NCBI GenBank assembly: GCA_022578965.1
Contig: MU400512.1
Span: forward strand, 310,001 to 374,000
DNA length: 64,000 nucleotides
Reading direction: 5' to 3'
DNA from: Xylaria sp. FL1777
Lineage: Eukaryota > Ascomycota > Sordariomycetes > Xylariales > Xylariaceae
The notes under the pieces are model-generated. The model was not told where the DNA came from and did no database searches. It was given only the letters and a program-made list of their open reading frames with translations. This document shows positions 1-64,000 of this stretch, piece after piece. How positions within the stretch are numbered: position 1 is the first letter of the stretch; each line of letters starts with the position of its first letter. The position numbers and the translations under genes were made by a program.

Positions 1-2581
1 CCATTTAATATCGGTCTTGAAGATACCAATCAGTGGGTTATGTTAGCTATACCCGCATGATCTTCTTTCTCTATGCGCGGTGCCAGTTGTGATACGTCGA
101 GGAACCTCGGCTTTGTTTTATCTGGGCTGTGACGAACTATCTTTAGCAAGAGAAGCGCAAGTTTGCTTCAGTTTAGCGCTCGTGCGAGTTGAAAGACGCG
201 ACAGACCAGCGAGGGGAGTATACGAGTATACACTTTCTACATGCTAACCTAACCAAAATGGCAACAGGATGTGGCTGTGAGGTGTTCTCCGTGCCGCTAG
301 TCCCACCGGCAGGCTTTGTTTCACTGCGATCCCACAGCAAATCCACCCGTGAACTATCTGGTGATAGTTGCGCCAAACTACATTGTCCCCCTGGAATTCC
401 AGTTCGAGCATGCGTGTTGCTGGCGAGGGATGGATTAGGCAGGCTTTTGCAATCTCGTTAACGCGCGACCTCGCATGTATGCCTTGCTCGTCCTACTAGA
501 CGACGGCTGAATTAGCAGCTCGGTTTCGGGTCCCGTGCAATACTGCGCGTAGCGTAGTGTGTAGGTAATAATAGACTGATGGCTAGAGAGCTTGGATGAG
601 CAAACATACAATCTCGAGGCTGCGGGAACTTGGAGCATCTAACCTATCTTATGTACGTACCTAACCTACTAAATAGTAGGTACATAAGGTAGGTAGGTAC
701 CTAAGTCTACCATACCAAATGTAGGTACAATGAAGTTGTATATACTGCATACCTGGTAGGTAGGTGTAGGTACAGTGGCACAGTTGATTAAGGACCGACC
801 GTAGCTCCCGCCTTCCCTTCCTCTTTGTATCCAGCTCCATGCCTTCAAACCATGTCTGCTAGTCTGTATGGCTGATTGGGTACTTCTTGAATTCCGGTCC
901 TTCTGGTCCTCTATTTGGTTGAGATTTAAACCGTACCAACACCACGCCCCAACCATCAAGGAGCGCTGCTCACAGACTTGACTCTCCCCAATCCAGCCTT
1001 ACATGCAGCTGTCCCAACACGATTTATCGTTAGGTGCACGAAGTCAGCAAGCGGTTCTCAGGATGGCCAAGTCGATGTCTGGGCAATCCAGAGCGGCGGC
1101 CATCGGTCCAGGTAAGCTCCCGTGTTTTGTTTCCCTTGCATCTTAATCTATTGCTTTTCGTTTCGGTTCGTGTTGGTGGACTCTGCGTGAAAGGCGGCAC
1201 CTCTCCCTCTCCGTCCCTCTTATCCCTTCCCACTCCTCGTCGTCATCGCTTGCGACTCCGGCTCCGGCTCCGACTCCGACTTCCCTCCGGATTTGGAGCT
1301 TGGAGAAGATAAAAAGGCGTTGTTGGAAACCTCAGGAATATCGGCGTTACAGCATCGGCCAACAATGACGGGCCATGGCAGATAAGCCGGTGGGTTCCAT
1401 CGCCGTCATCGGTCCGCCCGGCTTATAATATAACAACGCAGTTGGGAAATGATCAATGCAAAGATATGCAGGGTACCGTGGTCTACGTACGCATTCTGGT
1501 ACGCAGCAGGCGCCTGTGCACTGGTCCCATCTCAACACAGCATCGACACTACAATGTTAGGGAGGTCTAGCGCAGGGGCGGCTGCTCAAGTTCAATTGGT
1601 CGTTCTAGCATGACTACGCATAGTTCTCGGCTTATAGAGGTCGCGTCAGCAACCGCGTAAACCCAATTTAAGCTGGGAGGATGCGCCACGAGACTACCTG
1701 TCGGTAGCGCAGAGAGCGTCCATCAGCCCCTCAGCTCACCAGAGGTTCCCCCGCCTGCACGGTACACTCGTACGCTGCAGCTGTACACGTGTATGCGTGT
1801 ATCTATGCGTCCCATCTTTGTCACTGTTCTCCCTGCCGGTATCTACAGATATGTCATGAGCACTGCCGAGTTGTCAAATGAGGTCCTTCCCAGCTAGGTA
1901 CGCCCTCCACCCAAATCTCCACTGTGCACCGGAAATACGCATCATTGCGGCTGTGTAAGACCTACTCTGGACCATATTTAGATGGGTTCGCTGCGCTGTG
2001 TAAAACATGCGTTAAAGAAATTCCCGTGCTCATCAGGCTGAGACCCGGACTGGACGTGTCGCTGTCCCTTTGACCGACCGAACATGGCACAAACAGTGAA
2101 CACCTGAGACATTTCACAACGCCATCATCAACAACCATTGCTTTCCCGACGAGACTTCTACGCGATTCGGATACTTAGCCAGGTATTCAAATAGTGTGCG
2201 GTGTTCAGGAAGAAGCAAGGGTATATGCTTGTCTGGCGACGTAAAAGAGAAATAAAATAGGAGACCGGAGGGAAAGGGAAAGGAGCGAGACAGAAGGAGA
2301 GAGATCCGCTACAACCCCCGCGGATAGCAGAGAGCCCCGCCACAGCCAACGAATTCGCTCCCCTTTGCGCTCCGCTTACAGCGCCCTGAACAAGGGAGTC
2401 AGTCAGTCCTACGGAGTACACCACATCATCCATTAATACTACCTAACCGCTTCTACTAGCTAGGTAGCTAGCCCTACACATTGCTAGCCGCACTCTAACA
2501 AACCGAGTCGGCCTATATTGGTCATTGGGCTGACGCTGTTTCGCAATTCATGCAGGTTCTCAGGCCGACGATTGTTCAGAC
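1..2581. other. Intergenic, no supported gene
   Basis: No open frame here has recognisable protein content or a convincing exon chain; the short frames look random. Dense TAGG/CCTA tetranucleotide runs occur at about 645-780 and 2450-2475, including imperfect inverted copies that could fold. A short CTCCGG-type hexamer run lies near 1255-1285. The last few hundred bases are presumably the promoter and leader of the Skt5-like gene. Confidence 0.6.
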
Positions 2582-5548
2582 ATGCCTCAATTTGGAGCCA
2601 CCTTCTATCCAGGCGGCGTGGATGATTATCTGATGCCCGAAGTGCTAGCCCCCTTACCGCAAAGGTGTGTTTCTTTTATTGACATCATACAAGCAAGACA
2701 CCCATACCCTCCTTCTCTTACAAGAAAGCGCGTTTTTTATCCGCGTCTGCCGCTGCAACCGTAATAGTACTATGACCCCGTGATAACTGTCACGGGCTTG
2801 GTCAAATAGTGTCCTAGGCTAACAAGAGTAGGGTTATGCCAGAAGTCCCCGAGAACATGCAACAAGGCCTTCAACGCATGGAACTCGAAGCCAGAGAAGT
2901 CGTCCACAGCAACAGCAGCGCAAACCCCAACGGAGCCCCATCAGGAACTCGCCATCATCGCGAACCCTCGCTCTCCAACGTCATCAATACCCAAACCGGT
3001 AATTACGGACAGCAATACCAGCCCGGCAGACCCAAACCCGCCGATTACAGCCCCGCCTCCAACTTCAGCCCTTTCCAGGAGCGGGACGCGAACACACAAT
3101 TCGAGGAGAGTCTTAAAGACATGAACGACTTCCCCTCTTTCTCACCTTTCCCCAAGGTGACCGGGGAACACATACCACCCAGCGATGAGGAGAAGGAGAC
3201 CGTCCTCGCTCATAGCAGGGAACATGTACTACATTCCAACGATCCCGACATGCAGATATGTTGGGCTCGTGATGTGCTCTCTTACGTGGAAATAGCCGCC
3301 GAGGCTGCCATGCGCGAAGTCGAAGCCTCTCGGAACAGTAACGATCGCGAGTTACCCGCGCGTCCAGTCACTCCTAAAATCGAACATGAGCTGCGAGTTG
3401 ATGCCATCAATATCATAACATACCTGGCTGGTCAGGGCCATCCGGAAGCTTTATTCATACGAGGCAAGTGGCTGGAATTTGGCAAGTTTGGTATGCGCCA
3501 GGATAAGAAGGAGGCATACAGCGGGTACATGAGGGCTGCACAGCAAGGATGGGGGCGCGCCGATTATCGTATTGGCATGCTCTACGAGAGTTCAAACGAC
3601 ATGGATAAAGCAATGCGCCATTATCAGTTAGGCCTCACCCACAAGGATTCGGCAGCTGCATATCGGCTGGGCATGATTAACCTCCTTGGTCAGCGAGGCA
3701 TGCCCAAAGACGTCGCTAGAGGCCTCGATCTGATTCACCAAGCTGCTGATATGGCGGACGAGGACGCGCCTCAGGGGGCCTTTGTCTATGGTATGCTAAT
3801 TGCGAGAGACTTGCCCGACGTATCGGTTCCCGAGGGCGTATTATCCTACGACGTAGCTGTTGCCAGACAGTACATCGAGAAGGCTGCTTATCTAGGATTC
3901 GCCAAAGCCCAACTGAAGATGGGCCAAGCATACGAACTATGTCAGCTTGGATGTGAGTTTATGCCGGCTCATTCGTTGCATTACTACGGCCTCGCTGCTC
4001 GGCAAGGTCAGCCGGAAGCATGCTTGGGCGTAAGTCGTTGGTTTTTGTTTGGCTACGAGAGCGATTTTGCGAAGAATGAGCAACTGGCTTTCAAGTATGC
4101 GCAAATGGCAGCTAAGACGAAGCTGGCGACTGGAGAATTTGCTATGGGCTATTATTATGAGATTGGGATCTCGGTCGAGAAGGATATAAGAGAAGCCCGC
4201 AAGTGGTATGAGCTCGCCGCGGAGCATGGAAATAAAGACGCAGCGGCACGGTTGGAGGGGTTCTCCCAAGCCAAAATGCTTTCTAAAGAAGATCACGAGA
4301 CTTCGACACTGACGAGAATTAAGTCGCAACACGGTTCGCAAAGGGGCAAAAGACCAGACCGATTCAAACAAATGAACAGTACTATGCCTACCGTATCGGA
4401 AGCTCAAGCGTCGCCCAGGGTATCTCCCCAACCATCACCACGAGCACAAAACTTTGATCATGCGGAATATCCCGATCCATCTCAACCTAGTTCCGGTAGG
4501 AACAGCGGAAGGCAGCCTGCTTTCACTGTAAACCTCCCCGATCGGTCACAATCTGCGGCCCCATATCCCGAAGATGACAGGCCAGCGCCTCTCAACCTAA
4601 ACAAACCAGCTTCAGTTACGCCATATCCTGAGGACGATGTGGCAGGGCATAAACCACAACTGTCCGCTCATTACAATCCAGGCATCAGGCCATCTGCAGG
4701 CCCCAACGCTGATCGACCTGGAAGCGCGTTCGGCATACGCACACAGTCGCCAGCTGGAGCCGGCAATCTGCGAGTTCATTCGGGCGGCCAACTTCCCATT
4801 CCCCCTGCTGGTATGGATCCAAACTATGGCCGTCCTGTGTCAGGCGGATGGCAACCCCAGGTACCTGGCGGCTACCGGCAACCGAGTCCTGGTCCTCGCC
4901 CGCAAGACCTTCGTCCCTCGGGAGCCGACTACAACCAGCGACCGTCTTCGTCTCACTATGATCGTCCTGTCGGAGGCCTTCCGGCTCAGCCGAGGCCGAA
5001 CCAGTTATCCAAAATGCCACCCCCTGGTGGTGCAGGTCGAGGAGGGCCGTTACCGCAGTCCGGGTATGCAAGGAGAGAGTCTTCTCTCCCCTCACCTCAT
5101 GCACCGGGTCCGCGCATGTCAGCCGCCGGTCCTCCAGCTGGTTCCCCGGCCATGAGTGGAGGACTTGGGCCTCGTGTCGGCTCGGTTCCCCCTGGTGGTT
5201 TGCCCCAAGGCGGCCCAAGACCGTCCAGTAGCGGTCGACCTGGGCCCGGTGGCCCTCCTGCTGGTATGTCCTTAAAAGATCGACCGGCTGCTATGGACCA
5301 GGGTGGTCGTTCAAGTGCACCATTACCTTCTCAAGGCCAGCCAAGCCCTGCACCAAGCACACCGACCTCCGCAAATTCAGCCCCTCCCAAGCCTATCAAG
5401 ACGGGTCCAGCTACCTTTGAACAAATGGGTATCCCTCAAGGCAAGCAGGAGAGTGATTGCGTAAGTTTTGTTTTCTTACATCCTCTCTTTTAGCCCAGTG
5501 TCCAAATTTGTCACATTGCTAACTTTGTATTTCCAGGTCGTCATGTAA
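2582..5548 (+). CDS. Chitin synthase 3 activator Skt5-like (Sel1 repeats, C-terminal CAAX)
   Basis: The model is join(2582..2664, 2832..5460, 5537..5548), 907 aa. Exon 1 ends AG before GTGTGT. The first intron has a CTAAC branch just before TAG at 2829-2831 and joins in frame. An N-terminal low-complexity region is followed, at about residues 240-510, by tandem Sel1/TPR-like repeats of the Skt5/Chs4 family (for example ALFIRGKWLEFGKFG and ARKWYELAAEHGN). A long Pro/Gly/Ser-rich tail follows. The last 12-nt exon supplies VVM-stop after a Cys, giving C-terminal CVVM, a CAAX prenylation box as known in Skt5. In yeast this protein recruits and activates Chs3 at the membrane. Starting instead at the ATG at 2836 would lose 29 residues. 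Confidence 0.9.
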
Positions 5549-6719
5549 ACCATGATACAAAGTTTGGGCTGGTTAGCGCTGGCATTTTCAAGTAGATAGT
5601 ACCGCTGTGTCACGAATAATCTCTTTTTTCATGATACCACATCATTTTCTCCAACTCTTCATTTCCCCCTGCCATCGTGATAAGAAGCGGGAAGAGAAGA
5701 GTGTTCTAGGCATAGGAATAGATACATCAACGAATGGATGTAATGAAAAGAATTGGCCATTTTAAGTCGCGGCATATTGCATGTGATGGAGTTTGTTGCT
5801 GGGACAGGAAAACCACAGATCAAAACTAGGGTAGTCTACATGTACTTAGTAGACCTCGGCAAGCGCGGCTGGAGACTGCGTCTTGAGAAGACGAGATGGA
5901 GTTGAAGTAGAAGACTGCCGCGGCCAATATATCACTTGTTTGAACCCTTTGGATCTAAAGATAGGTCCAGGCGTAGCTAGAAGGCACCTAGTTCTGCTAA
6001 GATAAGGACAAATGAAAAGAGAACTTAAGAGAAGACAAAATCCTATATGGAGATATGTACCGTGCCTCGGTTCCTGTGTAGTTTCTATTCCAGTTGAAAC
6101 ATCCTTACAACATAGGCTTAAGTTTTGATCTTGTTGCTTACACTTAACAGAGTAACAAAATAAGAATGTGTAGGCTAGATCTATTGGGGATCCATTAGGA
6201 GCGAAATGTTTCGGCTGGATATCATATAGCTACCTAAGGATCCAGAGGTAATTTTTCGATTACACATCTGTTGTTCATTGACCTTCCTGTCTGAGGTGAC
6301 TACCTACGTGATGCCATCTTTTTGTAAGCCCCGTTGCTGTAATCCTGTAGAAATGGGCAATTGACTTAGCAAATGTGTCTACGATTACACTGAATACCCC
6401 ACCCGCCTAAGTACGTGTCTGCGAGGTTCAAGTTTCGACGAAAAAAGAAAACAAAGGCCGAAATAAAGAATGTGAGCAGACCCGGGCAGGATAAGAAGGG
6501 CCGTGTAAGCAAATGTTTCTATTATTCTGCCGTTCCAAAAAAAACCGTGCGCCATGCTCATACAGATGGAGAAAGTCGCTTCAACCCAGTTCTATCTTAT
6601 GCTCATGTCACCAAAGCAAGTAAACGTAGCAATGTCCCCAGTAAATGCCATGTTGACCTCATTATGCCATCAATTCCCACGGTCCCCGAAACCTCAAACT
6701 TGACCCAAAAAGTTACGCC
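5549..6719. other. Intergenic between convergent Skt5-like and rad54 genes
   Basis: This is the 3' region of both genes. I see no coding signal. A 102-codon frame at 6415-6723 (+) runs into the rad54 3' end and is Lys/Arg-rich noise. Confidence 0.6.
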
Positions 6720-9132
6720 TTAATGCGAAATGTACTGGAAGACAGCCGATACTTCTTTCTCGCTGCACTCCTGCCGTAGCAAGAGATCCTGAATAGACGT
6801 AAGACCTTCATTCCCAAAATGGTTCCAAGTACTGGTATCGCCGTATAGCATAGCAGGCGCTTTGATTGATTGACGAGCTGCATTAGGTTTACAACGTTTA
6901 CACTTGAAAGTATCGTGTGTGTCCGAACGTGTGTTAGGGTGATATTGGAAAAGTTCGCGCAAGCTGTCGAGTGAGAAATGGCGTTCGACATCTTCCGCGG
7001 AATCGACGACGCAACTGGATAATGACTGCTTATGCGACTGCCGTTGAAATATTTTCTCTTCAATTGTGCCCGTTGCAATAAACCGGTATACGAAGCAGTC
7101 TTTCTTTTGTCCATCACGCCATACACGGGCCAGGGCCTGCTGATCTGCAGCTGGGTTCCAGTCTGGATCGAACAGGACCAGTCGGTTTGCGCCAATCAGA
7201 TTCAGACCGCATCCACCAGCTTTGCTTGACAGGAGGAAAACAAACTCACTACCTTCTGGGTCGTTGAACTTGTCCACTAGTTTCTGCCGTTTAGCCACGG
7301 CCATAGTACCATCAAGCCGGAATGAACCATATCCACGATGGCGGCAGAGCTTCTCAAACAAATCAAGGGTTTGCGTGTAGTTGCTGATCAATACAATCTT
7401 GTCGTTTGTATCTTGTCGAATTCGCGCAAGCATACGATCAAGCACCTGCATCTTCCCGGAATACCAGGGCTTGATATCCCTGTCGCGACCACGAGCGTCC
7501 TTTGGAACGTAGTCTTCAGGCCAGTACTCTTCACTACCAGGGAGATCCGCAGCAAGATTGAGAAGGTCGGGGTGGTTACAGAGTTTTTTCAGCAGTCCAA
7601 TGGCCTTTAGAGGTTGACTCCCCTTGCCACGCAACAAAGCCTGAATATCTGGACTTTTGATGAAATAATTATATAGATCCAATTGGAAGTCGGCCAGGTT
7701 GCAGAACACGACATGTTCGTATTTGACAGGGAGGTATTTGGATAGAATATCGTTAGTTCGTCGAATGATGAACTTGTTAACCACACCGAGCAGCTCCACA
7801 AGACATTCATCGCCCTTCTGGCGATCCTTTTCGGTGGCGTCGGCGTCTCGCCCACGGAGAATGGGTATCTCGTACCGCTTTCGAAACTCCAGCCGTGAGC
7901 CAAGTAGGCCGGGATTTGCGAAGCTGATGAGGGCAAAGTATTCTGATAAATCATTCTGAATGGGAGTTCCAGAGAGAATGACCCGTCTGGTCACATTCAA
8001 ACTGTTGAGAGCTGTGAACGTCTGACTGTCTCCGTTTTTCAACCGATGACCCTCATCGCATAGCATCAAACCGATCTTTGTGTTCTTTAACTCTTCAACG
8101 TTTAAGCGTAAAGTCTCATAAGAGACAATGATAACGGGACGGGTCACAGCACGACCAGTTGATATAGCCCATTGTCGTAGCTGTCGGGTCAGCTCCTCCT
8201 TCGTCGCCTTACCATCAATAGCGAAAGGGGTGATGGCATCCGCCCCCAGCCATTTGGTCAGCTCGTTAGCCCAGTTGCGGACCAGACTGGAAGGACAAGC
8301 GACAATGGCTTTCTGGATTGTGGTCTTGCCGGCGTCGGGCGACTGTTTTAGCAAAGTCCAGAGGAGTGTGATGCACTGTAGAGTCTTCCCCAGGCCCATC
8401 TCGTCGGCCATGATGCAACCATTGGCCTGGTCGTCAATCATGCCCGTCACACACTTGTACATGAATTTGACACCTTCGATCTGATGAGGTCGCAGAACTT
8501 TGGCCAGCTTTGGATCGATAACAACAGGGACCCTAGGATGCTCTCCTTCGACTTTCTTTTTAATGCCGAGAATCTCGGCCAGACTCTTGTGGACGAGAGG
8601 CGCATCTAACTTCGCCTTCGATTCTTCTTCTGTGCTGCCCTTGGCTGTCCTATCGGCCTCTTTTGGTTTATCATCGACAGTGGGGTCGTGAAGCACGATG
8701 GCAAACTCGCCGCTCGGATCGTGCAAGGGTTTCGCGACAAAGGCGGCTCCTTGACGTAGGCCGAGGGTCGGCGGAGGACGGTTGGGATTGTAGCCAGCGG
8801 CATCCTTGTTGATCAGCGGTACAGCGAAGGCCTTCCGAAACACCTTGTCCTTGTCCTTGGCCTGGAATACGGGGAACCTGTTGACATCTCTGTTGGCGAG
8901 AGCGAGTCGGTCGGCGTTGGTGTACGGTTTGTCCGACGAGTCGTCGCCGTCGGCGCCCTTGTAGTCGACCTTTCTCCGCTTGCGGGCCGGACGGTCGGTT
9001 GCCGGCGTCCTCGTGGCAGAGCCCGGGCACTTGAAGGGTTTGTACAGCTGGTCGACCGACTTCTGAGATACGAGACGTTTACCGGGCGTCGTGTGCGGCT
9101 TCGGTTTGGCCAGCGGTGTCGCGGGAGTCGCC
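6720..9132 (-). CDS. rad54: DNA repair and recombination protein Rad54 (Snf2 ATPase), main exon; first exon unresolved
   Basis: One long exon encodes 803 residues. The N-terminal region is basic and contains a YKPFKCPG-type motif and a KRRKVDY nuclear-localisation stretch. Then come the Snf2 helicase motifs: I (DEMGLGKTLQ), II (DEGHRLKN), III (LSGTPIQND), V (GGCGLNLIGANRL) and VI (ARVWRDGQKK). The C-terminus has a Cys-containing segment (FKCKRCKP) and ends FQYISH, family-typical. Rad54 drives Rad51 strand invasion and chromatin remodelling in homologous recombination. The exon opens at 9132 after an ACTAAC...TATAG branch/acceptor and starts on a third codon base, so a short 5' exon must supply the initiator Met. 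I could not choose it confidently. The frame to 8843 begins at GTG, which is an internal Val. Confidence 0.93.
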
Positions 9133-10228
9133 CTATACAGCGAGTGAGTTAGTCAGGACATATTACATCTATATGTGACTGCTGGTTGTCTTGATTTTGG
9201 CTTATTACTGCATACATCGGAAATGTTTATTGTTGTCTCAGACGCGCCGGTGGCTCTGCGTTGGGGTGCAAATACAAAGGACAAAGGGGAAAAGGCCTTG
9301 TTCCTTAGGAAGATGCCCCAATTCCTGTCTGAGGACGCTGTCAAGCCGCTTGCTAAGCAGATTGCCAGGTGGTTAATCTAACTGTCTTCCCATTGTTGAC
9401 TTCGGCGGAAAGCGCGTCGACCGCGACTACCTGTAGTGGCATATTACTGTAAGCGGGCAGGGACTTGACACCAAATCACATGACTACTTCTCCTGCAGTC
9501 ACATATGTAGGTACCTACTACTACATACTTACCTCACAGTGTATAGATAGGCCTTATCATTAGCAAAAGCCTTCAGCTTCTCTCTCTCTCTCTTTTTTTT
9601 CTTTTTTTTCAACTCATTCTTTACTCTACTGAATGACTTTAGCACAAACATAGGAATATTCCTCAGCCATGCAACACATATTCCTTGTTCCTTCAGATTA
9701 CCCGTGCGAGTCTTGATCTTGTACTGTAAGCTAAAAAGAACTCATCGGCTCCACCCCGCCGCCGAACCGGAACCCCCTCCGGTCCTCCGCTATCTCATTC
9801 CTTAATGTAGGTATGTAGACTACCTACATATCTAGCGTACTTACTTAGACGTGAACCGCCCTACCCGCTAGTAAAGGAGGGGTTGGTCGAGCCCTTGGGA
9901 CATGGGACATGGGACATGGGACAAGACTGTCGACGGTACATATACTTTGGTAGGTAGAAAGGCAGATATGACTTCTAGGCGTATGAGTTCTGGTACCTGA
10001 TTTGTCCTTTTGGGCGTTACATAGCCGTGTCTGCACACCCTACCTATATTACTACCCTACTCTTATACTACGCTGAGCAGCGAATCGAATCCCTTTGCAA
10101 GAACACCATTGCTATTGCTGCTTATCTTCATCGTGCCTTGTGATTGTGGTTTGAAGGTGCTCACTTTGAGTTAAAAGGGAATCTGTGCCTATACCAATCT
10201 TTTTGGGATTGTGATATAGTTAACCAAG
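9133..10228. other. Divergent intergenic region between rad54 and the carrier gene
   Basis: It must contain the rad54 first exon and intron (about 9133-9400) and both promoters. A pyrimidine tract (CT repeat running into T-runs) lies at about 9578-9610. A heptamer ACATGGG repeated about three times lies at 9899-9921. TAGGTA runs occur near 9505-9530 and 9805-9835. Confidence 0.55.
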
Positions 10229-11413
10229 ATGGCAAGAGAAGAGAGCTTAGAACCCTCCTACTTGCAGTCTCTCGCCACCGTTGCCATATCTGACGGTTTC
10301 TGGGCAGGCTGGATCAGTGGTGCTTTGGGGGTAATGGCTGGCAACTCTCTCGACCGAAGGAAAGTGCTTCTTCAAGCTCAACAGCCCTCACAGCCCCTTC
10401 CGACCAAACCTGCCCTATCAAGACCTTACCGGCCTTCACCGCCCTTGGTCTCATTATCTTTGCGTTTACCGGGATATTTTCAAGCAAAATCTCCCCTGGC
10501 CGGGGCCGGGGCCCCAAGCCTCGGCTATGGCGCTCTCAATGCCCTCCTCTTCGTGACGTATAACCGCACCGAGGATGCCCTAAACCGTGCTCTTTTACCT
10601 TCTGCCCCTCGAAACCTTAGTGGTTCTAGCCCAAGTGATGTCTGCAACACAACAGGTTCCAACTTATGGACAACGTGGCTCGCAGGCGCAGCAGGTGGTC
10701 TCGCGACCTTCCTCGTCAGTACTCCCACGGAATTGATAAAATGCAAGGCGCAAATTGCCTCTGTACCGGGAACTCGGGCCTACAACCAACTGGCTTTGGC
10801 ACCATCTTTAACACCGTCGACTTCGTCAGCAACCACTCCAGCATCAAGTTGGCACATAGCCAAAACCATCCTCCGCGCCGAAGGGATCCGTGGCCTTTAC
10901 CATGGGGGCACGGTAACCGCTCTCCGGGATAGCATTGGTTACGCCTTCTACTTTTGGGCGTTCGCGCTCGGAGACCGCATAATGACGTCTTTTCTCTCAC
11001 AAAAGCCGGGAAACGTCGCCTCATCTGTTGATATAAGCGGCACAGGTAGCAACGGAAATAGCCCGAGCTCAGGGCCCTCCCTAGCCCAGGAAGCGATTAA
11101 GGTCGTCTTGTGTGGCGGCATATCAGGTGTCGTATCGTGGGCCAGCGTCTTTCCTCTTGACTTCGTAAAGACAAATGTCCAAATCCAAGTCTCCTCAACT
11201 GCAATGCCGTACCCACGTGGTAGTATACCTAGACGAAAAGGGGCTATGCAGATCGCTAAGGAATTGTATATAGAGAGAGGATCCCGAGCTTTTTTTCGCG
11301 GGTTGGCGGTCTGCAGCGTAAGAGCCTTCTTCGTTAACGCCTTTCAATGGCCTGTGTATAAGGGAGCATTGTTTTGGTTGGGCCAAAACAACCATGATAG
11401 AAGAGAAGAATAG
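10229..11413 (+). CDS. Mitochondrial carrier (SLC25) family protein
   Basis: A single exon of 394 aa. Three carrier repeats are visible. Repeat 1 has a degenerate signature (SLDRRKVLLQAQ, Ser instead of the usual Pro). Repeat 2 has PTELIKCKAQ followed by EGIRGLYHGG. Repeat 3 has FPLDFVKTNVQIQV followed by RGSRAFFRGL. Loops after repeats 1 and 2 and before repeat 3 are long and Ser/Pro-rich, making the protein longer than the usual 300 residues. It is expected in the inner mitochondrial membrane as a metabolite exchanger. The substrate cannot be assigned, though it resembles the carnitine/ornithine-type branch. The ATG sits in an AAGATGGC context. Confidence 0.9.
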   Translation: MAREESLEPSYLQSLATVAISDGFWAGWISGALGVMAGNSLDRRKVLLQAQQPSQPLPTKPALSRPYRPSPPLVSLSLRLPGYFQAKSPLAGAGAPSLGYGALNALLFVTYNRTEDALNRALLPSAPRNLSGSSPSDVCNTTGSNLWTTWLAGAAGGLATFLVSTPTELIKCKAQIASVPGTRAYNQLALAPSLTPSTSSATTPASSWHIAKTILRAEGIRGLYHGGTVTALRDSIGYAFYFWAFALGDRIMTSFLSQKPGNVASSVDISGTGSNGNSPSSGPSLAQEAIKVVLCGGISGVVSWASVFPLDFVKTNVQIQVSSTAMPYPRGSIPRRKGAMQIAKELYIERGSRAFFRGLAVCSVRAFFVNAFQWPVYKGALFWLGQNNHDRREE

Positions 11414-11976
11414 TCGCACTCTTGATTAAACCACTTCATGGTGATACGAACGTAGCTATCATGGGATCAACGCCAACTATTTTTCTCTGGCGATAACAAA
11501 CGTCCTCATGAAGGATGTAAACTGTGTGCTAACTTATATAAGATCCGAAGAGATTAAATTAAATACTGATTCTATAACAAGGGCTGGTGTCAGGGATTGG
11601 AACTGAGAATTGACTCTATTCACAATATAATAATCTATTATGGCTGTAAAAGTCCATACCTCCCATCAGGGCTTGCACTGAACATGGTGGCTGTCCTTGA
11701 GTCTATATACAATTGGATCGGGCTTCCTAACCTCCGGGGTCCGCCAGTATGTCTTAGATTGGCGAGGGCTGAATAGTTTTACGTCTGGATACGCGAGACA
11801 GTCTGAATAGATCTCAGTTCAGCATAGTAATTACGGTCCAGGTATCTCACCGAACTACGCGTCTGGAGATAGCACAAGGTGTTCAGCGCATTCAGCGTAC
11901 TGGCTTAGAGATCAATTACCACTAATTCCCCAAAGAATGTTCGGTATCTTGCAAGATGAGTTGTATATAGCGTGTA
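11414..11976. other. Intergenic, mostly occupied by an LTR-like repeat
   Basis: Apart from the dispersed repeat at 11588-11903, described separately, nothing coding is seen. The two flanking genes are convergent. Confidence 0.6.
11588..11903 (+). repeat. Dispersed LTR-like repeat, copy A
   Basis: It opens TGTCAGGG and shares long, roughly 85-90% identical stretches with 50263-50733. Shared parts include the 5' segment with CTATTCA..AATAATCTA and the segment CTTCCTAACCTCCGGGG..CCGCCA through the GTTCAGCGC.TTCAGCG 3' part. There is no ORF. The TG start and length suggest a solo LTR or a non-autonomous element. Copia-type is a guess; no internal domain or clear target-site duplication was found. 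Confidence 0.6.
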
Positions 11977-13383
11977 CTATGCCGGCGGGCTTGTTTTCGC
12001 GTTTAGATTCTTCTTTAGACTTGCCACATGCTTGTCTAGAACGTCCTGGTTTTCGCCCGTTCGCTTATATATATCGTCCCAGAACTCGTCGGACTTTTGA
12101 GCCTTAGGGCATCTTCGCATGTGGTCTTCCAACTCCTCGATTCGCTGCTGAGCCTCCTGTGGATTGCTGGTCAGTAAATGGCAATTGGCTGCACGACATA
12201 CGATGCCAGCCTGTAGGACGTAGAAGAAACTGGAGTGGCAAACAAGGGAAAGGCAGATAAATTGTGGACTCCTCACCTGCAAACTAGACTCAGCGGCCGC
12301 AGTTCTAGAGACGTTCTGCTTTGCTACCGCGAGTTCTATGATCAACCTTTCTTTGACCTCTTTATCTGCAAGCCCCTTGGACTCCAAAACTTCGACACGC
12401 TTCCATAGTTCTCGTCTTTCGTTTGTGGTTTCTTTCATGCGTTCCTGGTCTCTGTCCCTATTGAGCCTCAAGGTTTCGTAGGCACTTTGCACCTTGTCAA
12501 GACGTAATTGTAAGTTCCCCATCTTCTCCTCTGCCGTCTCGCTTTCTGTTCTTGAGTTGGCGACGAAGTCGTCATGCTCGGACGTCATCGTGGAAATCGT
12601 AGCTTTGGCTTTGCGTAGTTCTTCATAGATCTCAAACTTGTCTGCCCGCGCTTTTTGAAGATAGCGTCTAGCTAGGGAACTTTGATTCTGAGCATCTTGC
12701 TCTGCTTTCTTCGTCTTGGCGATTTCGGCCTCCCGCTCCTGCCCCAGCTGTCTCTGAGTTGCCAATTCTTTTTGCAGGAGGTCTTTTGTTTTTGTCATCT
12801 CAGCAATTTGTAGTTGGGTAAATTTTAACTCTTCACTCAATCTATCGATCTCTAGTTGCGACTGCTCGAGTCTTGCTTTGTATGTATCCTCCGACTTCTT
12901 GGTGGCATCTAGTGTGATTAAAGTTGTCGTTCTCTCCTCTTTCATTCTATTGTTCTCGAGCCTAACCGACTCCAGCCTCGAGATCTCTGCTTGCAAACTC
13001 GCCATTTTGTCGTCGAGTCGCGCTCTGTCCTCGTAGGCTGATTCATCTTGTAGGATTTCGTCAAATGTTCGTGGTGGTGTAAAGGTACCCTTCGCGTCAT
13101 CGGCATTAGAAGGTACTTTCCTTCTCCTGTAGGGAATACGTTGTCGTTCCTTTCGGGCTAGAGTTCGTACTTCCTGGGTCATATCGTCGCCGCTATCGTC
13201 ATCGAGTACAATGGGATCTAAGTTGGTACCCGTGGGCTCGTGGACACTGGATCTTGGTGAGAGTGGCTCAAAGGGGGAGGCCCCATCCTACGATGATTAG
13301 TAACATTGCGTAGGCGGCATGCCAGCCATACGTACGTTGGAATTAATCGTCGTAGCTGACGCCATTATGGTGCTATAGTCCAT
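11977..13383 (-). CDS. Coiled-coil protein of unknown function
   Basis: The model is complement(join(11977..12156, 12277..13287, 13336..13383)), 412 aa. Exon 1 (MDYSTIMASATT..) joins through a 48-nt intron (GTACGT, ACTAAT branch, TAG). The 120-nt second intron is in frame (40 codons without a stop), so unspliced RNA would read through it. A short acidic/Pro N-terminus and a basic RKERQRIPYRRRK patch are followed by about 270 residues of heptad-rich Glu/Lys/Leu coiled coil with no transmembrane segment. The C-terminal cap (residues about 350-412) contains RRCPKAQKSDEFWDDIYKR, which might be a family signature. No function is recognised; a cytoskeletal, centrosomal or tethering role would be a guess. 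Confidence 0.75.
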
Positions 13384-15635
13384 GCCACTTAAACAAGCGG
13401 AGGTAAATTGAAACCACGATTAGGATTGTGGACATCGACACGCGTGCAATAATGTGGTTGGAGGTAAATAGCTAGGTGCCTGTTGTGGTGAATGAGTCGA
13501 TAGAGCCTGGAACGAGTTGAGGGCAACTTGTCGAATCCGGGCTACCCAAAGGCGGTAAATATTGTATTACGAGAGCGAGTTGACCGGCTACAATCAGGAT
13601 TAATAGATTGTAACAAGTTGTCGTCGTTTAGCTGGCGTTGACAGAACATGTGGCAGGAAGGGATCGAGGACTTTATAACTGGCGGAGAAACAGAAAGAAC
13701 AGGTCTATAGGGGGCAGATCACACTGACACCTTCTTCCTCCCTAAGGTAGGCGCTTAAGTTAGGTATGTAGGTTAGGTATCTAAGGTGACTGCCGAGTAA
13801 GGAGGTAGGAGGTACATGGGAGAAAACAGGAGGGTTCCAGTTTCGCGTAAGGGAAGTGTCTACATGTTTCGTTGTGTCCCTGTTCAAAAGTGCAAGATGG
13901 GCGGATTCATCTGCTTAGGTAGCCTTATACGGAACCTATCAAGTGAGCACAGGTATCGGCTGGTGGGCAGTGTGTGAGCACCTACCTACCCACCTAAATA
14001 AATATAATAATACATGTAGGGAATTATAGGAAATCCTGCCACTAAAACAATCGGGGAGAATGGTAGGGGTGGCTACCAATGTTAGGGCAAGCACGTTCTT
14101 GGTCGAGTGTAAGGTAGGCAGGCAGGCAGGTAGGTAGGTAGGTACTTCCCTCTACCTACGTACTATGCCTACATACCTACATACCCAGGTGGCATTTAAG
14201 TCTCCAGAGCCGGAAACAAGAAGAACGGAGGAACCCGTTTCTACTTATCCAGCTGCTACGGTAGAATGGGGAAGATTTACAATCGCCTTAAACACCCGTT
14301 GAGAGTAGGCAACATAAATGAAGAACAAATAAACACCACCGCTTTGTGGCGTATAGTCCAGATGGCTTTACTTAATGATTGATAGGCGGGCAGCTTATTT
14401 GGGTTCCAAGCAGGTAGCATCTACCGACCTGGTAGGTAGTTTTGTTTCGTTGGTGGTTGGCTGCAAGTAAATAACGAAGGCTACCCTAATCCCGGCCGCT
14501 GGGTGGCTGCCACCAATCGGAGCAACCGTGTAAGACGCACGGAAAACTGACTTGCCATGGAACGCTGTAAGGCTACGTTAATAACAACAGTCTTTCAGTC
14601 AGGCAACAGTTGCCAGTCGTATAACAAGTAAGGGACACGCAACTACCTAGATGCTTTGAGAAGAGGACAACTGAACAGATTCTGGGAAGCAGTCAGTAAT
14701 GTTTTCCACGGTATCATGTTCCTATTACCGCGTTGGTCGCTTTTGATTATTATTAGTTGTTAATTGGGCGCAGTTGCCATGCCGTGTGCTATATTATTCA
14801 GTGTGAGGCCAGAACTCAAACTCAACAGGTGATGAATGGGCACAGAACCCCGATCCAAGCTATCGAAACTGTTCAAAGGTGCTTGCTTAATTAGGTTGAA
14901 GTTAAACATGCTGCGCCTGTGTAATCAGAGGTAGCCACAACTCTTCCGAGGTATCTAGTTATAAGTGTAGTTGTGACTAGTAATAAACAGTTGACCATGT
15001 GCCTAGGTAGATCATTGGTGAAATCTCGTCAAACGAAGCCGTCTTGAAATAATTCAAGAGCGTCTCTTAGCACGAGGGTAGCCCTGAAAACAGTACTCGT
15101 TTTATAATCGCACTGTACCTGCATGTCTAGTCAGCTGGGAGGGAAAGATGTGTTTAATGGCCTTCCACGGAAGAGTCAACGACCAGACGGAAATAAGCTT
15201 ACCTAGAAACTGTAGTGATTGCTCCTTATCAAATTAAAAACTAACTTAGTTTATAACCTCAGCGATTTCAAAACCTCTGCAAACATATTAATAAGTTTCC
15301 TTTGGTAGATGCAGTTATGCTCCACTGACTACCTAGGTAGGTAACGCCGCTATCTCCGCTATTTCTCTTAGTCTCTAAAACGGCTCATGCAAGTATCGAG
15401 TATCGGCTTAGAGGGGCAGTGACGTATGCGCATCTCAGCTGTAGCCGTCTTAGCCGTCTGCTAGAAGCTGACTTTATGAGTGATTGTTAACCGACAAAGC
15501 CACAAAGGTTATTCATCCCACCCTGCAAACTAGAAGGACCTGGGCTGTTGAGGGTGTATTGTCGTCGCTCACAGGTCACTTCTCTGGTCCCGTCTTCAAG
15601 CCCTGCCGGGCATCACTTCCAGCGCACTTCTAGCC
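13384..15635. other. Long intergenic region with TAGG microsatellites
   Basis: No gene is supported in 2.25 kb. A GGCA/GGTA tetranucleotide array at about 14112-14143 is followed by inverted CCTA-rich copies at about 14150-14185. Further CCTA runs are near 13740-13790 and 13979-13996. The rest is unremarkable sequence with many stops. Confidence 0.6.
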
Positions 15636-18600
15636 ATGGCAAGCTTTCTCAGAGGCAAGCAGGCAGGCATGCAGAATGACCTGTCTGCTAACATATTGCC
15701 GGGGCTCTTCGCCCCAGATGAGCGCTCCCGATATGGCATTAATTCTCAGATCAGGTATGTCGTATGTCGTGCAGAACGAGCCTTGCTCTCTATGCCATCG
15801 CTGGGAAATCGAACTCACGCACCGTCTCGAACAGCTGTGTGGCCTACGAACCTGTCCAGTCTCTGCTTGCCGTTGGCACAAATGAGTCTAGGTTTGGCAG
15901 TGGGAAGATTTATGTATTTGGTCAATCCAGGGTCCAGAAATTCTTTGTTCCTGCACGCCCGCGCTCCTTCGTGGACATCCAGTTCTGCGCCAATCGTCTA
16001 ATCAGTCTCGACACCCAGAATGAGGTGACAATATGGGACCTCGACGCTGGTTCTCAGCTCACTAGCTTCCACGCCCCAGGAGCCGTCGCACGCATGCTGA
16101 CTGACCCTATGCTAGACTGGTGTTTTCTCGGTCTTCAAACTGGCGAGGTCTATGCCTATGATCTCGATCGCGAACGCCTGTCACAATTTCGCCTGCCAAA
16201 CTTCTGGATGGCACGGGATCCTCGAGCTCGAGCTGTCGCTCTTGTATCACTACAAATGCACCCGCGCGATGTCGGGAAGCTCTTGATAGGGTATAGCCAT
16301 GGCGCTGTCGTTTATTCCTTCAAACAAAACCAACCCACCAGCTTTTTCGAATACCAAGTCCCTCCTGGCGCACCCGGTGGCAGTCACCAGGCCGTGGATA
16401 CCTTGAGAAAGCCTAAGCTCACTCATGCTCTGTGGCATCCCACCGGTACATTTGTTCTCACCGCGCATGATGATGCTAGCCTGGTGTTTTGGGACACTTC
16501 GAAAGATGGACGATTGGTCATGGCACGTACGTTGTACGATTTCAACGTGGATCAACCAGTACCACGCCTGGAAGACGCCAAGCCAAAACATCCTTACACT
16601 CAGATAGCCTGGTGCTGCAAGCAGAACCCGGAAGATTCCGCTTTACTAGTTGCTGGTGGCCAGGCATTGGATAATCCTCCGGCTGGGCTGAGTTTCATTG
16701 AGCTGGGGATCACGCCGAACTATGCTACTTCCTCATGGCAGATCCTGGCCGACTATCTTAAGGGCAAGCAGCGAAATACCCTCGAAACCCCAAGCGGCGC
16801 TGAGGTGGTTAACTTTTTCCTCATTCCCCGAGTATCGCCACATTTCGCTGGCGCCCAAGACCCAATCGCGATACTAGCTTTGCTATCATCTGGGGAGATA
16901 ATCACAATGAGCTTCCCAAGCGGCTATCCAATTTCACCGACTAATCAACTTCATCCGTCACTGTCATTTGTTCATCCTTTTGCTACCAAAATCGCAAGCT
17001 CTACACTTAGCCGTGACAAGTGGCTCGGGATGGTCGAGAATCGCCCCGGGGGCGAACCGATCCTCAAAGGTGGTGCCGAAGCATCTCGATCCCGGCGACG
17101 TTTCGAAGGTCGGACGATCATTCAGGTTGCCTACGCAGATAGCACCATTCGCATTTGGGACGTCGGTCATGGAGACGAAATCGAAAATCCCAAACAACTT
17201 CAGGTTGACGTGGCCAGAGCTCTGAATCGGTTTGAAGATGTCACTATTACTGCAATGAGTCTGGCTGCAGAGAGCCCAGAATTCGCCGTCGGCACTAGCA
17301 AGGGAGAACTGGTCATATATAGATGGGACGCTAATAAATTCTACGGCCAGACAGCTAATCAAGAGTTACCATCCAACCCCGGTGGACTTTCAGACATAAG
17401 GGGCAGGTCAGAGCCAACTCTGAAGAGCGGCTTGCAACCATTCTCACTTTACGAGATGATGCAAGGATCGATTACTGCTATTAAGGTATCCGATGTAGGC
17501 TTTGTCGCAGTGGGCTCTGAGAACGGCTTCTTTAGTATTATCGATTTGCGAGGGCCTTCAGTCATGTTTCAATGTTCGATAGCCGATTTGACCAAGCCAG
17601 AAAAGAAGTCGTCATTTCTCAGGGGCCGCTCGAGTGTGTCAGCCCACAAAGACTGGCCGGTCGTTCTTGAATTTGCAGTTCTGACACTGGACGAGGATAA
17701 ATATTCAAGCATATGCTGCTTTATCGGCACAAAGTTAGGAAAAGTGATTACTTTGAGGATTCTACCATCTGGTTCAAGCTTCAAGGCCGAGCTCGCTGGC
17801 ATAAATGCTTTGAGCGACGAGGTGGTATCTATCTGCCCAATCGTGGCCGATACTGGAAAGCCGGCAGCAGCGACAGGGCACGCTGTTGCTGGTCTCCGGG
17901 AAGGTAGACATGTGAACGGCTTGCTCGTTGTTGGTAAGAATAGCGAACTTTACACTGCGTTAGAAATATTCGCTAATTATCTTTTCAGTCACACAAACTG
18001 AAGTCCGGATTTTCAAACCTGCTTCTTCTAAGGGGGCTTCAAAATCATTCAGCGACTGCCTGTGTAGTGCTGCTGCGTTAACTGAATTTGAGTTACATGG
18101 AATGGCTTTAGTTGGTGTTTTCGGTGATCGAACTACACGAGCCTTTAGTTTACCAGGACTAAAGGAGATTGGTAATGCTCCCCTCTCAATGATGGACGGG
18201 AGCCATATTTCAAACTCACTGGTCACTGAGGATGGTGAAATAATCTGCTGGACAGGGCCGTCCGAATTGGCGGTCCTTCAAGTATGGGGAACTGGTAAGG
18301 AGCTAGAGAACACTGCGGATAGGCTCATCAACCCTGACCTCATGATACCGCCGCGCCCGACCATTTCAAACATGCAGTGGATCTCAGGAACGCAATACAT
18401 ATCCCCGGCAGATCTCGACCTCTTGATTGGCGGTGCAGGTAGACCTCCAAGCAAACGAATGCTTGCTGCCTCGGCGGCAATGGAAGAGCAAGCTAGGGCT
18501 GGACCATCAAGTCCAAGGCAAGAAGGCTGGGGGGATTACCTTACCCGACAATTGAATGAGCGGACTGAGAAGTTGAATATCATGAATGACGGCCTAGATA

Positions 18601-18704
18601 ACATGGCTGCGAGCAGCCAAAAATGGTCCGAAGATGCAAGCAAATTCGTAAGTAATCAGAAGAGGAAGATGTTGCTAGGAACTATCACGAGCAAGTTCTC
18701 TTAG
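15636..18704 (+). CDS. Lgl/Sro7/tomosyn-family WD40 exocytosis regulator
   Basis: The model is join(15636..15754, 15835..17933, 17989..18704), 977 aa. The first junction restores the conserved SQIS-CVAYEPVQSLLAVGT segment of fungal Sro7 homologues; the second restores LLVVVTQTEVRIF. An N-terminal double WD40 propeller (IYVFGQ.., VTIWDLD.., GEVYAYDLDRE.., LLIGYSHGAVVYSFKQN) is followed by the Lgl C-terminal domain. The final 60 residues (ERTEKLNIMNDGLDNMAASS..) resemble an R-SNARE-like helix. Family members bind the Sec9/SNAP25 t-SNARE and Sec4/Rab GTPase at polarised exocytosis sites. The frame starting at 15764 alone is not the true N-terminus; the first 39 residues come from exon 1. Confidence 0.92.
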
Positions 18705-19445
18705 GCGTTAAGGCCGTCGGTTGTTAGCTATTAGTATTGTTTCACGAAGCTTGATGGAGTTTTAGGTACCGTAACTGAGGACTGAAGTAGGATTCTATGT
18801 ATCTCGGCGTTAGGTCAATCGACTATGAATTTTATAAACAATACTTACCAAACATAGAAAGGACCTACTGACATTCCGTTTGCAAGTGGCGTCCTCATCG
18901 GAGTTCAGCTGAGAACACGAGAAAAGAGATCTGAGATGCGTATGTGCTTCTTGACACTTACCAAGGAATTAAAATCCTACAATACAGTAGGCCATCGAGC
19001 GTACCTATGGTGCGGAACAGGCTCGGCTACAACAAGAGCCCGCCCTCGCTCTGCATTCACATATAGTAGTCACTCATCCTTGTTGGAGCATACGATTAAT
19101 CACACTCTTTGCAAATGTCAAGCGACTAAAGACGTGATTCTATTACTACTTGATTTCGGCCGTTGTATTTACCCAAAGACTCGCTTGTCGGTACGTGGCT
19201 ATGGATGAGCTCCCGCATTCTGCCGGAAATCGATCCCGGTCATTTTTACCAATCTTTCGCACGCATTCAAAGATAGCGACACATTATTATCCCGAGGTCG
19301 TGCATACGTGAGGGGGAAAATAAGTCAGTCTTCTATCCTGGCGTCTTTAAAAAGTTGAGAACAGAAGCCCCGCGCCCTTTCAGCTGTGACTTGACAGCTT
19401 TGGCTTCGTCTGCTCTGATATCCTGCTACGCGTTTGAGTGCGAAG
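18705..19445. other. Intergenic: 3' end of the tomosyn gene and GH3 promoter
   Basis: No coding signal. This region separates two genes on the same strand. Confidence 0.55.
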
Positions 19446-22400
19446 ATGTATGTACGGCTGCTTGCGTTCGTCTTCGCGCTTGTTGTCGCGAGTGAAGGCG
19501 CCTCGTTCGCGGATTCTGCACCCACCTCACCTGACTCCTATCCCTCTCCCTGGAGCGCAGGCGGTCCGGATGGCTGGGACGCTGCGTATCTGCAGGCGCA
19601 TCAGTTCGGTTAGTATTCCTGGCGTTTCTTTGTCCTTCTTGTTGATGTGTCTCGAGAGCGTGAGTCGCTCAATGAGGGGATTTCCACTGCTGTGATTCCT
19701 ACAAGCTCTTGAGACTGTCGGTGACAACGTTTTACAATGAATAGTAATTGCTAATCATAGGCTCATGACTAGTTTCGAAATTAAGTCTGCTCGAGAAGAT
19801 TAACTTGACTACGGGCACTGGCAACCAGGCGAATTTATGCACAGGGAATACGGGCAGTATCCCCCGCCTGGGGTTCAGAGAGCTATGTCTTCAAGATGGA
19901 CCTGTCGGTGTTAGGTATAGTAAGTCTCTCAACAGCTTTACAATAGTTATTCCGACTCGATTTTCAATTTATGCGCGAGGGGCCGGGTCAAGTCACATCA
20001 CCGAGAAAACAGTGGCTTAAGGATAAAACCCCATGTCAACCGCGTAATACGTGCCCTACTAAGATAAAACCCTTGTATAGCTGATCTCAATTCGGCGTTT
20101 CCTGCGGGAATCAACGCTGCAGCCACGTGGTCGAGATCACTGATTCGGAGGCGAGGCGAGGCGCTGGGTGCGGAGTTCAGGGACAAGGGAATTGGTACGT
20201 ATACAATTACCAACTCTCTTTTTCATGGAGCAGACGCTCTTTTTGTTAGATGAATGTTATAATCATGGCTGATCTCAGGGTAATGAAGACGTCCTACTTG
20301 GGCCCGTTGTTGGTCCTCTGGGCCGTGATCCCGCTGGCGGCCGCAACTTTGAAGCCTTTGGCCCAGACCCTTACCTAGCTGGCGTTTCTGTTGCGAATAC
20401 GGTCGAAGGCACGCAGAGCGCGGGTGTTATTGCGAGCGTGAAACATTATATCTTGAACGAGCAGGAGCACTTCCGAGGCGGGATTAGTAGTAATATTGAC
20501 GATAAGACTATGCATGAGCTTTACTTGTGGTAAGTCTTCAAAATCTGTCATAGTACTTGCCGAAAAGAGGAGGGGTAGTCCGACAGGGAGTTTAAGAGTG
20601 TTACTTGTGTTCGGTGGTAAACTAACAGCCGTTGATTTCACAGGCCGTTCGCGGATGCAGTTCGTGCTGGTGTGGGAAGCGTCATGTGTTCTTACAACAA
20701 GATCAACAACACGTACGCATGCGAGAACTCATATGTTCTCAATCGGCTCTTGAAGAATGAGCTTGGTTTTCAGGGCTTTGGTATGTGCTGCTTTCCCCCT
20801 TATTTCCTAATCAGTGTCGTCAGGACGGAGAGCATGGTGGGCGGGGCCTCCTGAGTAAATAAAAGCCGCTTTTATGGCAGATGCGGGATACTCTTTGAAG
20901 CGAAGTTGAGCCTAAAGCAGTTTATTTTCAAAAACATCCTAGTAACTAATGAATGTAGTTGTTTCGGACTGGGGAGCACAGCACAGTGGTGTGTTGAGTG
21001 CGCTTGCTGGACTTGATATGACGATGCCCGGCGACGGAGTTCGCAATTCTACATACAACTCATATTGGGGTGGAGCGTTGACCGAAGCGATGCTCTCGCT
21101 CGCGATTTCACCGTTTCGACTTGACGACATGGCAGTCCGAATAATGGCGGCATTCTACAAAGTTGGAAGAGATACAGAACAGGTCGACATCAACTACTCC
21201 TCGTGGACAAACGAGACCGTCGGTCCTCAGTACTGGCATTCTAAGACTGGTAACACAACGGTGAATAAGCATGTTGATGTTCAGGGGAGCCACGCTGAGC
21301 TAATCCGGGAAATGGGCGCCAAGTCGGTTGTGCTGCTAAAGAACAAGGGCAATGCTTTACCCCTAAAGAAACCTGTTAGCATCGCAATCATTGGCGAGGA
21401 CGCGCAAGATAACCCCAATGGACCTAATGCTTGTATCGACAGGATATGCAATATAGGTACGCTCGCGATGGGATGGGGGTCTGCTACTGCTGAGTATCCA
21501 TATCTGATATCTCCCGCAACTGCGCTTGAAAAGCAAGCTATCGCGGATGAAACTGTTTTCTCTAATGTCAAGAGCAACTGGGACCTCGACGCCGCTCATG
21601 TCGCTGCGAGTAATGCATCTACTGCCATCGTATTTGTGAACGCCAACTCAGGTGAGGGATATCAAACCCTCGACGGCAACTTCGGCGATCGGAAGAACCT
21701 CACACTCTGGAATGGTGGTGACGAACTGATTGCAGCTGTGGCATCAGTCAACCCTAATACGGTTGTCGTGATCCATAGCGTGGGACCCGTACTCATTGAG
21801 CACGTCAAGACACATCCAAATGTGACAGCAATCCTATGGGCCGGCCTCCCAGGTGAGGAATCAGGCAACTCGTTGACTGACGTTTTATACGGGAAGGTCA
21901 ATCCGCAAGGCAGAAGCCCTTTCACATGGGGGAAAGCAGCCGAGGACTGGGGTATCACCACACTCGTCAACTCAACGACACCGCAGCCACAGCAGGATTT
22001 CACTGAGGGCTCGTTCATAGACTATAGGTACTTCGATCGCGAGGAAATTGAGCCGAGCTTCGAATTCGGGTTCGGGCTTAGCTACACCACTTTCTCATAT
22101 GCCAACTTGACAGTTAAAGCGCAAGATGTAGGGCTCTACGTGCCTGCGAGCGGCTCCACAAACTCGGGGCCGACTTTCGGCGGCATCGACTATGATCCTG
22201 TGAGTGCGCTCCAGCCTGAGGGGTTTGAAGGGGTTCCCGGTATGATATACCCGTGGATCGCCAGTACAGATGTTCCAGATAATACCGGTACACCCGACTT
22301 CCCCTACGCAGCTCATAATCGGTCTGCACAGCCTATACTACCCGCTGGCGGTGCGCCCGGAGGGAATCCCGAGCTGTACAAGGTGGTCTATGTCATTACT

Positions 22401-22736
22401 GTGGACGTCACTAACTCGGGGGAGGTACCGGGCACTGATATTCCTCAGTTGGTGCGTTGAATACCTGCCTCCTACCTACTTATACGATGGCTAGTTGCTG
22501 ACCGGTTCTTCTAGTATCTCTCTCTTGGTGGTCCGGATGAGCCGAAGGTGGTTCTTCGAGGTTTCGACGAGGTTGAGCTCAAGGTAGGCGAGACGAAGAC
22601 TGTCGCCTTCAATGTGACATATCGGGATCTGAGTAATTGGGATACCGAGGCGCAGGACTGGAAGGTTACGAGTTATCCTAAGACTGCTTATGTTGGTGCG
22701 AGCTCAAGAGATCTAAGGTTGCATGCAAGCCTCTAG
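19446..22736 (+). CDS. Secreted GH3 beta-glucosidase
   Basis: The model is join(19446..19608, 19773..19919, 20081..20194, 20289..20529, 20644..20780, 20959..22451, 22515..22736), 838 aa; every junction keeps phase. A signal peptide ([22 protein letters not shown]) leads into the GH3 N-terminal domain: [59 protein letters not shown]. The catalytic nucleophile is Asp271 in [11 protein letters not shown]. The GH3 C-terminal domain ([21 protein letters not shown]) and a fibronectin-III-like tail ([17 protein letters not shown]) follow. It should hydrolyse cellobiose or other beta-glucosides outside the cell. The third intron must end at an AAG acceptor (20286-20288); the nearer CAG would bring a stop into frame. 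The gene looks intact, of near-normal family length. Confidence 0.92.
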
Positions 22737-23916
22737 AAATGGTATTAAGGTATTAAGCGATTCCCCCAGATTAGTCATTCATTTATGCTGATCATTTCAT
22801 CTCTCGGCTCAGGCCCAGCCCGCCCCCTTTCTTTAATAACTTGACTATGCGTACGCCGTAACCAGCTATTACCCGAATGTCAGATATTTGATTTCTCAAC
22901 TATGAGATAACAGTGAGCACAGACAAAAATATTTTAACACCTACTTATTTGTAGGCCTTTTGCCAAAACATACCTACCAATTACTTAGGTGTTTTGTATA
23001 GTTCTAATCGGTAGCCGTCTGACTGCATCCAATTCTAGGTGGTCGACGGACTATTTCTAATTTCTTGAGCTTGCCCATTGTTTTCGATTGTCGAGCAGAA
23101 TCTATCGCGCAATCACACAGCGAGCGGCGGTGAGTGATAGGCTGGCTAGGGAGCCTGCCTGCGAGCTTGGACATCCGCTGAATTTCCCACAACGCGACGA
23201 GACGGACTTTGTATTTGTATATCCGCACGGGCTAGCATTCCGAAATGAATGGCTCAGCTACATGCAATGTTACAGCTGCAATACACCAACAGGACAAAGT
23301 TGAAGCGACCTGGACATGGGTCGAGCCTAGGGTCGTCAACCTACTCCTTTACAACGCATTCAATACATACCCGATCTTTTTCCTCTACGCCTTTCATTGG
23401 AACTTTTCTTACCAATTGTCGCTTAAGTCCCAGTAACTTTTTGTTCCCGTCTTATCCCTGAGCTCGGTAAGGTGGACCACGCCGCTGTCATCCCCACACA
23501 CTCCCGTCAAGGTGGCTCTACGCCACCTGATAGATGAATAAATCCCCGGCGCCCCCTGGCTTATACCCCTGGCCTTATTGAGCTACCCTAGGCCCTTAGT
23601 TCTTGGCAATGGGGTGCAAGAGCAACATCAGAGCAAAGAATCCCAAGTTAGTCTACCTGTCCCCTGATTTCATCTCACACGCCAGCTTCGAACATGTACT
23701 TTTGCGATACTGAGATATCAATAGACCCATAAAACTCGGATCAGCGGTTCATATTTCTTGTAGTGTAGACGTTAGAATGGGCACGAAACTTCTTTCTGCC
23801 ATCCTAAACATTATATATGTCCCTACTGGGATTTCCAAGCATGTTGAATTGAATGTCAGTCTGCAAAGCTCGCTTGTCCACAAAATCGTAGAACAATTTA
23901 GAGCCACATCTTCTAA
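22737..23916. other. Intergenic, no supported gene
   Basis: Contains short CCTA/TAGG motifs near 22970-22990, several short frames without recognisable content, and the P450 promoter. No RNA gene was recognised. Confidence 0.55.
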
Positions 23917-26090
23917 ATGTTGTTACCGATTGTTCTGGGCGGCATTGTGCTGCTCACTTTGCACTTCTATGCCAAACTTCGCCACAAGAGGTTCAACCAA
24001 TATGCCAACCTCCCTCAGTTGCCAACGACTCTTCTCCTGGGTCATCTCAACGTGATGGGCCGCTTCATCAGTATGGGAAAGCCCAATGGCCATCCGGGTA
24101 AATCTCAATTCTTCTTCCCTTCGTCGACGCCTACCCCTCACGCACCAACAGTTAACCTGTAGGGGTGGTCATGGTCAACAATTTCTAACCATATGATGGA
24201 GTAGATAATGCATTCCAAGCAGCTAGTGAGGCTCTTGGGCAGCCACCTCTCATGCTTATGGACCTTCGGCCATTCGGCCCTGCTAGTATGTACACACTGG
24301 AGTCAATTTTTTCCTTTCCAGTAACTTGAGGACTTCCAACATGTTTCGGGAGCACGCAACAGGGGCATAGTATTCACACAAAGGAGTAATTACTGATTCC
24401 AGCGAGCATAGTGGTCATCGTAAGAAGCCATGAAATAGCCGAGCAGATTTCTAAAGCAAGCAAGCCATTCCCGTATAGTCTCCCTAAAGTGCCACAAGTC
24501 CGCGGTCACCTGGTACACCTGGCTGGTGAAACTTCTATTCTAGGTGTAGATGTACGTTAACGAGGCACCCTTCATTCTCCTTTGGTCGATTTCGCAATGC
24601 TGATTTCAGGTCAAACATCGTATTAGGGGGAAGAATGGAAACAACTACGTAAACGTTTCAACCCGGGTTTCGCACCCCAACATTTGGCTACACTCCTTCC
24701 TCAGATCCTTGAGAAATCGTCAATTTTTATCGACAACTTAGACCGCCTTGCAACAACTGGGGGTTCCTTTTCACTTGTTAGGCTTACCGCAAATCTAACC
24801 TTCGATATAATTACTAGTGTTACTATGGATGTTGATTTTGGTGCTCAAGATGAGAAGAAGGCTGAAGAGAGCGATTTTCTCAAGGCCTACAATCAGCTTT
24901 TTGAAACCTACGCAAGCGAGCAAATGGACCTCCCTTGGTTTTTCACCCCTTTTACAGAGTGGGAGCGCCAACGGCTTTCCAAGCGTGTGAGAAAAACACT
25001 CTCATCTATCGTTCGGGACGCATACACCAAGAGAGATCAAAGAACCAAGTCTCGCAGTATCCTTTCCTTGAGTCTCGATGACAGTGTTACTACTGTAACA
25101 ACCCGCGCTATTGATGAAGCATGTGACCAACTAAGCACATTCTTATTTGCTGGCCATGATACCACTAGTGTCCTAATTTCGTGGATGTTCTATGAACTAT
25201 CACGTACGCCACACGCCCTGCAAGCGCTACGCGATGAATTAGACAACCTCTTCGGGCCAGGTCAGTAAAATTTTCTCTATTTGTATATCCTAATATTTCG
25301 GACTTCCCTCCTGTGTTTCATGCCCCAAGGCCGAAAACTGATGCAGAACTAATGACTTACCGGAGTCTAGACAATAACCCTTCAACTGTACGTGATAAAC
25401 TGCTTTCGGACGGTGGCTCAGACCTTCTAAATCGGATGCCGTATGCATCAGCCGTAATCAAAGAGACTCTTCGTCTCTGGCCACCTGCGGGCACCATGCG
25501 GTTAACGGAGCCGGGAGCTGGAATCAAGGTTCAGACTTCAGCCGGTGAAGAATATAATCTGGAAGGCGTCAGCATCTATAGTTGCGCTCCCATGATCCAC
25601 CGCGACACAAGTGTATACGGAGACAACGCGAATGACTTCGTTCCCGAACGCTGGTTACAGAATCAAAATAACATCCCGCCCTCGGCCTGGCGTGCCTTCG
25701 AAAGGGGCCCGCGTAACTGCATCGGCCAGGAGCTCGCTAATATTGAAGCCCGAGTTGTGGTAGCGCTTATTGCCCGTCGTTATGACTTTGTCAAGGTAAG
25801 TGCCATGGGCGTTGCACAATACAGAAGAATTGGTTGCTGACGTCTCTCTTTTTCTGATAGGTCGGTCTCGGCGCACTGGAAGTTGACGAGCTTGGAAAGC
25901 CAATTTTGGATACGAACGGCCAATACAAGGTGACTTCAGAGATGTACCCGGTAAGTTCACTAGACTGTCTTAGGCTGTCATTCTCTTGGAATTTCTAGCT
26001 AACGGACAGTTACAGACACGAAAAGTGACCCCTAAACCTGTTGATGATATGATGATGCGGGTGACTCTGTCTCACGAAAAGACTAACTAA
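23917..26090 (+). CDS. Microsomal cytochrome P450 monooxygenase
   Basis: The model is join(23917..24097, 24205..24285, 24403..24551, 24627..25260, 25371..25795, 25861..25950, 26016..26090), 544 aa, all phases consistent. An N-terminal membrane anchor (MLLPIVLGGIVLLTLHFYA) and a proline hinge precede the catalytic domain. It has a C-helix motif (EEWKQLRKRFNPGF), the I-helix oxygen-activation motif AGHDTTS (about residue 311), the ExxR motif KETLR (about 378) and the heme-ligand loop FERGPRNCIGQ (Cys about 463). The enzyme should sit in the ER and work with NADPH-P450 reductase. It is the nearest gene to the repetitive precursor, transcribed convergently with it, so a tailoring role is plausible (ustiloxin clusters also carry a P450). 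Substrate and CYP family are not assignable here. Confidence 0.92.
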
Positions 26091-26737
26091 GACTCGTCGA
26101 TGAATTCTCAACTCAAGGAGTAAACGTCACGGAACACCCCTTAGGCTACCTGTCTTTGCTGAAAACGTGTTACGTCGCATTGATAGTCAACCTGTACATT
26201 TCGGAGTTAAGTCTAACTGGACGCTTACCTTACTTGTATTATACGCTGCACGGTGATAGTGAACTTATGGAGTAAAGACTACAAGTCGATTATAATATTT
26301 TGCCTTAATATATCTTATCTAGACATAACTAGAAATACATCTCAACCTATTTAATCTTTCTTTATAAATGGTAATTTTTCTAAATTTTATATTATATGCA
26401 AAGAGTCATGTATGCGGGATTTAAAAGAGTGTATTCACTATTGTGCGTGCAGGATAAGCTATGTTAGTTAGGACACAACTACAAGGCTAGATGAATAAAG
26501 TAAACACTAGTCATGACACGCAACACTTTATAGTACTGCTAATAATTTCTGAAGCAAAATTCCTTGAGACCTTATGTATCCTCGGGACATTACTTGTCGA
26601 AGGGAACCTTCTCAACTGAGACTCAAGCGTCGGGTTAGAAGCGGCTACGCCCCTAAGCTAAGTCAGGAAGAACGTTCTGGTAAAGGACAGAATCAGCAGA
26701 TGATTTATAACTTCAATATTCAAAGGACGGATTCAAA
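26091..26737. other. Intergenic between convergent P450 and precursor genes
   Basis: A strongly A+T-rich stretch at about 26285-26410 lies between the two 3' ends. No gene is seen. Confidence 0.55.
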
Positions 26738-27597
26738 TTACCATTGTTTCTTGCCTGGGAGCTCATATTCTGTAGCAATAAGGGTCTCGATAGAGTCAGC
26801 CAGCTCAGGGTTGGCAGCGGCCACACTCTTGAGCTTGTTAATGACAATATCGTCTAACTCAGAAAAAGAGTCAACAAATTATTTATCAAGTTTCTACAGC
26901 TTCAAGGCAAGGGGTTAGACTCACCCTCCGTGGTGGATCGCTTGCCCGGAAGTTCATACTCGGTGGCAATAAGGATCTCAATAGAGCTGGCTAGATCAGG
27001 ATTGGCAGCAGCAACGCTCTTTAGCTTATTAATGACAATGTCATCTAGTAAAAGTTAATAAAGAGGTCTTCATAGTTGTTTAACCTTGGGATTCAGGGGT
27101 AAAATTTACCCTCTGTGGTGGATCTCTTGCCCGGAAGCTCATACTCTGTAGCAATCACGACCTCGATGGAGTCAGCCAAGTCGGGATTGGCAGCGGCCAC
27201 GCTCTTGAGTTTATTAATGACAATATCATCTAGTAAAAGTCAGTGAAGAGATCTCCACAGTTGTTTGACTCTGGGGTCCAGGATTAGATTTACCGTCAGT
27301 GGTGGATCTCTTGCCCGGAAGTTCGTACTCTGTGGCAATCAAGACTTCGATAGAGTCGGCTAGGTCAGGGTTGGCAGCAGCGACGCTCTTAAGCTTGTTG
27401 ATGACAATATCACCTGGTAAAGGTCAATAAAGAGCTTTTTACAGTTGTTTGACTTTAGGGTTCGGGATTGGGTGTACCCTCAGTGGTAGACCTCTTGCCT
27501 GGAAGTTCATACTCCGTCGCAATAATCGTCTCGATGGAATCAGCCAGCTCGGGATTAGCTGCTGCAACTGACTTCAGCTTCGCTTGAATGATTGAGT
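26738..27597 (-). repeat. Tandem exon-plus-intron repeat inside the precursor gene
   Basis: Five repeat exons (120, 120, 120, 120, 116 nt) alternate with introns of 64, 64, 65 and 71 nt, giving a period of about 184-191 bp. Introns at 27414-27477, 27230-27293 and 27045-27109 are visibly homologous (shared GTYAAACAACT core and CTTTTACTAG-like 3' end). The duplicated unit was therefore the exon together with its intron. The intron at 26854-26924 has diverged. Confidence 0.85.
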
Positions 27598-27736
27598 CTA
27601 TAGAAAAAAGTCTCAGTGAGAAATTTACAGGGACAAGGTATTAATGGTGACAATCTCCTATACCTTCCGTGATGGGTGCGGCAAGCACAGCAGTGCAAAG
27701 AGCCAAGAGGATGGTGAAGATGGCAGAAGAGTACAT
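26738..27736 (-). CDS. Repetitive secreted precursor peptide, probable dikaritin-type RiPP precursor
   Basis: The model is complement(join(26738..26853, 26925..27044, 27110..27229, 27294..27413, 27478..27597, 27664..27736)), 222 aa. Exon 1 encodes a signal peptide (MYSSAIFTILLALCTAVLAA, then PITE). Each later exon encodes one repeat of 40 residues (38 in the last), all with phase-1 introns. Every repeat has the core KLKSVAAANP..LA.SIE..IATEYELPGK; repeats 1-4 continue R-STT(E/D), the last ends GKKQW. Tyr-Glu-Leu-Pro-Gly lies at residues 54-58, 94-98, 134-138, 174-178 and 214-218, each followed by KR (KK in the last), a Kex2-type cleavage site. This matches fungal UstA/PhomA-like precursors, cut into copies of a short Tyr-containing core that UstYa oxidases cyclise. 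A UstYa gene is divergently adjacent. The product itself is inferred. Confidence 0.88.
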
Positions 27737-28333
27737 CTTTATAGTTGATAGTTGCGGATTTTGTTAGATTTTTCGAGAGGTGCTATTGCTTTGTAGGATG
27801 TGATGAAACAAAGTTGGAATTGAGTTGAGATGAGCTGGCGACATCCCATCTATTTATGCATTTCTGCTCCTCGTGATATATGCCTCATTCGTCCCAACGC
27901 AGTATTCCCCATGTTACTTGAAAGCACATCCCACAGCAGCTCATTGGTGATCCTGAAGCACCGTCTGCTTCGTATAATTCCCTGCATGTCTTATCGGACC
28001 TTTCAGCCCGCGCAGGATTACTTTCCAGCCTTGACGAAAACGTCTAGGGTGTAGAAGATCACCACCGACATGAAGAAAGCCGCTGATCTTGTCTAGAACT
28101 CCACCGTGCCGCTGGAGTGCAGAAAGAATGCTTATTGCCATGCCATGGCCATGCCACTCCAGGTCCTGGACAATGGAGATTAGGCCTGACCAGAGACTTG
28201 GAGTTCTCGACCCCCTTCTACTCTTTTTTTCGCCGTTCTCCCCTTCTCTCTCCTTATTCTTCCGTCGTTTTTTGTCGCTTATCTATCCAAAACAATCTAC
28301 TTGTTAGATCCATCGAACACAACGAAATCAACT
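27737..28333. promoter_or_regulatory. Shared divergent promoter of precursor and UstYa genes
   Basis: The 597 bp between the two start codons is the only upstream sequence available to both genes, so co-regulation is likely (inference). A long pyrimidine tract at about 28205-28270 precedes the UstYa start. No transcription-factor site could be assigned. Confidence 0.5.
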
Positions 28334-29351
28334 ATGGAGCGTCACAACGACAAGATATATCTCGAGTATACACCTTCCCCCCAGGAAGAAGATGACTTGA
28401 CCACTGGGCTATTACTTGATAGCTCTAAGCCTTTCTTTCAGAAAGCAAAAACATCTCAGCGACGGCAGTTGGCACTATATATGATAGTAGTGCTCGAGTC
28501 AGTCGCACTTTTGGCGATTGGTATTTATAGATGGGACAGAATATTTGCACAGAGACCAGCTGTCTGGTGTAAGTATTGCCCTCATATAACCTATATTAAT
28601 TATGAACTAATTTGTTTTGTCAGCTCCTGTCCAACACTTGGTATCTCATCATATGTTGACTAGCACCCCATACTTCTTCAACAGAAGTCCATATCTAGGA
28701 AATGACACAGAGAGAGTGGACAAGCTCTGGTATGACATATACGATGGTAAGTGTGTTGCTCAAATCGCCTAAGCGTTGTATACATTTTCTAACGACGGAG
28801 CCTAGCTGGCATGATCAGCGTCCTCTCGGCAAACGAAGCATCGCATTTACTCAACGCTACACGAGCCGCGCCCAAGGCCCAAGATATGTACCTGGTCCAG
28901 CTACAAGTCTTCCACGACCTTCACTGTCTCAATCTCATCCGAAAATGGGTGTACATGGATGTATATCCCGATCAGGCCGAGTGGATTGATGGAAGGATCA
29001 ATCACGATCATATGAATGCTATACACGTGGGTAGGTTTTGATTTCTTTGTTGCTGTGAATTGGATTCCTAGTAGAGCCTCACAGACCCAGATAACTAACT
29101 TCATAGATCACTGCATCGATGCGCTGCGCCAATCTATTATGTGCACCAGCGATACCACCCCCAGGAAGTTCTCCCCCCATGACTACGAGAGGCAGTATTA
29201 TGTGTATCCGGACATCCAGGTGACGCAGACATGTGGGAACTTCGAAGCTATCAACGAGTGGGCGAATCAACGGCGGGTCGTCGAGTGGATGATGAGCTAC
29301 GACGATGAGTGGCAACGCACTAGATTCAACGTCTCCATGCCTGATCCCTAA
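28334..29351 (+). CDS. UstYa-family (DUF3328) oxidase
   Basis: The model is join(28334..28568, 28624..28746, 28806..29030, 29107..29351), 275 aa. A cytosolic N-terminus is followed by one transmembrane helix at about residues 46-65 (LALYMIVVLESVALLAIGIY), then the lumenal domain. Both diagnostic HxxHC motifs are present: HDLHC at 156-160, followed by LNLIR, and HVDHC at 193-197, followed by IDALRQ. The second motif is assembled across the last intron. An SPxQ..SPYLG segment precedes, as usual in the family. In ustiloxin, phomopsin and asperipin pathways UstYa proteins catalyse oxidative macrocyclisation of the precursor's core. Its neighbour is the repetitive precursor, divergent by 597 bp. 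Length and topology are normal. Confidence 0.93.
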
Positions 29352-32300
29352 TGATCAGATCATGGATCTTGAATCTTAGAGCGCCTAAGTTTCATTTGTT
29401 GATAGGTGTGAGGAGAAGATGACTGGATAGTGCAGCCTTTAGGGTATTTGCTTTGCGGAGAAGCCCTAAGCTATGTAGTTGTTTTCTGACTAAGCAGATC
29501 GAGTTTCGTTTGGATCTTAGATAGATAGCTCAATATACACAATGTGCTATCTATTGTATTCGGATGACACCTGAATGCGAAATCGCGGCACGGATGTCTA
29601 GGACTCTAGGTTTGCAACGTATTACAGGCCGGTTGTTGATGGTCTTAAACGATGCGCGAAGGAGCGCACTACCGTTGACCCAATCCCTGGCCATGGACGG
29701 AGAATACATATATGGCTTTACGTGCACGGACACACTAGTGTAGACGCGTGGCATTCCAATACCGGTATGCTACCTATCCCTCGCTTCCGGAGAATCCTTG
29801 TATTCGCTATTTGTTTGGTTATGCACCATACAGAATGTCTCTCTCCGCAAGTGTGGCGTATTAAATCTCTCAAAAGTAAGCATAAACGCTGTCTTACATG
29901 TAGGTACTTATTTGTAAGTGGCGTCTAACTGAAGTATCAAATTTGATTATACGCAATACGCATACCTGCTGGTTACTTTTCAACGCGTGACTCTGTTTGG
30001 GCGCTCTGGAACAATTCTCGGTACTTAAGTAGCAAGGCCATTTTCTTCGTTCCGTGACATTGGGGGGAAAATCGAAGTCATCATGTAAAGTTCAAAATCG
30101 ATGAACCAGAGGGAACGAATCAAAATCGTTACCATAGATGTCATGCGGAGAATGATCTCGATGGTAGTCTTTCGGCCCTATGGCCGCTAGTGCTTATGAG
30201 CTGTCACAAGCATCCGAGCACTGCGATAAGAGCCTGGCTATCAGAATATTCATTGATTTTCTAGCCCTTCGTATATGCATGAAAGGGAAGCCTTAGGGGG
30301 CTTTCGTAGGCAGGTTCTTTAATGACAGATATTTGTGTGTGGCTATAACAGACTGCCATGCTTTCATTACACTAGGACTATAGCTAATACTAGGGTATTT
30401 AATACGGCGTAACCACCTGCATGAGACTATAATACTTCTAATGCAGTGAGAATTCAGATAAGCTTTGTCGGATCTGGGGTACGCTGTAGGGTGAGTGAGT
30501 AGTCTTCTTACTGCAGAAAAAGATCCCTACCATCCATTACTAGTGTGTGTCAGGGCCAATGAACGGTGAAGAACACCCATGAGGCGTACCGGTAGTGAAG
30601 GGTTGGAAGCCGAACTCTTCGCTATGATAAGCAATGCATGTCGTGGTATTCGATGAGCCTCTGTTGAGGAGGATAAGCAGAATTTTGACGGCGTCTCATC
30701 CGGCCCCTCATCCGGCGTATCACGTGCCCAGAAGACGTATCGTGAGGTTTTGACCTCAGTATAGTAATTGCAAGCGAGTGAGATCTTGTGTGTAGTTGGT
30801 TTAGTTGATCTAAAGATCTTTGGTGATCTCCTGTTGCTGGGGATTTCGATAGTTCAGCTATCCACAAATTTAACCGGACAGTTAGGCAGCGGGTGACGCG
30901 GACCCGGTAATGTACTTTCTTCCTAGGTGTAAAATTTACAATTTCATTCTCATTCAGTGTAAGTTCAATATTTTTTGTGCCAAGAAATTATTTGTGATTA
31001 TATTTTAGCTCTATGACGGAGCGTAGTTCTACCCCTAAATCGGATTTCTTAAAATGTTTTCCTTGTTTAGAATGACGTGTGCCCAGTCGACGAACATGCC
31101 GAAAACCAGTGCGAACATCCCTTGGTATGCTGCGAAAACTACTTTGCGAGAGCATGGGATTGTACTAAGAAGTAGGGAAGACTACCAACCTAGTCGGTCC
31201 TCTCAAATTCTCTCAGCGTTATGTGCTAGGATAAACCTTAATATCGGGAAGAAATGGTTTTCTGTGAACCATGCCGTAGGGACTTCAACTCCCTAGGTCT
31301 AGTATCTGCTTCGATATCTGACCACGTCTGATCTGAATTCCTTGCCGCCGGGGAATCTCCTCTGAGGGCGACTAGACGAAAAAGAGTGCAAGAACTATTA
31401 TTTTCTCTTCAAATTATTAGCCTTCTGTCTTCTCATTCCAACCTACGTTGCACAACAGATACGACGTAAGTTTTCCAAGGTTGCTTTCTGTTTCTGGTTC
31501 CCTTGTTATATACTATGCAAGACAACCTGCTGAAAGTCCTAGGCAAGTCCTAGGGATATCCTCCCGTTATTTCTCCACATCGAACCTCAAAATGTAATAG
31601 TGCGGAAGCCCTCGGGATTCACATAACATCAAGGATTCACGTGCTCTGTTTCCCGAGCCTCTCACCGGCCGGCACGATGCCGCGCCTTGAAGCTGCTTGA
31701 AGCTATGATTTGTGTTCGAAAAGTGTCGATCACTAGATAACCAGCCTGATGCATGAGCTGACCACCCCCCATGTCAGCCTATCCCATGTAGACTCGGGCC
31801 CATCACCCATGAAAAACAACAAGCTAATTCTTCTAAACCCAGTTGTTTGAGTGGTATACTGGCTGAGCTACATAATAGTGACTCTATTATCCCCTGTGGC
31901 ATCGTTAATATATTATAGTATTACCTACGTACCTATCTCATTTAGCAAGCTTTAAGAACAGAAAAATGTGTCTATATATTTTCGCCAAATCATAGCAACA
32001 TAATGGGTACCCATAATGTTAAGGCTTTTAGCATAAGCATTCTTATAAAAAATAGCTAAGCTATTAATCTTGTTCTTGGAATCCTCAGAGAACTTAAATT
32101 TAATAATAAGATTAAGTTTTTCCTTACTAGTACGCTTTATTAATTTGCCTAATAACTCCTTGTTATTGCTATACACACTTTAAAGAGAAATTCTTTAATA
32201 AAATTTAATAAGCAGTTAAATTAAAAATATTATATAAAACTTTAGGGGTATCCTAGAACAAGACTTACTTGGAGTTATCCCAGAAAGCAGCGCCAATCTT

Positions 32301-32518
32301 AGCGGTACGGTCAAGGACCTTCAGCCGCTCTTCGTCGTAGGCGTTCAACAAAGAATACCTATAGCCTACCAAACGTACATTCCGTATGCATAATACTTTG
32401 GGCTAACTTAGATGGCTTCCTATCCTACCTCCGTTAGGTATTCTGACGCCGCGCTGTGTCTTCACATCCTTTTTATGCTTCCAAGATTCCAACTTAAAGG
32501 TCTATCATAAACACGAAA
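29352..32518. other. Intergenic, 3.2 kb, mostly featureless
   Basis: No intact gene is seen between the convergent UstYa and MpaB-like genes. Scattered frames of 60-80 codons lack recognisable content. The right part holds an A+T-rich block and a coding-like fragment, described separately. Confidence 0.55.
31850..32375 (-). pseudogene. A+T-rich block with a coding-like relic
   Basis: About 31900-32265 is far more A+T-rich than its surroundings and has a Lys/Asn/Ile-rich 74-codon frame at 31952-32176 (-). Immediately upstream on the same strand, 32270-32360 is of normal composition and reads as a plausible exon (NAYDEERLKVLDRT, AKIGAAFWDN) ending at a perfect GTAAGT donor near 32271. No family is recognised. 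It may be a decayed transposon or gene partly altered by repeat-induced point mutation. Confidence 0.35.
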
Positions 32519-34064
32519 TCACCTCCATATACGCATACATCCCACTGCTAGATAAGGTGCTGTGGCCCGCAGGCTAAGTGTAGTGATGAAGCATGCTACA
32601 AATACTAGGACCAAGCCAAGCAGAAAAATACTCAGATAGAATATTTCGACTGGGCGCGAAAGGAGGCCGTACTTCACGCCTTCTCGGCCATTACCTTCCT
32701 TATGGACCCTGGTACCCTCTTGGGGTATATATTTGAAGTCAAATTTTGATGCCCCTTTGAGGCCGCTCTGAATAACAGCGGAGTGTAAGAGACGTTTCCA
32801 ATGCTTCTCGTTCATTAGTAAGTAACCTGCCGCCGGAGTTGTGTTGATGTCACCTTACCTTAATCATCCAACGATCAAGCGTAGGGCTAAGTCGCTGGAC
32901 CATTGCCAAACCACCAACTAACCAGCAGTGCCCCCTGAAGCACGCATACGATATCCATCCCGGCCGGCCCATCTCAAGTTGGTCGCAGAGTTCGTGTCCG
33001 TTCAAGACGCGGCTCCCAGCCTCGATAAATTCTTTCGAGACATTAAAGGGGGGAAGGTCTACAAGGCATTTGATGAAGTTGAAGCATACTATCCGACTTG
33101 TCTTGGTAACTGTCAGCTCATGCACCAGCATTGATTCCATCGTAGCCTTAGCCTGGTCGACGTTGACGAAATATTCGTCAGGTGTTGCGAGCAGATAGCC
33201 CAGGTAGCGGAAAAGTGCAATGTAATCTTCCTTCTCTTGCTCGGTAGGATAAACGCCCATCCGGGGAAGCTGGAGCCACATATGATTGCAACAAAACGTG
33301 GCTATTGAGTGTATACTGTCAAGGGTATTAACCGGGACACCATGAGTATGCACGTCAAAATACTCTGGCCGGGTTTGGACCATTTTCAAAATTCTCTGCC
33401 GCACAGAAGAGTGGAGAAGTCGTATTCGAATCGTCGAGGTGTGTCCAGCACCTCCAGGCTGAATTGCTTGGAGAGACTCGGTGACCTGTAGAAGCCACTG
33501 GAAGGTCTCGAGAAGGCGATGTAAGAGAACTCGCGTCGAGAAGCCGCCTGTGCGAACGAGAACTTCCACAACACCCGACTAGTAGATCATAATAAAGGAT
33601 CCTGTCAGCCTAGTAGGCTCAAGATAAATATAGGGTCTCCAAAGGACATCGACCCCTCTTGGGAATTAACTCACCGCGGCGCTGTTCTCTCCGACAAAAC
33701 CCTGGAGTGCAAAGCCCATCAAGTTCGCTGCTGCATAACGATAGAAAAAGCGCTGGCCGCGCTCCAGCTGGTCCCAATCCACCCAGTCTGGGACTGTGTG
33801 TAAGTATGTCCAAAACTCTCGAAGGTCATGGTCGCTTGCATGGTTATCCGCAAGTAACTGATGAAGATCAGGTCGCTTTCTAGGGTCGTCGGAGAATCCC
33901 TTCTGTTTGGCGATAGCTTGTAGTTTTTCAAGCGCCCTTTCCCCAATTGTATCATATTCATACCTCAGGGGGTCGGTCTTCCATCTGGGCAGATGTAGTT
34001 CTGTCCACTTGAAAACATACGAACCTGAGTGTTGTAACGACCCTACTTTTTCTTCTGCCCCCAT
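32519..34064 (-). CDS. MpaB/rubber-oxygenase-like (DUF2236) membrane oxygenase
   Basis: The model is complement(join(32519..32806, 32859..33578, 33675..34064)), 465 aa. The opening (KWTELHLPRWKTDPLRYEYD) and the block RFFYRYAAANLMGFALQG.VGENSAA are typical of fungal ER-bound oxygenases related to MpaB of mycophenolic acid biosynthesis. The family motif RIRLLHSSVRQRI and the VEVLVRTGGFST/LLHRLLET region follow. A C-terminal transmembrane helix (IFYLSIFLLGLVLVFVACFI) anchors the protein. The last intron uses a perfect TACTAAT branch followed after only a few bases by GAG, giving WMIK-KHWKRLL. These heme proteins cleave carbon-carbon double bonds of prenyl chains or oxidise related substrates. 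Lying beside a terpene synthase, it could act on a terpenoid, but a role in the peptide pathway is also possible. Confidence 0.87.
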
Positions 34065-35477
34065 GGTGGTAGCACAGTTGTGTGACGTTGCGATGATTCC
34101 TATTTAACGGTGAGAACGCCATGATGGGACGGCCGTTCGATGATGCTTCTTATTTAAGTGATGATTTATTCTGAATATATTGGTGGTAGTCAGCAGTGGG
34201 GGGGCAAGACCAAAATATCACCGCTGATCGCCATTCAACTTTCTTGGCATCAGCTGCATGCCAGGCTTCCGCTATCATGACGTTACTCTGCATCTCGCTG
34301 TCAACCAATAACATAACTCGAAGGCAATATGCTTGATTTAATAACTCCGAAGCCAGTCCCGAAAGTTCCTTAATTGCTTCCCATAGCCCGCCAAGCATTC
34401 GCCATACCATAGCCGCAACGCGAATCCCGGGAGACATCGGGGTTTCCATCCCCTCATCTGCTGTGTTACGTCAGTTTCAAGCTGCATGAGTTGAGTGTTG
34501 TAAATTTTGATAGGCCGAAGAAGCCGTCGTGAGTTCAAGGGACCCAGGAAGGTTATCTGAAGAACCTACGGCATCTAGTTTAGTGGCCGCTTCGTCCATG
34601 CTAGACTTATTAGTAATTCATATATGAGGCTAAAGGTATGCAGATCTGTGCACCGCGCTTATTTGCTATCACGGCATCGCCGTCTGTCTATCATGACAGA
34701 ATTTCTCTTAGCTGAAGCCCTAAAACTGCAGTTACCTGAGGAAGCGGTCAACCATATGTAAAGGTTATAGGTCTTACTGTTCCGTTAGCGGCCACGTCTC
34801 TATAGCTCCTAAGTGGTCACCCATAAACCATATACGAACCACTCTTGATTTGTGACACTTCGAATCTGACCTATTGGTGCTCATTATACTTCGATCGCTC
34901 CCACGTTAAGGTACCATCACAGGATCTCATCTTACAATAGCACTATCAGCCATCCACTTGGTTGGAAATGATAGCCTGCAGAGCCGGATTGGCCGCGCCA
35001 ATCAACCGCTATTTATAGCAAGAGCTGAGGCTAGGGAGTAAAGAAGATACTCGAAGAAGGAGTAATTTTCGGTACTATCCAAATATCTTCTGGCTTCCCA
35101 GGTTGGAAATCTCCGGGCATAAGCTGGAAATAATAGGCCTGTCACATAACACCGCGGGGCCGCGGAGGTTAGCACGGTCGTCAGTATGTCTTGTTTAGGT
35201 AGGTTGAATAGCTGACCGGTTGAGGTCGAGAATGGGTTAAGATGCGCGTGTAACCTACAAGATTAGTAGTGCCGGTACTGGAAGGCGCACATGGTTGTAA
35301 GAAGTGGGCGTTTTTTTTTCGGACTTATGACTACCTATATGTGCGACTGCGCCCTTCAGAGTCGCCCGAGGAGTTGGGATTATTCTTTCAACATAGGACT
35401 ATTGAAGTGTCTCTGTTATTTTCTTAGGATAGCGAGTTACATTGAGACGCCAACACACATTTGTGTGCAAAGTAAAG
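34065..35477. other. Divergent intergenic region upstream of MpaB-like and terpene synthase genes
   Basis: Contains both promoters. A possible degraded coding fragment at 34150-34540 (-) is listed separately. Nothing else is recognised. Confidence 0.5.
34150..34540 (-). pseudogene. Possible helical gene fragment
   Basis: Two overlapping minus frames (34338-34538 and 34150-34449) together give helix-rich sequence (QLMQLETDVTQQMRG, then GGLWEAIKELSGLASELLN), offset by one base around 34450. This looks more protein-like than random frames but has no recognised domain and no clean splice pair joining the parts. Best taken as a decayed fragment. Confidence 0.25.
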
Positions 35478-37013
35478 ATGTCACAAGATACTCCTAGACC
35501 TGAGCAGGTGATGGTTCGAATACCTGATATGTTTGTCTCATTCCTTGCGGAACCTCCTAGGTTTAATCCGAACTATAGCCAAGTAAAAGCCAGGTCGGAA
35601 GCCTGGATTTCTAAGTACGCCCTCTTCCCATTTATTCCGATGCTGTCACCAACTTCTCACACGCAAATGGGCAGATTCTGTTCTTTCGACGAGCGAATGT
35701 CGATGCTGATAAGCAAATGCGACTTCTCCTATTTCATCGCTATCGCTGCCCCTGAAGCTGGCATTCTAGAATTCCGAACCCTGTGTGATTGGGGGAATTG
35801 GGTAAGCGAAGATGCTGTAGTTCATCGTTATTCAGTGCTAATTTGAATTTTAGGTGTTCCCATTCGACGACCGTGTGCCAATAAGAATATCCCATTTAGT
35901 ATAGTCAATTTAACTAAGCTTTTGATAGTGTTTGACAATGGTGAACTTCGAGACGAACCCGCAGCTGCCGCAACGATACTGCGAAGTCTTATGAGTCCAA
36001 TGAGTAAATATCAGACATGGCAAGAGAAGAATATATCTCGAAGAGAAAGGCTGCCTATAGTCAAGGTCCATGACACGGTTTGGCTGAGAGTCCAAGAAGC
36101 AAGTACATCTGTTCAAACTTCGTCTAGATCAACTAACATCTGATAGGGGTCTTCAGAAGGTTTGTAATCATCCTCAACTAAGTATAGTGATAGTCAAATA
36201 CGGATAATATTAGGGGTACAGAGGAGATTCTCCAAAGCAATGGCTGATTATTGCGCCGGTGCCTTAATACAAGTCGAAGACCTTTCTACGCATAAGATAC
36301 CTATCATGCCCGAAGAGATGTTAAAGAGACGACAGCTGTCAGCTGGGGTGAGCCCTTTGTTTTCGCTAGTTGAGTACGCGCACGGCCTTCACATACCCGA
36401 CTACGTTTTCGAACACCCTGCAATTCAGGAGATCGAGAGGTTAGGCATTGATTTCGTCTTATTGTGAGTTGAAATGATAGACTATATTGATATGGGACTC
36501 AATTGAAGACAGAATGAACGATACTCTATCTTACATGAAGGAGGAGGTAATCGTATATTGCTCCTTTTTTGGACATGAATGAGATGTGCTAATCGAGCTT
36601 CAGGGGGAGTCCGTACCCCACAATATAGTGGCCGTGGCAAGAATGAGCGGCCGTGATGCCCAAGAGGCTTTTGACTATGTAGGAAACATGCTCGAGAGCA
36701 GATACGACCGGTGGGAGAAAGCAGTTGACATGATACCACACTGGGGGGAAGATATCAACAAGGACGTTGAGCGTTACATCCGAGGGGTCGCAGATGTCGT
36801 TCGTGCAAATCTATACTGGAGGTAACATGACCACCTTGCCCTCCCCACTCTCCGAGAACTCTCGCTCACACGCCAATTCACAATAGTTTCAAATCGGAGA
36901 GGTACCTAGGGAAAGAAGGGGCTATTGTTCGGCAAACCCGCTGTTTGCAAGTCTTGAAATCACCACCGTTTCTTCAGCAAAGTGGTCGTTGTGACGAGAA
37001 TAGCACCAACTAG
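35478..37013 (+). CDS. Class I terpene synthase (sesquiterpene-cyclase type)
   Basis: The model is join(35478..35801, 35854..35872, 35929..36102, 36214..36463, 36513..36546, 36604..36821, 36887..37013), 381 aa, all junctions in phase. The metal-binding motif DDLFD (residues 113-117, within WVFPFDDLFD) is built across the tiny 19-nt second exon. The NSE triad NDTLSYMKEE (258-267) spans the 34-nt fifth exon, and the C-terminal RY pair is at 345-346. VHDTVWLRVQEA supplies the pyrophosphate-sensing Arg region. The enzyme should ionise and cyclise a prenyl diphosphate (probably farnesyl diphosphate) with three Mg ions. The fold and length fit the fungal pentalenene/trichodiene-type branch. The product cannot be predicted. 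It probably belongs to the same cluster as the MpaB-like oxygenase and P450. Confidence 0.93.
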
Positions 37014-38224
37014 TGCATTCACTCATACGTTCTCTAGACCCAGTGTGGAATAACTGTTGTAATTGAGTATAGAATGTACATTAGTTGCACTGACTTGACC
37101 CAATTCTCGTGTCCTTGGCGCCTTGATTGTGGCTCGGACATGCATAATCTTGTGCCACGATTACCAAGTCTTTTATCGGCTTGGGGTCCAGAATCGTAGG
37201 TAGAACACGGCTTTTTCACCCACCGACTCCCACCGGGACATACGGGCGATCTAGTGACGTACGTAGTGTACAGGCATCATGATGGTGGGTACATTATGCG
37301 GACCTAGAGAGCTTGCGTATGCAATCATGCATGGGGAGTTGCAACGGGTGTCTGTCGATCAACTTGCATGGTTAGAAAACACGTAGTATGGATTAAACAC
37401 CAACCACAGATCTCCAGATGCCGGGGTAGTCGTAAGATCGAGAGGTCCGGGTAGAGATCACAGATGCGGGAGAGGCATATACAGTATATTGTACAGTACG
37501 AATGTCATTTTATCTGTAATACCTTTCTAGGCTTCTAGCTCGATGATTGATTGGCTGATCTGGAAAGACGCTGCAAACCTTGTTATGTACATAAATAGTA
37601 CAATATCTCGTATTTGGGTCGTTTCTTGTTGCACCCCGCCACTGCTAACGTACATACTTAGGTAGGTAGATATACAGTGTCATATCAGCATTTGCAGCTA
37701 AGAATACGAAGCCAAGAAGGGCGTTACATGTACACTGTAGGATTTCGTACCATTACGTAGGGGGCAGGGGTAGCATGGTCTTGCGGTTTCCGATTAGCTG
37801 CGGGTACCTGCAGGCTTCATTCAGCCTTCCGAATTTTATAGCTTTATTCCTTCTAAACGCTGGTGGCTGGGACGCTTGACCCAACCACCTGGAATTCAGG
37901 TAGCCTATCTAGGTACTAAGTAAGGTAGGCCGTAGTTTAACTGCTTGTGTGTAGCGGTCAGACTGATTGCTCAATTCTTGACTCTCAAATTTTCAACTCT
38001 TAGCTCTCAACTCTCACGTCTGAATATTGGATACGGTATTCAATTTTCAATTGCCGTTTCATCATTAGCTCGCCCTTTTTTTTATTTTTATTTTTTATCT
38101 CTTTTTTTTTTTTCCCTTTCCCCTTCACTTTATGCTCTTATCATCCCTGCTCCAATCAATCTCCTAGTTTCAAGCAAGCCCCGGCCACTTCTCTGAACGT
38201 GAATGTGACGGTCATCGTGAACAA
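37014..38224. other. Intergenic; T-rich promoter tract
   Basis: No gene seen. A T/CT-rich tract with several T-runs lies at about 38069-38125, shortly before the polyglutamine gene's ATG, typical of a fungal core promoter or leader. A TAGGTA run is near 37660-37670. Confidence 0.55.
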
Positions 38225-38514
38225 ATGGCAATGGACCCCTACACTGCCGCTATGAATTCCCAACAGTCACAGCCACCACCACAGCCGCAACAACAGCAGC
38301 GAGAATCACCCCGCGGCGTGACTCTAGAAGACCGGCCTCTGAACAACTCCCACCGCAGAAACAACTCTCACTTCGGCAGCCACGACGACTTCTACGCCTT
38401 TCTCGACAACAATCGTGGACCGTCAATGGCGAGCGCCAGCATCAGCAGTTCCAGCGAGATGAGCCCCCCTCCGGCACCCATGCCGCCACAGCAGCAGCAA
38501 CAACTGCAGCAACA

Positions 38515-38553
<39 letters not shown>

Positions 38554-39364
38554 CAGCCTGCCCAGCCAGAGCAGGCCGCCCGTAACCAACATATTTCCAG
38601 AGCGCTCGCGTCTCTCTACGGGCTCATACTCGGGCAGCCGGTCGGAGGAACTGCTCGTCGACAGGAACTCGGGCGCTAAGATGGCCCGCCCGAACCAGCG
38701 ACGTGGCGGGCCTCCGACGAAACAATTAACAGGGCCGCGACAACGCACCACCTCACCAACGCCCCCAGTGTCCGGCGGTTCATCGCCCACCCACCCCCAC
38801 GGCAGCCGCCCGGTCTCTGGTGCGGGTGACCGGGACAGCAATGGTGCACCCGTCCCGCGCCTGAAAAGTCCTAGCGTGCTCGACTGTGTGCTGCAGCCCT
38901 TGGATCAGAAGATCCGCGAGTACGACCAGATCATGCGACGCGAGCAGGAAGAGCTCAAGCGTCTGGACGAGGAGCTACGTATATTGCAGGAGCGCCGCTC
39001 GGAAGGGGAGAAGCGTTTCGACGACGCTAAGGCTAAGCACGACGAGTATCGACGGCAATACACTGATGTCGAGCGCGCCATGACGGGGGAGCTGACTGCG
39101 TTGCCTAGAGAGCAGCAGCAGCAGCAGCAGCAGCAGCGGCCGACCACGATGCATGGTCCCGGGCCGCAGCAACGACCCATGAGCGCGCGGCGCTTCGGGG
39201 ATGAGATGGATGGCGAGGACGAGGACGAGGAGGACGGCTTCGTCACTCCATCCTTCGGACCGGGGCGTCGCATCAATTCTCAGCAGTCCTTCAGTCGCGC
39301 ATCACAGAAGACAGGCGGCAAAGAACGGTTTCGATTTAGTAACCTGTTCGGTGGTAACCGATAG
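38225..39364 (+). CDS. Polyglutamine, proline-rich coiled-coil protein of unknown function
   Basis: A single exon of 379 aa. The N-terminus is Gln/Pro-rich and disordered, with an uninterrupted CAG-type run at about 38507-38550 giving 15-plus glutamines; a second run of about nine lies near 39113-39138. A disordered Ser/Pro/Arg region is followed by a conserved-looking coiled coil at about residues 215-290 (LDCVLQPLDQKIREYDQI, then EELRILQERRSEG). The tail is acidic (DEMDGEDEDEEDGF) and ends KERFRFSNLFGGNR. No catalytic domain is seen. The coiled coil and short C-terminal motif may be the functional parts. No function assigned. Confidence 0.8.
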
Positions 39365-41613
39365 GAGGGGCTCCACCCCTTGCACGAGCAACTCGAAAAT
39401 CTTGTTTTCGTACATTTGACCGGTTACGATCTTCCGCTTTTTGGAATAAATTGTGTGGATAATAATGAGTGATGCTCACTTCAATGTTTGGAGGCTGAAA
39501 AAAAATTTCGTGCATGAACCGATCTGCACAGAACGGCTTGGGTTCAAATTGTAGAATATGGACGAAGCACACACATAGAGTTAGTCTACACTAACATTAC
39601 GACTAGTTATGATCCGGGCATTTTTAGAAGAGCATGATAATGATAGTGGTCTTTAAGTCTGCTGCACCTAGGTTGCTATATTATAAATATTAGCCCTCAT
39701 TGCTCAACGCCAGAGAAAGCCATCACCGGCAGTGTGGGATTCAGCCCATCATCTCTCACGATGAGAACTTGCCACTGCTATAGGTGTTTCTTCGCACGCT
39801 CTGTAATTTCGAACGTGCGAAGCCGACGAATCGGTAATGTCACAGCTTTCTTTCGCATATCTCGTTCGCTTGGCATCAGCATACTAAATAGTGTCTTCTA
39901 TCTACGATGAGGCCCGTTCACCTTTCTCGTCATGTCACCCCGGGTTTGCCTTCTATCCGGACTTCCCCAACAGCTCTCTTCGGGTCATAGCTCATAGTGT
40001 GGCATCCATTACTCGTTCCACCTGAAGCAACCTAGCAACCCTTGCCTGGCTCTGTACCCCAGATTTTCTTTTTGCTAAGCTAGAACTCCATCAATGCACC
40101 CCACCTCGATCTAAGAACGTACTGTAGCGCAGTCTGTACTAAGGGGTCCTGGTAAAAAAGATCTGATTCCAATTTAGGATTTAAGCACAACCTACGCAGT
40201 ACGTTTTACAGTTCATGTCCTAATATTTACAGAGAGTATCAATCAAGCATGGACGCACTGGACGCTTTCGGCGACCCTCAATTGCCAACAGGGGATCCGA
40301 CTGGAGAAATACGGTGCGGCCAAGATTCAGCTTGGCAAACCCCTAACTAGGGGCTCATGGTGAAGGCTAGCTGGCCAATGATTGCTGTAGTTCGGAACAA
40401 AAGAAGGAAAATGGAATTGTGTCTTGAACAAACACGCCGCCGATGTTTAGCTTCAATAGCCCGAGCAATTCATTGAGGGTATCCGCCAGATCTCTAAGTG
40501 AAGGATGAGCCCAACCCGAACTAAATAAGGTAGGTATTCGGTATGTCCATGCCCGACAGGCTTGCACTGGGTACCATCATTGGACGCCACCGCATAATAC
40601 AGCGTGCATACTTAAGGGTTTATATTCGTACATACTTCCCACACTGCCTACACTTCCTCGCTCGAGAGTCTGCGCAACACACCAGAAGACGTGATTCTTT
40701 CCTGGCCAGAAGCACGGTGTTGACTGAACTGCTTGGGTATGCAGACACGACCACCTCTCCCTATCTGCCACGTACCAGGAGTTGGAGGTGTGTGCCTAGA
40801 AATGTTTCGAAACAAGAAGGACCAAAACCAACCTTGTATAATTCCTTCAGTAAGTCGTCCGCCAGTATCAAACAGATGTCTATAATGCATCGTCAGAGCC
40901 GGTTGGTTGGTCAGCAATGGAAGCATGATACGTCACAAGAGGAGTGATACCCAAAGCTACCTACCTACACCACACCAAGATACCGAATTCAACACAGGTA
41001 GAAAGAAAAAGGCTTCAGCTAAAAGTTTTTATATAAGATCATAATTCTACAAGTGGATCGGATCCTATTGATCTTCTAATACAGACGTCAACGAATGACG
41101 ACAGCAGGTTTTCAAGAGCAGTCCTAGTCCCAATCTCCTCTCTGTCGAATTTGAATTCGGGAGCGACGTTCACTATGTGTGGTACCGACAATAGCCATTG
41201 ATGATACGGACAGTATCATCCGCTCGTATAATTGAACTTGCAGCAGCCATGGCGATGTAGGGGAATTGAAGGAAAGACGGCTGGCGACGAGGGACAGCAA
41301 AGGTGCAGTGTAGTAATTGAGATGGGGAGCAAACACTGTGTACAGAGGGCTGCTTATAGCGGGGTTAGTGCCCTGTGGGTTAGGTAACAGAACCCCGTGG
41401 GCGCCACGGAGCCCCTGCTCAGGTATTGACACAGCCATCAACGAATGACAAGCTCTCACAGCAGGAGACATCAACGTCGCTATATCTGCCTCCTGTATAC
41501 TAGGTAATCAGCATTCCTTCTTCTGTGCCGATTTCCTCTTCTTCAGCTGTCCGACCATGGGAACTCACCCCTCAGAAATATCATGACTACACTGCATATT
41601 CATTGTGTTTCGC
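39365..41613. other. Intergenic, 2.2 kb, no supported gene
   Basis: Frames at 40543-40947 (+) and 41124-41474 (-) lack any recognisable protein character or splice context. No repeats of note. Confidence 0.5.
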
Positions 41614-42612
41614 TCATTCCACAGCACAGCTGCCATCGTCGGAGCGCTTACAATCCAACTCCATGCGCCCGCCGTGAATGTGATAAGTAGTACCAGAGAG
41701 CTCTAAAGGGGACTCGTGAGCGATGAGGCCGCTGCTGTCGCCATCTTCGCCGCTGCTGCCGACTCCACGCGCAAAGGGGTACTGGAACGGACCTTTCCCG
41801 TCGACTCTCTTCAGCATGTCCTCCAAGAACTCAGGTATTTTGCGGAACCAGTTCTCGTGCCAGTACCACGTGATATCCTTGTTCGCCCTCGCCAGCGAGT
41901 AGGCGTAGTCGCCCAGGAACTGTCGAATCGGCGATCCCGCCGAGGTCCGCTGGTAGACCACTTCGATGTGCTGGGGGCTCGGCCGGTCCCGCTCGAGGTT
42001 CGCCTCGCCCTCTCGGAATGCGTCGATCGCGGCGTTGTACAGTTCCTCCCAGCCGTGGCGCTCGGCCAACATCATGATGTCTAGAAGCATGCACTGAGTA
42101 GCGTGCGCATCCTCGAGCTGGTCATCGCGCGGCGCCGGCGTCTCGGGTTGGCTCCTGATTGGCAAATCGCTTATCCAGGTGAGGTATGGTAGTTCCTTGA
42201 CGCTTTGGGGGACGGGCATGAGGCTCTTCGTGTTATCGATATACTCGGTGGTCTTAGCCGCTCGCGGGAGGGGCCCGTTGTAAAGCCAGTTCACGACGGC
42301 GTTAAAGGTTTCCGGGTTCTCGTTAGGGAGCGAGATGAAAGCTGATGACTTGTCCGACGGGCCTTGCACAAGCTTCGCGAGAGGCCCGAGTTTGCCGAGA
42401 TGGATTTGGAACGCACGGGACTCATAGCCTACAGAGACCGTGACTATCTGTCCGAGGTCTCCTCTATTCGAAGCATGTTTAATCGTAGATCTTAGGAGCA
42501 CTCGAGGATTGCATAATGATAAGGATAGGAGAACAGCTTACTCGGTGGACATATCCGGCAAATCTTTATAGGTTCGTAGGGATTGTTTTCTCGGTGTCAA
42601 GGTTGTTGTCAT
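41614..42612 (-). CDS. Fungal BTB/POZ-like protein 1
   Basis: The model is complement(join(41614..42463, 42542..42612)), 306 aa. Exon 1 (MTTTLTPRKQSLRTYKDLPDMSTE) joins via a 78-nt intron to the BTB core: IVTVSVGYESRAFQIHLGKLGPLAKL, then ETFNAVVNWLYNGPLP, the strand/helix pattern of fungal BTB domains. A helical C-terminal half (MLLDIMMLAERHGWEELYNAAIDAFREGE..) and a C-terminal YHIHGGRMELDCK motif follow. The same order is found in the gene at 51129-52480, so the two are paralogues. Such proteins may be substrate adaptors for Cul3 ligases, but many fungal expansions are uncharacterised. Confidence 0.82.
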
Positions 42613-43537
42613 GACGACGATTCGTCTGAGGTTGTCTTCACGAGGAATAGGGATGAGTTCCTGCTACAATATCAATAAAAGTGGTCTCAGTTTTGTCCTC
42701 TTCTGAGCAGTTCACATACAAGGATAAAGTTGAGCATCAAGCTTGGGAAGTTTCGGATGAGCGCCAGAATAAGAGAAAAAAAGGCCGCCATGGTTGTTAT
42801 GGGGATGGAAAGGGAGTAATCAAACTACTACAATTTAATCGAATACTTCGACCTAGGTATTACTTGCTCGTAACCATGGTGAAGGTCACCAGGTCAATAG
42901 CCACTGCTTAAGATAATTGCAGTAGTTTTGTACTACACTTGTGCACTCTATTGATATGCAGTGCATTGCTCAAGATAGAACTGATGTCAATGATGCATCA
43001 ACAACCTTGTGATTCTTGCCCTCGGCTTTAGGAATTATGATGTTACGCTATGTTAAAATTCAATTTTGAGGCTCTGTAACCGCTTGTAGTTTTTTTCAGG
43101 CGTGATAATGTGGATGTAATTTGAATCTGGTGTACCTGTGTTGACATATTTAAGTTGAGCATACAATTCCTGCTTGCAAATTCTGTTAAGAAGCTTCCAG
43201 TCGTCCTTTTTATGTGAATTTCCCCTCTAATGCTATTTTCACAATGTCTAATAAACTAGCCGCAACGCATAGATATGGATGTCGCAGTTTACAGGACATG
43301 AAGTCAGACCAAGTTGTTGTATGAGAAGACACCCAGAGCCATACCGTGATGAAACCGATATATTAACCAAAAGGGATCGCTCATTTCAGGAAGGGCTTTC
43401 AGAGAAAACAATGAGTTACAACGCTCTGGAAGTTGAACATTCGGTACAAAGGTTTCTGCTGCCTTATTGTAGAAAGCGGTGGCTTCACCGGTTCTGGTTT
43501 CTCTGGCGACCCTCAAGTTTTAACACTGCGGACATCT
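42613..43537. other. Intergenic, no supported gene
   Basis: Short frames only; nothing recognised. Confidence 0.5.
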
Positions 43538-44093
43538 TCAACGACCCGATAATGTGTAATATACTATGACCCCTACGATGAAGATGATCAAGATTGGTAG
43601 TATTATCAGAGACGTCGGATGGAAAAGTATCTTGACAGGCCAACGAATCCAGACTCGTTCGTCTTTGCTCAGAGGAAGTGACTGGTGTAGAACGCCTTGA
43701 ATAGGTCGGTTCTCAATGACAAAGTCGCTTCGCACTGATGGAGTGATGTAAGCGGGTGGCTATCGGCGAAGACAGAGAGACTCACTCACCTTGACTTTCA
43801 GTAAATGGCGGGGGCCAGATCGCAGGATCAATCTTGGATGCTATTCAACTTAGCTTTGTCTGCAGCTCGAAGTGAAGAATCGAAAATGGCATACCTATTC
43901 TTTCTCTAAGACGGACGAAGATTGGTTTTGGAGATTTTGGGCGTGAAATTCTTAGTGCCGCAGGCAACGTATGAACAAGTGAACCTTCACGTCCGTCCAT
44001 TTTTAGTGATTTGAGGTTCTTGGTACTGGCTATGTCAGATCTAGTCGGTTCTATGCAAGTATGGAGTTGAGGCTGAGCTGAACCCCTGTCCAT
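43538..44093 (-). CDS. Small C-terminally anchored membrane protein, unknown
   Basis: The model is complement(join(43538..43734, 43790..43840, 43895..44093)), 148 aa. Both introns (GTGAGT..CAG, GTATGC..AATAG) keep phase. The N-terminal half is basic and polar. The middle reads IDPAIWPPPFTESQ, then RSDFVIENRPIQGVLHQSLP. A C-terminal hydrophobic helix (SLIILPILIIFIVGVIVYYTL) is followed by SGR-stop, like a tail anchor. The start at 44093 is the only in-frame ATG found before a stop; an earlier exon is possible. It is divergent from the NACHT gene across 348 bp. No family recognised. A link to the NACHT protein is only suggested by position. Confidence 0.55.
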
Positions 44094-44441
44094 CACCACG
44101 CAATCAGATGACAGCACGCCTATCTTCTCGCCCCGAAGCTAGGTTTCTATGGTGCGGGGGAGTTGAACATCGCCACCAATAATAATAAGACGGATGAGCC
44201 TGAAAATGTGCCTTACCAAGGCAGCTGCACGACTGGTTGCAAATTAGTCATGGTATGAAAATGTGACCTAGTTAGTCCATTTCTAAGATCAAATTGTTTT
44301 CTTTTACGTCGACGGATCTACTAAGAAGTTCCTTGAATCAATCAAGGCTCGTTGGCCTACCTCCCAAAGGTCTCTCCGAGAGTCTAGTTGCATGGAGCTA
44401 CCTGACGCTGATATAGGCTTCGCGAAGGCCATTAGAGCAAA
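44094..44441. promoter_or_regulatory. Bidirectional promoter region
   Basis: A 348-bp gap between divergent start codons of the small membrane protein and the NACHT gene. No specific site recognised. Confidence 0.4.
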
Positions 44442-47303
44442 ATGGCTGCTTTTGCCTTGATTGGTCTTGCGAGTAATATATTGCAGTTCGTCCAACTGGG
44501 AACACAGCTGCTATTAGAAGCTCGCGAGCTATACAAGTCTGCTAGCGGCGCTACTGCATTCAACGCTCGGGTGGAGGCTGATACCGAGAGCCTGAAATCA
44601 TTAATGGAGCAGATCCAAACCTCCAAAGTTTCAGTCACTGTTGCAGTTCGTGGGACTAAAGCCGAACGACAGTTACTCGACTCTGCAAAATCGTGTACCG
44701 AGGTAGCGGACAAGCTCCTAGACTTGCTTGAAGCATCCAAAGTCAAAAACTCTAGCAGCTCTCGACTAAGAGCGATCAAGCAAGCATTCAACAATGAGTC
44801 CACGCGCGACCAAGTGACTCACTTACAAAAACGCCTGCAAGAGTTGCAAGCTGCGACTATGCTTCGCTTTATCATGGTCTTGAGGTATTGTAATCGAGTC
44901 CATTAGAACTATTATAAGTGCTAATGATGCTTTAGAGATGACCAATCTGCAATCTGTAGATCAATCAACGAGCTCACCATAGTCAACCAACGGCTAGAAG
45001 CGAATACTACAAGCAAGCTGGCTTCTATTCATCATGGCTTGATAAAAATTCAAAACAGGGCTGATGAAGACGTTAAACAAATGACGTCCCTTATCAACAC
45101 TATGCGGAATGAGACCTTGGATGTGCATAAGCAGCAAAAGCTTCTGAAAAGCCTGCAATTCCCAGAGATCAAAATACGACAGGAGTCAGTAAAGGCCGCT
45201 CATGCTAGGACTTTCGAGTGGATTCTTCATGAACACGATTTTGTTAATTGGCTTGAGAATGGCGACGGCATCTATTGGATCAGGGGAAAGGCCGGAAGTG
45301 GAAAGTCAACACTGATGCGCTTCCTCATCGAGAATCCCAAAATGTCCAAGGTGTTGTCAACATGGGCTGGAGGGCGCAAATTAGTATCGGCTAGCCATTT
45401 CTTTTGGAAGGCTGGAACCCCAATGCAAAAGTCACGGGCGGGACTACTTCGCACGCTTCTGTTCCAGATCCTCCGACAGGTCCCAGATCTCATCGAGAAG
45501 CTTTTCCCACTTCGTTGGAAAGAGAGAGACATCGATCTAGACGGATGGTCGGAGAATGAACTTTTTGAAGCTATCAGAATTCTCCCACTCGACGATAGTC
45601 TTCCAGTTCGGTTCTGTTTCTTTATTGATGGCCTCGATGAGTATACCACAGGAGCTGAACGTTATCATGGCGACTACCAAGAACTAATCGACTTGTTGGA
45701 ATCCCTCTCGACGTCGTCCGTTATCAAGCTCTGTGTTTCTAGTCGGCCTTGGACACCATTTGAGAGAGCATTTGGGGATAGTCCAAATAAGCTGCGGCTA
45801 GAGGATTTAACGAAAAATGATATCAAAGCATACGTACAAGATAAATTCCAAAGCAGTCTGCATTTCCAAAAATTTGCAAGAGTTGATCCCAGATGCAGAA
45901 CATTCGACGACCAGATCGTCCAAAAAGCTCAAGGAGTATTTCTCTGGGTATTTCTAGTCATCGAGTCGCTTCTAAAAGGGGTATCGGTTGCTGATGACTT
46001 TGATGACTTACAAAGAAGGCTTGATTCTATACCGGCAGATCTTGAGGAGTTCTTCAAGCATATGCTTGAAACTATCGAACCAGTTTATTGGGAACAGACG
46101 ACGCGCATTTTCCAAGTTACCGTTGATGCTGGGCAGCCACTACCACTTTTGGGATATGAATTGCTCGACCGCGAGAGACAGAAACCGAACTATGCGTTAT
46201 ACCTCTCGATTGATGAAGTTTCAGCCCTCGATATCCAGGAGACTCAAAACAGGACAAAGATCCGTTTAAATTCTCGTTGTCGAGATCTGCTTGAAGTGGT
46301 CCACGATGAAACTGAGAACTCGTTCATGTCTGATAAAGTCGAGTTCTTGCATCGCACGGTTAGAGATTTCTTTGTGGAGAACGATTTTTTATCTGATATG
46401 ATGAAAAAACGGCAGACGAACTTCGACAGTCAAATATCCTTGTGCCGAATCATGTTGGCTTTGGTCAAGATCTTGACTGCCTCGCGAATGGGCAAACCAG
46501 ATGCTAATACATTATTTGGTTTGGTTGATTCACTTATGTACTACGTTCGTATGATTGAGATGGACTTCATCGGTGGCGAGAAGCCTATTCCAGAGCTTAA
46601 AGAGAACCAGAGAGTACACATTGCTCATGAATTATTGGATGAAGTTGATCGAGTCAACACAGATTTAATACCCAATCGGGTCATCCACTGGACAAATATG
46701 AGAGACCCACCACGAGGAATGTACCAAGAATATACCCAGAAGACATTTCTTGCGTCCTGTATCGAAGCAAGATTGCTGTTATACGTCGCCGTGCAGCTTG
46801 ATGCCAACCCTTGGTACATAAGCCAGAAAAAGGGACGGCCACTGCTTGATTATGCTCTACGGCCAACAATCATAAACCCTACAAAGCTGACGAACTTCAA
46901 GGAGGGGCCAGATCTTCCCCTGGTTGAGCTTCTTTTGTCGAAAGGGGCCGATCCTAACAAGCCAATCCACATATACGAGGGTCGGACTCCGTGGAGCTTG
47001 TTCCTCGAAACGTGCGCGCAACACGGCAGCCGGCCCCAGCGTGACTTTTTCGGAAATATAATACCGCTGCAGCAGGATTTTTACGAGACCCTGCATTTGA
47101 TGATTTCGAGCGGCGCGGACAGGAGACGACTTTACTCGCGCAGTGGAGGCGGAAGCTCGGGCGCAAATGTCCTCTTCAAAGCAACTTATCTCCACGAGCT
47201 CGGACTCAGTGGCCAGGAGATTGTTAATCTGAATGCGCTCCTTGCGGCGAAAAGTTCCGAAGATACTCAAGTCTCGTGGCTTTCAAGGCTATGGGGAAAA
47301 TAG
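44442..47303 (+). CDS. NACHT-domain STAND NTPase (fungal NLR-like)
   Basis: The model is join(44442..44884, 44936..47303), 936 aa. The N-terminal about 200 residues are helical and begin AAFALIGLASNILQFVQLG, the pattern of the fungal STAND N-terminal/HeLo-like domain. The NACHT module follows with Walker A GKAGSGKSTLM (about residue 268) and Walker B FFIDGLDEY, then a winged-helix-like segment. The C-terminus has two degenerate ankyrin-like units (VELLLSKGADPNKP and LHLMISSGADRR) rather than a long repeat array. Fungal NLR-like proteins sense non-self or intracellular cues and trigger cell death or defence. It is flanked on both sides by membrane-protein genes. The short C-terminal sensor suggests loss of repeats or a different ligand domain. 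Confidence 0.88.
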
Positions 47304-47505
47304 GGGGGGGGGATGATGAGAAAATTGATATGCGAGGTCGCAACAAAGGAATTGACAACTTATCGTCAAGGCTCTTCTCGATTCTCCGCATGCATGCGCA
47401 TTTTCTAGTAGACCGACCTTGATTTTTTTCATTAACGTAGAGTTTAATAACATCACTAGATAGCTAGCAGGATGTTAACATTGGTTTAAACCCATATGCA
47501 CCGAT

Positions 47506-49080
47506 TCAAAGCTCTTTTACTTTATTTCTCCGTACTTTCAATTTAGTTCCCCGGACAGACGCCCGCCCATGAGGCTCCTGAGTCGTGGCTTGTGTGAGCA
47601 CGAGCAATGATCCAGCTGATGCTATTGAACCCAGGAAGGCGACTAGGGCACTGTAGCAGGTATTCACGTAGGTGTATATCGCGATCGAGGTGATAGCCGT
47701 GATAACACCTACAGCGAAAGACAACCAGAAGATAGTTCGTGTCCGCTCCAAGCTGTGATGCTTCAGAAGAGGCATGGCAGTCTCCAGACTACCGAGGACA
47801 AACATCACATTGCTCTGGCAAAGATACCAGAAGTCGGCATCCGCAAAGCTACCCGTCTTGTTCTCTGCCCACGATATGGCAAATCCCTTACAGAAGAAGG
47901 TTGTGGAGAGGATGAGAAACCCGAATACAAGACCAATGAGTGTTGATGTCTATTGAGATTCCGTTAGTCAATACACGTAAGTAGTGCTGCTTTTGAGACA
48001 GCCTTCGGTGAGTATATTGTACCTCGCTTGACTTGTTAATAATAAGTTCTCTATCAAGAGTTAATCCAGTTTCACTCCTAGTCGGTGGTTCGTTTATCAA
48101 ATCGTCATTTAGGTCTTCAAGGTCGATGGTAGTTCCAAACAGTACACTGTCGAGGAGCTCTAACCGCTGTTCAATACCCTCAATGACAACTTGAACTGCT
48201 GCTTGGTCTTTGGGATCTAGATTGGGGACCCCCTCGTTGATTTTTCTGATCTTTCGGCGACAGACCACAGTAGCGTGGGTTAACGCATAAAGTATCCCGT
48301 TGGCACTCATGTAGTTGGGATGGCTGTGCCTCCAGTCCATGAACGATTTGATCATGAACTCCCAATACGGTATCTCCAGCGCGTCCTGCAGATATTCTAT
48401 CTTGTCCTGGTCACTTCTGAGCCGGGGGCGATACTCCACCCATTCTGTGGTCTCACTTGTGCATTCCCAGGTAGCCAATACGGATTCGCAGAATTTGCCC
48501 AGCTCTCCGGTATATGAGCAGCTGGACGGTTTTCGTCGTTGGACAGACTCTCGGGCATGATCGAGAAGCTTACTAACTGCTTTGCGATCGTCGGAATATC
48601 CAGCTGTCTGGAAGTATTCGGCGAAGCCACGATCAAGATACTCGATATCAGCAGCTATCTTAGTCAGCTGCACTCGAACTTTGCGGTCCTTGATACCGAC
48701 ATATGGATGAAAGCGGGGGGTATTCGGGATCGCTCCCTTGGTCTGCGCAGATTTAGAAGCCGATAGACATCGATCAAACAATTTCAACTCACAGATCGAG
48801 CAGCTCGAAATGTGTCTCTATCGTCAGGCACAGCGGATGACAGTGCCCCTCCGGTAGCGAAGATTGAACGGTATCGCAAAGTACCCCCATTCTGTGAATT
48901 ATCTGCCTCCTTTGGCTTAGAGAGGTCTAAAGCTGTAGTTCCAAAATCATCTAATCGCAGGCCCTGAATCGAGCCGTTCTCGTCTGTGGCGTCGCGGGAA
49001 TCCAAGAATAGAGGTCGGCCGTTGTTGCTAGTATCAGTTCCACCGTCTCCAAATAGATTCCTCGTTTGGCTCGACATCAT
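47506..49080 (-). CDS. Multi-pass membrane protein with helical N-terminal domain, unknown
   Basis: The model is complement(join(47506..47949, 48023..48742, 48793..49080)), 483 aa, all phases consistent. Residues 1-96 are polar and Asn/Asp/Ser-rich. Residues about 97-335 form a soluble, mostly helical domain (VRVQLTKIAADIEYLDRGFAEYF, WEFMIKSFMDWRHSHPNY). The C-terminal third has about four transmembrane helices (LIGLVFGFLILSTTFF, FWYLCQSNVMFVLGSLETAM, IFWLSFAVGVITAITSIAIY, YSALVAFLGSIASAGSLLVL). It is convergent with the NACHT gene, 202 bp apart. I do not recognise the family; a membrane effector or channel paired with the NLR is speculation. Confidence 0.72.
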
Positions 49081-50007
49081 CTCTTGTATAAAATTTCAAA
49101 TTCTTAGGAGATAGAAGCTTATGAAAGTAAAATGATTTGGAGTGTAAAGGCAAAATTTAAAACTCTCCAGCATACCTAAGAGGACTTTAATTTCGAGCCT
49201 GCTTAACTTATGTCCCCAAGCTGACTTATCTAGTGAGAGTGCTTGCATGAAGAGGGTCCAATCGCTGAATAGCCCTCCATACCAAGCCCCTGCTACGTCA
49301 CTCTAGGCTGTGCTTTTCCTGCATTGGTACGTAGGTTGTGTTGTATTTTATCTGTCTGTAGTTGTAGGATCGATGGAAACTCGTACTGTGGCTACTGTGT
49401 ACAGAAGACTACCTATATATTTATCGTTTGGCCGCACAACTTTCTGCTACTCGAGATGTATCATTTAGGTATTCCAGCATCTTCCGTGAGGCATTATGTC
49501 TCCCTCCGGTTGACTTGCCGTGCTGATGTAGGGTAGTTTGCCTTAAACTTAATCCAGTATAGGAGGCCTCTGTTGGCAGCCACGGCCTAGCTTATGTATG
49601 TATATCACCTCTACAACAACAATACATTCACACAATGGCAAAGCCTCACAGCCTCGAACTTCTTTTGCGTGATGTCACGATGTATTCGGAAAGTTCATGA
49701 TCGTAGGCGCTGTATCTCGTCAATTTAACTAGCTTAACTCTTCTGAAGCAGTCATCTGTCTGTTAATTGTATAATAAATAGCTCAATGTTGAGGCTGTAC
49801 GGACAAACCTCAACTCCTCTTTCGTCCATTCAATGTCATGGCAGCCGCACAGTTGGAAGACTTCAACATATCGAACTTCTGAAATTATACAACAAGTGAG
49901 CACATCTTCAAATCACTGACACTCCAGGGAGACACTGAGCCAGGCTAAGGATAGATATGAATTAATTAGCTAAAGTGTACGTAGGTTGGGGTCCAAAGTC
50001 TGCAATA

Positions 50008-50260
50008 GCCTAGACAATTGAATACAGTGCATTTTATTTACTACCTACAGTAGGTTTTTCCTAATTAGGAAAGACTTCGATGTCATGCTAGACCGCTAGT
50101 AGTTTGGCAGGTTCCGTTTCGGCTTAAGAACAGTCCGTCAAGTAGAAAATATATCAGAGTCGGGTCGCTAACGGTCTAGTACAAAATTAAAAGCCTTTCC
50201 TAATTAGGAAGCTTTTACTGTAAGCAGTAAATAAAATACACTGTATTCAATTGTCTAGGC
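50008..50260. mobile_element. MITE with long terminal inverted repeats and TA target site
   Basis: The left arm begins GCCTAGACAATTGAATACAG and matches, in reverse complement, the right end through CTGTATTCAATTGTCTAGGC. Similarity continues inward for roughly 85 bp, including a CCTAATTAGGAAAG motif and AGACCG. TA dinucleotides flank the element at 50006-50007 and 50261-50262. There is no ORF. This fits a Tc1/mariner-type miniature element of 253 bp mobilised in trans. Confidence 0.85.
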
Positions 50261-50262
50261 TA

Positions 50263-50733
50263 TGTGAGGGCTTGGAACCGAGAACTTGATTCTATTCAGA
50301 ATACAATAATCTACCGTATATACCCAACAAACACTTAATGGCCACCGTTGCCAAGATTTCTTCACATACATGAAAAATTAGTTATGTGATGATATTAAGA
50401 GCGCACTGGCTTAGTTTTAAACCTTCAATCTAGCTGGGATAAGCTTGGTTACTCATGGCCAGTGCCGTGTCGCCAAGCAATCTTGGCAACGGTGGCCATT
50501 AAGTGTGTGCCCCAAAAACCGAGGCGATTAAGTGTTTGTTGGGTCTACAATTGGTTCGGCCTTCCTAACCTCCGGGGCCCGCCAATATGTCTCAGATAAG
50601 CGAGGGCTGAATAGCTTCACTTCTGGATACCCGAGACAGTCTCAATAGATCTCAGTTCAGCGTAGTACGGTCCAGGCGTCTCATCGAACTTCGTATCTGG
50701 GTATCGTATAGGGGGTTCAGCGCGTTCAGCGTG
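50263..50733 (+). repeat. Dispersed LTR-like repeat, copy B, interrupted
   Basis: Starts TGTGAGGG, immediately after the MITE's TA, and matches copy A at 11588-11903 in two blocks (50263-50312 and 50548-50733). Between them lies a second MITE. Relative to copy A, a middle segment of roughly 70 bp is also absent. Confidence 0.65.
50321..50545. mobile_element. Second MITE nested in the LTR-like repeat
   Basis: Ends carry the inverted repeat ACCCAACAAACACTTAAT and its complement, ATTAAGTGTTTGTTGGGT. An inner pair of about 24 bp (TTAATGGCCACCGTTGCCAA at 50335 onward, and its complement at about 50481-50504) extends the hairpin. TA flanks lie at 50319-50320 and 50546-50547. No ORF. Unrelated in sequence to the neighbouring MITE. 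Confidence 0.8.
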
Positions 50734-51128
50734 TGTGACAGTGTAAGCCTTTCTATAATTTTCTGTAGAGGCTACCTATTTCTCATGAGGATACCAATAG
50801 TTGTCGCGTAGGTATAGATATACCGTTGTTGCACTGATAGCAATAACATCTAAAATAACGGCGTAGTTTTGCGTGACAATAGTGCATTTTGACTTGTACA
50901 TTATTCATCAAGCGAAGCGTCGTCAACAGCCGTGGAGATGGTAATTAGGAGAGGAGACATATTTTTTTTTCTTTGTGACATACTAGGTTCTAACTAGTTA
51001 TTTGCGGCTTAGTCAAGTTGATATATAACCCCCTTTTTTGAATTGACACAAGATCCTTCATTTCGTCTTTAATGTCTTTGATGTTTGTGATGTCATGGTG
51101 AGTTATACTCGAGCTATCTATGCATTTC

Positions 51129-52480
51129 TCATTGGTTTAGAGAAGGTGCGCCAGAAGATCCAGTCTGAGAAGAACGCCTTTCCGCTGTCCGGCATTTGCA
51201 ATCAATAACAAGGCGGCCATCGTGCGTATGGTAGAAGGCGTTGAGTGGATCAAGTTGGTTAGTGAATAAGCTCGGAGTAGGAGCTTTTCCATCAGGGGAG
51301 CTGTTCGAAATTTGACGTAGGTCACGCCTGAAGCCAACTAGCGTTGAAGAATCCATGCCAGACAACACATGGGATAAAAACTTGGGGTGAGATGATAGAA
51401 TATCTCGGTACTTTGACATGGAGTGATGTTTGTAGCCCAGGGCTATAGCATGATCAATAATGAAGCGCTGAAGCGTACCCGACGTTTGAAAACCTGCAAA
51501 CGCGAGGCCAATATGACAATCTGGTACATAGAGGCGACGCAACTGCGCCTCGCCATATTGGAATGCATCTATAGCATCATTGAACAAAGGTTCCCATTTG
51601 TACTTCTGTGCAAAAATCGCGAGTTTGAGAAGTACTGTGATATCTAGGGTTAGCGATTCTCATACTAGAAAGACTTCGTAGGTAGATTGGGAACATGTAT
51701 CACTCGTTAAAAGAGAATGCTAATCTGATAAAGAGTCTTTCTTAGAAGTAAGAGGATCTCAAATCAAGACCCCGAAGGTGAACTCACATATTTGCCCCTT
51801 TTCGGCAGTTTCTGCTGCTTCATCGGGTATGCAACACGGAAGAGTCAAGCGACTTAGAGTTGAAGGATGCTCCTCGCACGTTCCATCTGCAGGATGTGCC
51901 TGATTACTTGTTGTGTTCTCTGAATGGCTACGGGGATACTCGATGGTTTTATCTTGGCCCACCTGAGGACTACTCATCGTTGCTGTAAAGTGAAGTCGTA
52001 GTTCCTCGATTGAAAACTCTCCGTATTGGGGTTTGGCTGTGATAGTTTGGAAATGTTCGGGAATGGGAGCACCTATATGATAATGAACGAAAGGGGCAAA
52101 CTGGTCGGCATTTGGGAGATCAAGATCTTCATCTAATATGTGCAAATTGAACCATCTTGCAAGGTTTCTGACGCGGGGCAGGGGTGTTTTATACGCCCAA
52201 TTCACAACCAGATTGAAAACATCGGCGTCCCAATGTGGTACGTAGGCTTTAGTCCCAGGGACTGATATAATCGATGCTGCCAGGGGACCCAAGAGTCGCA
52301 GAGGGACTTGGAAAGCCCGAAGTTTGTCGCCGACTTGAATGGTGACTATTTGCTGCTGGTTCTTGTTGCTGATATGAGTCAGTGTGGTCCTTGGCGGATT
52401 AAAAACAACGAAGAGAGGAAGATAAACAGAATTACCTACCTATTGACCGACATATCCTCTACATGGCCGAAGGAATCCAT
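51129..52480 (-). CDS. Fungal BTB/POZ-like protein 2
   Basis: The model is complement(join(51129..51643, 51788..52368, 52440..52480)), 378 aa. Exon 1 (MDSFGHVEDMSVN) joins to the BTB core QQQIVTIQVGDKLRAFQVPL, then DADVFNLVVNWAYKTPLP. A Ser/Thr/Pro-rich insert at about residues 120-200 is absent from paralogue 1. The helical half (LLKLAIFAQKYKWEPLFNDA, IDAFQYGEAQLRRL) and the C-terminal FYHTHDGRLVIDCKC correspond to the same parts of the gene at 41614-42612. Function unknown; possibly a ubiquitin-ligase adaptor. The insert and sequence divergence imply an old duplication. Confidence 0.8.
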
Positions 52481-53750
52481 AGTGACCACGAGCGTGATTC
52501 TGCGTTGATCAAAAGGTACTATGAATGGGAGAATGTTAAGTCCTTGTTGGATTAGAGGACCAGAAAAGGACAGGGAACAATCACCCTCGGTCTCAACCAG
52601 GCACTCAAGGCCAACAATGGGATGGGTGTATGGAACGGTATCGGTGGCGGTGACTTGAAACTATTTTCTCAATAGCAGGTGTATGTTCTAGATGAGTTAG
52701 GATTGAGATTGACGGTCAGGTCGCATATGGTAGAGAACGGGAGATCAAATCAATAACTTACCATTTGCTTCGATTCCCCAAAAGATAGAGGCAATCCGGG
52801 ACTTATTTGGAAAAGAGGGCAAAGAATTGTCTGACTTGAAGCACCTGCTCGTCTGTTTAGTTGTAGGTATTGTATGTAGCTGGCGATACTCGTAGTGTAT
52901 CAACTTGCGTGGAAGGTGTTGGAGGTCGGCACACCAAATAAATAACTCCAGTAGTCAGTCATATTCTGACCAGAGGATAGATAATGGATATGGATTGCAA
53001 ACAGAGAAAAATAGACCGGTGTCAATCTCGGGTTTCAGTCGTGACTTGTGCACTTGGTACCAAGCTTGTACCAATAGATTCGACTGCATAAGGTACCTAG
53101 GACAGTACATCATAGGTAGACGTTATACTACCTAACTTACGGTGGCCAAGAGAGCCCATGGCTCCGATGTCACTACCTAGGTAGGTAGGGTGTGTATTGA
53201 CATCTTGTAAACAAAATACTTACAACATACTTGCATATTGCAAGACGTGATGTTTATTTGAAACCCCTATACTCCCGCGTGGCATAGTTATTTGCTATTT
53301 TGCACTACAATAGAGGTTTTATCCTATCTTGTGCTCAAAAACTTAATGCCAAAAATTTCTCACAAAAATTACAAAATTGGATAGGTAGGCAGGTCAAGTA
53401 GACATCACTTAATGGCTTTGAGCTGAGGCAGGCTATATTATCTGGTTAATCTGAATCTATGATCTTACGTAATCAACTTGCCCTAACACCACAGCTAGGT
53501 AGCGTAACACAGTGATTTCTTATCTTATCAAGAAAGTGCTTAACGCGTAAAGTCGCGTCTTGACGCGCTTCCATCTATGTACTTGCACCCCTCCAATGTA
53601 TAATACCTGACTTAGGAAACAACCACCACGTTCCAAATCGCCGAAGTTCCGAAATTAGCACTTTAACTTGGATATTAGCTTTCCGGATGACTGCAATTCA
53701 TATTGGCGAAATCTCAAGACACCTGCGAAGCTGCCAAGGTCAAACTCGAA
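52481..53750. other. Intergenic upstream of the primase gene
   Basis: No coding content recognised. TAGGTAGG runs at about 53175-53192 and A+T-rich sequence at about 53210-53390. An ATG at 53687 opens a different frame from the primase and is not used in my model. Confidence 0.5.
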
Positions 53751-55478
53751 ATGGTGGACGCCCTGGCTCCTAATGGCCATGGCCAACAAACTGCAGCTGA
53801 CGATGTTGAGATGGCCGGAACAAATGGTGATGAAAAAAAAGACGTCAAGTTGGAGGACCTATTTGCAGATGTCGATTCCGACGAAGAATTCCCTAGCTCG
53901 AAACAAGACGAGGTCAAGCCTTCGAGCCCTCCCATGGCCCCCTCGTCGCCAGTGTATGCGCCGCCTTGTCCAGCCTCTACCGTTGATGCATAACGGCTTT
54001 CGCTGATCATTGAACTTGAACTAGTGGGAATGGGAACGGTGTAAGCGCCTCGGATCCCGGTGTTATGCGCATGTTCTACCAACGATTGTTTCCTTTCCGC
54101 TACCTCTTCCAATGGCTGAATCACAGCCCAACACCGACCAACGATTTCGGCCACCGCGAGTTTGCCCTCACGATACACGACAACACCGACAATGAGATAT
54201 ACCTCCGATACCAATCCTATCCAACAGCTGACCTGTAAGGCCCAGACTTGTAGTTTTTTTCTTTTCTTTTTTTGCTACCCGAAGTGAATTACCTTGGATT
54301 GACCGTGCTGCCCTCGCAGAATTCGAAAAGATATCATAACAAAACTACCCTCACGTTTCGAAATCGGGCCCGTGTACACAACTAACCCTCGCGACCGTAA
54401 GACGTTACGGAACCAAAACTCCTTTAAGCCTCTCGCGAAGGAACTATGTTTCGATATCGATTTGACAGACTACGACGGCATCCGTACATGTTGCGACAAG
54501 GCCAACATCTGCATAAAATGTTGGCAGTTCATCACCATGGCTATTAAAGTCGTAGACACGGCGCTGAGGGACGACTTTGGCTTTAAGCATATTATGTGGG
54601 TATACTCGGGTCGTCGTGGCGCACACGCCTGGGTCTGCGATAAGAAGGCGCGTATCATGGATGATCAGAAGCGGCGGGCCATCGCGGGGTATCTAGAAGT
54701 GATACGGGGTGGCTCACAAAGCGGGAAGAAGGTCAATTTATGGCGGCCGCTTCACCCACACCTAAGGTATGACATGGATTTCCTACATTCATCGAGCCCA
54801 CATGTAGTAACTGTAAACCAATTAACTAACTCCCCATCAAGCCGGAGTCTCGATATCCTAGCCCCGCACTTCCAAAACGACGTCCTCGAGACCCAAGACC
54901 CCTGGGCTGAAAGCGAACGCGCCGAGCACCTCCTTTCCCTCCTCCCCGACAGGACCCTCAACGAGAGCCTGCGCAAGAAATGGGATTCGTCGCCCGGCCG
55001 CGCGAGCACGTCGAAATGGGCGGACATCGACGCGCTGGCCAAGAGCGGGGCGAGCAAGGGCCTCGACACCCGCGCGCTGCTGGAGGCGAAGCAGGACGTC
55101 GTCCTCGAGTACACGTACCCGCGCCTCGACATCGAGGTCTCCAAGAAGCTGAACCATCTGCTGAAATCTCCCTTCGTCGTGCACCCGGGCACGGGGCGCG
55201 TCTGCGTGCCCATCGACACGAGCAAGCTCGACGAGTTCGACCCCACCGCCGTGCCGACGGTGCAGGAACTGCTCGGCGAGATCGACAGCTGGACGGGCGA
55301 GGACCCTGCTGCTGGTGGTGGTGGAGGTGGAGACGGCAAGACCCCCGCTGATTGGGAGAAGACTAGTCTGAAGCCCTATGTTGAATTCTTCCGCTCCTTT
55401 GTGCTGGCTCTCATGCGCGATGAGCGCGATCCTAAGGTGAAGAGGGAGAGAGAGGAGGGTGAGGGTATGGACTTTTAG
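53751..55478 (+). CDS. pri1: DNA primase small (catalytic) subunit
   Basis: The model is join(53751..53953, 54025..54234, 54320..54766, 54842..55478), 498 aa. The N-terminus is acidic (KLEDLFADVDSDEEFPSS). The catalytic core starts MRMFYQRLFPFRYLFQWLNH and includes HREFAL, the metal-binding acidic motif ELCFDIDLTDYD, the Zn cluster CCDKANICIKCW, and SGRRGAHAWVCD. The enzyme makes RNA primers with Pri2 and DNA polymerase alpha. The 75-nt third intron is in frame and stop-free; removing it restores HPHL-SRSLDIL. Exon 2 could instead start at 54046 (seven residues fewer). The ATG at 53751 is the first in frame, but the N-terminus is poorly conserved. A Gly-rich insert (six Gly) lies near the C-terminus. 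Confidence 0.93.
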
Positions 55479-56399
55479 ACCGGGGCCTTGTGCCTGCGCG
55501 GTGTGGCTTCGCTTTGTATGCGTCTTATGTCATGTCGGTAGATATCGACCGACGCGGGAGTGGCGGTGTGTATTTCCGAATGGGTTTGCGACGGGGGATG
55601 TGGTCTTCCGCCCTCAATTGGAGATGAGTCCCTGGAGTTCGGGACGGTTGGTCAAAGGCAGGATCTATCTATCTGTCAAAGTAGGTAGTGGTGGACGCGG
55701 GTCACCCATTTCAGGGTTGTATATATCATTGTCATTACGGGTTCAACTACATATGAAGCGGGCACCAGAGGTTATAATGAACAAACAAATAAAACATATT
55801 CCACTTAAGCGTAGGATCTGTCTTCGTTCGAAGGCACACGGACGCATCATCTACAGCAATTTTCATATTGATTCGCTTTCTTTTGCTTATCTACGTGTAT
55901 TCCCTGTTCGATGTCTGAGTTAAAGTGGCGGCAATATTGATAGCTGGCCTGAAAATGTCGAGATACCCCATCTCGCAATATCCGATAATGACGTACTCGC
56001 CTATCTGTTTGTCTGTCTGTCTTGTCAAACTATTCGATATGAGAGAGACATGGAAGGTGTTGGTATGTAAATTCTACCGTTACAAACCTCTTCTTCAATA
56101 ATTCTTCCTTTAAGATTATCGATCGCCTACCAGATTGTACTAAAGTAGTGGTAGCGTCGTGATTTGCGGCTTTGAGGCGCATTATAAGAGGAAAAGCCAG
56201 GCGCTAAAATGTTGCCGCCCTGCAACAATAAAATAGATTCGTTGTACACTTGCCTTCTTCGTGGCAAGAGTAGAGAGCTTGTGCAGCTTAGCCGCTGGTC
56301 CCGTCTAATGTTTCTGGCTGGAATCAAGATCCCCTCCTAGATCAGCCTTTCCCAGCACCACCATCAAACAATAGCTGGGCGACTTAGACCGTCATGGGT
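55479..56399. other. Intergenic between convergent genes
   Basis: A 154-codon frame at 55459-55923 (+) overlaps the primase end and has no recognisable content. Nothing else seen. Confidence 0.55.
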
Positions 56400-58266
56400 T
56401 CAATAGAACTTCTGCAAGTCTGGGCCCCCGGTACCAAAGCTAGCGGGACCTTGCCATTGACTCCCTTGCTGGGGGGAAGATTGATTTTGTTGAGTCGGTG
56501 GTCCTGCTTGAGATGAAGACTGGGCACTGCCTAACGAGGGAAAATTATCATCGTACGAAACACCACCCTGGCCCTCTCGCGTCCCCAGGTCGTCTAATGA
56601 CCGGTAACCGCCTCGTCCACCGCGCCCGCCGCGTCCTCCCCCCCGGCCTCTGGGGGCACCGCGATGACCACGACTTGAAGACCCACCTCTAAAGCCACCA
56701 CGACTCCCGCCACGCCCTGGATGGCTTGAGGTGTGAAAGCCTCGTGCATTACTGTGGCCATATCCACCGCTGGTAGAGCGTTGTTGTCGATCATCGCCGT
56801 CTACTTTCGGGTGCTTGCGCTTACCTCGCGAGGCAAAGCTGTCACTCTCGTCGTCTGAAGCGTCTTCAGGTTCGATCCGCAGCATCACCTTCTCACCTAC
56901 CTCAGTGTCAAACACAAATGCTTTCTCGGGCGGGATGGGTTGCCACTGCTGGATCTTATTTACATCCGAAGGGCGAGCGCCTCGACGGGTGGCGATGACG
57001 ACGGAGGGAGTCGCGGAATCTGTATGGTATGGTGCTGATGCGGGAACGGGCTGTAAGGAAATAGCCCATAGATTATTGTCCCAGGATCCTATTCCCGCAA
57101 CGCTCCAGCGCATCTTGGCGTGCATCCCGCCAATTTTCTCCAGCACACCAGGCGGACATGGCTTAGGGGTGATGATGACGGCGTTCGCTTGGTACTTGAC
57201 TTCGCTATCAGGCAAGTGAGGAGCGACTAGTCCAATTAGTTGCTTGGTAGTATCTGGTAGGATCATGTAGCACGTAAAGAAAACCGTTTTTCTTATGGCT
57301 AAGCGCTCACTACGACCTCGTTTTGATCGGTCATCGACTATCAGGTTATGGCTGTTGATTAGATGCTGTACCTCAGCTACCTCCACGACTGGGTCTAGGT
57401 TTGTGGAGACGTCTGCGACTTGTATTACTTCTGCTGCGATGGGACCACGAGAGGACTGGTTGCGGAAGTCTTGCAGGCTCTTGTTGTATTCGTCCAGGAA
57501 CTCTCTGAATCCAATGACGTGATTAGTGCGGTCTTCGTATATGCGAATCTCCTGCGCATGTTTATATGTCTCCATGGTGGCCCTTAGAAAGGCCTGCTTG
57601 AACAACATGGTGCTCTTGAATCGCTCACTGTTCGGTCCAACCTCTGGCTTCAGTCCCATCATGTCGAATTCCAAGCCTTTACTCTTGACGATGCGCTTGA
57701 TCAGGTCGGAGAAGCCGCGTTCGCTGCGACCCGTCAAGAGCACACAGAGGGCATCCTTCTGTTTCATGCTCAGGTGGACCAGCTCGACAATCTTCTCGTT
57801 CCACCAGCCGTCCCATGCACGAGGCTCTTCGCGCTCGACGCCATCGCCCGTAGCAGCGAGTATGCGCGAATCATGCCACCACCCGCCGTTGACGAAGATA
57901 TCGGGGCTCCCCAGGCGACCCATGGTGGCACTATTCCATAGCCTCGGATTCGGCAGCGGCGTCTGGAACAGCGTATTGTCGAAGTCGTAGACATGGATTG
58001 TGCTGATCTTGTCCGGGGCTGCGTGATGGGATCAAGGTTAGCGAGACCTCACTGTCGCGGTCATGTGCGGAAGAGGCGAGACGGCGACACCTACCGGGAA
58101 GATGTGTGCTTAGTATGGACCATCTGCTGAGGGCGGTTACAGTATGCAGGCCATTCGCGCCATTCGCCGAGCCGTTGGGGATGCCATTCCCATATCGCCC
58201 AGGTCGCGATCCCATGCTGTCGCGCAAAAGCTGGCGTGTACTCGAGAGGGTGCGAGCGATGAACAT
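56400..58266 (-). CDS. HAD-domain 'Swiss army knife' RNA repair-like protein with RGG tail
   Basis: The model is complement(join(56400..58018, 58095..58266)), 596 aa. Exon 1 (MFIARTLSSTRQLLRDSMGS..) joins at THLP-APDKISTIHVYDFDNTLFQTPLP, restoring the HAD motif I DFDNTLF (Asp69 and Asp71). VLLTGRSERGF is motif II, and IRIYEDRTNHV lies in the motif III/IV region. A second domain follows. The C-terminal about 110 residues are disordered and rich in RGG/RG repeats and Gln/Ser, suggesting RNA binding. The HAD_SAK family is linked to RNA end processing by domain context only. The Arg/Ser-rich first exon might be a mitochondrial presequence. The long frame without exon 1 lacks the catalytic Asp motif. 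Confidence 0.87.
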
Positions 58267-58847
58267 GCGCCTATTCAGATGGGCATGCTGGTTGTTTCGA
58301 TTAACCCGACTTCGACATTGGGCTGTAGCGACTTGGGTCTTGGTTATGTAGGTCTCGGGAATGCCGATTCACGTTGATACTACCTTGGGAGAGAGACCCG
58401 GTTCTAGATGTGCTATGAATGTAGGTAGGCATTGATGACCTACCTACCTTGCTGCATATTTTCTATTTTCCAGGTAGTCTAGGTGCATTAGGTAGTGGGG
58501 ACATAGTAGAATACCTACCGGTATAGCGTAGGCATGCTCCACTTCGAGTCTCGAATACCTACCTGCCTAAGTATCCTAGGTACCTACCTATCTAACTCTG
58601 CATGTAACAGGCATATTGACAACCTCAAGTTTACCGCCTGCTGGTTGCCCTCACAATCTTTGCCAATCAATCTAGCTGCTTCATTTCGAACCCCTTCGAA
58701 ATCGTTGATTGAGAGAGTGCCATACAGAATCCCATGAAAGAGGCCCAAAACTAAGACATCCAAGGAACATATATCCATTTCGTTGTTTCATATGATGACT
58801 GACTGTCTAGAAGTATTACTAACGAAAAGGATAGATCATTCTCGGCA
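58267..58847. other. Divergent promoter region with CCTA/TAGG runs
   Basis: Separates the HAD gene (-) and the DUF167 gene (+). TAGGTAGG and CCTACCTA motifs recur at about 58420-58450 and 58555-58592 in both orientations. Confidence 0.5.
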
Positions 58848-59309
58848 ATGTCCACTCGAGCAGCCATCAGCCTCATAAAACCGAAATCATCAGCCGAGAT
58901 CCTCCTACTACGGTGTCATGTTCGGCCCGGGGCTAGCAAAGCACGTGAAGGAGTAGTCACCATCACAGATGAAGCTATCGAACTTTGCGTATCTGCGCCA
59001 CCACAGGATGGCAAAGCTAATAAAGCTGTTTTACAAGTCCTTAGCGAGGTAAGAGATCCTCGCCTCCCACACATCCATAACATAAATTTGGGATCTAGCT
59101 ACATTTGATTCGTCGCACTGTCATTTTATACTTACCGAGACTAGGCATTGGGGATGCCGAAGTCTGACTTGCAGATTACACATGGGTTGAAATCTAGGGA
59201 CAAAACTGTCAGTGTGTTAAGCACTTCTTTGACACAAAGACGCTGTGGTGACGCGACTGATATCGTCAAATATGTGAGGGAAAGGCTTGATTCCACGATC
59301 TCATCTTAA
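58848..59309 (+). CDS. YggU/DUF167 (UPF0235) family small protein
   Basis: The model is join(58848..59048, 59145..59309), 121 aa. The pattern [17 protein letters not shown], then [22 protein letters not shown], then [17 protein letters not shown] is the DUF167 signature. The family is found from bacteria to humans (C15orf40-like) and has no settled function. The frame without splicing stops shortly after the donor; splicing at GAG/GTAAGA to CTAG/GCA restores the conserved second half. Confidence 0.9.
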
Positions 59310-59699
59310 AGGACGAGTAAACCCTAAACACCTTTGTCGAGACAGTACAGAAGGTTGGATAATCTGACATATGAATAATGTTAACGCTCACGTCTCTCAA
59401 CCCAGACTTTGACTTTCGTTTGTTGGAAGACCCAGAACATCAGGAATGATAGAACAATGTGGTGATAGACTAATCATGCTCGTAAACGAGTCATAAACAG
59501 CCTCTAAGGAATCTCATCATAGCAAAGGGAAGTGAAAACCAAGGGTGGCTCGGGTAACACTTACAACTTAGGAGCCATGTTTAACTCCATGTAGGCAGCG
59601 GAGATAGAATTATATCAGTTGACAAAGGAAGATTCGATAGGTTACACGAGGCATCCGATTACATATGCACAGGTCTGGATCATTCAGGCATTCACCAGG
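59310..59699. other. Short intergenic gap between convergent genes
   Basis: Nothing recognised. Confidence 0.5.
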
Positions 59700-60497
59700 C
59701 TATTCTGCTACGGCCGAGACAGGTTTGACCTCAACGCCGTATTTAGCTCTCAGTCTCTCTTGTCTCCGTTCTTCGTATCCGGGCGGCTCAATTCCTAGGC
59801 AGTGATGTCAGTAAAGTGCAAGGTGCGCGTAATCGAATGGGTCGATTCTGTCGAGGGTCATGTACCTCTGCCCTCTCCAACCTCCTCTATGATCTCCGCT
59901 ATCGGCCGTCTGCGATTCGTTCGTAGATATTCCTTGCGCTCGTACTCATCCATCCCCTCAACCTCGGTTCGCGTGCCACGCAGGCTGCCACCAGTATAGT
60001 CAAAAACGGTCATGACGACCGAGAACGCGGCACCAAAGCCGAGAATACGTGGCATACGGCCGGCTGTCCCAGTTGTTAGCTTATACTCAGTGCAGAGCGA
60101 CCGATATATGCCATACTCCTCAGACCCAATGAAGCGCCTCCGAGGAAGGAAGCAATGGCTGTGTTGTAGCTATCATCCTTCTCGCGTATGTTGGCGGCGG
60201 CGTCCTTGGAGAAGCTGTAGACGGTTGTGAGGACGGCTGTAGTGGCCTGTGTCAGCAGCTGCAACTGATCGATTGGAAGCTATACTATTTCGTACTGAGA
60301 GAAGCAATAGTGCCGCCGGTCCTTGTGAAGACGCCCCAAGCTCCAACATTCCGTGTTGCGAGCGAATTCTGCACGGCTGAGAGGAAGAGGCCAGCTCCAC
60401 CGCCCACCAAGGCGCCCTGGAGACCGGACTTGACGGCATCTCTCTGGTGGAATGGTCGTTCCTCGGCCAGTCTCTGGATGGGGTGAGGATTCGCCAT
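59700..60497 (-). CDS. Complex I accessory subunit of the Tim17/22 family (B14.7/NDUFA11-like, 21.3 kDa)
   Basis: The model is complement(join(59700..59794, 59866..60063, 60117..60236, 60296..60497)), 204 aa, all phases consistent. It begins MANPHPIQRLAEERPFHQRD, then VKSGLQGALVGGGAGLFLSAVQNSL, the Gly-rich Tim17-like helix 1. Further helices are SFLGGASLGLR and RILGFGAAFSVVMTVFDYTGG. A charged matrix-facing tail (ERKEYLRTNRRRPIAEIIEE) ends the protein. It matches the fungal NADH-ubiquinone oxidoreductase 21.3 kDa subunit of the inner mitochondrial membrane. Longer upstream frames to 60692 are 5' leader. Confidence 0.9.
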
Positions 60498-61881
60498 CTT
60501 GAGACAACCCGGGGACGGTCGCAGTCGGAAAGTGGTGGGATTCGTAGGGAGTAGACGAGAGGTTGGCCAGCAAGCGCCAGTTTGTTGCTTAGAGCTCTGG
60601 TCAATTGAATGGCTCTGATTCGAGGCCCCAAAGCCTTCTATCCAGCCGCAATTTTCCCTATTGGCTCCGAGCGGGTGGGTACAGCCCCACATGCCGGAGC
60701 TGGACTTACCTCTACTCCGTTGGGCTTTCTATTGGCTACTGGCCAGATACATGTAGATCCTTGCGTAACCAGGTACCTATAGGCTATAGGCTATTATGTT
60801 CCACTAGGCGTGTTTGCGCTTGTACGTCAGCAACCAAGGCAGCAGCCCCAGACTGCTGAAGCACGGTAAAGCAGTGTGGGCCTTGGAGCTTGGAGGCTCA
60901 CAGACGGAGGATAAGGATAAGTCATCCAGCAGAGCAAGCTCTCGCCCATCAATGCCTCTGCTCTTACGTGCCATGTTCATTTCACTCGCAACATCTCATC
61001 CCAACATGTGCCCTCGCACGAGTCGGTCAGCGGCCTTCTAGATTCCGGCTTCTTTTCGGCGCATTTCTTTGTTACAGCACCCATGAGCCCCGCTGCTCTT
61101 CATCCCTTCCGCCGCATAGTCTCGACTCACGAAGCCCCCTCCACCACCAAGCCCCGAGCTTTTCGTTCAAACAGCATTTTGTGAGCAAGCTCCGAAATCG
61201 CCTCCTTCACTCTTCATACCAGCGAAAACCAGAGCTTTCTACTGCCACCTTAGCCCGGTATCTCCTCGTCAACTAGTTAGCCCACCATATTAAAGGTGCT
61301 GTTATTTCCAATTTGCCACTTTCTGCGTGTGAGCTTGATTGCTGGCCTTGCAAACGCCAGAACTTCTGTATGCCATTTCATTTCCATCCTCACCAACAGG
61401 CATGGTGAGCTTGAGTGCCCATAGATATTGTCGTCTAGAGAATGCACGCATCCATTTCTTATTGTGCCATTCAATGTTGGATCTTGCGCTATGACACCTC
61501 CAGCCAGGTTCTGAGCCTATGGCTATCTTAATTCATTGTAATCTCTCGTTTTTGCGCTTGCACATCCCCTCAAGCTTTTTTCCTTCTTACCTTTTACCTT
61601 GATATATGATCTACCCCTGACTATCTCTCAGCTGTGGTTAAGTGTGCCTACTAACCCGGTCCCTAGTAGTGAAATTATGGTCCCGGGATGTTTCCTTAAT
61701 ACATCAACAGAACTTCGCTAGATGCTATGATATGAAGCCCTGTTCGGCTCTCTGGCTCTGGACGTTCTGTGAAAGAGAACCTAACATTTCTTGACAATCT
61801 TGGGATTGCGGTCCGTTCCCGCTACATAACCACGGCCACACCGTACCGTCCCGAGTGAGATCTTGAAGTCTTACCGCAACC
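60498..61881. other. Divergent intergenic region
   Basis: Contains promoters of the complex I subunit and the deubiquitinase. No gene is supported; a 128-codon plus frame at 60890-61276 is Ser/His-rich noise. Confidence 0.5.
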
Positions 61882-64000
61882 ATGGCTGCACTGTCGCCAC
61901 CCCTATCGCCTCCTTTGGATATAGAAGCTGCCTCTCGTCTACGTGGCATAAAAGACAATGCTATACGTACTTTCTGCACGGCGGCGGGCTCACATGGTGG
62001 GTAATCGCCGCATTTTCTGGCAGTCTGACTCCACTGTTGCTGGAACCCGCGATCAGTTAACACAGTGTAGCCTACTCGTCACCTCTGTTCCTTCGCCGTT
62101 TCCTTGAGCTACAGCTGTCTGAATTGCCATATCATATGGATCCGGGGTGCTCAAGTCACACTATGCTCCTCCTTCCTGACCAAACATATGAGAGCAAAGA
62201 CCAGTCTTTTCTGTCCATTCTATGTGCAGAGTGCAGGTATCATTTCCATGTGACGACTTACAAGACTTGCACCAGAGGCTTGGACGACTCGCAGCATCCC
62301 AGCCATATGCTCATCCCTTTCTCTACGGATCCACAAGGCCACAAACATGTGGCAGGAGATGCAAATTTCATCTGTGCTGTGGAAAATTGTTTCTACAGAG
62401 TCAAAATCTCTGTGGTACCACCGAATCTTACTGCCTGGCAGATCGGTCTGTTGAGAGATGATAATAGAATTCTTCGTAATTTACAGGTGGCAAGAAAGGA
62501 AGACCCTGACAGATATTCTGACATTCCGAGCACCTGGGGCGCTGGGACGACCGTTCCAACATTGGCTAAGTACCTTGAGGACCGTCTCGCGAAGCCTAGT
62601 AGCGAAGTGCTGAAAATTAAGAAGAGAAACAAGAGATTCTGCGTCTCCTTCGGCAAGGATTTCGATGATCTTCTTCGATCGCTGGGCTTTGAAGAGAGAA
62701 CTGACGAGGAGGGAGAAGAATGCTGGTATATTACCGAAGTTGAGCCAATCTCCAACGGATCCCCTACTCCGGTGGCCACCAGAAGAGCCCACTTGCAGGA
62801 CACATTGGAAGAGTTACGAACATTTATATCTAGTTCGAATACTACCCCAGCCTGGGCAAAGCTCATGGATGCTTTCCCAGGGCACTTGCCACGTCGCGAA
62901 GCCGACATTGTAGCAGCAAACACGATTTCAGAAGATGACTTGACACTGTTGGGGTGCTTAAAAGAATTTTCTCCCCAATGGTTCAGTTGGGCTGCTATTC
63001 TCTTGGCTGGTATATGCCCTTCCCGTCGGGATGCGTTTCTTGACGCTGGACTTCGCTGCATCCAGGAACGTAGTGAAGAAGCGTCACTAAGCATCATTAT
63101 GTATAAATCCCAGTTTGATCAAATGCCTTCAGTTGACGCCCAAGTCCAAGCTGCATTTGACTTCTTTGGTGCCTCCCTTGAGGACGGTAAAGATACTGGT
63201 CGCATCTTGAGCAAGTATCGTACCATAGTTCAAGCTGATGCAGCTGATTCGTTCAAAAGCGAAGCTTTTCAGCACCTTGAAATCATCAGCAACCATCTAG
63301 GTGCCGACCTGATAGGCGATGTTGCTCGAGGTGACTCTTTAGCCATTCCTACCCCTTCAATCAGTACAAATAGCAGGCGAATGAGCATCGGTTCAGCAAG
63401 TCGACTACTCAAAGTAGACGCAGCTTTCACTGCGGAGATTATCAGAGAATTCGCCGCTAATGTAGTAAGTGTCTGACTCTTCCAATATCCTGGATATTTT
63501 TGCTAATCCTCTGGGCCGAATAGGAAGAGCAGGTAGATCGGAGCAAAGTCGTTGAGGCACTTGAGGTATTAAGCGACCTCAAATTACAACAGGATAAATT
63601 TGCCGAAGCGCATAGTCTAAAAGACGCGGCGGATTTCCTACGGGCAACAGAGAATGCTGCAACGGGCCAACTCGACAACTCGAAAGTTGAGCAATCACTA
63701 ACCGAAGACCCTGCAACCCCCTTTACTGCTCCTCCAGGCCTGAAGAATATTGGGAACACTTGCTACTTGAACAGTCTACTGCAATACTTCTACAACGTCA
63801 AGCCTATTCAAGACATGGTTCTCAACTACGATCAAATCCAACTAGGGTTAGACGATGCATCAATCAATAACCGCCGGACCGGGGGCAATGGTACACGGGT
63901 GACTTTAGAGGAAGCTATTGTGGCTCGCCAGTGTAAGTGAAATATTCAATGACTACTGCGAGATTGCTGACTCTTGGAAGTTGTCGAAGAACTTCGCCGT
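61882..64000 (+). CDS. Ubiquitin-specific protease, Ubp2-like, 3'-truncated by window end
   Basis: The partial model is join(61882..62000, 62066..63464, 63524..63932, 63981..>64000). The N-terminal half has a Cys/His-containing segment (LCAECRYHFHV, AVENCFYRV) and long helical sequence. The USP catalytic box starts PGLKNIGNTCYLNSLLQYF with nucleophile Cys at about residue 586. The layout, with a long N-terminal extension before the Cys box, resembles fungal Ubp2 (USP25/28-like), which trims Lys63 ubiquitin chains with Rsp5. The first exon (MAALSPPLSPPL..) and its GTAATC donor are the least certain part. The last junction gives QFVEELRR and runs off the edge. Confidence 0.83.

What the first reader, a model, noticed from the sequence alone, without database searches (positions are those of the whole stretch)
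26738..27736. New dikaritin-type RiPP precursor with five exon-encoded repeats
A signal peptide is followed by five 40-residue repeats, each containing an invariant IATEYELPGK block and a dibasic site. Together with the adjacent UstYa gene this fits the ustiloxin/phomopsin class of fungal ribosomal peptides. The implied core, Tyr-Glu-Leu-Pro-Gly, differs from the cores I know (YAIG, YVIPID). The unspliced frames hide the gene, so ORF-based annotation would miss it.
Basis: partly seen in the sequence, partly recalled or inferred. Interest (0 to 1): 0.95.

Follow-up and report, generated by a model that had tools for sequence, protein, structure and literature searches.

The report
One-exon-per-repeat fungal peptide precursor
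A Xylaria fungus carries a gene whose five predicted repeat exons each encode one copy of a 40-residue unit containing IATEYELPGK, beside a UstYa-type gene; it is likely a precursor cut into small secreted peptides that the UstYa enzyme would cross-link, a new member of a known fungal peptide class with an unusual cassette-like gene layout.

Summary
On the minus strand, 27736..26738, six predicted exons (GT-AG introns of 64-71 nt, all phase 1) encode 222 residues: a signal-peptide-like start, then five units with invariant IATEYELPGK and KR (KK in the last), under strong protein-level selection. A divergent UstYa gene (PF11807, two HxxHC motifs) starts 597 bp away. The genome is that of Xylaria sp. 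FL1777. Neither precursor nor this UstYa was found in a 5.8-billion-protein collection. Five other UstYa loci of this genome have repeat precursors; at all six, as I read the strands, a UstYa gene lies divergent on the precursor's 5' side, but only this precursor has one repeat per exon. "Dikaritin" fits only loosely: no tyrosinase match on this contig, no S41 peptidase match in the window. P450 membership is open. Splicing, the core YELPG and the cross-link are inferred; KLKSVAAANP is as strictly conserved, so core limits are unproven. Verdict: real; a new variant of the UstYa-associated Kex2-processed repeat proteins.

The parts
27664..27736 (-). exon 1: start codon and signal-peptide-like region (MYSSAIFTILLALCTAVLAAPITE)
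   Evidence: splice model; 11-residue hydropathy peak 2.83 here against 1.72 from residue 31 on
27478..27597 (-). exon 2: repeat unit 1 (DSIIQAKLKSVAAANPELADSIETIIATEYELPGKRSTTE)
   Evidence: own-genome match
27294..27413 (-). exon 3: repeat unit 2
27110..27229 (-). exon 4: repeat unit 3
26925..27044 (-). exon 5: repeat unit 4
26738..26853 (-). exon 6: repeat unit 5, ends ...YELPGKKQW stop
27598..27663 (-). intron 1 (66 nt, GT-AG, phase 1, 32-45% identical to the others)
27414..27477 (-). intron 2 (64 nt); 70-77% identical to introns 3 and 4
27230..27293 (-). intron 3 (64 nt)
27045..27109 (-). intron 4 (65 nt)
26854..26924 (-). intron 5 (71 nt), about 50% identical to introns 2-4
27737..28333 (.). 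597-bp stretch between the two divergent start codons, predicted shared promoter region
28334..29351 (+). UstYa-family gene, 4 predicted exons (28334-28568, 28624-28746, 28806-29030, 29107-29351), 275 aa, HDLHC and HVDHC motifs
   Evidence: PF11807 E 7.6e-40
23917..26090 (+). cytochrome P450, 7 predicted exons; cluster membership uncertain

Best explanation
The gene at 27736-26738 is predicted to encode a secreted precursor whose five 40-residue units, one per predicted exon, are likely cut at Lys-Arg by a Kex2-type protease and then cross-linked at the tyrosine of YELPG by the enzyme of the divergent UstYa gene, giving a small secreted cyclic peptide. Shown by sequence: five units with invariant IATEYELPGK under strong protein-level selection, four KR sites and one KK, a hydrophobic N-terminus, an adjacent divergent UstYa gene with both HxxHC motifs, and a match to the proprotein-convertase P domain elsewhere in the genome. 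Inferred: splicing, secretion, the Kex2 cut, trimming of KR, the core YELPG, and the bond (most likely Tyr oxygen to the Leu side chain, by analogy to Tyr-Ile in ustiloxin and phomopsin). The invariant KLKSVAAANP block in each unit is probably a per-core recognition segment for the enzyme. Because the repeat exons 2-5 are flanked by phase-1 introns on both sides, units can be gained or lost without breaking the frame.
For: Gene model and repeats; selection; UstYa; a divergent UstYa gene on the 5' side at 6 of 6 repeat-precursor loci found among the UstYa regions of this genome, strands as I read them; no such repeats in five control pieces (47 kb) of the window's remainder; Kex2-type P domain on C38. 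Published pattern: KEP = signal peptide + Kex2-separated repeats, DUF3328 genes most frequent at the next gene (PMC7329392, part of section 6 and section 7); UstA cores flanked by ED and KR (PMC6514808, passages).
Against: No tyrosinase match on C7, no S41 peptidase match in the window, and no MFS/ABC transporter, methyltransferase or reductase family among the 30 frames scanned, which leave out many short exons. No homologous precursor. Selection does not single out YELPG: KLKSVAAANP is equally invariant. UstYa proteins also serve polyketide and nonribosomal pathways (PMC12048977, section 22). No RNA or product data. The last unit ends KKQW, a weaker Kex2 site (recalled).
Confidence: 0.72

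Rival explanations
1. The units are released as unmodified linear peptides (about 38 residues after KR trimming), acting as hormone-like or antimicrobial signals, and UstYa is only a neighbour or acts elsewhere.
For: Selection covers two blocks, KLKSVAAANP and IATEYELPGK; most published KEPs (6120 of 7878) have no DUF3328 gene among the 15 nearest genes (PMC7329392).
Against: The UstYa gene is the immediate divergent neighbour, as at 5 other precursor loci of this genome by my strand reading; each unit has one Tyr, just after an acidic residue and shortly before GKR (GKK in the last).
Confidence: 0.15
2. The protein is a structural cell-wall repeat protein of the repellent kind, and UstYa belongs to another pathway with the P450 or the terpene synthase at about 35.4-36.8 kb.
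For: Long conserved repeat; a P450, an mpaB-type oxygenase and a terpene synthase lie within 10 kb.
Against: Dibasic sites at the unit boundaries; UstYa is the precursor's immediate divergent neighbour, an arrangement seen again with unrelated repeats elsewhere in the genome.
Confidence: 0.08
3. The cluster is a P450-precursor-UstYa three-gene pathway, the P450 oxidising the cross-linked peptide (a variant of the best explanation, not exclusive with it).
For: P450 stop is 647 bp from the precursor stop; ustiloxin clusters hold a P450 (recalled).
Against: P450 relatives of 66-74% identity occur in many Xylariales (best 120 of 1739 hits seen), while no Xylaria protein is named among the 8 UstYa hits.
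Confidence: 0.25

Closest known systems
UstYa-associated Kex2-processed repeat proteins (KEPs, ust-RiPS)
   Same: Signal-peptide-like start, repeats separated by KR, adjacent DUF3328/UstYa gene
   Different: One repeat per predicted exon; 40-residue units; no homologue found
Ustiloxin (UstA) and phomopsin (PhomA) dikaritins
   Same: Acid-Tyr core followed by KR; Tyr with a branched residue two positions on (Y-E-L vs Y-A-I, Y-V-I)
   Different: No tyrosinase match on the contig; UstA is thought to release 13-14-residue pieces (PMC6514808), here 40; core sequence differs
Asperipin-2a (AprA/AprY)
   Same: Pathway with a single UstYa-type enzyme (PMC6514808)
   Different: Core FYYTGY, two rings; no counterpart of the apr transporter or reductase among the frames scanned
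Epichloecyclins (GigA)
   Same: Signal peptide, repeats separated by kexin sites, a clustered UstYa-like cyclase gene (PMC8982410, passages)
   Different: Different core; whether gigA repeats sit in separate exons could not be checked here

Membership tests
UstYa-associated KEP / dikaritin precursor in the operational sense of PMC9632046 | N-terminal signal peptide | tested here: met
   Hydrophobic h-region and VLA-AP cleavage-like site; simple hydropathy only, no dedicated predictor
UstYa-associated KEP / dikaritin precursor in the operational sense of PMC9632046 | tandem repeats of at least 10 residues separated by putative kexin sites | tested here: met
   five 40-residue units; KR in four, KK in the last
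UstYa-associated KEP / dikaritin precursor in the operational sense of PMC9632046 | DUF3328/UstYa gene close by | tested here: met
   PF11807 gene 597 bp away, both HxxHC motifs
Dikaritins sensu Ding 2016 (as reported in PMC6514808) | PhomQ/UstQ-type tyrosinase in the cluster | tested here: not met
   18 PF00264 matches in the genome, none on C7; the search scores only its best candidates
Dikaritins sensu Ding 2016 (as reported in PMC6514808) | S41 peptidase in the cluster | tested here: not met
   3 PF03572 matches; the one on C7 (392648) is about 55 kb from the precursor, outside the window
Dikaritins sensu Ding 2016 (as reported in PMC6514808) | PhomM-type methyltransferase / zinc-finger regulator | tested here: inconclusive
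   none in the 30 frames scanned with Pfam; short exons not all scanned
Dikaritins | Tyr-derived ether cross-link in the product | not testable with these tools
   needs LC-MS/MS
Homologue of a precursor already in the protein collection | sequence similarity | tested here: not met
   161 candidates, none at E 1e-3 or better; only lengths of about 122-388 aa sharing 5-residue words were candidates

The most novel reading that the evidence does not exclude
A cassette-exon RiPP precursor: each core travels with its own leader in a symmetric 120-nt phase-1 exon, so core number is set by exon gain, loss or skipping rather than by slippage inside one exon, and one gene could yield one to five cores per transcript.
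Probability: 0.25. Interest if true: 0.62.

Novelty: new variant of a known kind. Interest (0 to 1): 0.47.

Why it matters
If made, the product would be a Tyr cross-linked peptide with a core (YELPG) that turned up in no peptide paper of the library searched, from a genus where similarity-based mining has seen little: a published survey lists ustiloxin-like clusters in several Hypoxylaceae, does not name Xylaria hypoxylon among them, and says its method cannot judge the real diversity (PMC8403587, passages). The layout also bears on how repeat precursors grow: the duplicated unit is an exon plus its intron, hidden from ORF-based mining, so such precursors may be under-counted. Six precursor-UstYa pairs read as divergent in one genome suggest a simple mining rule: look on the 5' side of each UstYa gene.

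Tried and rejected
Rejected: the plus-strand reading of the same repeats (LPGSSYSVAI...), because it has a stop in one unit and more variable residues. Rejected: Pfam hits of the precursor (Phage_tail_X and 14 others): they are mutually unrelated families, and in all but one no stretch passes on its own; they look like sums over repeats. Rejected: filing under tyrosinase-type dikaritins. Not relied on: a hint that units 2/4 and 3/5 pair at four-fold sites (14 of 17 and 10 of 14 identical); too few sites, and the introns disagree. Led nowhere: paralogue search with one unit (only the five exons); paper searches for gigA introns and for exon duplication or introns with Kex2/RiPP, seen as listings, with passages of PMC9769878 and PMC6374014; a first KexRiPP search; LEL_10022; a promoter scan of bases 1-100 (of no use). 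The word search for repeats needs a 5-residue word three times, so single-core or strongly diverged precursors at other UstYa loci would be missed.

Full report
What is there. The minus strand from 27736 to 26738 holds six predicted exons that join into 222 codons and a stop. Exon 1 gives MYSSAIFTILLALCTAVLAAPITE; its 11-residue hydropathy peak is 2.83, against 1.72 at most from residue 31 on, which fits a signal peptide; no dedicated predictor was at hand. Exons 2-5 are 120 nt each and exon 6 is 116 nt; each encodes one unit, four ending IATEYELPGKR plus a short tail, the last IATEYELPGKKQW. All five introns are GT..AG, 64-71 nt, and all lie after the first base of a codon, so each of the four 120-nt exons is symmetric. 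Introns 2-4 are 70-77% identical to each other, intron 5 about 50% and intron 1 32-45% to the rest: at least for units 1-3 the duplicated unit is exon plus following intron.

Is it a gene. Among the five units, 33 third-position columns vary against 12 first and 9 second, and 22 of 37 codons vary while the residue stays fixed. dS is 0.73-2.8 (undefined for 2 of 10 pairs) and dN 0.01-0.25. No other frame of the six is open in all units, and this one has the fewest variable residues. So the units are old and the protein is what has been kept. Two blocks are fixed: KLKSVAAANP and IATEYELPGK; positions 16, 19, 23 and 24 between them vary. This is a result against naming YELPG the core on conservation alone.

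Whose genome. The P450 at 23917-26090 matches a cytochrome P450 of Xylaria sp. FL1777 at 516 of 521 aligned columns; the differences sit at two splice choices, and the C-terminal ends of the two models are not aligned. That protein's contig is 720,793 bases, exactly the length of C7, on which the window lies. I take the genome to be that of Xylaria sp. FL1777 (Xylariaceae). Yet neither the precursor (161 candidates, 0 hits at 1e-3) nor this UstYa (314 candidates, 8 hits, best identity 61%) was found in the same protein collection, so both seem unannotated there. Caveat: these searches only consider proteins of 0.55-1.75 times the query length that share 5-residue words.

Neighbours. The UstYa gene (28334-29351, four predicted exons, 275 aa) matches PF11807 at profile positions 4-220 of 220, E 7.6e-40, and has HDLHC and HVDHC. 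Its start is 597 bp from the precursor's start, in the opposite direction. Its closest relatives are in Akanthomyces lecanii (61%), Hirsutella minnesotensis (57%), an unnamed contig (53%) and Neoarthrinium moseri (48%). The P450, in contrast, has relatives of 66-74% in many Xylariales and a few other Sordariomycetes (best 120 of 1739 hits seen). The two thus show different species patterns, but weakly, since UstYa genes may be unannotated elsewhere too; P450 membership of the pathway is open. Pfam scans of 30 open frames found no MFS/ABC transporter, methyltransferase or tyrosinase (a mitochondrial carrier lies at 10.2-11.4 kb); the 18 tyrosinase matches of the genome lie on other contigs; the only S41 peptidase match on C7 is about 55 kb from the precursor. 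A Kex2-type P domain is on C38.

The genome as control. PF11807 gives 31 exon matches. I fetched 16 ten-kilobase regions that, with the window, hold them (L023 and L024 overlap) and scanned them and 17 kb round the finding for 5-residue words repeated three or more times. Counting only repeat regions with 10 or more such words, 6 of 16 distinct stretches qualify: this one, C5 (EPHHAGKKTKGNNANNKR-like), C58 (HDQDEIYNTGKREA), C24 (NWYTDSASGVAGSLEARDKDT), C19 (DDDEVELLWGSGTWSYGSSKR) and C12 (DPAIATYADVVAEADEKKKLRR). I dropped three whose hits had fewer than 10 words (L016, a simple repeat with 9; L026; L029); the other seven had none. At all six a UstYa match lies on the precursor's 5' side, on the opposite strand, 1.2-2.6 kb from the repeat region; C19 has further UstYa matches in other orientations. 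I chose the coding strand by eye from signal-like starts and basic sites. C24 is the least certain: a plus-strand frame is open there too and its basic sites are irregular; read on the plus strand it would not be divergent. Repeats were sought only near UstYa genes. In the five other precursors the repeats run through one open frame; only the present gene splits them into exons.

What it works like. Published KEPs have a signal peptide and Kex2-separated repeats; 1758 of 7878 have a DUF3328 gene among the 15 nearest, most often next door, and 65.6% of the repeats in those contain Tyr (PMC7329392, first part of section 6 and all of section 7). UstA cores are flanked by ED and KR (PMC6514808, passages) and ustiloxin and phomopsin repeats share EDYXI (PMC6339444, passages). 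Here E-YELPG-KR has the same order: acid, Tyr, a branched residue two places on, KR. I therefore infer Kex2 cutting, removal of KR and a UstYa-made bond from Tyr to Leu. PMC9632046 (passages) used signal peptide, kexin-separated repeats of 10 or more residues and a nearby DUF3328 gene as its test for dikaritin precursors; this gene passes. It fails the stricter set reported for the phomopsin family (tyrosinase, S41 peptidase; PMC6514808). UstYa proteins also occur in polyketide and nonribosomal pathways (PMC12048977, section 22), so the link is not proof.

Novelty. Diverse cores are the rule: 2560 of 7878 KEPs had no homologue (PMC7329392). A new core is thus ordinary. The one-repeat-per-exon layout is what stands out. 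'Intron' and 'exon' do not occur in the main texts of PMC7329392 or PMC6339444, and the listings showed no paper that I recognised as describing it; the phomopsin paper was not held and the gigA paper was not among the listings, so I do not claim it is unpublished. The string YELPG occurs in one held paper, on tooth enamel.

Noticed in passing
window about 35440-36825 (+): Terpene synthase (PF19086, 1.6e-35 on exon pieces I joined).
   Followed up: partly
window 32853-34103 (-): mpaB/rubber-oxygenase-type gene (PF09995, 2e-22) between the UstYa gene and the terpene synthase.
   Followed up: no
G000:C58 (L021:7599-7796): Repeat precursor HDQDEIYNTGKREA x5 beside a divergent UstYa gene; the repeat has G-KR like the window's unit.
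   Followed up: partly
G000:C19:412106-422511 (L023, L024): Several UstYa matches round a three-repeat precursor (DDDEVELLWGSGTWSYGSSKR): a multi-UstYa cluster.
   Followed up: partly
G000:C12 (L027:2759-3136): Precursor DPAIATYADVVAEADEKKKLRR x6 with a divergent UstYa gene.
   Followed up: partly
G000:C5 (L014:7966-8565): Di-histidine repeat precursor (EPHHAGKKTKGN...KR) with a divergent UstYa gene, recalling the HH types of PMC7329392.
   Followed up: partly
G000:C24 (L022:2482-3437): Eleven-fold repeat NWYTDSASGVAGSLEARDKDT near a UstYa gene; both strands have an open repeat frame and dibasic sites are irregular.
   Followed up: partly
window 44928-47300 (+): Gene with NPHP3_N, NACHT and DUF7791 domains, NLR-like (label recalled).
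   Followed up: no
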